This document shows positions 1 through 38,105 of a stretch of 38,105 nucleotides of DNA, piece by piece. The notes under the pieces are model-generated. The model searched no databases. It was given only the letters and a program-made list of their open reading frames with translations, and had not been told where the DNA came from. This stretch comes from Alicyclobacillus shizuokensis NBRC 103103 (GTDB lineage Bacteria > Bacillota > Bacilli > Alicyclobacillales > Alicyclobacillaceae). The stretch spans positions 1 to 38,105 of the forward strand of contig NZ_BCQV01000038.1 of the NCBI RefSeq assembly GCF_001552255.1, in the 5' to 3' direction. Numbering within the stretch: the stretch's first letter is position 1; every line of letters begins with the position of its first letter. Made by a program: the position numbers and the translations under genes.

Positions 1-627
1 AAAGCGAACGGCGGCAATGCAGGTGTGGATGGAGTCACGATTGAGGATATCGAGCGGCAGGGCGTGGTTCCCTTTCTCCGTCAACTACAGGAGGAATTAC
101 GGAATGGCAGCTACCGCCCGCAGCCCGTTCGGCGAGTCTACATCCCAAAGCCGGATGGGCGTAAGCGTCCACTGGGGATTCCGACCGTACGTGACCCCAT
201 TGTTCAAACCGCCGCAAAGATTGTGCTGGAGCCCATCTTCGAAGCTAACTTTCGGGATTGCTCATACGGATTCCGGCCCAAACGTTCGGCCCATGATGCG
301 AGACGACGCATACGCCAAGCCATTCAGCGGGAGCAATGCCGTTGGGTAGTGGATGCCGACATCGTCGGCTTCTTCGACAACCTCAAACGTGGGTTGTTGA
401 TGCGGCTTGTACGGCGTCGGATAAGCGACCGGAGAATGTTACGGCTGCTGTGGCAGTGGTTGGACGCCGGTGTGATGGAAGACGGAGTACTGCATGAGAC
501 GGAAACGGGGACACCGCAGGGTGGAGTCATCTCGCCTCTATTGGCAAACATCTACCTCCATGTCCTGGACATTCTGTGGCAGACCCGATACAGCCGCCTG
601 GGAAAACTCGTGAGGTACGCGGATGAC
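1..627 (+). CDS. ltrA: outer group II intron reverse transcriptase/maturase, N-terminal part (partial, interrupted)
   Basis: The frame is open from the first base of the window ([13 protein letters not shown]), which is the RT0 block normally 30-50 residues into an LtrA-type protein, so the true start lies upstream. Visible in order: GNAGVDG, the [14 protein letters not shown] block, YGFRP, the first catalytic Asp in [12 protein letters not shown], the [14 protein letters not shown] block, then RYADD. Directly after GAT GAC (YADD) the frame runs into the second intron and stops at 657 after nine foreign residues. Removing 628-2490 restores RYADD-LVILT, as expected for RT domain 5. The split occurs in the polymerase active site, so no active enzyme can be made without splicing. 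Confidence 0.88.
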
Positions 628-1166
628 CGTGCGCCACGAAGGCGAGGAGCTAGATGATAGCTCGAAGCCATGCCGAATGGAAGATGAGGGTAGGCCCCTC
701 GAAGCCGCCATGCAGGTGGAGGCTTCAAACCACCGTAAGCTGCTGTGGACAAAAGCCATGGTAGTGAGCGTTACGGAAAAGGCGAGGCCAGACCTCGTCA
801 GGTCCGTGCCGATGGAGACGAACACCAGTGAACCGCTGATAACGTGTCGAAAGCGTAGGGACGTCATCAAAACCGGGAGGTAGTCGTTAGCCCGGGATCA
901 GTCTGGAGGAAACCTGCTTACTGTCCAGGCGGTGACCGGCATGAAGGCGGCGTGAACGCGGCACAGGCTTCGATTCGGAACGTGGGAACCTGCACTTCGA
1001 TGCGAAGGAAAAAAACTCCAAGCGGAGGACCCGCAAGGACGAAAGTACCGATGCGAGGTGTAGGGGCGGAACAACCCGTAGTAGTGACGAAGCTTCGTAA
1101 TGGAAGTGGAGCGAAGGGGTTGTGTTATCCAGTTTTGTGCAGAGGTCAACCGCAAGGGAGGAGCCA

Positions 1167-2405
1167 ATGGACAAAACAAAGCCGTACAAAATCTCCAAAT
1201 ATGTGGTGCTTGAAGCGTTCCGACGAGTGAAAGCAAACCGGGGCGCGGCTGGGGTGGACGAGGAAAGCCTAGGGCAGTTCGAGGCCGATTTGAAGAACAA
1301 CCTCTACAAGATTTGGAACCGGATGTCCTCCGGCAGCTACTTTCCTCCCCCAGTCAAGGCGGTGGAAATACCCAAGAAAAACGGAGGAACAAGGATTCTT
1401 GGCGTACCCACGGTGGCCGACCGCGTCGCACAAATGGTCGTGAAGATGTACTTCGAGCCCAAAGTGGAGCCGTACCTCCATAAGGATTCCTATGGCTATC
1501 GACCAGGGAAGTCGGCAGCAGACGCGCTTGCGGTCACCCGGCAAAGATGTTGGCGATATGACTGGATACTGGAGTTCGACATCCAGGGGCTGTTTGACAA
1601 CATTGACCACGAATTGCTGATGAAGGCTGTTCGCAAACACACGGACAACCCATGGGTGATTCTGTACATGGAAAGATGGCTGAAGGCGCCGTTTCAATTG
1701 CTGGATGGGACTGTGGTAGAACGAACGAAGGGCACGCCGCAAGGCGGAGTCATCAGCCCGGTGCTGGCCAATCTGTTTCTCCATTACGTGTTTGACAAAT
1801 GGATGGACAAGAACCATCCGGACAAGCCGTTTGCTCGGTACGCTGATGATGCTGTTGCACACGGCCACAGTCTGGAAGGTGCTCAGAAGCTTCGCGCCAG
1901 CTTGGAAGAACGGTTCAAGGAATGCGAACTTGAACTCCATCCGACCAAAACGCGCATCGTCTACTGCAAAGATGACGACCGACGTGGGGATTACCCGGAA
2001 ACGAAATTTGATTTCCTGGGCTACACGTTTCGACCGCGAAGGTCCAAGAACAGATATGGCAAGCATTTCATCAACTTCACCCCAGCGGTAAGCAACAAGG
2101 CGAAGAAGGCCATGCGACAGACGATTCACGACTGGCGCATGCATCTGAAGCCGGACAAGACCCTTGAGGATCTGTCCAGGATGTTCAATCCCGTCATCAG
2201 GGGCTGGATCCAATACTATGGGCGCTTCTACAAATCGGAACTGTACTGTGTGCTCAGGCACATGAACCGAGCTTTGGTTCGCTGGGTACGACGCAAATAC
2301 AAGAAGTTTGCTGGCCACCAGCGGCGGGCGACACACTGGCTCGGGAAAATCGCCAGGCGTGAACCGAAACTGTTCGTGCATTGGCAAATGGGGATTTTAC
2401 CTTAG
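1167..2405 (+). CDS. ltrA: inner group II intron-encoded reverse transcriptase/maturase
   Basis: A 412-residue intron-encoded protein that would help splicing of its own intron RNA and reverse-transcribe it during mobility. The ATG at 1167 is chosen because AAGGGAGGAG (1154-1163) lies just upstream; an in-frame GTG at 1122 has no such site. Visible blocks: NRGAAGVDEESL (RT0), GGTRILGVPTVADRVAQ, YGYRPGKSAADAL, the catalytic Asp in [30 protein letters not shown], and an intact ARYADDAVAH active site. The GIIM/X maturase region follows with VIRGWIQYYGRFY. The protein ends soon after, so it lacks the C-terminal HNH endonuclease. No frameshift is seen, so it is probably functional. Confidence 0.93.
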   Translation: MDKTKPYKISKYVVLEAFRRVKANRGAAGVDEESLGQFEADLKNNLYKIWNRMSSGSYFPPPVKAVEIPKKNGGTRILGVPTVADRVAQMVVKMYFEPKVEPYLHKDSYGYRPGKSAADALAVTRQRCWRYDWILEFDIQGLFDNIDHELLMKAVRKHTDNPWVILYMERWLKAPFQLLDGTVVERTKGTPQGGVISPVLANLFLHYVFDKWMDKNHPDKPFARYADDAVAHGHSLEGAQKLRASLEERFKECELELHPTKTRIVYCKDDDRRGDYPETKFDFLGYTFRPRRSKNRYGKHFINFTPAVSNKAKKAMRQTIHDWRMHLKPDKTLEDLSRMFNPVIRGWIQYYGRFYKSELYCVLRHMNRALVRWVRRKYKKFAGHQRRATHWLGKIARREPKLFVHWQMGILP

Positions 2406-2417
2406 GCTGGATAACGG

Positions 2418-2490
2418 GAGCCGGATGAGCCGAGAGGTTCACGTCCGGTTCTGCGAGGGCCTCGGGGTGAAACTCCCCGGGGCTACTCAC
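2418..2490 (+). ncRNA. inner group II intron domains V and VI
   Basis: Domain V is the 34-nt hairpin at 2418-2451: GAGCCGGATGA, a GAGA tetraloop, and a returning strand TCACGTCCGGTTC. This is the catalytic core with the conserved GAGCCG...CGGTTC ends. Domain VI follows as a GC-rich hairpin (GGCCTCGGGG ... CCCCGGGGCT) with an unpaired A-rich region suited to a branch-point adenosine. The 3' terminus is CTACTCAC. Confidence 0.82.
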
Positions 2491-3024
2491 CTGGTGATTC
2501 TGACCTGGCAGCGATGGCAAGCCCAACGGATATACCGGATCCTGCAAACCCTGCTTGCCAGGCTAGGACTGACCCTGTCACCGGAGAAAACGCGAGTCGT
2601 GAACCTGCAAGAGACAAGAAGCGGGTTCGACTTCCTCGGCTACCCCTATCGATGGATCCCAAGTCACTGGAAGTCCGGCAAATGGTACGTCGCTTGCTGG
2701 CCGAGTCGGAAGGCAATGAAGCGAGCGCGCGAACGCATCCGCGAGTTGACTCCGTTGCACCGAGTAGGACTGCCGGTTAGCGTGGTGGTCCAGGACCTCA
2801 ATCGCTACCTGACTGGATGGGCTGCGTACTTCCGGTTTGGGAATTCCACCCGTCAATTTCGGGCTATCGACAACTATGTGGTAGAGCGGTTGAGTCGCTT
2901 CATCGCCCGGAAGTATGATCGTCGCGGTATCCGACATGGGATGTCCATCTATCTATCCAGTCACACGCATCTGGGCCTACGTACATTGGCGGGAACTGTG
3001 GTTTATGATTCTGCGAATGCCTGA
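2491..3024 (+). CDS. ltrA: outer group II intron reverse transcriptase/maturase, C-terminal part
   Basis: The continuation of the outer RT after the inner intron. The first codons, CTG GTG ATT CTG ACC, follow YADD to give YADDLVILT. Next come GLTLSPEKTRVVN, the GFDFLGY block (RT domain 7), and the maturase/X region with LNRYLTGWAAYFRFGNS. The stop TGA is at 3022-3024 and no endonuclease domain is present. It has no start codon or ribosome site of its own at 2491 and would be translated only as part of the spliced mRNA. Joined to 1-627 it gives about 386 residues, near full length for an endonuclease-lacking maturase once the missing N-terminus is added. Confidence 0.87.
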   Translation: MVILTWQRWQAQRIYRILQTLLARLGLTLSPEKTRVVNLQETRSGFDFLGYPYRWIPSHWKSGKWYVACWPSRKAMKRARERIRELTPLHRVGLPVSVVVQDLNRYLTGWAAYFRFGNSTRQFRAIDNYVVERLSRFIARKYDRRGIRHGMSIYLSSHTHLGLRTLAGTVVYDSANA

Positions 3025-3040
3025 GGTGAAGGGATTAGGA

Positions 3041-3122
3041 GAGCCGTGTGACGGAGAACGTCACGCACGGTTCGATGAGGGGAGGCTGGAAATGGTCTTG
3101 CCGCGCCAGCCTTCTACTCTAC
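3041..3122 (+). ncRNA. outer group II intron domains V and VI
   Basis: Domain V is at 3041-3074: GAGCCGTGTGACG, a GAGA loop, then ACGTCACGCACGGTTC, a near-textbook bacterial domain V. Domain VI follows with stem GGCTGG ... CCAGCC and the intron ends CTACTCTAC at 3122. Its position 17 bases after the RT stop at 3024 is usual for bacterial group II introns. Confidence 0.87.
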
Positions 3123-3580
3123 TTATGCGCAATCTGCTAGATGTTACCCCAAAGACGCTACAGGAGGAAGTCTACAAACGTGTACGGGCGATCCTGGATG
3201 CACCCGATATGAGGACGGCCCGGATGCTGAAAAATGACTTTGTCGAAGAATTTGCCGACAAAGCGCCGAAGGCCGTACAGGTGCTGGAGGATGGGTTTGA
3301 GGATGTGACAGCGGTTTTGGCCCCGCCGGATCGTTACCACAGACGGCTGCGTACCACAAACGGAGTCGAGCGTCTGAACGAAGAAATTCGGCGGCGTGAG
3401 AGGGTGATACGGATCTTCCCGAACCGGGAGTCTGCGAATCGGCTTTTGGGTGCCCTGCTGATGGAGATTGACGAGGCTTGGAGTACGGGCCATCGCTATT
3501 TGAACATGCAGGAGTACTGGGAGTGGCAAAGCGAGCGACAAGCGAAACCCCAAGCCGCCAAAGTTTACCGGCTTGAATGA
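3123..3580 (+). pseudogene. IS256-family transposase, C-terminal third (3' exon of the outer intron)
   Basis: The frame from 3125 encodes 151 residues of a mutator-type (IS256, DDE) transposase. It begins MRNLLDVTPK, which matches the family block after the second catalytic Asp. It then has LRTTNGVERLNEEIRRRERV with the third catalytic residue, Glu of GVERLN, followed by IFPNRESANRLLGALL and the terminal GHRYLNMQEYW motif. IS256 transposases are about 390-410 residues, so roughly 250 residues lie upstream of the intron, outside the window. It is marked broken because the DNA frame is interrupted; if the intron stack splices precisely, a full transposase could still be made. Confidence 0.85.
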
Positions 3581-3608
3581 AGCGAGCCTTTAACTTCTAC
3601 CAGGAAGG

Positions 3609-3637
3609 GCAATTTACACAGTGTTTTGGACTTGATC
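3609..3637 (+). repeat. candidate right terminal repeat of the IS256-family element
   Basis: Starting 29 bases after the transposase stop is AATTTACACA-GTGTTTTGGACTTGAT, resembling the TTTACACA...TTGGACTTGA right ends common in IS256 relatives. The left copy is outside the window, so this rests on resemblance only. Confidence 0.4.
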
Positions 3638-3784
3638 GTGTCGAATGGTGCATAGCAAAGAAGACACTATGGAATGCGACATGTATGCCCCTGTAGTATG
3701 CCCAAAGAATTTGTGAAAATCGCAGGCCTCCTTGACAATATGTTTCTTCAATCCGTTTCGACGTTGTATATAGAAAAAATCGAA

Positions 3785-3813
3785 TTTACAAATAGTATTA
3801 CTTTTCATATGAT
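3785..3813 (+). promoter_or_regulatory. sigma-A type promoter of the first dioxygenase operon
   Basis: TTTACA (3785-3790), a 17-base spacer, then TATGAT (3808-3813). It lies in an AT-rich stretch between the IS256 end and the dioxygenase start at 3960, giving a leader of about 140 bases. Apart from this promoter and the ribosome site GGGGGAGGC just before 3960, nothing else is recognised in 3641-3959. Confidence 0.6.
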
Positions 3814-3959
3814 CAAGATGTGTAGTTGAACTCAGAGAACTGGCAGAACATCGTCTGCCTTTGTATTGGTTGCGTCGACACTCCGTTTTGCGAAGACGGC
3901 TCACGCCAGAAATCGACGTCAGCCGTATGTCACCGAGAACGATACGAGGGGGAGGCAGA

Positions 3960-5312
3960 ATGCTGAGCAAGGAAGACAACATGCTGATCACGAGAGTGGG
4001 ACCGGGTAAGCCGATGGGAAACGTCATGCGGGCCTATTGGCTGCCGATGCTGTTGTCCAGCGAGCTTCCAGAAAGAGACGGTCGACCGCTCCGCGTGCGA
4101 GTTCTTGGCGAAGACCTGATTGCTTTTCGGGATACGAGGGGAAACGTCGGTTTGCTGGAAGAATACTGTCCACATCGAGGCGCGTCGCTGTACTTCGGCA
4201 GAAACGAGCAGTGTGGCCTGCGCTGTGTTTATCACGGATGGAAGTTCGAAGTCAGCGGCAGGATTGCAGATATGCCAAACGAACCGCCGGGGAGCACGTT
4301 CAAGGACCGCATCCGGGCGAAAGCGTATCCGTGTGTGGAACGAAACGGGGTCGTTTGGACCTACATGGGCGACAAGCAGGAATCGGAAAGGCCAGCATTG
4401 CCCCATTTCGAGTGGAATCTGGTGCCGGAGTCTCGTTGCTATATCAGCAAACGATTGCAGGAGTGCAACTGGGTGCAGGCATACGAGGGCGGCATTGACT
4501 CCAGTCATGTCTCCTTCCTGCACAGTCGACTGAACCCAGCGGACTTCACGGGCAGCCCGCGGGAACACGGCATGAAGTACATGGCTGCGGACACATTTCC
4601 ACATTACGAGACGGTGGAAACACCGTACGGAATGATGGTCGGTGCGCGCAGAAATGCTGAACCCGGTTATCACTACTGGCGAATCACGCAGTGTATGATG
4701 CCATTTTACACTATTCTTCCATCCTATGGAGGCGACAGTCCGCTGAGCGGCCACGCCTGGGTGCCGATTGATGACGTGTCGACGATGGTATGGACCATAA
4801 CTTGGCATCCATCGCGGGACCTCAGGGAGGACGAACTCGAGGACATGCGCCATTGGTCCCCTGAACGGGTAGGAACGAGTGAAGGCAATGGCCGACATCT
4901 GCCGCTGGACATGTACATGGAGGAAACGTCGGCCCCGGGCAGCGGCTGGCGGCCGAAACCGAACAAGGCCAACGACTACATGATTGACTGGAACGCACAG
5001 GCGACCAAGGCCTTTTCCGGGATCCCGACGATTGCTATGCAGGACCAAGCCGTTCAGGAGTCCATGGGCCCCATTTACGACCGCCGCAAGGAACACCTGG
5101 GAACGGCCGACTTGGCCATTATCCGGATGCGTCGGCTATGGCTAAACGCTGCGAAAGGGATCCTGGAACGGAACATGAAACCGGTCGGTGTCGAAGCTCC
5201 CGAATCCTACTACATTCGCTCGGCATCCATGCGGTTACCAGTGGATGCGGATTGGGTGGAGGAAGCGGCTCGGCTCACGTCGGCAAATGAGAGGACAGTA
5301 CACTTTATCTGA
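3960..5312 (+). CDS. Rieske non-heme iron oxygenase, phthalate 4,5-dioxygenase-like (single oxygenase subunit)
   Basis: A 450-residue aromatic-ring hydroxylating oxygenase that would add O2 to an aromatic acid using electrons from a separate reductase. The Rieske [2Fe-2S] ligands are C70-P-H72 and C89-x2-H92 (CPHRGA ... CVYHGW). Mononuclear iron ligands are H183 and H188 in GGIDSSHVSFLHS, with the bridging Asp180. Length and the early Rieske domain fit the one-subunit (alpha3) phthalate dioxygenase/vanillate demethylase group. ATG 3960 is chosen for the purine-rich GGGGGAGGC site before it; an earlier in-frame start at 3861 has none. The dehydrogenase gene begins 15 bases downstream, so they form an operon. 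Substrate is not determined; a carboxylated aromatic is likely. Confidence 0.87.
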   Translation: MLSKEDNMLITRVGPGKPMGNVMRAYWLPMLLSSELPERDGRPLRVRVLGEDLIAFRDTRGNVGLLEEYCPHRGASLYFGRNEQCGLRCVYHGWKFEVSGRIADMPNEPPGSTFKDRIRAKAYPCVERNGVVWTYMGDKQESERPALPHFEWNLVPESRCYISKRLQECNWVQAYEGGIDSSHVSFLHSRLNPADFTGSPREHGMKYMAADTFPHYETVETPYGMMVGARRNAEPGYHYWRITQCMMPFYTILPSYGGDSPLSGHAWVPIDDVSTMVWTITWHPSRDLREDELEDMRHWSPERVGTSEGNGRHLPLDMYMEETSAPGSGWRPKPNKANDYMIDWNAQATKAFSGIPTIAMQDQAVQESMGPIYDRRKEHLGTADLAIIRMRRLWLNAAKGILERNMKPVGVEAPESYYIRSASMRLPVDADWVEEAARLTSANERTVHFI

Positions 5313-5327
5313 TTGAGGAGGGATTGA

Positions 5328-6452
5328 ATGACGAAGGACGTCAGAGCAGCCGTCATGATCAGTGCCGGGGAAACAGAGATTCGTCGACTACCCCTGCCCG
5401 AAATAGGACTGGACGATGGGCTGCTTCAAGTCGAGGTGGCGGGAGTATGTGGAAGCGATGTGCGCCACTACCGCTCTCAGATCACGGAGCCGCGAATTCT
5501 AGGTCATGAAAACTTGGGGCGTGTGACCGCGCTTGGACCTATCGCCAAAGAACGATGGGGCGTTTCTGAAGGTGACCGCGTCCTGCTGGAGGAATACCTG
5601 CCGTGCGGTCACTGTCGAGCGTGTCGCAGTGGCAACTTTCGCTCCTGCTGGGCGACGGACTCGCTACTATCTGCAGACGCGATCCGCTTCGGGTCCACGC
5701 CGATCAACGTGTATCCAGGCCTGTGGGGGGGATACGCTGAGTACCTTTACCTTCATCCGCGAACGGTGTTTCACCGCGTGGATGAGCGGATCCCGGCTGC
5801 CGAAGCGGTTCTGGCCCTGCCGATCTCCAATGGCATCCAATGGGTATGCCGGGAGGGACAATTGAGACCTGGGCAAACGGTCGTCATTCTGGGACCAGGA
5901 CAGCAAGGGTTGGGATGCGTGTTGGCAGCAAAATTGGCCGGTGCACAGATGGTCATTGCTGTGGGGCTGAATCGGGATAGAAGACGGCTAGAAGTCGCCG
6001 AGAAGCTCGGAGCGGATGTGGTATTTCATGGACCCGACAGGCACCTAATCGAAATGGTCCAAGATTTGACGCAGGGAGAAGGGGTCGATATGGTGGTCGA
6101 TACCGCCCGAGGTAGTGGCGAAACGGTGGGACTGGCGTTCAACCTGCTGCGCAAGCATGGCCAGTTGCTTCTGCCGACCGGCGCAGCGGAGGGGATTCCG
6201 CAATTTCCGGTGTCGGTCCTTTCGAAGCGGTGTCTCACCCTCCGGGGTGTGCGCGGGCACAGTTACATGGCTGTGGAATTGGCGCTCGAACTCATTGCGT
6301 CCCGAAAGTATCCAATAGCGGAAATGTCGACACATCACCTTTCCCTGGAAGAGGTCGACCGGGCGATCCGATTGACAGCCGGAGAGTTTGCCGAACAAGC
6401 TGTGCACGTCACGATTCTGCCGGGTGCGCAGACAGCCATGACAGGCAGGTAA
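5328..6452 (+). CDS. zinc-dependent medium-chain dehydrogenase (MDR family)
   Basis: A 374-residue NAD(P)-dependent alcohol/polyol dehydrogenase-type enzyme. Catalytic zinc ligands: C41 (GVCGSD) and H60-E61 (GHENLG). Structural zinc: C93, C96, C99, C107 (CGHCRACRSGNFRSC). The Rossmann glycine motif GPGQQGLG is near residue 190. It lies between the Rieske oxygenase (15-base gap) and the small gene at 6459 (6-base gap), clearly one operon. By position it may oxidise a dihydrodiol or an alcohol made by the oxygenase, but classical cis-diol dehydrogenases are SDR proteins, so its role is open. Confidence 0.85.
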   Translation: MTKDVRAAVMISAGETEIRRLPLPEIGLDDGLLQVEVAGVCGSDVRHYRSQITEPRILGHENLGRVTALGPIAKERWGVSEGDRVLLEEYLPCGHCRACRSGNFRSCWATDSLLSADAIRFGSTPINVYPGLWGGYAEYLYLHPRTVFHRVDERIPAAEAVLALPISNGIQWVCREGQLRPGQTVVILGPGQQGLGCVLAAKLAGAQMVIAVGLNRDRRRLEVAEKLGADVVFHGPDRHLIEMVQDLTQGEGVDMVVDTARGSGETVGLAFNLLRKHGQLLLPTGAAEGIPQFPVSVLSKRCLTLRGVRGHSYMAVELALELIASRKYPIAEMSTHHLSLEEVDRAIRLTAGEFAEQAVHVTILPGAQTAMTGR

Positions 6453-6458
6453 GATGCC

Positions 6459-6773
6459 ATGACCTTGAGAGAGTATCTAAGTATACCCTACATCCTCTCC
6501 TCGCAATCTTTGCTTCGGGATGGCACGTGGATACGGATCGTTTCTTACCCTGAAGTGCCTGATTGTGTCGTCGAGGGACTAGAAACGGTACGGATGATTG
6601 ACGAACTGGACGTGCGGCGGATTCGTACAATCGTATCGATTCTTCGATCCGGTGGCTGCCCTCCGGTGCCCCGGTCCCCTCTGCCTCATGTGGATGTGGA
6701 GGGACTTTTGGAACGTTTGGGACTGGATGAACTCATCGCGCTCTTGGATGTACCGCGTCTGTCGGAAGCCTGA
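6459..6773 (+). CDS. small HicB-like protein of unknown function
   Basis: A 104-residue protein starting 6 bases after the dehydrogenase stop. Residues about 10-70 (LSSQSLLRDGTWIRIVSYPEVPDCVVEG ... spread over two strands and a helix) resemble the HicB-type fold: a strand, then YPEVPDC in place of FPDLPGC, then a helix. The C-terminal part is proline-rich (CPPVPRSPLPH) and then helical. No HicA partner with a double-stranded RNA-binding fold is adjacent, so a toxin-antitoxin role is not supported. Operon position suggests a role linked to the oxygenase or its control. Family call is tentative; a coding gene here is likely. Confidence 0.6.
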   Translation: MTLREYLSIPYILSSQSLLRDGTWIRIVSYPEVPDCVVEGLETVRMIDELDVRRIRTIVSILRSGGCPPVPRSPLPHVDVEGLLERLGLDELIALLDVPRLSEA

Positions 6774-7070
6774 GTGTGCACCCGACAGACGTTGAAGCAC
6801 AACACGGGACGCAAGTACCGTAACACAGTGGACGACGAGAGCAAGTAGGGGGATTGCATCCAGCGAGACAGTGTAAGCGATCTCCCACCGCATGGCGAAC
6901 ATCATTATGTGTAAATTTTTTATATTCATCTCTAAAGTGTCTCTTGTGTGCGGATGAAGGCGCTATCATTCAAAGACCTAGTGAGTCGTCGCGGGGGCAT
7001 AGATGCTATTGACGGGTCTGCGCGTAATGGTTGATTGGTCGACATAAATCTTTGGCCTAGGGGGATCCGT
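6774..7070. other. intergenic region before the AAHS transporter
   Basis: About 300 bases with no convincing gene. It holds an AT-rich block at about 6908-6940 (TTTTTTATATTCATC) that may be a promoter or upstream element. The ribosome site AGGGGG (7059-7064) lies seven bases before the transporter ATG. No terminator was recognised. Confidence 0.4.
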
Positions 7071-8426
7071 ATGGCGAGTGAAAGGGTAGATGTGTCCAAG
7101 CTTATCGATGACACTCCATTCGCGGGATTCCAAGTTCTCATGGTCATTGTCGGTTTCTTTCTGTTGGCATTGGACGGCTTTGATGCCCAGGTCATTTCCT
7201 TTGTCGCGCCCACACTTGAGAAGGTTTGGGGCACTTCGGCGGAGACGCTTGCGCCGATTTTCTCGTCCAGCTTGGTTGGTTTAGCCATCGGCGCGCTGAT
7301 ATCGGGACCAATTGCAGACAGGATTGGCCGTAAGACCACCGTGTGTAGCGCGGTGTTTCTATGTGGGATTTTTTCGATTATAACTACGACCGCATCTGGA
7401 GTGGGTAGCTTGTTAGTTATGAGATTTCTGACTGGACTGGGTCTCGGGGGCTGCATGGGCAACGTCACCGCGTTGTTGGCGGAGTATTCCCCAACCCGTA
7501 TCCGTAAGACTATTCTCAGTATTATGTGGACGGGTTTTCCTTTTGGAGCCACGCTCGGCGGCATCATCTCAGCGCAGATGATCCCTGCATTGGGCTGGAC
7601 CTCTGTGTTTTATCTCGGTGGGATTGCGCCGATTGTCATTGGACTCATTGCGATTGGGGTGTTGCCTGAATCGATCCGTTTCCTGGTGCTGCATGGGCGG
7701 AAACAGGCACGGGTCGCAGTGTCACTCAATCGCATCGCAGGCCCTGGCACCGTGAGTGATCAGAGCGACTTCTATCTTCCTGAATCGAGGCTACCAGGTG
7801 TCCCAGTGAAGCATCTCTTCACGGAAGGCAGAGCCGTAAACACGGTGCTGGTCTGGATTGTTTTCTTCATGACGCTACTGCTGATCTACTTCTTGACGAA
7901 TTGGATGCCAACACTTTTGCAAGGTGCAGGCTTTCCGATGGGCAGGGCGATCATTGCAACGGCTATGCTGCAGGGCGGCGGCATCGTGGGTACAATTGTC
8001 CTGGGTTCCACGAGCGACCGAGCCAACCCGAAAGTGGTGCTAAGCGTTTCGAGTTTGCTTGCGGTGGTGTTGCTCATACTCCTTGGCTATATGCACACCA
8101 TCGGTGGGTTGATTGTCGTGCTATTCTTCTGCGGATTCTTTATCATTGGAGTCCAATCCAACATGAATGCCATTGCCGCCAGCGTCTATCCCACGAGTGC
8201 ACGTTCTACTGGAGCCAGTTGGGCATTGGGCGTAGGACGCATCGGTTCAATCGTCGGTCCGTTGATTGGTGGCGCATTGGTTGCTGCGCAGTGGACCCTG
8301 CCCAACATTTTTATGTTGGCCGCCGTCGCCGCACTCGTCGCCGCCATCGGTCTGTCACTCATCAGCCGCAAGCTGGTGGATTCCAGAATCGCAGGCGCGG
8401 AGCAAGGGTCGGTTGCTGCAAAATGA
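7071..8426 (+). CDS. aromatic acid/H+ symporter, MFS superfamily (AAHS family, PcaK/BenK-like)
   Basis: A 451-residue membrane transporter with about 12 hydrophobic segments. The first membrane helix carries D35GFD38 (ALDGFDAQ), the family signature for aromatic acid:H+ symport. The loop 2-3 motif GPIADRIGRKT follows near residue 84, and GLGLGGCMGNVTAL matches helix 4. ATG 7071 is preferred to an in-frame TTG at 7035 because of the ribosome site and because proteins of this family start close to the first helix. It fits uptake of a benzoate-, phthalate- or protocatechuate-like acid for the flanking oxygenases. A strong terminator follows at 8457. Confidence 0.88.
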   Translation: MASERVDVSKLIDDTPFAGFQVLMVIVGFFLLALDGFDAQVISFVAPTLEKVWGTSAETLAPIFSSSLVGLAIGALISGPIADRIGRKTTVCSAVFLCGIFSIITTTASGVGSLLVMRFLTGLGLGGCMGNVTALLAEYSPTRIRKTILSIMWTGFPFGATLGGIISAQMIPALGWTSVFYLGGIAPIVIGLIAIGVLPESIRFLVLHGRKQARVAVSLNRIAGPGTVSDQSDFYLPESRLPGVPVKHLFTEGRAVNTVLVWIVFFMTLLLIYFLTNWMPTLLQGAGFPMGRAIIATAMLQGGGIVGTIVLGSTSDRANPKVVLSVSSLLAVVLLILLGYMHTIGGLIVVLFFCGFFIIGVQSNMNAIAASVYPTSARSTGASWALGVGRIGSIVGPLIGGALVAAQWTLPNIFMLAAVAALVAAIGLSLISRKLVDSRIAGAEQGSVAAK

Positions 8427-8456
8427 GACAACGAGAATCAATTTTCCTGCATGGTT

Positions 8457-8495
8457 GACAGAGCGTTTACCGAGGCGCTCTGTCCTTCATTTTTC
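8457..8495 (+). terminator. intrinsic terminator after the AAHS transporter gene
   Basis: GACAGAGCG (8457-8465), a 10-base loop, CGCTCTGTC (8476-8484), then CTTCATTTTT. A perfect 9-bp stem, 31 bases after the transporter stop. Confidence 0.8.
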
Positions 8496-8546
8496 GGCCA
8501 GGCATCCTTTTGATTGATGCGACAGAGGAGAATAAAAAAGTTCTAT

Positions 8547-8575
8547 TTTACATATTCAGAATACGTTAATAGAAT
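8547..8575 (+). promoter_or_regulatory. promoter of the LysR gene with an overlapping palindrome
   Basis: TTTACA (8547-8552), 17-base spacer, TAGAAT (8570-8575). The perfect palindrome TATTC-A-GAATA (8553-8563) begins directly after the -35 box and has the T...A shape of LysR-type sites, so autoregulation is plausible. Transcription would begin only about 20 bases before the GTG start. Confidence 0.6.
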
Positions 8576-8600
8576 AAGACCTGGAGGGTGTGGGGATGAA

Positions 8601-9539
8601 GTGAATGATTTGGAGAACGTTGAAACGTTTGTGAGCGTGGCAACACATTTGAGCTTTGTCAAGGCGGCGAATGCCATGAATCTCCGGCAGCCGTCCATTA
8701 CGGCCCGCATCAAGCGGCTTGAAGACCGCCTGGGCGTACAACTGTTTGTACGGAACAAGAATCATCGTGTTCATCTGACCGAAGAGGGGAGGGTATTCTT
8801 ACCGCTTGCGCAGCAGATGATTCGCCTCATGCAGGAAGCGGAGAACAACGTCCGCAATGTAAAACATGTGTTTGAAGGCAAGATACGTATCGGGGTGACT
8901 CCTTCTTGGACCGTAGACGCGCTCCCGCGCATACTGGGTATGGTTCAAGAAAGGTATCCCAGAATTGGATTCTATGTAATTAACGGTACCACAAGAAGTA
9001 TTTACAACATGGTGCTGGACAACCAAGTGGACATTGGATTGGTCTCGTACGATATCATGAACCAACAAATTGAACGCTTGTACGTTCACGATACGCCATG
9101 GGTCCTGGTTTGCAGCCCCAACCACCGACTGGCTGGAAAAAAAGAAGTCGACATCCAGGACATACTCAACGAGCCTTTGGTCACTTATGAGCAGTCCACG
9201 GAGGGCTGGAGAAAGATCCAACGCACCTACGGAAGCTACAATACCGTACCGAATGTCACAGCCCAATTGGAGCAGTTGGAAGCTGCCAAGGCGATGGTTT
9301 CGTATTCGTCCTGTATCAGTTTGCTGCCTCTTATCTGTGTTCATAACGAACTGGAGGATGGCAGACTGGTCGGTGTAAAGGTGCGGCAGTTGTCTGACGT
9401 GAGCACTCGGATGACTGTGATTTTCTTGAAGGCGAAATCATCCTACCTCATGGTGAGAATGATGCAGCAAATGATTATGGAATATTTCAGATCGATTGAC
9501 TATAAAAACCGGAAAACCGCTAACATGGATACTTCTTGA
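8601..9539 (+). CDS. LysR-family transcriptional regulator
   Basis: A 312-residue LTTR. The N-terminal winged helix-turn-helix is visible at residues 17-51 (LSFVKAANAMNLRQPSITARIKRLED RLGVQLF, split here), followed by a linker helix and a two-lobed effector-binding domain beginning GKIRIGVTPSW. GTG 8601 is chosen: GGAGGG (8583-8588) precedes it and the HTH then sits at the usual distance from the N-terminus; the frame is open further upstream but would overlap its own promoter. It lies between the transporter and the second dioxygenase, all on the same strand, and probably activates one or both catabolic units in response to the aromatic substrate or an intermediate. Confidence 0.88.
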   Translation: MNDLENVETFVSVATHLSFVKAANAMNLRQPSITARIKRLEDRLGVQLFVRNKNHRVHLTEEGRVFLPLAQQMIRLMQEAENNVRNVKHVFEGKIRIGVTPSWTVDALPRILGMVQERYPRIGFYVINGTTRSIYNMVLDNQVDIGLVSYDIMNQQIERLYVHDTPWVLVCSPNHRLAGKKEVDIQDILNEPLVTYEQSTEGWRKIQRTYGSYNTVPNVTAQLEQLEAAKAMVSYSSCISLLPLICVHNELEDGRLVGVKVRQLSDVSTRMTVIFLKAKSSYLMVRMMQQMIMEYFRSIDYKNRKTANMDTS

Positions 9540-9845
9540 GGGTATAAGCCCACTTTCGCGAATGCGCAAAATGAAGCGGACGGAGATTATAGATTCAACC
9601 TTAGCTGACGATTCAGACCATGGACAAGAAGGTTCACGTTGCTTGTGCGAGTCGTGCCACGCAGCGCCGAGCTTGACAAGCCCTTGTCCTTTGGCAACAG
9701 TGGATGTCTTCTAAGAATTGGGTCATTTATATCTGAATATTAATAATAAACGTTCGAAATCAGGTAGCCTTCTTTGTCTCATGCGAAAAGCTACGCACGA
9801 TCAAGCATACAGAAGAACGCGCAAGATCGTTGAGGGAGGTTACTC
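9540..9845. other. intergenic regulatory region before the alpha/beta dioxygenase
   Basis: About 306 bases without a convincing gene. It holds the inverted repeat GACAAG-CC-CTTGTC (9675-9688) and an AT-rich stretch with a weak promoter-like pair, TTGGGT (9718-9723), 17 bases, TAATAA (9741-9746). A poor -35 box preceded by a dyad is what one expects of an activator-dependent promoter, so this is a plausible LysR target. GAGGGAGG before 9846 is the ribosome site. Confidence 0.4.
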
Positions 9846-11120
9846 ATGGATACTGTACGTTACATCATCGACGATTCGGAGCAGGCGGTTTTCAAGGTCC
9901 ATCGGTCGGTCTTTGTCAAACCTGAAATCTTGGAGCAAGAGCGAAGTAAGATATTCGATCGCTGCTGGCTTTATGTCGGGCACGTTTCCGAGGTGCGCAA
10001 CCCTGGCGACTTTCGAACCCGGGTAGTGGGTGGGCGCCCCGTCATCTTTACGAAGGGTGCGGACGGCGAGATCCGCGTCTTCCTCAACTCCTGCACGCAC
10101 CGTGGAACACTTGTCTGCCGCGAGCGGGAGGGAAACGCAAAAACGTTTCGTTGCTTCTATCACGCCTGGTCATTCAACAACTGCGGCGAGCTCATCGCGG
10201 TTCCGGGGGAAGACGCCTATGGACCGAATTTCGACAAAGGACACTTAGCCCTGAGAGAGGTTCCGCGGCTTGCCCATTACAAAGGATTCTACCTTCTCAA
10301 TTTTGACGCACATGCAGAGAGCTTGACTCACTATCTTGCAGGGGCCAAGGAGTATCTGGACATCATTGTAGACCAATCACCCACGGGAGAACTCGAAATC
10401 ATCCAGGGTACGCAGGAGTACGACATAGCAGCCAACTGGAAACTGTTAGCCGAAAACAGTTTCGATGACTACCATGTGGCACCGACTCACATCACGTATT
10501 TTGAATACTTGAAAGACTCTGGCGTCAATGTGGCGATACCCAAGGGCTTGTTGATGCCGAGGCATGGCCTGGGGAAGGCACTGGGCAACGGCCACGCCGT
10601 GATCGATAACCAAACGTATCGAGGGCGGCCAATTGCCTATTGGATGCCTATGTACGGGGAGGAAGCGCGAGAAGAAATCGCCCAAATCCGCGCGGAACTC
10701 GTCAGCAGGCTGGGCGAGGAACGGGCCTACCGCGCTGCGGATACCAACCGGAACCTGTTAATTTTTCCGAACCTGGTCATCAATGATGGGTCTTCGGTCA
10801 CGGTTCGGACGTTCTTTCCGCTTACCGAGCGGCGCATGCGGGTCACCGCCTGGGCCATCGGACCCGTTGGAGAATCGGCCACCGCACGTGCGCGCAGGTT
10901 GGACAGTTTTCTGACGTTCTATGGTCCCGGAGGGTTTGCGACGCCCGACGATGTCGAGGCGCTGGAGGTACTGCAGCAGGGCATCGCGACATGGAAGGAG
11001 GTGGAGTGGTCGGACCTCTCGCGGGGGATGACGAAGCCGATCGAGGAGCAGTTGAACACCGATGAGCCGCATCTGCGGGCGTTTTGGCGCCGCTGGAATG
11101 AATTGATGCAAACAGATTGA
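9846..11120 (+). CDS. aromatic ring-hydroxylating dioxygenase, alpha subunit
   Basis: A 424-residue catalytic large subunit of a two-subunit Rieske dioxygenase. Rieske ligands: C83-T-H85 and C103-x2-H106 (CTHRGT ... CFYHAW). Mononuclear iron: H210 and H215 in NSFDDYHVAPTH, with D207 or D208 as the electron bridge. Length and layout match alpha subunits of the benzoate/p-cumate/biphenyl type rather than the phthalate-type protein at 3960. The beta subunit begins 28 bases downstream. It would add both atoms of O2 to an aromatic acid; it needs a ferredoxin and/or reductase that is not encoded in the window. Confidence 0.9.
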   Translation: MDTVRYIIDDSEQAVFKVHRSVFVKPEILEQERSKIFDRCWLYVGHVSEVRNPGDFRTRVVGGRPVIFTKGADGEIRVFLNSCTHRGTLVCREREGNAKTFRCFYHAWSFNNCGELIAVPGEDAYGPNFDKGHLALREVPRLAHYKGFYLLNFDAHAESLTHYLAGAKEYLDIIVDQSPTGELEIIQGTQEYDIAANWKLLAENSFDDYHVAPTHITYFEYLKDSGVNVAIPKGLLMPRHGLGKALGNGHAVIDNQTYRGRPIAYWMPMYGEEAREEIAQIRAELVSRLGEERAYRAADTNRNLLIFPNLVINDGSSVTVRTFFPLTERRMRVTAWAIGPVGESATARARRLDSFLTFYGPGGFATPDDVEALEVLQQGIATWKEVEWSDLSRGMTKPIEEQLNTDEPHLRAFWRRWNELMQTD

Positions 11121-11148
11121 GGACAAGAGGCCGTTTGGAGGGACGATT

Positions 11149-11643
11149 ATGTCAGAACAGCCGCAAATCAGTCGGGCTGAAATTGAAGATTTTCTGTACA
11201 TGGAAGCCGCCCTCCTTGACGAGTGGAGGCTGGATGAGTGGTTGGGGCTGTTGACGGACGACGCGAGTTATCTCGTTCCGCCCAATGACGCGCCGGACGG
11301 CGACCACCATGACACCTTGTTCATCGTCGCTGACGACATTCATCGCGTCAAGGCCAGAGTCAAGCGATTGAAGAGCCGGAATGCCCATGCTGAAAATCCA
11401 AAATCGAGGACGCGCAGGATGATTTCGAACGTGCGAATCCGCAGCGTCGTGGATGATGTTGCGAGCGTGACAGCGAACTTTGTGATTTACCGATTCAGGA
11501 GGCATGAGCAGATTCGCGAATATGTCGGGCGTTACGAGTATAAGCTTCGTGTCTGCGGAGGCGACATCAAGATTGCCGAGAGAAAGGCAATCTTGGATGC
11601 GGAGCAACTCGCCGGACTGGGTTCGGTAAGTATCATTCTTTGA
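11149..11643 (+). CDS. aromatic ring-hydroxylating dioxygenase, beta subunit
   Basis: A 164-residue NTF2/SnoaL-like small subunit that gives structure to the alpha3-beta3 hexamer. Visible family features: the N-terminal helix EIEDFLYMEAALLDEWRLDEW, then LLTDDASYLVP, the Arg-rich segment SRTRRMISNVRI, and a C-terminal RYEYKLR strand pair. The start ATG 11149 has GGAGGGACG just upstream. It is co-transcribed with the alpha gene. Confidence 0.9.
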   Translation: MSEQPQISRAEIEDFLYMEAALLDEWRLDEWLGLLTDDASYLVPPNDAPDGDHHDTLFIVADDIHRVKARVKRLKSRNAHAENPKSRTRRMISNVRIRSVVDDVASVTANFVIYRFRRHEQIREYVGRYEYKLRVCGGDIKIAERKAILDAEQLAGLGSVSIIL

Positions 11644-11788
11644 ACGTATGAGCGGTAGGGTGGGACGGGATGAAGTCGGTCTTCATGGACTGTGTCCTGG
11701 TCACCGCTGCGACCGCACATAGGCCAGCCTCCGGATGAGCGATCATCTGAACGGGGCACATGACAGCATCAAGGGGAGGATGCAGCAC

Positions 11789-12796
11789 ATGCGGTACATT
11801 GACGTGTTCAATCACTTTTTTCCTCAGAAATTATGGCAGAAAATGTTGGAGCTCGATGCGAGTGGCAACGACATCGGAAAACGTATGCGGGGCATTCCAG
11901 CGATCTATGACCTTGATGTCCGCCGTCGCATCGTAGAGCAGTTTGACGACTACACACAAGTCATCTCGTTGGGCATGCCGCCTCTTGAAGCGATGGGAAC
12001 GCCCGAGACCACGATGGAGTTGGCCCGCATTGCGAACGAGGGCATGGCGGAACTCGTGGAAAAGTACCCAGACTACTTCGTGGGCTTTCTGGCGTCTCTC
12101 CCCATGAATTCACCGAACGCGGCAGAGGAGGAGGAGCGGGCTTTCCGCGATTTGGGAGCCAACGGACTGCAGATTCACACGAACGTGAACGGGGCACCGC
12201 TGGATGATGCTCAGTTTCTCCCGGTCTTCGAAATGGCGGAGAAATACAGGAAGCCTGTTTTCCTGCACCCGGCGCGTGGCGCCCAGATGCCCGACTACCG
12301 GACGGAGACCAAGTCAAAGTACGAGATCTGGTGGACCTTTGGCTGGCCCTACGAGACGAGCGCAGCGATGGCAAGGCTGGTGTTCTCCGGCATCCTGGAC
12401 CGGTTGCCCGACCTGAGAGTGTTGGCTCATCATATGGGGGCTATGGTCCCGTTCTTCGAGGGACGTGTCGGACCCGGTTGGGATCAGCTCGGGAAGCGAA
12501 CATCCGATGAGGATTTGGAGTCGGTGTTGAGGAGTTTGCGCCGACGCCCCTTGGACTACTTCAAGGATTTCTACGCCGATACCGCGGTATTCGGCTCCCG
12601 TGCGGCCACGCTGTGTGGTCTGGAATTCTATGGCGCAGACCGAGTTCTGTTTGCCTCCGATTCTCCGTTCGACCCCGAAAAAGGACCGGGCTACATCCGC
12701 AGCACGATCCAGGTGCTGAACTCGATTGAAATGTCCCAGGAAGATCGTGAAAAAATCTGTTACAAAAATGCTCAGAACCTGTTGGGGGTCAAGTAG
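11789..12796 (+). CDS. amidohydrolase-family decarboxylase, ACMSD-like
   Basis: A 335-residue TIM-barrel metal enzyme of the amidohydrolase-2 group (aminocarboxymuconate-semialdehyde, gamma-resorcylate and 5-carboxyvanillate decarboxylases). Conserved metal and catalytic residues: H9, H160 (VFLHPARG), H214 (LAHHMG) and D291 (FASDSPF). The usual first residue of the N-terminal HxH or ExH metal motif is F7 here (DVFNH). ATG 11789 is preferred because AAGGGGAGG (11771-11779) lies at proper spacing; ATG 11780 touches that site. With the Rieske genes upstream, a nonoxidative decarboxylation of a hydroxylated aromatic acid is the likely step. Hydrolysis of a ring-cleavage product is an alternative. 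Confidence 0.83.
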   Translation: MRYIDVFNHFFPQKLWQKMLELDASGNDIGKRMRGIPAIYDLDVRRRIVEQFDDYTQVISLGMPPLEAMGTPETTMELARIANEGMAELVEKYPDYFVGFLASLPMNSPNAAEEEERAFRDLGANGLQIHTNVNGAPLDDAQFLPVFEMAEKYRKPVFLHPARGAQMPDYRTETKSKYEIWWTFGWPYETSAAMARLVFSGILDRLPDLRVLAHHMGAMVPFFEGRVGPGWDQLGKRTSDEDLESVLRSLRRRPLDYFKDFYADTAVFGSRAATLCGLEFYGADRVLFASDSPFDPEKGPGYIRSTIQVLNSIEMSQEDREKICYKNAQNLLGVK

Positions 12797-12913
12797 CAAG
12801 CAGCTATGTCGATTGCCCGTTCAAGAGAGACATTCCTTTCATCATACGCCATGGCGCTTTCATGGTAGACCGAGGGAAAACAGGCGGACAACGAAAAAAG
12901 GGAGCTGACCCCG

Positions 12914-12931
12914 GTGCCCTCGGCACTCTTT
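12914..12931 (+). terminator. weak candidate terminator of the dioxygenase operon
   Basis: GTGCC-CTC-GGCAC (12914-12926) followed by TCTTTT. The stem is only 5 bp but lies in the convergent gap between the amidohydrolase and cysK. Confidence 0.35.
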
Positions 12932-12993
12932 TAGGACAACCCCCATGAAGCTGGCCATATGATCCCCCTTTTACGCTGCTACGGCCGACCGGA

Positions 12994-13953
12994 TTATTGC
13001 TCGTCCTGGAACAGCGCGGTGGACAGGTACCGTTCACCCGTGTCCGGCAGAATCGCCACAATCGTTTTCCCCCGGTTCTCAGGCCGGCTTGCCACCACAG
13101 AAGCCGCGTGGAGTGCGGCGCCAGACGAGATGCCGACGAGAATGCCTTCTTCCCGGGCCAACTTGCGGGCCGCCTGGAACGCCTCGTCGTTGGAAACCTG
13201 CACCACCTCGTCATAGATTTCGGTGTTCAACACGTCGGGGACAAAGCCGGCTCCGATGCCTTGAATCTTGTGTGGGCCCGGCTTGCCACCGGAGAGAACG
13301 GGAGAATCCGTCGGCTCCACGGCCACAGCTTGGAAGGAGGGCTTGCGCTGTTTGATGACCTCGGCGACTCCCGTGATGGTGCCGCCGGTGCCGATGCCGC
13401 TGACCACGATGTCCACTTGGCCGTCTGTGTCCGCCCAGATTTCCTCTGCGGTCGTGCGACGGTGGATCTCCGGATTGGCAGGGTTTTTGAACTGTTGCGG
13501 CATGAAGGCGTTGGGCGTGCTCTTGACCAGCTCTTCTGCCTTTTGGATGGCCCCGCTCATGCCCTTGGCCCCTTCGGTCAAGACCAGTTCAGCTCCGAGC
13601 GCCTTCAGGAGTTTGCGGCGCTCTATGCTCATGGTCTCCGGCATGCACAGGATGCATCGGTAGCCTTTGGCCGCGCATACGAACGCAAGGGCAATGCCTG
13701 TGTTACCGCTTGTGGGTTCGATGATGACACTGTCCTTGTTGATCAAGCCCTGTTCTTCGGCCGCGGTGATCATGGCATAGCCGATACGATCCTTGACACT
13801 CCCGAGCGGGTTGAAGTACTCCAGCTTGGCCAGCACCTCAGCGCCACTGGCATCGCTGATCTGATTGAGCCGAATCAGCGGGGTGTGTCCAATCAGCTCT
13901 GTAATGTTCCGGGCGATTTTCGGACGCTCAGGCGTCCCAAGCGACTTCGACAT
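12994..13953 (-). CDS. cysK: cysteine synthase A (O-acetylserine sulfhydrylase)
   Basis: A 319-residue PLP enzyme that makes cysteine from O-acetylserine and sulfide. The PLP lysine is K54 in [11 protein letters not shown]; the substrate loop is TSGNTG (81-86); the phosphate-binding loop [10 protein letters not shown] and the C-terminal [10 protein letters not shown] are intact. The start is set at the ATG whose complement ends at 13953, with AAAGGAAGG eight bases before it; an ATG 21 bases upstream lies in that ribosome site. It is transcribed alone and convergent to the catabolic operon. It would use sulfide derived from sulfite released by the sulfonate genes at 25928-33341, though it is not linked to them transcriptionally. 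Confidence 0.95.
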
Positions 13954-14000
13954 GATATCAACCTTCCTTTCCATAGGGACAAAACAATGGCCTCGTAGAC

Positions 14001-14029
14001 ATTATAACGAAATCATGCAGGTTTGACCT
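14001..14029 (-). promoter_or_regulatory. cysK promoter
   Basis: On the minus strand: AGGTCA (14024-14029), 17 bases, then a perfect TATAAT (14001-14006). It is about 45 bases before the cysK start. The weak -35 box allows for an activator or a repressor-controlled site; no T-box or S-box structure was recognised. Confidence 0.5.
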
Positions 14030-14176
14030 CTGTAATTCATTGTTTTTTGCCAGGGAAACTATACAAAAGGAACGCTGCAACCGGTGAAATATGACAAGGA
14101 GGTTTCCGACCTCTGTACCGAGAGAGTGCATCGTGAGCACAACTGTACTTGTCCATGGGGTTCGTTGCTCTCTCAC

Positions 14177-15313
14177 TCATGCCGGCGCTCTGCGCCCCAC
14201 GAGATAGCACACTCCCGGGATGCGCCCTAGTGTGTAGGAGATGAGCATCGCCAGGCCGTATACAAACGCGATGGCCACAGGTATGGAGGCCAGGTACAGC
14301 CAATCTGGCAGATGGATGGCTTCAATTGAGTTTTCTGCGAAGTACAGCGGAATGGACTGACAGAGATAAATCCCGAACGACGCGTTGGACGCCAAAAGGA
14401 CCAAATGATTGAAGCGAGGGTGGGCCCCGCTTTGTCGCCGCCGGGCCCACAGCACGCCGGTGTACCAGAGCGCGCAGACGATGACAATCACATAGAGGAC
14501 CATCATGGGTTGTTCCACGGCTTCCGCCTGTCCGTGCGACTGACCCAGGACATAGCGATTGAACAAGTACTGGCCCCAGATGATGGGTACAAAGGCGGCG
14601 GCCCAGTACCAGAGGGCCCGTCGATGTTGATCGATAAACCTCAGGACGGACTGGTAGTGGCAAGCCAGTACGCCACCGGCGATGAACCAGAACTGATAGG
14701 TCAAAATGAACGTAGCCTTGCGCGCCGCGAGTCGCGCGAGCAGATTGGGCCAGCCGCTGGTGTCGATGTGCGGCAGCCACAGGTCGTAAAACGCCATGCA
14801 GAGCAGCTGCAGGATCAGGCTGGCAAGGACAATGTGCAGGTGCCAGCGTTCCCAGCGGCGCAGCCCCCAGAGCAGGACTGGAAAGATCACGTACAGCTGA
14901 ATCGTCACCAGAATGTAGTACAGGAAAAACGGCTTGCCCACCAGAATCGTATGTACGATGTCATGCGCAACCTGCGGCGACAGGTGAAACGAATTGGCGA
15001 CGCTGTCGCGCCCGAGCACGTCCAGGGTGGCCCAGCCGATATACGGGAAGCCAATCAGCAGGAATTGTTTTTTCCAAAAGGCGGCGAGGTGAAACTCTCT
15101 ATGGTAATAATTGATGAACAAGACCAAGCCGGTGATGAACATGAACGCTTCGCGGGTGAACTTCAACGAGAAATGGAGCATGGCGATGGATAAGAACGGG
15201 GCCGATCCGTCGTCCAACCCGCTCAGATAGATGGAGAGAGTGTGCACGGACAGCACGCCGAGCATGGTGATAGCGCGGATAAGGTCGATTTCGTGCAGGT
15301 GCGGTTTAGCCAC
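14177..15313 (-). CDS. membrane acyltransferase (acyltransferase family 3)
   Basis: A 378-residue integral membrane protein with about ten hydrophobic segments. The N-terminus HEIDLIRAITMLGVLSVHT is the typical first helix of acyltransferase-3/OafA-like proteins, with R13 and H24 matching the conserved Arg and His. Such proteins O-acetylate cell-surface sugars, peptidoglycan or lipids. Start is GTG at 15313 with GGGAGGGAACGGA directly before it. It has no operon partner; the 400-base upstream region contains a minus-strand terminator and dyads (see 15436 and 15567), suggesting controlled expression. Substrate is unknown. Confidence 0.85.
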   Translation of the reverse strand: MAKPHLHEIDLIRAITMLGVLSVHTLSIYLSGLDDGSAPFLSIAMLHFSLKFTREAFMFITGLVLFINYYHREFHLAAFWKKQFLLIGFPYIGWATLDVLGRDSVANSFHLSPQVAHDIVHTILVGKPFFLYYILVTIQLYVIFPVLLWGLRRWERWHLHIVLASLILQLLCMAFYDLWLPHIDTSGWPNLLARLAARKATFILTYQFWFIAGGVLACHYQSVLRFIDQHRRALWYWAAAFVPIIWGQYLFNRYVLGQSHGQAEAVEQPMMVLYVIVIVCALWYTGVLWARRRQSGAHPRFNHLVLLASNASFGIYLCQSIPLYFAENSIEAIHLPDWLYLASIPVAIAFVYGLAMLISYTLGRIPGVCYLVGRRAPA

Positions 15314-15435
15314 TCCGTTCCCTCCCGTCTAGAATAGGATGTCACTCACCGTAGAAAGCCTAACGTTCGAATCTCGAAAGCGCCTGAAAAAAGCAGGCCA
15401 GGGACAGACAGGTGGAGACAGATCTGGAGAGAGGC

Positions 15436-15464
15436 AAAAAAATACCCCACTCGTGCCGAGTGGG
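15436..15464 (-). terminator. intrinsic terminator in the acyltransferase leader
   Basis: Read on the minus strand: CCCACTCG-GCA-CGAGTGGG then GTATTTTTTT, an 8-bp perfect stem with a T run. It lies about 120 bases upstream of the acyltransferase start and in its direction, with another hairpin (GTCAC ... GTGAC, 15466-15480) just before it. It may attenuate the acyltransferase transcript or end a small RNA made from about 15590. Confidence 0.7.
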
Positions 15465-15566
15465 AGTCACGGGAAGTGACGCATGGACGATTCGAGGGAG
15501 TAAAGCACGGGAGCGATGCTTACACCCGTAGCTGAATCGTACCGCCAATACGGTTGTTGATCAACC

Positions 15567-15593
15567 TTATATGTAAGAAAATATGACATATAA
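15567..15593. promoter_or_regulatory. operator-like dyad between divergent units
   Basis: TTATATGT (15567-15574), 11 bases, ACATATAA (15586-15593): a perfect 8-bp inverted repeat with 19-base centre spacing, about two helical turns. The perfect palindrome GTTGATCAAC lies next to it at 15556-15565. Both sit where divergent promoters for the acyltransferase leader and the small gene at 15717 are expected. The remainder of 15314-15716 shows only the terminator described at 15436 and a hairpin GCCTG ... CAGGC near 15388-15404. Confidence 0.45.
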
Positions 15594-15716
15594 TAACTGA
15601 TTTTTGCGATCAGAGCTCGGTTGTGGCATAAAAAACAACGTTGAGCAACCAAGGCTCATGTGTCTGCGGCCAATTGGATACGCTATGTTTCATCACAGTA
15701 CGAGGAGACCGGGCTC

Positions 15717-15821
15717 ATGAATACGAAGCGTGTGGCGGCGATTGTCATTTTGATTGCGGTCATTTTCTTTCTGATGCTTGAGGCACAGGAGTTTATTCAC
15801 TTGGACATCTGGTCGCGCTGA
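15717..15821 (+). CDS. 34-residue single-pass membrane peptide
   Basis: A short gene with GAGGAG (15702-15707) ten bases before its ATG. The peptide begins MNTKRVAAIV with Lys/Arg at the N-terminus, has one hydrophobic helix at residues 6-21 (VAAIVILIAVIFFLML), then a polar tail EAQEFIHLDIWSR. The layout suggests a membrane-inserted small protein with the positive end inside. No family is recognised. Small regulatory membrane proteins and type I toxins share this shape, and neither can be told from sequence alone. It stands alone, divergent from the acyltransferase unit. Confidence 0.55.
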   Translation: MNTKRVAAIVILIAVIFFLMLEAQEFIHLDIWSR

Positions 15822-16026
15822 CGACAGAAGCCTTGTGGCAACCACTCCGGAATCTGTTACCAGGGATATGTTCCCAGTCACGATACTCTACGTGAGGGCG
15901 GCGTGCTGACGGGGGCTCCATCCTCTATTCCGCGGAAATTCGGCCGCGCGCAACATGTCAGATTCTTCGGCCTGAAAAACCCTGTAGAATGGGGAGAGAA
16001 CACACAGGGTAAAGAGGCGAGGCGGC

Positions 16027-17235
16027 ATGGAGACGTGGCGGCGGAACCTGGCGGTGTTGTGGATTGGATGTTTGGTCACCTCGGCGAGCTTCTCGATGGT
16101 CATCCCGTTCCTCCCCCTGTTCCTCATTCAAATAGGCGTGCACACGCACACGGAAATGTGGTCGGGCCTGTTGTACAGCGCCGCCTTCGTGGCGGGTGCC
16201 ATCGCTTCTCCGTTCTGGGGTTCCATGGCGGACAAGTACGGCCGTAAACCCATGATTGTCCGGGCGGGTTTTGCCTTGTTCGCTATCTACGTGCTCACTG
16301 CTTTCACCACAAATCCCTATGAGGTGCTGGCCCTGCGCATCCTGCAGGGGTTATTATCCGGATACATCCCAGGCGCGATTGCACTGGTTGGCACCAATAC
16401 GCCGGAAAACAAGGTGGGGTACGCTCTCTCGATGATTTCCGCTGCGTCGGCCACCGGCGGCATCGTGGGACCACTTTTGGGCGGGGGTCTCTCGCACCTG
16501 TTTAGCAACCGGATCGCTTTTGCCAGTGCGGGCGTCATGGTCTTCTTCTCGACATTTCTGGTCATCTTCTGGGTGACGGAGGACAAGTTTGAGCCGACCC
16601 AACAGCGCACGTCCGTGTTCGCGTCGTTTCGGGACGCATGGCACAACAAGCCGCTCTTGTCCGCTTTCGGGCTCAACGCCTTCACTGCCTTTTCCATCAT
16701 GACCGTCGAGCCCGTACTGACGCTGTACGTCGCGCAGTTGTCCGGGTCTGTGCGCAACGCCTCGCTGCTCTCTGGGGTAGTGTTTTCCCTCGCCGGCATC
16801 GCCAGTGTGGTGTTTGCCCCACTGTGGGGCAAATTGGCGGACAGGACCACTTTTCGGCGTGTGTTGCTGATTGGCTTGATAGGTGGGGGATTATGGACCC
16901 TCGCCCAGATCCCGTTCCACCAAGTGTGGACTTTTGCCCTTGTTCGGTTCATCTACGGGGCGTTTTTCTGCGCGGTGTTTCCGGCCATCAACGGGCTCGT
17001 AGTGCGCTTCACCACGCCTGATTTTCGCGGGCGCGCGTTCGGGTTGAACCAGACCGCCAACCAAATTGGCAACACGCTCGGGCCCCTGGTTGGGGGATGG
17101 ATTGGCGGCGCTTACTCCATCCATAGCTTGTTCTGGTGTACCGGTGGGCTGTTGCTGATGGTTGCCGGAATGGCCTGGTTTGCGACCGGCCGCCAGACGG
17201 TAAAGAGGGTGAAAAAGGCGCACGTTGGCATGTGA
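16027..17235 (+). CDS. MFS drug-efflux type transporter (DHA1, MdtG-like)
   Basis: A 402-residue protein with about 12 membrane helices. The loop 2-3 motif GSMADKYGRKP (residues about 66-76) and the helix 5 motif GGIVGPLLGGGLS (motif C of drug/H+ antiporters, near residue 148) are both clear, indicating proton-driven export of drugs or other small molecules. The second half repeats the loop motif as GKLADRTTFRR. Start ATG 16027 follows GAGGCGAGG. It stands alone, with the SDR gene 77 bases downstream possibly co-transcribed. Substrate is unknown. Confidence 0.87.
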   Translation: METWRRNLAVLWIGCLVTSASFSMVIPFLPLFLIQIGVHTHTEMWSGLLYSAAFVAGAIASPFWGSMADKYGRKPMIVRAGFALFAIYVLTAFTTNPYEVLALRILQGLLSGYIPGAIALVGTNTPENKVGYALSMISAASATGGIVGPLLGGGLSHLFSNRIAFASAGVMVFFSTFLVIFWVTEDKFEPTQQRTSVFASFRDAWHNKPLLSAFGLNAFTAFSIMTVEPVLTLYVAQLSGSVRNASLLSGVVFSLAGIASVVFAPLWGKLADRTTFRRVLLIGLIGGGLWTLAQIPFHQVWTFALVRFIYGAFFCAVFPAINGLVVRFTTPDFRGRAFGLNQTANQIGNTLGPLVGGWIGGAYSIHSLFWCTGGLLLMVAGMAWFATGRQTVKRVKKAHVGM

Positions 17236-17312
17236 GGGTGGCCTCAGACGACAGACCGCAGAACGGTCGAATGAAATAGCCCAGACGCTTGGCAATAAGG
17301 AGGTACACGTTT

Positions 17313-18056
17313 GTGGCAGGACGATTCACGGATAAAGTGGTGTTGGTGACCGGGGCCGGGAGGGGCATTGGTCGGGCAGTGGCAACGGCATACGCGGAGG
17401 CGGGGGCGCGCGTCGTCTTCGCCGACCGAGACGCGCAGCTGTTGGACGAGGCGACTGCCCAGCTATCGTCGGACGCCGTCGCGGCCGTAATCTGTGACGT
17501 GCGCCAGGCCGACGACGTCACGCGGCTGGCCGAGACCACTGCCGCTCGATTCGGGCGGATCGACATTCTCATCAACAACGCGGGCATCGGCATCTGGAAG
17601 TCGCCGCTGGAGCTGACCGTGCAGGAGTGGGACATGGTGCTTGAGACCAACCTGCGAGGGGCGTTTTTGTGCGCCCGCGAGGCGGCAAAACGGATGCGGG
17701 AGACGGGCGGCGCCATTGTCAACATCGCGTCGACGCGGGCACTGATGTCCGAGCCCAACAGTGAAGCCTACGCCGCGTCCAAGGGTGGGATTGTGGCGCT
17801 CACCCACGCGCTGGCCGTTTCCCTTGGCCCAAAGCGCATTCGTGTCAACTGTATCAGTCCGGGGTGGATTGAGACCGGTGATTACGGTGCGCTGACCCAG
17901 GCAGATCACGCTCAGCATCCGGCGGGTCGGGTGGGTCGGCCAAGCGATGTGGTCCGGGCTTGCTTTTATCTCACGGACCCTGATAATGACTTCCTGACCG
18001 GGGTCAACCTGGTACTGGACGGTGGCATGACACGGAAGATGATCTACGTCGAATGA
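17313..18056 (+). CDS. short-chain dehydrogenase/reductase (SDR family)
   Basis: A 247-residue classical SDR. Cofactor motif TGAGRGIG (13-20), the NNAG motif at 88-91, and catalytic N113, S140, Y153, K157 (YAASK) are all present. D38 after the second strand (FADRD) favours NAD(H). Start is GTG 17313 with AAGGAGG (17297-17303) upstream; the earlier in-frame ATG at 17289 precedes that site. The C-terminus GVNLVLDGGMTRKM is typical. Substrate is not evident; it is not in the catabolic operons. Confidence 0.9.
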   Translation: MAGRFTDKVVLVTGAGRGIGRAVATAYAEAGARVVFADRDAQLLDEATAQLSSDAVAAVICDVRQADDVTRLAETTAARFGRIDILINNAGIGIWKSPLELTVQEWDMVLETNLRGAFLCAREAAKRMRETGGAIVNIASTRALMSEPNSEAYAASKGGIVALTHALAVSLGPKRIRVNCISPGWIETGDYGALTQADHAQHPAGRVGRPSDVVRACFYLTDPDNDFLTGVNLVLDGGMTRKMIYVE

Positions 18057-18082
18057 CGAAAGGCCGCCCAGCAGGGGCGGCC
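18057..18082 (-). terminator. terminator of the Gln-rich repeat protein gene
   Basis: On the minus strand: GGCCGCCC-loop-GGGCGGCC (18062-18082) followed by TTTCGT. A perfect 8-bp GC stem lying 22 bases after the stop codon of the gene at 18104. The T run is short; it may also end the convergent SDR transcript. Confidence 0.6.
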
Positions 18083-18103
18083 GGTTGCGGTTGGCGCGAC
18101 GAG

Positions 18104-18838
18104 TTACTGATACACGCGGCTGTTGTAGTTCGTCTGGCTGGGACCGCGGCGGTCGGTCGCTTGGTGATCCGCCTGCAGCACCTGCTGGACCCCGGCGTTG
18201 GCGTTTTGCCCGTAGGGCGCATTGGCTGGAGCGTTGTAGTGGGTATAGCTCGGAGCCTCGCGTCGGTCGGTCGCCTGGTGGTCCGCCTGCAGCACTTGCT
18301 GCACGCCTGCATTGGAAGCGTAGTTGTGGCCAAACTGGGCGGTCGATTGAGCATTATAGTTGTTGTAGCTCGGCCCGCGCCGGTCGGTCGCTTGGTGATC
18401 CGCCTGCAGCGCCTGCTGGACACCCGCACTCGACGCGAAGTTTTGTCCGTACTGCGCGCCTGCGGCTTGGGTGTTGTAGTTGGTGTAGCTTGGCACTTCC
18501 CGCCGGTCTGTCGCAGTTCCCCGGTCCGCCTGCATCACCTGTTGGATAGCGGTGGACGAATAGGCCTGCGGCTGGTATTGATTGGACGGATACTGCTGCG
18601 CAAACGGTGCGTGCCCCGCAAACTGGTTGGCCTGCAGGCTGGATTGCTGAATCGATTGCGCAATCCGGTCGCACAGCTGGACACACTGCTGGAGCTGCTG
18701 CGCGGCTTGAGACTCTTTAGTCGCCATCGTCGCGCCCATCGGCGACTGTTGGAGCATCTGCGCGTTCTGCTGCTCATTGGCCGCCAGCTGCTGGCAAATC
18801 GAGCGGATCTGCTGCAGTTCTTGCAGAGCCTGGTGCAT
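18104..18838 (-). CDS. glutamine-rich tandem-repeat protein of unknown function
   Basis: A 244-residue protein. Residues 1-85 are Gln-rich and helical (MHQALQELQQIRSICQQL ..., QLQQCVQLCDRIAQSIQQ), likely coiled coil. Residues about 110-244 consist of four repeats of roughly 38-40 residues, each with an AGVQQVLQADHQATDRR helix followed by PSYTNYN and a Tyr/Asn/Gln-rich tail with YGQN. No signal peptide or membrane segment is visible. Start ATG 18838 has GGGGAGGA before it; an ATG 18 bases upstream does not. The composition (His, Gln, Tyr, Asn) recalls Bacillus spore-coat proteins and other self-assembling proteins, but that is analogy only. It is transcribed alone. Confidence 0.72.
   Translation of the reverse strand: MHQALQELQQIRSICQQLAANEQQNAQMLQQSPMGATMATKESQAAQQLQQCVQLCDRIAQSIQQSSLQANQFAGHAPFAQQYPSNQYQPQAYSSTAIQQVMQADRGTATDRREVPSYTNYNTQAAGAQYGQNFASSAGVQQALQADHQATDRRGPSYNNYNAQSTAQFGHNYASNAGVQQVLQADHQATDRREAPSYTHYNAPANAPYGQNANAGVQQVLQADHQATDRRGPSQTNYNSRVYQ
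18119..18545 (-). repeat. four tandem repeats of about 110-120 bp inside the Gln-rich gene
   Basis: The segment encoding QQVLQADHQATDRR recurs at about 18150-18185, 18262-18300, 18380-18415 and 18500-18540. The first three copies are nearly identical at DNA level; the fourth (first in the protein) is diverged (QADRGTATDRRE). This points to recent duplication and possible copy-number variation between strains. Confidence 0.8.
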
Positions 18839-19062
18839 TTCCAGTCCTCCCCTCATCTTCGTGCGAGATCATGAGACCTCGCACCTAATCTGTGCGCGGC
18901 CGACGAAGTTATGCAAATCCAGCCACCTCGCCGCGTTCCATTTTTATCCATATGGGTGAGCCCGGAAATCCTTACCTATCCGGCTTTCTTTTCTTGGTCC
19001 CCACATGATTTCCGCTTTCCGGGCAAACGTTAGGTAGGAATACCACCAGCGGGGAGGAAGGA

Positions 19063-20202
19063 ATGTTGAAAGCAGTCACCTTCCAGGCGCCCAAGCATGT
19101 CCAGGTCAAAGAAGTCCCGGACCCGGCCATTGAAAAACCGGACGACATCGTAGTGCGCATCACGAAGACGGCCATCTGTGGTTCCGATTTGCACCTGTTG
19201 CACGGGATGATTCCCAACCTGCGCCCCGATACCGTGATTGGCCACGAGCCCATGGGCATCGTTGAAGAAGTCGGGCCAGAGGTGACGCGGGTGAAAAAGG
19301 GAGACCGGGTGGTCATCCCGTTCAACATCGCCTGCGGACACTGCGACAGCTGTCGGCACGGCCTCGAGAGTCAATGCGACAACGCCAATCCGCACGGCGA
19401 CAGCGGCGCCTATTTCGGCTATTCGGATACGTTTGGCGGCTACCAGGGTGGACAGGCCGAGTACTTGCGCGTTCCCTTCGCCAACTTCACGCCGTTCGTC
19501 GTGCCCAAGGAATGCGAATTTCCGGATGAGTACCTGCTGTTCTTGTCGGATGTCCTTCCCACAGCGCTCTGGAGCGTGGAGAACGCCGGGGTGAAGCATG
19601 GTGACACGGTGGTCGTGCTGGGATGCGGGCCAGTTGGTCTGATGGCGCAAAAGTTCGCCTGGCGCGCCGGAGCCAAGCGGGTGATAGCGCTCGATTATGT
19701 TCCCTACCGTTTGGAGCACGCACACCGCATCAATCAGGTGGAGACCGTGAACATTGAGGACGAGGAGAATATGGGCCGCCACGTCAAGGAGATGACTCAC
19801 GGCGGAGCGGATGTCGTGCTCGACTGTGTCGGCATGGACGGCAAAATGACAGTGGTCGAAAAGGTAGAGTCCCTGCTCAAACTGCAGGGCGGGACGCTGG
19901 GGGCGATTCAAATCGCGGCCCAGGCCGTGCGCAAAGGCGGCACCGTCCAGCTTACCGGGGTCTACGGCATGCGTTACAACGCGTTTCCTCTCGGAGACCT
20001 GTTTGCCCGCAATATCACGTTGAAAATGGGACAAGCTCCTGTCATCCGGCGGATGAGCCGGTTGTACCAGATGGTAGCCGAAGGCGTGATCGATCCGACT
20101 GATATCATCACCCACCGCCTGCCCTTGTCCGACGCGGAGCGGGGGTACAATCTGTTCGACGGAAAGGAGGATGGGTGCATCAAGGTGGTGCTCACACCTT
20201 GA
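19063..20202 (+). CDS. zinc-dependent alcohol dehydrogenase (formaldehyde/polyol dehydrogenase-like MDR)
   Basis: A 379-residue MDR enzyme. Catalytic zinc: C39, H61, E62 (AICGSD, GHEPMG). Structural zinc: C91, C94, C97, C105 (CGHCDSCRHGLESQC). The Rossmann motif GCGPVGLMA is near residue 187, with D at the end of the second strand (IALDYV) indicating NAD. The SQCDNANPHG and GGYQGGQAEYLRVP segments are typical of the glutathione-independent formaldehyde dehydrogenase-like group. Start ATG 19063 follows GGGGAGGAAGG. It is a single gene just upstream of the mannitol operon, which has its own promoter. Confidence 0.88.
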   Translation: MLKAVTFQAPKHVQVKEVPDPAIEKPDDIVVRITKTAICGSDLHLLHGMIPNLRPDTVIGHEPMGIVEEVGPEVTRVKKGDRVVIPFNIACGHCDSCRHGLESQCDNANPHGDSGAYFGYSDTFGGYQGGQAEYLRVPFANFTPFVVPKECEFPDEYLLFLSDVLPTALWSVENAGVKHGDTVVVLGCGPVGLMAQKFAWRAGAKRVIALDYVPYRLEHAHRINQVETVNIEDEENMGRHVKEMTHGGADVVLDCVGMDGKMTVVEKVESLLKLQGGTLGAIQIAAQAVRKGGTVQLTGVYGMRYNAFPLGDLFARNITLKMGQAPVIRRMSRLYQMVAEGVIDPTDIITHRLPLSDAERGYNLFDGKEDGCIKVVLTP

Positions 20203-20253
20203 CCCTCTTCAGTTTTGTCACCAACAGGCGCGCCAGGTCTGAATTTGTTTGCG

Positions 20254-20282
20254 TTGACCCCGCCGTGCGCCCCTCGTAGAGT
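20254..20282 (+). promoter_or_regulatory. mtl operon promoter
   Basis: TTGACC (20254-20259), 17 bases, TAGAGT (20277-20282), 54 bases before the mtlA start. MtlR normally binds just upstream of the -35 box; no obvious dyad is visible there. Confidence 0.5.
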
Positions 20283-20335
20283 AGACGTGTCAACAGATGG
20301 CATTCCTGCACTCATACATGAAGGGGGATTCACAC

Positions 20336-21835
20336 ATGGCCATTCCAGCTTCGGCCATGTCGGAACCTAGCGGCGGGGCACGCACCGCCCTGCAGCGCTT
20401 TGGTGGATTCTTGGCCGGCATGGTGATGCCCAATATCGGCGCATTCATCGCGTGGGGACTTATCACCGCGTTCTTCATTCCTTCTGGCTGGTTGCCCAAT
20501 CCCAAGCTGGCGCAGTTGGTCAATCCGTTCGTCAATTTCCTTATCCCGCTACTCATCGGCTACACCGGCGGCAAGCTCGTGCACGGAGAGCGCGGCGGCG
20601 TTGTCGGCGCCATCGCCACAGCTGGAGTGGCGGTCGGCTCGTCCGTACCGATGTTCATCGGTGCCATGATTCTGGGGCCGCTTGCTGGCTACTTGATGAA
20701 AACGTTCGACAGAGCGGTCAAAGACCGCATTCCGGCGGGCTTCGAAATGCTGGTCAACACATTTTCGGCCGGCATCCTCGGCGGTATCCTCGCCATCCTG
20801 GCGTTTTTGGTTGTGGAACCGGCGATGACCGCCGTGTCGGCGGCACTCGGCGCTGCGGCGCAGTGGATAACCTCGATTCACCTGCTGCCATTGATTGCGA
20901 TTTTCATTGAACCCGGTAAGATTCTGTTCTTGAACAACGCCATCAACCACGGTGTTCTCGATCCGCTCGGCCTCCAACAGGCGAAGGAGACCGGTAAGTC
21001 TATCTTCTTTCTGCTGGAGACGGACCCGGGTCCCGGGCTGGGTGTCCTGTTGGCCTATTGGCTGTTTGGCAGAGGCAACGCGCGGCTGTCCGCTCCGGGC
21101 GCCATCCTGATTCAGTTCTTCGGCGGCATCCACGAGATTTACTTCCCCTACGTGCTGATGAAGCCGATTCTGGTCCTGGCGGTCATTGCCGGGGGCATCG
21201 CGGGCGACGCGACGTTCATGTGGACGGGCGCCGGTTTGGTTGCGACGGCTTCACCGGGGAGCATCATCGCGGAGATCATGATGTCGCCGCGCGGCGGCTT
21301 GCTGCCCGTGCTGTTTGGCATTTTTGTCGCTGCGGCGGTGTCGTTTATGATTTCCAGCCTGCTCCTGCGCACGGGGCAAGGAGCGGAAGGCAACCTGGAC
21401 GAAGCGAAAGAGCGGGTGCGCGGCATGAAGCTGCAGAGCAAAGGTCTGACCGCTTCAGCCCAAGCCGAGTCGGTGACGGAAGCGGCGGACCACGCCATCG
21501 CATCTGCGGAACGCGCCATTGGGCAGCAGCCAACGGATACTCTCACTGAGCTACCCAATCACGTGGTGTTCGCCTGCGAAGCGGGCATGGGCTCCAGCGC
21601 CATGGGGGCTTCCATCCTGAAGAAGCGCCTGCAGGCCGGGGGATTCAAAATGGAAGTGACGCACGTCCCAGTCAACCAGATTCCCCCCGACGCGACGGTC
21701 GTTTTCACCCAACAGAGCCTGGCGGGGCGCGCCCGGCAAGTGGCCCCGCACGCCAAGATCTACGTGGTCGACAACTTCTTGGACAAGGCGACCTACGACG
21801 CGTTTGTCGAAGACCTCAAGCGCATCTCTGAATAA
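20336..21835 (+). CDS. mtlA: mannitol PTS transporter, EIICB component
   Basis: A 499-residue phosphotransferase permease that imports mannitol and phosphorylates it to mannitol-1-phosphate. The EIIC membrane domain (about 1-340) has GGFLAGMVMPNIGAFIAWG at the start, the EPGKILFLNNAINHG segment and the GGIHEIYFPYVLM motif of the substrate site. A linker leads to EIIB with phosphorylated C414 in VVFACEAGMGSS. There is no fused EIIA; that role falls to the gene at 24143. Start ATG 20336 is chosen because AAGGGGG lies about ten bases upstream; an in-frame ATG at 20318 abuts that site. Confidence 0.95.
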   Translation: MAIPASAMSEPSGGARTALQRFGGFLAGMVMPNIGAFIAWGLITAFFIPSGWLPNPKLAQLVNPFVNFLIPLLIGYTGGKLVHGERGGVVGAIATAGVAVGSSVPMFIGAMILGPLAGYLMKTFDRAVKDRIPAGFEMLVNTFSAGILGGILAILAFLVVEPAMTAVSAALGAAAQWITSIHLLPLIAIFIEPGKILFLNNAINHGVLDPLGLQQAKETGKSIFFLLETDPGPGLGVLLAYWLFGRGNARLSAPGAILIQFFGGIHEIYFPYVLMKPILVLAVIAGGIAGDATFMWTGAGLVATASPGSIIAEIMMSPRGGLLPVLFGIFVAAAVSFMISSLLLRTGQGAEGNLDEAKERVRGMKLQSKGLTASAQAESVTEAADHAIASAERAIGQQPTDTLTELPNHVVFACEAGMGSSAMGASILKKRLQAGGFKMEVTHVPVNQIPPDATVVFTQQSLAGRARQVAPHAKIYVVDNFLDKATYDAFVEDLKRISE

Positions 21836-21878
21836 GCAGTGCTCGGGGATGCGGTGACAGAGCACGGGAGCGATGCCT

Positions 21879-24137
21879 ATGAACCGGCATCTTTCAGCTC
21901 GCCAGGCGTTCGTCCTGCGGGCCGCCGCTCGCCCGCAGGGCGCTGACGTGGCGGCATTGGCCGAGCAGTTGGGGGTCAGCCGTCGCACCCTGCAACGGGA
22001 TCTGCGCGCGGTGGAGTCGTACCTGGCCGGGTTTGGCGCCTCGCTGGCCAGCGACGAGGCGGGTATATGGCGCCTGGCAGGTCCAGCCGGTGCCATCGAC
22101 CAGGCTGTGTCCAGCGCCCCGCGCGGACGGGGACCATTGCCGCTGGGCCCGGCGGACCGGGCCTGGCTGGTTGCGGCGGAATTGCTGGCGGCGGGTGGGC
22201 CGGTCAAGCTGGCCTACTTCAGCCGGCGTCTCGATCTGGCGCCGGCGAGTGTCAGCCACCTCCTCGACGGCCTGGAGGAGTGGTTCGCCCAGTACCGCCT
22301 GCAGTTGGTGCGCCGGCGCGGGTACGGGGTGGAGGTGGTCGGAGAGGAGCGGCAGCGGCGCCTGGCCCTGGCGGAGCTGGTGCACGACTGGATTCGCCCG
22401 GCGGACCTCTTGCTATTCCTGCGCGCTCCAATTCCCCATACACCTACGGGTGCTGCTCATCCGGCGGGGGCGGCGATACACGACGCGCGCATCCATTTTC
22501 TCATCCGTTTTTTTGGGGCGCAGGAGGTGAAACGGGTTTACGAGGTGCTCTCGGCAGAGCTGTCCGAACTCGATCCGCCCCTCGACGAAGCTGGCTTTTC
22601 GTCGTTTTTGCTGCATGTGCTGATTGCGCTCGCCCGGCTGAGGGAGGGGCAGAGCCTCGTGGATGCGGCCGGCGCCCCGGTCGATTCGGCCCATCCGGTC
22701 GAAGATTCCCGCCCGCGCGCGGACCTGGGGCAAGACGGTCGCTCCGTCCGACGCCCACTCGCCGCAGCGGAAGACCCGGACAACGTGCGGATCGGCGTGG
22801 ACAGTGTTCGCATCCAGGACGGTGTCCGCATCCAGGATGAGACCCGCGACCGCAAGTTGGTGGGCCGGATCTTGGCGCAGCTTGCGCCGGGTGCGGCCGG
22901 GAAGGCACGGGAGGCCGAAGTTTCCGATCTGGTCACACACCTGCGCGGCGCCAAGGTGCAACTCACCCAACGGGACAAGCTGCTGCCCGCCAACGTCACC
23001 GCTCTCGAGTTTGCACACCGCCTGGCTGAGTCCATCGGCCGGCAACTCGGCGTCCCATTGCAGGCGGATCGGCAATTCACAACGGGGCTCGCTCAGCACC
23101 TGGAACCGGCGATGCACCGCATGGCCTCCGGGTTGTCCATTCGGAATCCCCTGCTCGACGAGGTGCGTCGGCGCTATCCAGGGGTATACGCGGCCACTCT
23201 GACAGCCAGCCGCGAGGTGTTTGCGGCCGCCCAGCTGGATGTGCCGGCGGAGGAGGTCGGGTTTTTGGCGATGCATGTGGGGGCGGCGCTGGAGCGCCTG
23301 CGCGTGCGCCAGCGACCACGGGCGCGCATCGTCTGCCCCAACGGCATCAGCTCGGCGGAACTCCTGGCCAGCCGCGTGCGGGCCGAGCTGCCGCAGCTCG
23401 AGATCGTCGGCGTGGGGGCGGTGGGACGCGGGCAGGCGCTCGACTGCGACTTGATTTTGAGCACGGTGCCATCCGACGCACAGGAAGCGGGCGTACCGGT
23501 GGTGGTCGTCTCCCCGTTCTTAACCCAGGAGGAGATTGACAGCGTCCGCGTCGCCATCAGCGAATTGCCAGCCCGGCACCAAACGACTGGGGCGGAGAGC
23601 GCGCCGCCGCCCAGCCCGCAAGCGGCCAACCAGCCGGCGGAAGGACCGGGGGCCCGCCACCCTTCGCCGCTTGTTCGGCAGTTGGTCGAGCCTCGACTGG
23701 ATGTATGGTCGGCCTCGGCCTCCGGAGTCGCAGACCTGGTGCAACAAATTTCGCTGCGGGTGCAGGAACTCTCGGGCGCTCCCGCCGCTGTATTGGGAGA
23801 GACGCTCTGGCAGCGGGAGCGACAAGGGAGCGTCGTGCTGCCCGGTGCGGCCGTGGCGCTCCTGCACGCGCGCACCGCGAGCCTGGACGCTCCGTATATC
23901 GGTGTCGTCCGTCTGCGGGACGCGGTTTTCATGCGCGCCTTGGGAGAGCACCCGGAACCGGTACGGACGGTGCTCATCCTGTTGGCCCGCGAAGAGGAGC
24001 CGCCCGATGTGTTGCTGCGGCTTGGCCGGTTGAGCCGGGCGCTGGTGGAAGACCCGCAATGGGTCATCGATTTGCACGCCGCCGATGTCGAAGCCTTGAC
24101 GGCCAAGGCGCGGTGCATCATGGAGACACAGGAGTGA
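21879..24137 (+). CDS. mtlR: mannitol operon activator MtlR (PRD-type, BglG/MtlR family)
   Basis: A 752-residue transcription factor that activates mtl genes when its domains carry the right phosphorylation. Order: N-terminal HTH (about 5-45, LAEQLGVSRRTLQRDLRAVE), a second winged helix (about 115-175), PRD1 (about 205-260, with FLLHVLIAL), PRD2 (about 360-470, with LAQHLEPAMHR and LAMHVGAAL), an EIIB-like domain with Cys in IVCPNGISSAE, and a C-terminal EIIA-like domain with His in VALLHARTAS. GGGAG before 21870 suits the second ATG at 21879; ATG 21873 is possible. The PRD1-PRD2 linker is unusually long and carries a short duplication. GC content is high, as in the whole operon. Confidence 0.9.
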   Translation: MNRHLSARQAFVLRAAARPQGADVAALAEQLGVSRRTLQRDLRAVESYLAGFGASLASDEAGIWRLAGPAGAIDQAVSSAPRGRGPLPLGPADRAWLVAAELLAAGGPVKLAYFSRRLDLAPASVSHLLDGLEEWFAQYRLQLVRRRGYGVEVVGEERQRRLALAELVHDWIRPADLLLFLRAPIPHTPTGAAHPAGAAIHDARIHFLIRFFGAQEVKRVYEVLSAELSELDPPLDEAGFSSFLLHVLIALARLREGQSLVDAAGAPVDSAHPVEDSRPRADLGQDGRSVRRPLAAAEDPDNVRIGVDSVRIQDGVRIQDETRDRKLVGRILAQLAPGAAGKAREAEVSDLVTHLRGAKVQLTQRDKLLPANVTALEFAHRLAESIGRQLGVPLQADRQFTTGLAQHLEPAMHRMASGLSIRNPLLDEVRRRYPGVYAATLTASREVFAAAQLDVPAEEVGFLAMHVGAALERLRVRQRPRARIVCPNGISSAELLASRVRAELPQLEIVGVGAVGRGQALDCDLILSTVPSDAQEAGVPVVVVSPFLTQEEIDSVRVAISELPARHQTTGAESAPPPSPQAANQPAEGPGARHPSPLVRQLVEPRLDVWSASASGVADLVQQISLRVQELSGAPAAVLGETLWQRERQGSVVLPGAAVALLHARTASLDAPYIGVVRLRDAVFMRALGEHPEPVRTVLILLAREEEPPDVLLRLGRLSRALVEDPQWVIDLHAADVEALTAKARCIMETQE

Positions 24138-24142
24138 GAGAA

Positions 24143-24577
24143 ATGAGGGAACTGACAGAGAAAGACGTGCTGCTGCGCGTCCCGAGCGAGGACAAGTACG
24201 ACGCGATCCGTCGCGTGGGGCAGAAACTGGTGGACAACGGCTATGTGGAGGCCGGCTACATCGACGGCATGATTGCGCGCGAGGACAGCATGACCACGTA
24301 CATCGGCAACGGGGTCGCAATTCCGCATGGCATGCCGGAGTCAGTCCCCTTCATCCGCGAATCGGGCATTGTGATTGCACAGTACCCCCAGGGTGTGGAC
24401 TTTGGCGACGGGAAAGTGGCTCGGCTGGTGATTGGCATCGCCGGGCGTGGTGAAGAGCACGTGGAGGTGCTCGGGAAAATTGCCACGGTGTGCATGGAGG
24501 AAGACAACGTCGATGCCATGGCCAACGCCGCCGACGCCAAGCAGATCCTGGACATCATCCGACGGGAGGGCCTGTGA
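24143..24577 (+). CDS. mtlF: mannitol PTS EIIA component
   Basis: A 144-residue cytoplasmic phosphocarrier that passes phosphate from HPr to EIIB of MtlA. The active-site histidine is H62 in YIGNGVAIPHGMPES. ATG 24143 lies 6 bases after the mtlR stop and its ribosome site CAGGAG sits in the mtlR end; the stop overlaps the mtlD start, so translation is probably coupled. Confidence 0.95.
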   Translation: MRELTEKDVLLRVPSEDKYDAIRRVGQKLVDNGYVEAGYIDGMIAREDSMTTYIGNGVAIPHGMPESVPFIRESGIVIAQYPQGVDFGDGKVARLVIGIAGRGEEHVEVLGKIATVCMEEDNVDAMANAADAKQILDIIRREGL

Positions 24578-25749
24578 TGAAGGCCGTGCACTTTGGCGCT
24601 GGCAACATCGGCCGCGGATTCATCGGGCAGCTGCTGCACCAATCCGGGTACGACTTGGTGTTTGCCGACGTGGCGGACACGCTGGTGGATGAGATCAACC
24701 GGCGCGGACGATACCGTGTGTGTATCCTGGGGGAATCCATGCAAACCGAATCTGTCACGGGCGTGCGGGCGGTGCGCCTGCACTCTCCCGAATGCGTGGA
24801 TCACGTCGTCGATGCGGACGTGGTGACGACGGCCGTAGGTGTCGGCAACCTGGATGCGGTGGCCGGCGTTCTGGCAGAAGCTATCCGCCGGCGCGCCGCG
24901 TCCGGCAGGGGCGGCTATCAAAACGTGCTGGCGTGCGAAAACGCGCTGTATGCCACCCATCGGTTGAAGCAGGCAGTATGGGCGCGGCTCGACGCGCCGA
25001 CGCGAAACTTTGCCGAGGAATACGTCGGGTTTGCCAATGTGGCGGTGGACCGGATTGCTCCTAACCACCGGCCGGCAGTGGGAACCGAGCCGCTCGACGC
25101 GTTTGTCGAGCCGTTCTTTGAGTGGGACGTCGAGCGCGGCGCGCTGAAAGGGGACGTAAAGATTCACGGAGTTCACCTGGTGGATGACCTGGGTCCGTAC
25201 CTGGAGCGGAAGCTATTCTTGCTCAACGGTGCACACGCCATCTTGGCCTATATCGGCTACTTGGCAGGATGCTGGACTATCGATGAGGCCGCACGCGACG
25301 GCCGAGCAGCGGACACAGCCCGTGGCGCACAGGCTGAGGTTGCGGCCGCCCTGGCGCGGAAGTATGAGCACACATTTACCGAAGCCGATGTAGCCGCGTA
25401 CGCGGACCGTGTGTTTGAGCGGTTTCGAAATCCGCACCTAGGCGACGAGGTTGTCCGCGTCGGGCGTGACCCCGTACGGAAGCTGGGACCCGAGGACAGA
25501 CTGGTTGCACCGCTTCGACTGTGTCGCACGTATGGTCTGCCCACTGATCACTTGGTCACCGGCATCGCAGCCGCATATCGGTTCGACCACCCGGGCGATG
25601 CCCAGGCGCAGCGCCTGCAGGAGTCCATCCGTAAGCAGGGCATCGAATCAACCGTGCGGTCCGTGAGCTGCTTGCAGGATGAGGACCTGGTCGGCGCTGT
25701 TGTGAAGGCGTACGAGCGATTGGTGGACCTGAAGAGAACAAGTCGTTAA
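24577..25749 (+). CDS. mtlD: mannitol-1-phosphate 5-dehydrogenase
   Basis: A 390-residue NAD-dependent enzyme that oxidises mannitol-1-phosphate to fructose-6-phosphate. The N-terminal Rossmann motif is FGAGNIGRGFIG (6-17). The polyol dehydrogenase signature with catalytic lysine is seen in LERKLFLLNGAHAILAYIG (about residue 210). The start ATG overlaps the mtlF stop (TGATG). It is the last gene of mtlA-mtlR-mtlF-mtlD, the order known from Geobacillus. Confidence 0.95.
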   Translation: MKAVHFGAGNIGRGFIGQLLHQSGYDLVFADVADTLVDEINRRGRYRVCILGESMQTESVTGVRAVRLHSPECVDHVVDADVVTTAVGVGNLDAVAGVLAEAIRRRAASGRGGYQNVLACENALYATHRLKQAVWARLDAPTRNFAEEYVGFANVAVDRIAPNHRPAVGTEPLDAFVEPFFEWDVERGALKGDVKIHGVHLVDDLGPYLERKLFLLNGAHAILAYIGYLAGCWTIDEAARDGRAADTARGAQAEVAAALARKYEHTFTEADVAAYADRVFERFRNPHLGDEVVRVGRDPVRKLGPEDRLVAPLRLCRTYGLPTDHLVTGIAAAYRFDHPGDAQAQRLQESIRKQGIESTVRSVSCLQDEDLVGAVVKAYERLVDLKRTSR

Positions 25750-25756
25750 ATCACTG

Positions 25757-25786
25757 TTGACGAAGCGGAATACTATTAAATAAAAT
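25757..25786 (+). promoter_or_regulatory. candidate promoter of the sulfur-scavenging cluster
   Basis: TTGACG (25757-25762), 18 bases, TAAAAT (25781-25786). It gives a leader of about 135 bases before the monooxygenase ATG at 25928. The leader contains T-rich blocks at about 25870-25890 but no recognisable riboswitch. Confidence 0.5.
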
Positions 25787-25927
25787 GAGGGAAACGTAGA
25801 TATCTTCATGAATCTGGTTGTCACGGCCGACTGGTTCACCAGAGGTACGGAGTTCATCTTTCCGTGCCTTATTTTTTTAGATCTTTTTTGGTCATTTATG
25901 GTCAGAGTGCAGGAGGATGATGAAACG

Positions 25928-26992
25928 ATGACGTTAAAGTTTGCCTATTGGGTTCCTAATGTCAGCGGAGGATTAGTCATTTCCAAGCTTCCTCAACGAA
26001 CCGATTGGTCGTTTGAAGCAAACGCCCGGTATGCTCGAATTGCAGAGCAGGCAGGGTTCGAGTTCGCCTTGCTTCAGACCCGATTCACGGCGAGTTATGG
26101 AGCCGAGAATCAGCTGGAGGCTATAACTTTGGCGGCCGCATTGGCAAGTGTCACGGAGAAGCTGAACCTGATTGCGGCGGTCTTGCCTGGTTTATGGCAC
26201 CCTGGCGTGGTGGCAAAGATGATTGCAACGTTGGATCACATCAGTCGTGGACGCGCGGCGGTGAATATTGTAAGCGGTTGGTTCAAGGGCGAGTTTCATG
26301 CGTACGGAGAGCCATGGTTGGATCATGACGAACGGTATCGTCGTTCCGAAGAGTTCATCCGTGTGCTGCGAGAGATGTGGACGAAAGAAACAGGCACTTT
26401 CCACGGGGATTTCTATCGGATAAATCAGGCGCCGCTCAAACCCAAGCCCATATCCCAGCCTCTCATCTTTCAGGGGGGGAACTCAAAGGCCGCCAGACAG
26501 ATGGCTGCCAGGGTATCCGACTGGTACTTTATGAATGGTAATACGCTTGACGGATTGAAGGCCCAGATTGATGAAGTGAAAGAGTTGGCCGCACAAGCGG
26601 GAAGAGCGCTTAAGTTCGGTGTCAATGCCTTCGTGATCGTGAGAGATACAGAAGAAGAAGCAAAGCAGGTGCTTCGAGACATTGTCGAGCACGCTGACAT
26701 TGCGGCTGTGGAAGGGTTCAGGGATCAGGTCCGCTTTGCTGGCAAAGCCTCTCCGGAACAGGAGGGAATGTGGGCCCATTCGACTTTCGAGGATTTGGTT
26801 CAATACAATGACGGCTTCAAGACTGGGCTCATTGGAACGGCGGAAGATGTGGCGGATCGAATCATCGAACTCAAGAAGATCGGCGTGGACCTGATTTTGA
26901 CAGGATTCTTGCATTATGATGAGGACCTGAAAGCATTCGGAGATCAGGTGATTCCGCTGGTACGCAAAAAAGAAGCAGTGGAAGTGGTCTGA
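25928..26992 (+). CDS. sfnG: FMNH2-dependent dimethylsulfone monooxygenase (SfnG-like, luciferase-like family)
   Basis: A 354-residue bacterial luciferase-like monooxygenase. The N-terminus MTLKFAYWVPNVSGGLVISK and QRTDWSF follow the SfnG pattern. GRAAVNIVSGWFKGEFHAYGEPWLDHDERYRRSEEF is the family core around the flavin site, shared with SsuD (described here in parts). SfnG converts dimethylsulfone to methanesulfinate using reduced FMN from a partner reductase, here probably the SsuE-like enzyme at 27308. Start ATG 25928 follows AGGAGG (25911-25916); the frame is open for 40 codons upstream without such a site. Confidence 0.85.
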   Translation: MTLKFAYWVPNVSGGLVISKLPQRTDWSFEANARYARIAEQAGFEFALLQTRFTASYGAENQLEAITLAAALASVTEKLNLIAAVLPGLWHPGVVAKMIATLDHISRGRAAVNIVSGWFKGEFHAYGEPWLDHDERYRRSEEFIRVLREMWTKETGTFHGDFYRINQAPLKPKPISQPLIFQGGNSKAARQMAARVSDWYFMNGNTLDGLKAQIDEVKELAAQAGRALKFGVNAFVIVRDTEEEAKQVLRDIVEHADIAAVEGFRDQVRFAGKASPEQEGMWAHSTFEDLVQYNDGFKTGLIGTAEDVADRIIELKKIGVDLILTGFLHYDEDLKAFGDQVIPLVRKKEAVEVV

Positions 26993-27307
26993 CAGACAAC
27001 ACGTGAATCAATGAGAAGCAGAGAAGTAGCCGCTGTAGATCGGTCAAATAAAAGGATCGGAAAGTTCCGTTAAGTGATACTACACCATTCTTGGTCTATG
27101 AACGTGCCATTTGCCCGACGAACTCGACGGGGCCAGTGGTACGCCTTCCACAGTTCATTCATCATAACGTTATATCGAATACAGATTATTCACCTCGAAA
27201 TCATCAACATTTTATTGAGAAGCGAGTGAGCCCTACATATACTAAACTTAGCTCATCGGAGTTTATGGAATTCATGAGCTGCATCGGAGAGATGAGGAGG
27301 ATGCCGA
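26993..27307. other. intergenic region between sfnG and ssuE
   Basis: 315 bases with no convincing gene. The palindrome ATAACGTTAT (27164-27173) lies in a promoter-like AT-rich stretch and is a candidate operator. AGGAGG (27295-27300) is the ribosome site of the reductase. No clear terminator follows sfnG, so read-through is possible. Confidence 0.4.
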
Positions 27308-27859
27308 ATGACCCGTATTGCTCTGGTTTCTGGAAGCCCATCGGAGCCATTCCGACTCGCGACTACACTGGAGTGGCTCAGTGAACATTTCGAAACCCAT
27401 GGCATTGATACGCAAATCATCCTGGTTCGGGATCTGCCGCCTGAGGACTTGTTGCACGCCAGGACCCAGAGCGCAACGATTTCCCGAGTGAACCAGATCA
27501 TTTTGGATGCGGATGCGGTGGTCATCGGAACTCCAATCTATAAGGCGTCGTATACCGGCGTGCTCAAGGCTTACTTAGATTTACTGCCAACCGGAGCGCT
27601 GGAGAACAAGCCGGTTTTGCCGGTGGCCGTGGGCGGCACCATCGCCCATCTGTTGGCCTTGGAATACGCGCTGAAGCCGGTCTTGTCCGTGCTGGGAGCT
27701 ACCACTTTGGAGAAGAGTGTGTTTGGGTTGGACACGCAGTTTATACGCAATGAATCGTCCGGCGGATATGATATCGCCCCAGACCTGCAGGAACGACTGT
27801 CAGAGGCTGTGCAAGCGCTCATAAAGAGATTCGATCCGGTAGCTTTGCGCTTGTCGTGA
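27308..27859 (+). CDS. ssuE: NAD(P)H-dependent FMN reductase
   Basis: A 183-residue flavodoxin-like reductase that supplies FMNH2 to the monooxygenases around it. The FMN phosphate loop is SGSPSEPFRLA (residues 8-18), and the GTPIYKASYTGVLKAYLDLLP segment is the conserved SsuE dimer and flavin-binding region. It lies 63 bases before ssuD with the same direction, and AGGAGG precedes its start. All signals support the SsuE subfamily. Confidence 0.92.
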   Translation: MTRIALVSGSPSEPFRLATTLEWLSEHFETHGIDTQIILVRDLPPEDLLHARTQSATISRVNQIILDADAVVIGTPIYKASYTGVLKAYLDLLPTGALENKPVLPVAVGGTIAHLLALEYALKPVLSVLGATTLEKSVFGLDTQFIRNESSGGYDIAPDLQERLSEAVQALIKRFDPVALRLS

Positions 27860-27922
27860 GTTCGCGCCAAGAGCAGCACTGAGGACATTGAGCCAAGCAG
27901 GACCCATGGAGGTGGATGTGTT

Positions 27923-29089
27923 ATGGAATTGTTTTGGTTCATACCCACGCACGGCGATGGTCGTTATCTGGGAACCCGACAGGGCGCGCGGGCTGTGAAT
28001 CACGCGTATTGCCGCCAAATCGCACAGGCCGCAGACGAAGTTGGGTTTTCAGGAGTGTTGTTGCCGACTGGTAAGTCGTGCGAGGATGCCTGGATTGTGG
28101 CGTCCACCATTGCGCCGTTCACCAAGCGCTTGAAGTTTCTCGTGGCGGTTCGCCCAGGGTTGATGTCACCGACGTTGGCGGCACGTATGGCGGCCACGTT
28201 GGATCGGTTTTCCGATGGCAGACTGCTCATCAATGTGGTGACCGGCGGGGATCCGGTAGAAAACGCCGGGGACGGCCTGTTTCTGCCACACGACGAGCGG
28301 TACGCCCTGACCGACGAGTTCCTGTCGGTATGGAGACGCCTCCTGTCCCAGGAAGGCAAGGTAGATTATGCAGGCGAACGTCTTCGCATTGAGGGTGGGG
28401 AGGTACTCTATCCACCGGTACAAAAGCCTTATCCAGCATTGTACTTTGGCGGTTCATCGCCTGCGGCGATGGAAGTTGCAGCCCGACATGTCGATGTATA
28501 TCTCACCTGGGGAGAACCGCCTGCTCAGGTTGAGGAGAAGATATCCAAGGTGCGGAAGCTGGCGGAGGAGCAGGGGCGAAAACTGCGGTTCGGCATCCGG
28601 CTGCACGTGATTGTTCGGGAAACAGCGGATGCGGCCTGGAAAGCTGCAGATGAACTCATCCAGTACTTGGATGACGACACGATTGCAGCGGCGCAACAAA
28701 TATTTGCACGCATGGATTCCGTGGGTCAGCAGCGGATGAGTCAGCTGCATAAAGGAGACAGGTCGCACCTGGAGATCAGTCCGAACCTGTGGGCGGGCGT
28801 GGGATTGGTCAGGGGAGGTGCCGGCACGGCACTGGTCGGTGATCCAGAAACGGTGGCGACGCGCATCAAGGAGTATCAGGAACTTGGTATTGAGACTTTC
28901 ATTCTTTCCGGTTATCCCCACCTGGAGGAGGCATACCGGGTGGCCGAACTGTTGTTCCCTCTGCTCCCCGTTGAGACAAACCGAAATGCGGATGAGCGTT
29001 CCTATATCAGTCCGTTCGGCGAAATGATTGCCAATGAGTTGATTCCGGAATCGCGCGATTCCGTGGCCTCAGGGGCGGCGAGCTCATAA
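27923..29089 (+). CDS. ssuD: FMNH2-dependent alkanesulfonate monooxygenase
   Basis: A 388-residue luciferase-like enzyme that cleaves the C-S bond of alkanesulfonates, releasing sulfite and an aldehyde. The N-terminus [17 protein letters not shown] is characteristic of SsuD, as are [25 protein letters not shown] with [12 protein letters not shown], and [18 protein letters not shown]11 and R-containing segments match the active site of E. coli SsuD. The start follows GGAGGTGG. The C-terminal tail of about 25 residues beyond FPLLP is an extension. Confidence 0.93.
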
Positions 29090-29159
29090 GGTCCCCTGCG
29101 ACTCGAGACAACAGGTCTGGCAAAAGGTGCAACCGGGCGTCCAGCGAGGGGGAGAATGG

Positions 29160-30176
29160 ATGAGAATACGGAAAGGCGTCGTGCGGACGGCTGCCGTCGC
29201 GCTGATGACGGCGCTGGCAACCGCCGCTTGCTCTCCAAGCAACACAGGCAACAGTACCCACACATCCACACAAAATAAGCACCTTCCGAAGGTGATCCGG
29301 CTGGATTACGCTTACTACTCTCCTTTGAGCTTGGTGCTGAAGAGCCAGGGCTGGGCAGACAAGACGTTTGCCAAGGAAGGAATCAAGGTGCAATGGGTTT
29401 TGGACCAAGGGAGCAATACAGCGATTCAGTATTTGGACAGCAACAGCATTGATTTCGGAACGACCGCTGGCGGAGCGGCTGTGGTGGCGGTAGCCAAAGG
29501 ATCACCGATTGAAGGGGTATACGTGGCCTCCAAACCGGAATGGACGGCCTTGGTCGTCGATAAAGACTCAGACATTCATAGCGTTGCCGACTTAAAGGGG
29601 AAGACCGTGGCCACTACGCTGGGGACGGATCCATACATTTTTTTGGTCCGGGCCCTTCAACAATCCGGGTTGTCCGTAAATGATGTAAAGATTGTAAATC
29701 TCCAACACAACAATGGCGCCGACGCATTGTTGAGGCACCAGGTGGATGCGTGGGCGGGACTGGATCCCTACATGGCCAAGCTGCAAGTCCAGGATGGAGC
29801 GAAATTGATCTATCGCAACCCAGATTACAATTCCTACTGCGTTTTGAATGTGCGAGATGATTTCGCCAAAACATATCCGGATGCGGTACGACAGGTCTTG
29901 CAGTTGTATGAAAGGGCCAGGACATGGACGAAATCCCATCCGCAACAGGCGTTGAAAATCGTGGAACAGGACGCCAACCTGCAGCCCTCGGTGGCCAAGG
30001 TGGTCATGGATCGGAATGATTTTCTAGATCCGGTCCCATCAGCGGCGGAGCGTCAGACCTTGGTGGAGACCGGACAAGTTCTCCAGCAGTCGAACATCAT
30101 TCCGAAGAGCGCAGACGTTAAACAGGTGGTCGCCAAGTATCTTCAGCCTCAATTTGCGCAGCAGGTCGCGAAGTGA
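29160..30176 (+). CDS. ssuA: sulfonate ABC transporter substrate-binding lipoprotein
   Basis: A 338-residue extracellular binding protein anchored by lipid. The signal sequence has a basic start (MRIRKGVVR), a hydrophobic core and the lipobox-like LATAAC with C24 as the modified residue. The mature part follows the SsuA/TauA/NMT1 pattern: IRLDYAYYSPLSLVLKSQGW, GSNTAIQYLDSNSIDFGTT, and DLKGKTVATTLGTDPYIFL. Start ATG 29160 follows GAGGGGGAG. It heads the transporter genes ssuA-ssuC-ssuB. Confidence 0.88.
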   Translation: MRIRKGVVRTAAVALMTALATAACSPSNTGNSTHTSTQNKHLPKVIRLDYAYYSPLSLVLKSQGWADKTFAKEGIKVQWVLDQGSNTAIQYLDSNSIDFGTTAGGAAVVAVAKGSPIEGVYVASKPEWTALVVDKDSDIHSVADLKGKTVATTLGTDPYIFLVRALQQSGLSVNDVKIVNLQHNNGADALLRHQVDAWAGLDPYMAKLQVQDGAKLIYRNPDYNSYCVLNVRDDFAKTYPDAVRQVLQLYERARTWTKSHPQQALKIVEQDANLQPSVAKVVMDRNDFLDPVPSAAERQTLVETGQVLQQSNIIPKSADVKQVVAKYLQPQFAQQVAK

Positions 30177-30213
30177 GGATGAGATGGGAGCCATCTGATG
30201 GGGGAGGGCTCGT

Positions 30214-31056
30214 ATGTCGGTTTCACCATCCGCCCGCAGACTGGTACAAAGAGTTCTGGTCGGCATTGTGATTCCCGTTGTGGTCGTGGTTCTATGGCAA
30301 ATTCTCTGTCAACGCGGTGTGTTCCCGTCCGATCTGCTGCCGGCACCCAGTGCCATTTGCCAGGCATTCTTGGCCATGGGAAGCAACGGAACTCTTTGGG
30401 CTGATGTGGATGCGACATGTGTCCGGCTCGTCCTAGGGTTTGTGTTTGGTGCTTTGGCGGGGCTTGTTCTGGGCGCATTGGTCGGTTTTTTCGAAACGCT
30501 CGAATGGCTGATTGACCCGATGATCCAATCTGTGCGATCCGTCCCATCGCTTGCATGGGTCCCCTTGTTCATCCTTTGGATGGGCATTGGTGAGGGCTCA
30601 AAGATCACGCTGATTGCCGTGGGTGTCTTTTTTCCCGTGTATTTAGCCACGATGAACGGCATTCGATACGTGGACAGGAAACTGCTTGAAGTCGGTCAAG
30701 TGTTTCGGTTTCCCCGGTGGAAATTGATTTGGCGCATCACCATTCCCAGCAGCTTGCCGGCTATCTTCACCGGGCTTCGGGCGGGGTTAGGGCTCGGGTG
30801 GATGTTTGTGGTCGCGGCGGAACTGATGGGGGCCAGTCAGGGATTGGGCTACTTATTGGAGACCGGACAAAACACGTATGCCCCGGAGTTGATAGTGGGC
30901 AGCATCGTTCTCTTTGCCATTCTGGGCAAGGTCTCAGACGGCATTCTGCGTGTTTTGGAGCGAAGGTTGTTGCATTGGCATGACAGCTTTGGCAACCGCG
31001 AGACTGGATGGCCGCAGACACGGGGTTCGCTGGACACGCAAGCACCAGGGCACTAG
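30214..31056 (+). CDS. ssuC: sulfonate ABC transporter permease
   Basis: A 280-residue membrane protein with about six helices and the BPD-type EAA loop in KLLEVGQVFRFPRWKLIWRITIPSSLPAIFTGLR (G at the usual place in EVGQVFRF). The core RSVPSLAWVPLFILWMGIGEGSKI is typical of SsuC/TauC. Start ATG 30214 with GGGGGAGGG upstream. The ATPase gene starts 12 bases after its stop. Confidence 0.92.
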   Translation: MSVSPSARRLVQRVLVGIVIPVVVVVLWQILCQRGVFPSDLLPAPSAICQAFLAMGSNGTLWADVDATCVRLVLGFVFGALAGLVLGALVGFFETLEWLIDPMIQSVRSVPSLAWVPLFILWMGIGEGSKITLIAVGVFFPVYLATMNGIRYVDRKLLEVGQVFRFPRWKLIWRITIPSSLPAIFTGLRAGLGLGWMFVVAAELMGASQGLGYLLETGQNTYAPELIVGSIVLFAILGKVSDGILRVLERRLLHWHDSFGNRETGWPQTRGSLDTQAPGH

Positions 31057-31067
31057 GGGGATGGTGC

Positions 31068-31898
31068 ATGCTGGAAATTCGTGAGTTAACCAAAGTATTC
31101 AAGAACGGGAAGGTTGCCTTTGAGGACATATCTTTCCGCGTTGGGCCTGGGGACATTGTCGGCATCCTGGGGCCAAGTGGGTGCGGGAAGAGCACGTTGC
31201 TGCGTGTCATCGCGGGCTTGGAGCAGGCCGAATCGGGAGTAGTGAGCTTTTACGGCCAGCAGGCGGGCAGCCAAATCCAAGATGCGGTGGGTGTGATTTT
31301 CCAAGAGCCGAGGCTCATGCCATGGTTACCGGTCTCGGACAATGTGTCATTCGGTCTCCAGGCTTCAAGGAAAACCAGGCATCAAGAAGCTTCGGCAATT
31401 TTGGAAAAAGTAGGCTTGCGGGGGTATGAATTATTTTACCCTCGCCAGTTATCCGGTGGGATGGCGCAACGCGTTGCGATTGCCAGAGCGTTGGTCGCGT
31501 CCCCGGACATTTTGCTGTTGGATGAGCCGTTCAGTGCATTGGATGCGTTCACGCGGATGCAGCTGCAAGACCTGTTATTGGAGATTTGGGCAGAGAACCG
31601 CTGCACGTTGCCGTTGGTCACTCATGACATTGACGAAGCGCTCTATCTCTGCAACACCATCGTCGTTATGCAAGGGCAACCGGGGCGTGTGGCGGAGGTG
31701 GTCACTCTGCCTGCGGACAGGCTTCACACCCGCGACCTGGAGTCGCTGGCAGACGTGAAGAAATCTATCTTCAATATTTTGAAGCTGCAGGGGGCCAGTT
31801 TGGCATCCAGGCAGAGTCGAACCGCACCCCAGTCCACAGGTTCGTCTCTGACCGTTTCGGAACCTATCCCGTCGAATACAACGTCTGGAGGAATGTAA
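31068..31898 (+). CDS. ssuB: sulfonate ABC transporter ATP-binding protein
   Basis: A 276-residue ABC ATPase driving sulfonate import. Walker A GPSGCGKST (35-43), Q-loop IFQEPRLMPWL, signature LSGGMAQR, Walker B ILLLDEP, D-loop SALD and the switch histidine in VTHDIDEAL are all intact. ATG 31068 is chosen by its ribosome site TAGGGGGATGG. The last 40 residues are a Ser/Thr-rich tail not needed for the fold. The next gene starts 6 bases downstream, so it is part of the same operon. Confidence 0.93.
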   Translation: MLEIRELTKVFKNGKVAFEDISFRVGPGDIVGILGPSGCGKSTLLRVIAGLEQAESGVVSFYGQQAGSQIQDAVGVIFQEPRLMPWLPVSDNVSFGLQASRKTRHQEASAILEKVGLRGYELFYPRQLSGGMAQRVAIARALVASPDILLLDEPFSALDAFTRMQLQDLLLEIWAENRCTLPLVTHDIDEALYLCNTIVVMQGQPGRVAEVVTLPADRLHTRDLESLADVKKSIFNILKLQGASLASRQSRTAPQSTGSSLTVSEPIPSNTTSGGM

Positions 31899-31904
31899 AT
31901 CGCC

Positions 31905-33341
31905 ATGGACAGGGGACAGCGCTTTCTGGCCAGTCTGCGTGACGGCCGAAACGTTTGGCTGGACGGTCAACGGGTGTCGGATGTCACAAAGCATCCGGAT
32001 TTCACGGGAACGCTTCGTACCATTTCACGCTTGTTCAATACCTTGGATACCCCAGGCATTCAAGAGCAGATTGGATTCGTGAGTCCGCGGTCGGGGAGTT
32101 ATGTTCACAACGCGTTTCTCGTGCCCAAAAGCCAGGAAGATTTGGGCCGCCGTACGGCGGCGTTTGCACATTGGGCCGAGCAAACCCAAGGTGTAATGAG
32201 CCGCTTGTCCGACTATGCCAGGTCGATGGTGACCGGATGGTATGCAGTGCGCGAGGCGTTCGCCGCGGATGATCCGCACTTTGTCGAGAAAATCACCCGG
32301 TACTACGAAACGGCCAGAGACGAAGATCGGTTCTTGACCACCGCCCTGCTCGATCCCCAAATCAATCGAGCCAAGCGAATCGACGACGAGAATCCCGATG
32401 CGGTGTTGCGTATTGTACGGGAGAATTCGGACGGCGTGGTTGTCCGTGGGGCCAAAATGATTGCTACGGCCGCGCCTTATACGCACGACTTTTTGATCTT
32501 CCCTTTTTACCACGTGGATGCGGCCCATCCTGAATACGCACATGCCCTCATTGTGCCCGCCAACCTTCAGGGCCTTCATATTGTCTGCAGGGAGTCGTTC
32601 GCGTCGGCGGACACGGAACAGCATCCGCTCAGCAGTCGATATGACGAGATGGACGCCGTGCTGATCTTTGACGACGTCCTGGTACCGTGGGAGCGCGTGT
32701 TGCTGAAGGACAATCCAGACGCAGTGTGGCGGCTTAGGCAAAACACTTCGGCGAACGCTCTGGCATTCCATCAAACAGTTGTTCGGGCGTTGGCCAAACT
32801 CCGGTTTGTGACGGGGGTCGCCTGCGCCGTGGCGGAGGCGATTGGGGTCAACGGCTTTCTCCACGTCCAGGAGAAACTGGGGGAGCTGTTGACCCAGGTT
32901 GACACCCTGCAGGCTCTCGTCACGGCTTCGGAAGTGTATTCCTATCTCGATGAATTTGGCAACCAAATTCCGGCCATCGGGTATCTGGAAACAGCCCGCA
33001 ACCTTAACAGTCGATACTATCCGCGTGCAATCGAGATTTTGCAGCAAGTCGGAGCCGGCGGATTCATGCAGGTGCCATCACGCGCCTCTGCTTACGAAGG
33101 AACGGTGTCTGATCTGATTGACAAGTACTTCGCTGGAGCCACTGTGCCCGCGAGTGCCAAGATCAAGCTGTTTCAACTTGGGTGGGACCTTATCGGCAGT
33201 CAGCTGGGCGCTCGGCACCAGCTGTATGAACGATACTACGCGGGTGATCCGGTACGCATGTATGCCAATCAGTACCTCCATGCTGACAAGGGACCATACA
33301 CCCAGCCGGTGTGGGATCTCATCCGCCAGTCAGAGGAGTGA
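31905..33341 (+). CDS. HpaB-type FADH2-dependent aromatic hydroxylase (4-hydroxyphenylacetate 3-monooxygenase family)
   Basis: A 478-residue oxygenase of the HpaB/acyl-CoA dehydrogenase-fold group, which uses reduced flavin from a separate reductase. N-terminal LASLRDGRNVWLDGQRVSDVTKHPDF is the family start. RIVRENSDGVVVRGAKMIATAAPYTHDFLIFP is the middle beta domain, FDDVLVPWERVLL the flavin-loop, and GGFMQVPS with DLIDKYFAGA the C-terminal helical part. GGAGG precedes the start, 6 bases after ssuB. Family members hydroxylate phenols; its place among sulfur genes suggests action on a sulfur- or sulfonate-bearing aromatic, which is inference. Reduced flavin would come from SsuE or another reductase. 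Confidence 0.85.
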   Translation: MDRGQRFLASLRDGRNVWLDGQRVSDVTKHPDFTGTLRTISRLFNTLDTPGIQEQIGFVSPRSGSYVHNAFLVPKSQEDLGRRTAAFAHWAEQTQGVMSRLSDYARSMVTGWYAVREAFAADDPHFVEKITRYYETARDEDRFLTTALLDPQINRAKRIDDENPDAVLRIVRENSDGVVVRGAKMIATAAPYTHDFLIFPFYHVDAAHPEYAHALIVPANLQGLHIVCRESFASADTEQHPLSSRYDEMDAVLIFDDVLVPWERVLLKDNPDAVWRLRQNTSANALAFHQTVVRALAKLRFVTGVACAVAEAIGVNGFLHVQEKLGELLTQVDTLQALVTASEVYSYLDEFGNQIPAIGYLETARNLNSRYYPRAIEILQQVGAGGFMQVPSRASAYEGTVSDLIDKYFAGATVPASAKIKLFQLGWDLIGSQLGARHQLYERYYAGDPVRMYANQYLHADKGPYTQPVWDLIRQSEE

Positions 33342-33415
33342 GGGCCGGTCCAGGTCGACGGCTGTGCAGCAACGACGGTCGACTGGTTCCCGTCCGGCAA
33401 GGAGTGAGCACAGGG

Positions 33416-34787
33416 ATGAAGCACGACAGGATCTATCTCAACGCCTTTGTGATGAATTGCGTAAGTCACCAATCTCCAGGGCTCTGGACGCATCCGTCGG
33501 ACCAAGGGTACCGCTATACGGATATCGATTTCTGGGCCGAATTGGCCCAGACATTGGAGCGCGGTCGGTTTGACGCCGTGTTTTTGGCGGACGTACTGGG
33601 AGTGTATGACGTCTATCAAGGCTCGCGGGATGCAGCAGTTCGGCATGCCGCTCAGGTCCCGCTCAATGATCCGGATGCTGATTGTGCCGGTCATGGCGCA
33701 GGTCACAACCCGTTTAGGTTTTGGTGTCACGGCATCAGTCAGTTATGAGCCTCCTTATCTATTTGCGCGCCGGATGTCCACGCTGGATCACTTGACCAAG
33801 GGGCGAGTGGGCTGGAATATCGTGACTTCCTACTTAGACAGCGCAGCGCGCAACCTGGGCCTCCAGCGACAGGTGGATCACGATGCCCGTTATGACATCG
33901 CCGAGGAATACCTCGAGGTTTGCTACAAGCTCTGGGAAGGCAGCTGGGAAGACGATGCTGTCGTGCGGGATCGCAGGCGAGGGGTCTACGCGGAACCCGA
34001 TAAGGTGCATGCCATTGGACACCGTGGCACCTATTTCACTGTTCCCGGAATCCATCTTTGCGAGCCCTCTCCCCAGCGCACGCCGGTGTTGTACCAGGCA
34101 GGGGTGTCCAGGCGAGGGCGCGCGTTCGCGGCACGCCACGCAGAGTGTGTGTTCATCATTGCACCGACCTTGGCCATGGCCAAGACATATGTGCAGTCTA
34201 TCCGGGCGGAGGCAGAAAAGATCGGCCGAGACCCGTCGCAAATCCGCGTTTTTTCCATGTTCACACCCATTGTTGGCCGGACCCAGGCGGAGGCGGAAGA
34301 AAAGTACCTGGATTACATCCAACACGCAAGCTACGAGGGGGCGCTCGCCCTGTACGGGGGATGGAGCGGTCTGGACCTTTCCAAATACGGGCCGTCGGAG
34401 CCACTGCAATATGTCCGCAATGACGCCATTCACTCAGCGGTGGAAGTCTTTACAAAAATGGATCCGGACCGTCAGTGGACCGTGGAGGAAATCGCCCGGT
34501 TTATCGGCATTGGCGGCCGGGGGCCGGTGTTCGTGGGCACTGCGGAACGTATTGCCGACGAGATGAAAGCCTGGGTGGACGAAGCGGGCGTGGACGGATT
34601 CAATGTCGCGTATGCCGTCATACCCGGGACGTTTGTGGATTTTGTCGACATGGTCGTCCCCACGCTCCAGAAGAGGGGGCTCGTATGGAACGATTATGTA
34701 TTCGACACGCTGCGGGGCAACCTGTACGGCGGCCGTCCGCACTTGCCTGACGACCATCCCGGGAGACAAGTGCAGGTGAGAAACTAG
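33416..34787 (+). pseudogene. NtaA/SnaA/DszA-family FMN-dependent monooxygenase, broken by a one-base frameshift
   Basis: The N-terminal part (ATG 33416, MKHDRIYLNAFVMN ... SRDAAVRHAAQVPLNDP) and the C-terminal part (MLIVPVMAQVTTRLGFGVTASVSYEPPYLFARRMSTLDHLTKGRVGWN and onward, from 33675) are in different frames. They join perfectly if one G at 33673/33674 is removed: CCG-G-ATG-CTG. Unmended, the N-terminal frame stops at 33748. The joined protein would be about 456 residues, the full length for DszA-like dibenzothiophene-sulfone, nitrilotriacetate or EDTA monooxygenases. Family members use FMNH2 and act on C-S or C-N bonds. The site is not a slippery sequence, so this is a mutation or a sequencing error. 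Confidence 0.85.
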
Positions 34788-34894
34788 CGCTTTTTGAGAG
34801 GCGAGGTCAAGCGAAGCGGTGCTCCTTTTCACTCCCTTGTTGTCCAATGGCAACGGGGCATGCATAAGGCCGCGGGTGTCCGGAAGGAGGCATA

Positions 34895-36265
34895 ATGGTG
34901 CAGTCCAACGTGGTCTTGAAACAACAACCCGTTGTACGAATGAATCCCTTGCAACGCACGACCCAGTTCTTCGCGGCAGTCATGGAGAGATATCTGCCGG
35001 ATCCGTTTGTGCTTGTGATGATGCTGACCCTGGTGATGCTCCTTTTAGGCATCACGGTTTCTCATCAGAGTTTGCCGGCGATGGTGCGGGATTGGTCGAA
35101 CGGTTTTTGGGGGTTTTTGGAGTTTTCCATGCAGGTCGCGTTGGTGGTGGTGACGGGATACGCCTTGGCGGTATCTCCGCCAGTCGCCAAACTTTTGAAC
35201 TGGTGTGCCTCCCGTGTCCACAGTCCTCGCGGCGCGATTGTGTGCGCGACCGTGGTCTCGTGCATCGCTTCCTACATCAATTGGGGATTCGGGTTGATTG
35301 CCGGGACTTTGATGGCGCAGCAACTCGCGAAGCGGATTCGTGGTATTCACTATCCGCTGTTGATTGCGAGCGCCTATTCAGGATGGATTGTGTACGGCCT
35401 CGGGGTGTCCGCGACCATTCCTATCACCCTGGCCACGGCTGGCAATCCGTTCGCGGCGTCGATTGGCGGATTGATCTCCTTGCGGCACACTGTGTTTCTT
35501 CCGGCTGTTGTGGTGGATGCAGTCGTCCTGATGGTCACCCTGCCCACACTCAATATCCTCATTCACCCGAAGCGTGACGCCGTGTTCGATATCAATCCGT
35601 CTTCATGGGAAACGACGGATAGACAGGACAGCGTGCCGGTGGCCAGGACGCCGGCCGAGAAGTTAGAGAGGATGCGGCTGCTGAATGTCATCATGGTGCT
35701 CATGGGAGCCGGCTTCCTGGGCTATCATTTTTCCTCCGGTGGGTCTTTGGACATTGACACATTGAACGCTATCTTCCTCTTTTGTGGGTTGTTGTTTCAT
35801 GGCACTCCGGCAGCCTATGTTCGCGCTGTGTCAGAAGGCGTTCGAAGCATTGGCGGCATTGTGCTCCAGTTTCCGTTTTACGCCGGCATTATGGGCATGA
35901 TGAAATCCTCAGGACTGGCGGTCGCCATTTCCAAGTGGATGGTTGATATCTCAACTGTGCACACCCTGCCTCTGTTTGGACTTTTGAGCTCTTTTCTCAT
36001 CAATTTCTTTGCTCCTTCTTCAGGGGGGCATTGGGCGATTCAGGGACCATTTATGATTGAAGCGGCCAAAAGCCTGGGGGCCGATGTGGCGAAGACCAGT
36101 ATGGCCGTGCAGATGGGCTGCTCATGGAACGACTTAGTGCAACCCTTTTGGCTGATTCCCATTTTAACGCTGGCTCGTTTGAGCGTCCGCCAGATTATGG
36201 GCTACACCATCGTACCCTTCTTCTGGGTAGGTATCGTCTACGTCGTGACCGTCTTGATTTGGTAG
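34895..36265 (+). CDS. AtoE-family short-chain fatty acid transporter-like permease
   Basis: A 456-residue membrane protein with about 11-12 hydrophobic segments. ERYLPDPFVLVMMLTLVMLLLGI at the N-terminus, then INWGFGLIAGTLMAQQLAKR, GLLSSFLINFFAPSSGGHWAIQGPFMIEAAKSLG, and GCSWNDLVQPFWLIPILTLARLSVRQIMGY are hallmarks of AtoE (each described as a segment). Family members are proposed to carry acetoacetate or short-chain fatty acids. In this cluster it may move an organic acid left after desulfonation, which is inference. Start ATG 34895 follows AAGGAGG (34884-34890). Confidence 0.85.
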   Translation: MVQSNVVLKQQPVVRMNPLQRTTQFFAAVMERYLPDPFVLVMMLTLVMLLLGITVSHQSLPAMVRDWSNGFWGFLEFSMQVALVVVTGYALAVSPPVAKLLNWCASRVHSPRGAIVCATVVSCIASYINWGFGLIAGTLMAQQLAKRIRGIHYPLLIASAYSGWIVYGLGVSATIPITLATAGNPFAASIGGLISLRHTVFLPAVVVDAVVLMVTLPTLNILIHPKRDAVFDINPSSWETTDRQDSVPVARTPAEKLERMRLLNVIMVLMGAGFLGYHFSSGGSLDIDTLNAIFLFCGLLFHGTPAAYVRAVSEGVRSIGGIVLQFPFYAGIMGMMKSSGLAVAISKWMVDISTVHTLPLFGLLSSFLINFFAPSSGGHWAIQGPFMIEAAKSLGADVAKTSMAVQMGCSWNDLVQPFWLIPILTLARLSVRQIMGYTIVPFFWVGIVYVVTVLIW

Positions 36266-36347
36266 CACCGGAGTTTGCGCGGAGGCCCAACTGACCGTAA
36301 CCGCTTCACTGGAAAGACCTGCGGTGAAATGTCAAGGGGGTGATGAA

Positions 36348-36371
36348 ATGAGTTATGTAAACTCGACTTGA
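36348..36371 (+). other. orphan ribosome site and start codon
   Basis: AAGGGGGTGAT (36334-36344) precedes ATG at 36348, which reads MSYVNST then stops. A strong ribosome site on a 7-codon frame just before the IS110 region suggests the beginning of a gene cut off by the insertion or by deletion. It could also be chance. Confidence 0.3.
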
Positions 36372-36394
36372 AATAAAGCATCACTCCCTCATCG

Positions 36395-36417
36395 AGGATG
36401 AATGGAAATTTCATCCT
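36395..36417. repeat. hairpin near the 3' end of the IS110 element
   Basis: AGGATGAA (36395-36402), 7-base loop, TTCATCCT (36410-36417): a perfect 8-bp inverted repeat located 37 bases beyond the transposase stop. It may mark the right end of the IS or act as a terminator for either side; it has no T run. Confidence 0.45.
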
Positions 36418-36453
36418 GATATCGGTGAAGTCTCAAGGTGCTGTTGTTCAGGT

Positions 36454-37692
36454 TCAGCCTGTCGCCCGCCTTTCGTCGTAGATTTGGCCGTTGCTCAGCA
36501 GCGCATAGACCAGTCGCACGAATTTTCGGGCCGTCAGAACCAATCCACGTTTGTGGTGGTGTGTTGTCGCTTCGCGGTACTTCTTCTGGTAAAACTCGGC
36601 GTACTCCCTGTTGTGTACCCGCAACGAGTTCGCCGCCTCTATCAGGTAGTACCGCAGGTAATAGTTGCCCGACTTTGTCAACTTGGTGTCATCGGCCCGA
36701 AATTGGCTCGATTGGTGCACGGACCATGTCAAGCCAGCGAATTTCGCGAGGGCAGCTTGGTCGTCGAAACGAGAGATGTCTCCAATCTCGGAGACAATGC
36801 CGGCCGCAATCACTGGCCCGATGCCGGGTACGGTATCGAGGGTCTGCGGAATCGCCGCCAAATGGCGAGCGATGACCTTATCCAGTTCCTTCAGTTGTCG
36901 CTGCAGGAACTGAATGTTGCTGAGCGTCATCGACAGCGTAACCTCAATCGCGTCGGCCATGGCTGGATTCAGCCGGTACGCACGCTGAGCGAGCCGCTTG
37001 AGCTCCCGGGCTAACTCTTGCGGGTCACGCAACCGGTTGTTGCCATGCTCCGCTATGAACTGGGCCAGTTCTTCTAACGGACGCTCTGCGACCTCATCCG
37101 GTGTCAGTTCGGAGAGAACAGCGGTGACTGCCTTGCCGAACGGGTCGCTAAAGGGGTTCTGTTGGTCGTCGCGCAGCGGCGAGAACTTGAGAAAAATCAT
37201 GCCCAGCGCCCGATTCTTCTCCCGGATGAGATTCTGCACCAGGTTGTAGCGAAAGCGTGTCAACCGCTGCAGAGCGGCATAGCGCGGGTCTTGTGGCAAC
37301 GTGGGGCGCAGCCCCCCAAAACGCAGCCGGTCGGCGATGACCCAGGCATCCATCGCATGGGTTTTCGGCAGCTTGGTATAAGCCTTCTTAAACCCATCCA
37401 CCAATGACGGATTGAGGACAAAAATCTCTGTGTCAAAGGGCTGGAGGGCGTCGTTTTGTGAGAGAAACTCGTGCAAGTGCCACCAGTACAGGTTGGTGGC
37501 CTCCATGCCGATTCGAAGCTGCGTGGAACCGGTGGATTCAAGCAACTCCAAAAGCTTGTCCAGGAGCTTCTCGGCGCCCACGAGGTCATTGGTGTAGGTC
37601 AATGCTCCGGACACGGGTTTGCCCTGCTCGTCGATGACGCGGACGACAAAGTTGCTCAGGCCGAGATCGATACCGACATACAGACATGCCAT
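36454..37692 (-). CDS. IS110-family transposase (DEDD recombinase)
   Basis: A 412-residue transposase. The N-terminal RuvC-like DEDD domain begins MACLYVGIDLGLSNF with D9, E64 (RIGMEATNLYWW), then KTHAMDAWVIADRLRFGG with D115 and D121. A helical middle section leads to the C-terminal Tnp domain with the helix-hairpin DTVPGIGPVIAAGIVSEIG and the catalytic-serine region (KLTKSGNYYLR). Start ATG at 37692 (minus strand) follows AGGAGGTGA; the frame is open further upstream through the non-coding end. The usual TDxxDA motif reads THAMDA here, so the third acidic residue is replaced or shifted. No frameshift: probably active. Confidence 0.93.
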   Translation of the reverse strand: MACLYVGIDLGLSNFVVRVIDEQGKPVSGALTYTNDLVGAEKLLDKLLELLESTGSTQLRIGMEATNLYWWHLHEFLSQNDALQPFDTEIFVLNPSLVDGFKKAYTKLPKTHAMDAWVIADRLRFGGLRPTLPQDPRYAALQRLTRFRYNLVQNLIREKNRALGMIFLKFSPLRDDQQNPFSDPFGKAVTAVLSELTPDEVAERPLEELAQFIAEHGNNRLRDPQELARELKRLAQRAYRLNPAMADAIEVTLSMTLSNIQFLQRQLKELDKVIARHLAAIPQTLDTVPGIGPVIAAGIVSEIGDISRFDDQAALAKFAGLTWSVHQSSQFRADDTKLTKSGNYYLRYYLIEAANSLRVHNREYAEFYQKKYREATTHHHKRGLVLTARKFVRLVYALLSNGQIYDERRATG

Positions 37693-37999
37693 TGTCAGAT
37701 TCACCTCCTGTTTGGCAGGGTGCGGGCGTCTGAGTCGCTGGGGTATCCCCGAGCCGCGGGTGTATCTCTCAGCCTCGCGTGATGAGAACTCGCCGGCCGC
37801 TCCCTGGGTACACCCGCATGCTGCTGTCATACGGGAAGGAGACGGACGGGGGACCGCCTGCGAGTCAAAGATCACACACCCGCATCGGGGAGACAGTCTT
37901 TCCGAGAAGTTCACCCAGGCGGTGACTACAGGAGGACACCAGAACTGCCCCGGACCCTACGCTTAAGGTCATTATCTCTGGGGATACCCCAGCGACTCA
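37693..37999 (-). ncRNA. candidate IS110 bridge RNA region
   Basis: IS110 elements encode, in the non-coding end upstream of the transposase, a structured bridge RNA whose loops pair with target and donor DNA. The 307-base stretch here fits in place and size, is free of plausible genes, and on the minus strand can form a long stem from its outer ends (20-bp repeat at 37980-37999 and 37731-37750) with inner pairings such as GCGGGTGT with ACACCCGC. The guide loops cannot be assigned by eye. Confidence 0.45.
37731..37999. repeat. 20-bp perfect inverted repeat in the IS110 upstream end
   Basis: The arm at 37731-37750 (TGAGTCGCTG then GGGTATCCCC) is the exact reverse complement of 37980-37999. 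The arms are 229 bases apart. Each arm contains its own short palindrome GGGGTATCCCC or GGGGATACCCC. They bracket most of the non-coding end of the IS. Confidence 0.9.
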
Positions 38000-38024
38000 A
38001 CCCTTTAGCCCTGTGTGTTTGTAG

Positions 38025-38051
38025 TTGACATAAAAGACCTTGGTCTAAATC
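38025..38051 (+). promoter_or_regulatory. promoter with palindromic operator before the last gene
   Basis: A perfect -35 box TTGACA (38025-38030) is followed by the dyad AGACC-TT-GGTCT (38035-38046) and an AT-rich stretch with a poor -10 candidate (TAAATC, 38046-38051, short spacing). A dyad between the boxes suggests repressor or MerR-like control. Confidence 0.4.
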
Positions 38052-38074
38052 AAATCATACGAGGAGGGTTTTGC

Positions 38075-38105
38075 ATGCCATCTGAAGCTATCCAGGGAAG
38101 CGTCT
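38075..38105 (+). CDS. start of an unidentified gene (cut by window end)
   Basis: ATG at 38075 with GAGGAGGG (38061-38068) before it and open to the window end, reading MPSEAIQGSV. Too short to identify. The promoter at 38025 suits it. Confidence 0.55.
   Translation, partial: MPSEAIQGSV

What the first reader, a model, noticed from the sequence alone, without database searches (positions are those of the whole stretch)
37693..37999. IS110 upstream end with a 20-bp perfect inverted repeat: candidate bridge RNA with a long closing stem
The exact 20-bp complementarity between 37731-37750 and 37980-37999, plus inner complementary GCGGGTGT/ACACCCGC segments, predicts a large RNA stem enclosing about 229 bases. 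Known IS110 bridge RNAs lie in this end and hold target- and donor-binding loops; such a long closing repeat is not a feature I know of and may define a variant. The repeat may instead bind the transposase.
Basis: partly seen in the sequence, partly recalled or inferred. Interest (0 to 1): 0.65.

Follow-up and report, generated by a model that had tools for sequence, protein, structure and literature searches.

The report
Bridge RNA clamped by long stem
The DNA just upstream of this jumping gene appears to encode its guide RNA, here clamped by a 20-base-pair stem that a whole group of relatives keeps while its letters change, and the guide steers these elements into the ribosome-binding sites of other genes.

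Summary
In detail: 37731-37750 and 37980-37999 are perfectly complementary over 20 bp, and the strand folds better than all 100 shuffles (z -5.15). An empty site and multi-copy relatives place the IS110 element at 36317-38061 with a CT core, so both arms lie inside its left end.

Between the arms lies what reads as a complete bridge RNA: stem-loop, target loop and donor loop with four guide segments. In 17 relatives, left-target, right-target and left-donor guides match their own partners better than permuted ones (0 of 5000 each); the right-donor guide is weakly supported.

The closing stem was found in 19 of 19 elements with an intact left end (16-24 bp) and 5 of 5 further named relatives. 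Its sequence changes while pairing is kept, mismatches leaning to G-U over A-C (40 to 6). It was not detected in 6 more distant elements or as an enclosing stem in IS621. It marks one branch of the IS110 group.

The branch inserts at CCTC^CT, the complement of the Shine-Dalgarno sequence, often just ahead of a start codon. No RNA data exist; the stem's function is inferred.

The parts
36317..38061 (-). IS110-group element (1745 bp between the two CT cores)
   Evidence: Empty site in G002; copies of 5 multi-copy relatives diverge at the same points
38062..38063 (-). left CT core dinucleotide (AG on +)
36315..36316 (-). right CT core dinucleotide (AG on +)
36454..37692 (-). IS110 recombinase, 412 aa, PF01548 + PF02371; catalytic D9, E64, H112 (D in the relatives compared), D115, S328
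37701..37709 (-). AGGAGGTGA, ribosome-binding site of the transposase
   Evidence: sequence
37980..37999 (-). closing stem P1, 5' arm TGAGTCGCTGGGGTATCCCC
37731..37750 (-). closing stem P1, 3' arm GGGGATACCCCAGCGACTCA (CTC just 5' of it adds 3 pairs)
37954..37971 (-). short stem-loop GACCTTAAGCGTAGGGTC, possible counterpart of the IS621 5' stem-loop
   Evidence: folds; helix 2 of the consensus
37945..37953 (-). target-loop base stem, 5' side
37930..37938 (-). left target guide TGTCCTCCT (target AACCCTCCT)
37898..37904 (-). right target guide CGGAAAG (target CTTTCC)
37886..37896 (-). target-loop base stem, 3' side
37876..37885 (-). donor-loop base stem, 5' side (ATGCGGGTGT)
37857..37862 (-). 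left donor guide CGCAGG (RE ends CGCAGGT then CT)
37774..37778 (-). right donor guide GCGAG (LE starts CTCGT; one G-U); weakest of the four
37755..37763 (-). donor-loop base stem, 3' side (ACACCCGCG)
38054..38059 (-). -10 half TATGAT of the promoter made when RE joins LE
36330..36335 (-). -35 half TTGACA of the junction promoter (17 bp spacing in the circle)
38062..38067 (+). AGGAGG, Shine-Dalgarno sequence of the gene ahead of which the element sits (ATG at 38075)

Best explanation
The interval encodes the bridge RNA of an IS110-group element, in a branch whose bridge RNA carries an extra closing stem (P1, 20-23 bp here). Inferred route: the excised circle joins RE to LE, making a TTGACA-17-TATGAT promoter that transcribes LE. 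The transcript folds into P1 enclosing a short stem-loop, a target loop and a donor loop. The target guides pair with the two sides of a CCTC-CT-TTCC site and the donor guides with the two element ends around the same CT, so that the recombinase joins them. P1 most likely fixes the two loops in one junction, protects the ends and separates the guide RNA from the transposase message, perhaps as an RNase III substrate. Shown by sequence: ends, core, conserved fold, left-target, right-target and left-donor guide matching, Shine-Dalgarno targeting, junction promoter pattern. Weak: right-donor guide. Inferred: transcription, the role of P1, activity of this copy.
For: Element ends and core. Junction promoter TTGACA-17-TATNNT in 31 of 31 copies with both ends recognised. 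Guide-to-partner matching above permutation in 17 elements: left target 5.01 of 7 against 3.98, right target 2.70 of 5 against 1.80, left donor 5.59 of 6 against 4.81, each 0 of 5000. P1 in 19 of 19 elements with intact LE, none of 226 arm swaps between subgroups as strong as the weakest native stem; 5 of 5 named relatives. G-U 40 against A-C 6 in P1. Consensus fold: 94.3% of cells paired, 22 pairs with changes on both sides against 8.9 in shuffles, 0 of 500. Branch support 100/99. Recombinase family.
Against: No transcript, no binding and no transposition was observed. Rows are related, so permutation and G-U counts overstate the evidence. Arm limits were set by hand. Within a subgroup the arms are alike, so swaps there are as good as native pairs. 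In alignment A1 the window itself is unpaired at 14 of 21 P1 pairs and 29 of 75 pairs in all, which I put down for P1 to a one-column misalignment. Right-donor guide: 185 of 5000 permutations as good. A. dauci's stem is barely below the best of 20 shuffles. This copy is single in its genome and has H for the third catalytic D.
Confidence: 0.85

Rival explanations
1. The inverted repeat works as DNA: a pair of transposase-binding sites or a cruciform in LE that helps synapsis; RNA pairing is incidental.
For: The window repeat is perfect, and each arm is itself nearly palindromic (CTGGGGTATCCCCAG). IS1111-group elements do carry inverted repeats near their ends.
Against: Mismatches in the stem are G-U 40, A-C 6. 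Arms of other subgroups are not palindromic and differ in sequence. Both arms lie within LE, not one at each end.
Confidence: 0.1
2. P1 is mainly a leader-RNA control or processing device for the transposase message (it ends about 20 nt ahead of the ribosome-binding site), not a part of the working guide RNA.
For: The 3' arm ends at 37731, close to the ribosome-binding site 37701-37709. A longer precursor of the short guide RNA is reported for relatives (passages). The target guide CCUCCU could pair with the element's own AGGAGG (sequence).
Against: P1 encloses exactly the stem-loop and both loops, with an enclosed region of 248-269 nt in 19 elements. No pairing of P1 with the ribosome-binding site was seen in the fold.
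Confidence: 0.25
3. This particular copy is a dead relic, so its features reflect the branch but not a working system here.
For: Single copy; H at the third catalytic position; truncated left ends of relatives exist in other genomes.
Against: Open frame of 412 aa, both ends, core, promoter halves and guide segments present; P1 is perfect. An H at this place occurs in other RuvC-fold nucleases (recalled: Cas9, Thermus RuvC).
Confidence: 0.25

Closest known systems
IS621 recombinase and bridge RNA (IS110 group; PMC11208160, PMC11208158)
   Same: LE-encoded RNA with target loop then donor loop, left/right guides, CT core, promoter at the RE-LE junction (passages); homologous recombinase, E 1e-7
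   Different: IS621 RNA is 177 nt: 5' stem-loop, target loop 34-98, donor loop 110-177, no enclosing stem described and none detected here (its best stem beat 30 shuffles at 200 bp but not at 230 or 260 bp, and looks like the target-loop stem). Here 269 nt closed by P1; target is the Shine-Dalgarno complement
Relatives on plasmids and a phage of Bacilli (Anoxybacillus NZ_CP015439, Priestia NZ_CP032530, E. faecium NZ_CP093942, phage phiD12 KC348603, A. dauci NZ_CP104065)
   Same: CT core, LE layout, closing stem of 24-26 pairs in 5 of 5, insertion next to a gene start in the opposite direction
   Different: 39-48% transposase identity; different stem sequences; where annotated, only as transposase, IS110 family transposase or putative transposase
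34-36% identical IS110 branch in the same bacterial family (L080, L081, L084, L085, L089, L092)
   Same: LE upstream, TTGACA near RE end, CTCCT-like target
   Different: LE of about 230 bp, no closing stem better than shuffles in 6 of 6; element starts AGTATAT
IS1111 group (ISEc11, ISPa11 and others; PMC11187229, PMC11208160)
   Same: DEDD recombinase with RNA guide
   Different: guide RNA in RE and sub-terminal inverted repeats near both ends; neither is the case here

Membership tests
IS110 family | DEDD RuvC-like domain plus PF02371 domain with catalytic serine | tested here: met
   PF01548 and PF02371, NCBIfam cut-off passed; D9, E64, D115, S328 align with IS621 D11, E60, D105, S241, but the third position is H112 instead of D (IS621 positions other than S241 recalled)
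IS110 group (versus IS1111) | long non-coding LE upstream of the transposase, short RE | tested here: met
   LE 369 bp, RE about 137 bp beyond the stop
IS110 group (versus IS1111) | CT or similar core, insertion without terminal inverted repeats | tested here: met
   CT core in the window and 5 multi-copy relatives
IS1111 group | sub-terminal inverted repeats near both ends and guide RNA in RE | tested here: not met
   only inverted repeats found are both within LE and one chance 86% pair; guides lie in LE
Bridge RNA | target loop and donor loop whose guides pair with target and element ends | tested here: met
   left target, right target, left donor 0 of 5000 permutations; right donor 185 of 5000
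Bridge RNA | RNA is transcribed and bound by the recombinase | not testable with these tools
   no RNA or binding data; junction promoter pattern only
IS621-type bridge RNA architecture | 5' stem-loop, target loop, donor loop in a row with free ends | tested here: not met
   same order of parts, but enclosed by P1 in 19 of 19 and 5 of 5 relatives

The most novel reading that the evidence does not exclude
A separate architecture of bridge RNA in Bacilli: one long, sequence-free stem locks target and donor loops into a single junction, changing how one RNA serves the synaptic complex, while the target guide copies the ribosome's anti-Shine-Dalgarno sequence. Such an element can enter ahead of nearly any gene, leaves that gene's ribosome-binding site intact, and may use the same guide to control its own transposase message.
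Probability: 0.3. Interest if true: 0.82.

Novelty: new variant of a known kind. Interest (0 to 1): 0.62.

Why it matters
Bridge RNAs are being developed as programmable recombination guides, and the one whose structure I read about is IS621's. A natural branch whose RNA is clamped by a long stem free to change its sequence offers a different scaffold, and a way to ask whether target and donor loops must come from separate RNA molecules. Targeting of Shine-Dalgarno sequences explains where many of these copies sit and gives an element a near-universal target that spares the gene's ribosome-binding site.

Tried and rejected
Rfam: no match up to E 1 on 36000-38105. A genome-contig scan with the single protein gave 2 loci at 27% and 26% identity, not used. 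An alternative right-donor guide CATGCGGG (pairs with CTCGTATG with two G-U, judged by eye) was rejected because the conserved position across relatives is GCGAG/ACGAG/GCAAG. A local hairpin of each arm was rejected as the conserved feature because other subgroups' arms are not palindromic. Automatic arm finding failed for G008 and gave a meaningless result for G063; G008 was set by hand, G063 dropped from the stem count because its outer LE is gone. Guide extraction mis-set several rows, and one search was one base out for nine left target guides; one search corrects this and is the one cited. G284 (no ends recognised), and partly G018 and G035, drop out of the guide test; the five named relatives were not in it. 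In the Shine-Dalgarno test 19 of 52 insertions fail the rule, among them the window, whose contig ends 31 nt into the gene; near-duplicate sites (L078, L087) were counted twice, and the 378 control sites repeat where fetched loci overlap, so the p values are rough. L088 was left out of the stem search of the distant branch for want of a recognised end, yet was labelled as lacking the stem in the tree; G063 was labelled as bearing it; G018, G036, L110 and L114 were not in the tree. No covariance model was built and no protein structure was predicted.

Full report
Observation. The arms 37731-37750 and 37980-37999 are exact reverse complements over 20 bases with 229 between. As RNA the minus strand of 37693-37999 folds at -146 kcal/mol; shuffles -118.2 +/- 5.4, 0 of 100 as good. 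With a bulged A and a GAG/CTC step the stem has 23 pairs.

The element. The 412-aa minus-strand protein 36454-37692 matches PF01548 and PF02371 and NCBIfam 'IS110 family RNA-guided transposase' (253 bits, cut-off 140). Solved relatives by sequence are ISCro4 (9t56), IS621 (8wt6) and 9mty, E 1.9e-8 to 3.7e-7. A same-genus genome holds the empty site: sequence matching window 36270-36315 and 38062-38104 lies side by side in G002:C23. It has one A more in an A run, so the core read from this site alone is ambiguous. In five multi-copy relatives (G078 4 copies, G415 2, G017 5, G062 6, G136 3) copies diverge at corresponding points (G017 copies L078 and L087 lie in duplicated surroundings). They show a pyrimidine run ending CT, then CGTAT (TGTAT in G017), at the left, and CT at the right. 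The element is therefore 36317-38061 with a CT core, and both arms lie inside LE.

Promoter. Joining RE to LE gives TTGACA, 17 bp, TATGAT in the window. Of 43 homologous loci, 32 have a recognised LE start and 31 of these a recognised RE; all 31 give TTGACA-17-TATNNT. The search pattern itself required TTGAC, the spacing to the CT core and the first TAT. In IS621 excision likewise rebuilds a sigma-70-like promoter for the guide RNA (passages of PMC11208160).

Guides. [quoted passage not shown] In the window this gives a left target guide TGTCCTCCT (37930-37938; target AACCCTCCT, identical over CCTCCT), a right target guide CGGAAAG (37898-37904; target CTTTCC), a left donor guide CGCAGG (37857-37862; RE ends CGCAGGT, then CT) and a right donor guide GCGAG (37774-37778; LE starts CTCGT, one G-U). 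In 17 elements with the needed ends, own guides fit better than permuted ones: left target 5.01 of 7 against 3.98, right target 2.70 of 5 against 1.80, left donor 5.59 of 6 against 4.81, each 0 of 5000; right donor, G-U allowed, 5.00 of 5 against 4.91, 185 of 5000. Telling cases: G302, G412 and the E. faecium element match their left target over 9 of 9 bases; G008 has CTGCT at right target and guide complement; G063 has CTGGGGA in both; E. faecium has CTAAACA in both. Rows are related, so the permutation counts are guides, not probabilities.

Fold. In 10 aligned elements the consensus has P1 (columns 3-24 with 253-274), a short stem-loop, the target-loop stem, the donor-loop stem and a distal hairpin. 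94.3% of cells pair; 22 pairs have changes on both sides against 8.9 in shuffles (0 of 500 as high); sliding the partners by one column drops pairing to 45-46%. Against this: in that alignment the window is the outlier, unpaired at 14 of 21 P1 pairs and 29 of 75 in all, while the other nine have 0-1 P1 pairs unpaired. For P1 I read this as a one-column misalignment, because its own arms pair over 23 bases; the window is also the most diverged row.

P1 across relatives. P1 was measured in 19 of 19 elements with intact LE: 16-24 pairs, -28.5 to -47.8 kcal/mol; none of 226 arm swaps between subgroups, or between the window and the rest, reaches the weakest native stem (best -28.3). Within a subgroup the arms are alike and swaps pair as well as natives. 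The stem with its contents is 248-269 nt. Arm limits were set by hand from the alignment. In an alignment of the arms scored by identity alone, departures from Watson-Crick are G-U 40, A-C 6, other 17, with 31 gaps; single transitions would give G-U and A-C about equally if only DNA symmetry mattered. Five named relatives fetched later also have it, 24-26 pairs, 5 of 5: Alicyclobacillus dauci, Anoxybacillus amylolyticus, Priestia megaterium, Enterococcus faecium and Streptococcus phage phiD12; for A. dauci the energy, -34.9, is only just below the best of 20 shuffles, -34.6. The same search found nothing better than shuffles in 6 of 6 elements of a 34-36% identical branch whose LE is about 230 bp. 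In IS621 the best stem, -26.4, beat 30 shuffles at 200 bp (best -24.4) but not at 230 or 260 bp (best -29.7, -32.5); its position fits the target-loop stem, not an enclosing one (my reading). In a tree of 29 proteins the 21 rows labelled as stem bearers form one side of a branch with support 100/99; G063 was so labelled although its 5' arm is lost, and L088 was labelled as lacking the stem untested.

Target. The left target is CCTCCT or close to it, the complement of the Shine-Dalgarno sequence. Of 52 insertions, 33 have a start codon 8-19 bases on from the first base of the AGG with an open frame of at least 60 codons (30 if cut by the end of the sequence), 28 of them ATG; of 378 other AGGAGG sites in the fetched sequence 108 do, 69 ATG (Fisher p 2e-6 and 1e-7). 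The control includes real Shine-Dalgarno sites and repeats where loci overlap. The 52 include 7 of the distant branch and 8 remnants or contig-edge copies. Because the core is part of it, AGGAGG remains next to the gene. In the window that gene starts at 38075; its intact homologue in G002 has acyl-CoA dehydrogenase domains (best NCBIfam model DszC, below its cut-off), and a 94% identical remainder lies on own contig C92. The left target guide thus resembles the anti-Shine-Dalgarno end of 16S rRNA (recalled). The distant branch has a similar target without P1, so the two traits are separable.

Mechanism. Shown by sequence: ends, core, conserved fold, three of four guides, target. Weak: right donor guide. 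Inferred: transcription from the circle, binding, and the role of P1. In IS621 the target loop and donor loop of one complex are thought to come from two RNA molecules, and deleting the 5' stem-loop lowers binding and slightly lowers recombination (passages of PMC11208158). P1 here encloses a stem-loop, target loop and donor loop in the same order. I think it most likely fixes their relative position, protects the ends and marks the boundary to the transposase message, possibly by RNase III; compensatory mutants can test this.

Literature. Ten searches were made. Those for IS110 with Shine-Dalgarno (33), ribosome binding site (38), upstream of the start (67) and for bridge RNA with Shine-Dalgarno (66) listed no title or abstract start that reports this target; passages of two papers were read and concern other matters. 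None of the listings showed a closing stem. PMC11208160 holds neither 'closing' nor 'three-way' in its text; its figures, which show six other bridge RNAs, were not available, and it reports that hundreds of IS110 elements gave diverse structures. PMC11187229 notes that further families may be embedded in the IS110 group (passage). Only open-licence papers were held, so print elsewhere is possible.

Verdict. The finding is real and, on sequence evidence, rightly read: a bridge RNA with a closing stem that marks a branch of the IS110 group. It is a variant of a known kind, widened by the Shine-Dalgarno target.

Noticed in passing
window 36454-37692, residue 112: The third catalytic position (D in IS621 and in the relatives compared, including the 76% relative G063) is H here. 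It may inactivate this copy or resemble RuvC-fold nucleases with D-E-H-D sites (recalled: Cas9, Thermus RuvC).
   Followed up: partly
G032 (L033, L034, L035), G030 (L036), G034 (L044): Left-end remnants of this element type without a recognisable transposase, each starting at the Shine-Dalgarno side and cut at different inner points; L035 is a mini-element of about 200 bp with both ends.
   Followed up: partly
window 38075-38105 and own contig C92: The contig ends 31 nt into the gene behind the element; a 94% match to the rest of the gene is on contig C92.
   Followed up: partly
window 37930-37938 and 37701-37709: The left target guide (CCTCCT) is complementary to the element's own transposase ribosome-binding site (AGGAGG); it could act on its own message. 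By-eye observation.
   Followed up: no
L101 left flank: A copy in G136 sits at the Shine-Dalgarno sequence of a 102-codon gene that looks like rpsJ (ribosomal protein S10; named by eye from the first residues).
   Followed up: no
L085, L081, L092: In the 34-36% branch single elements carry target guides identical over 8-9 bases to their own, differing, insertion sites (e.g. AGCTTCCT in L081), judged by eye.
   Followed up: no
L110, L111, L114: Transposase frames of the A. dauci, Anoxybacillus and phiD12 copies are interrupted.
   Followed up: no
plasmid collection: 400 plasmid records hold a relative at E 1e-60 or better, 370 of them Enterococcus and 244 predicted conjugative.
   Followed up: no
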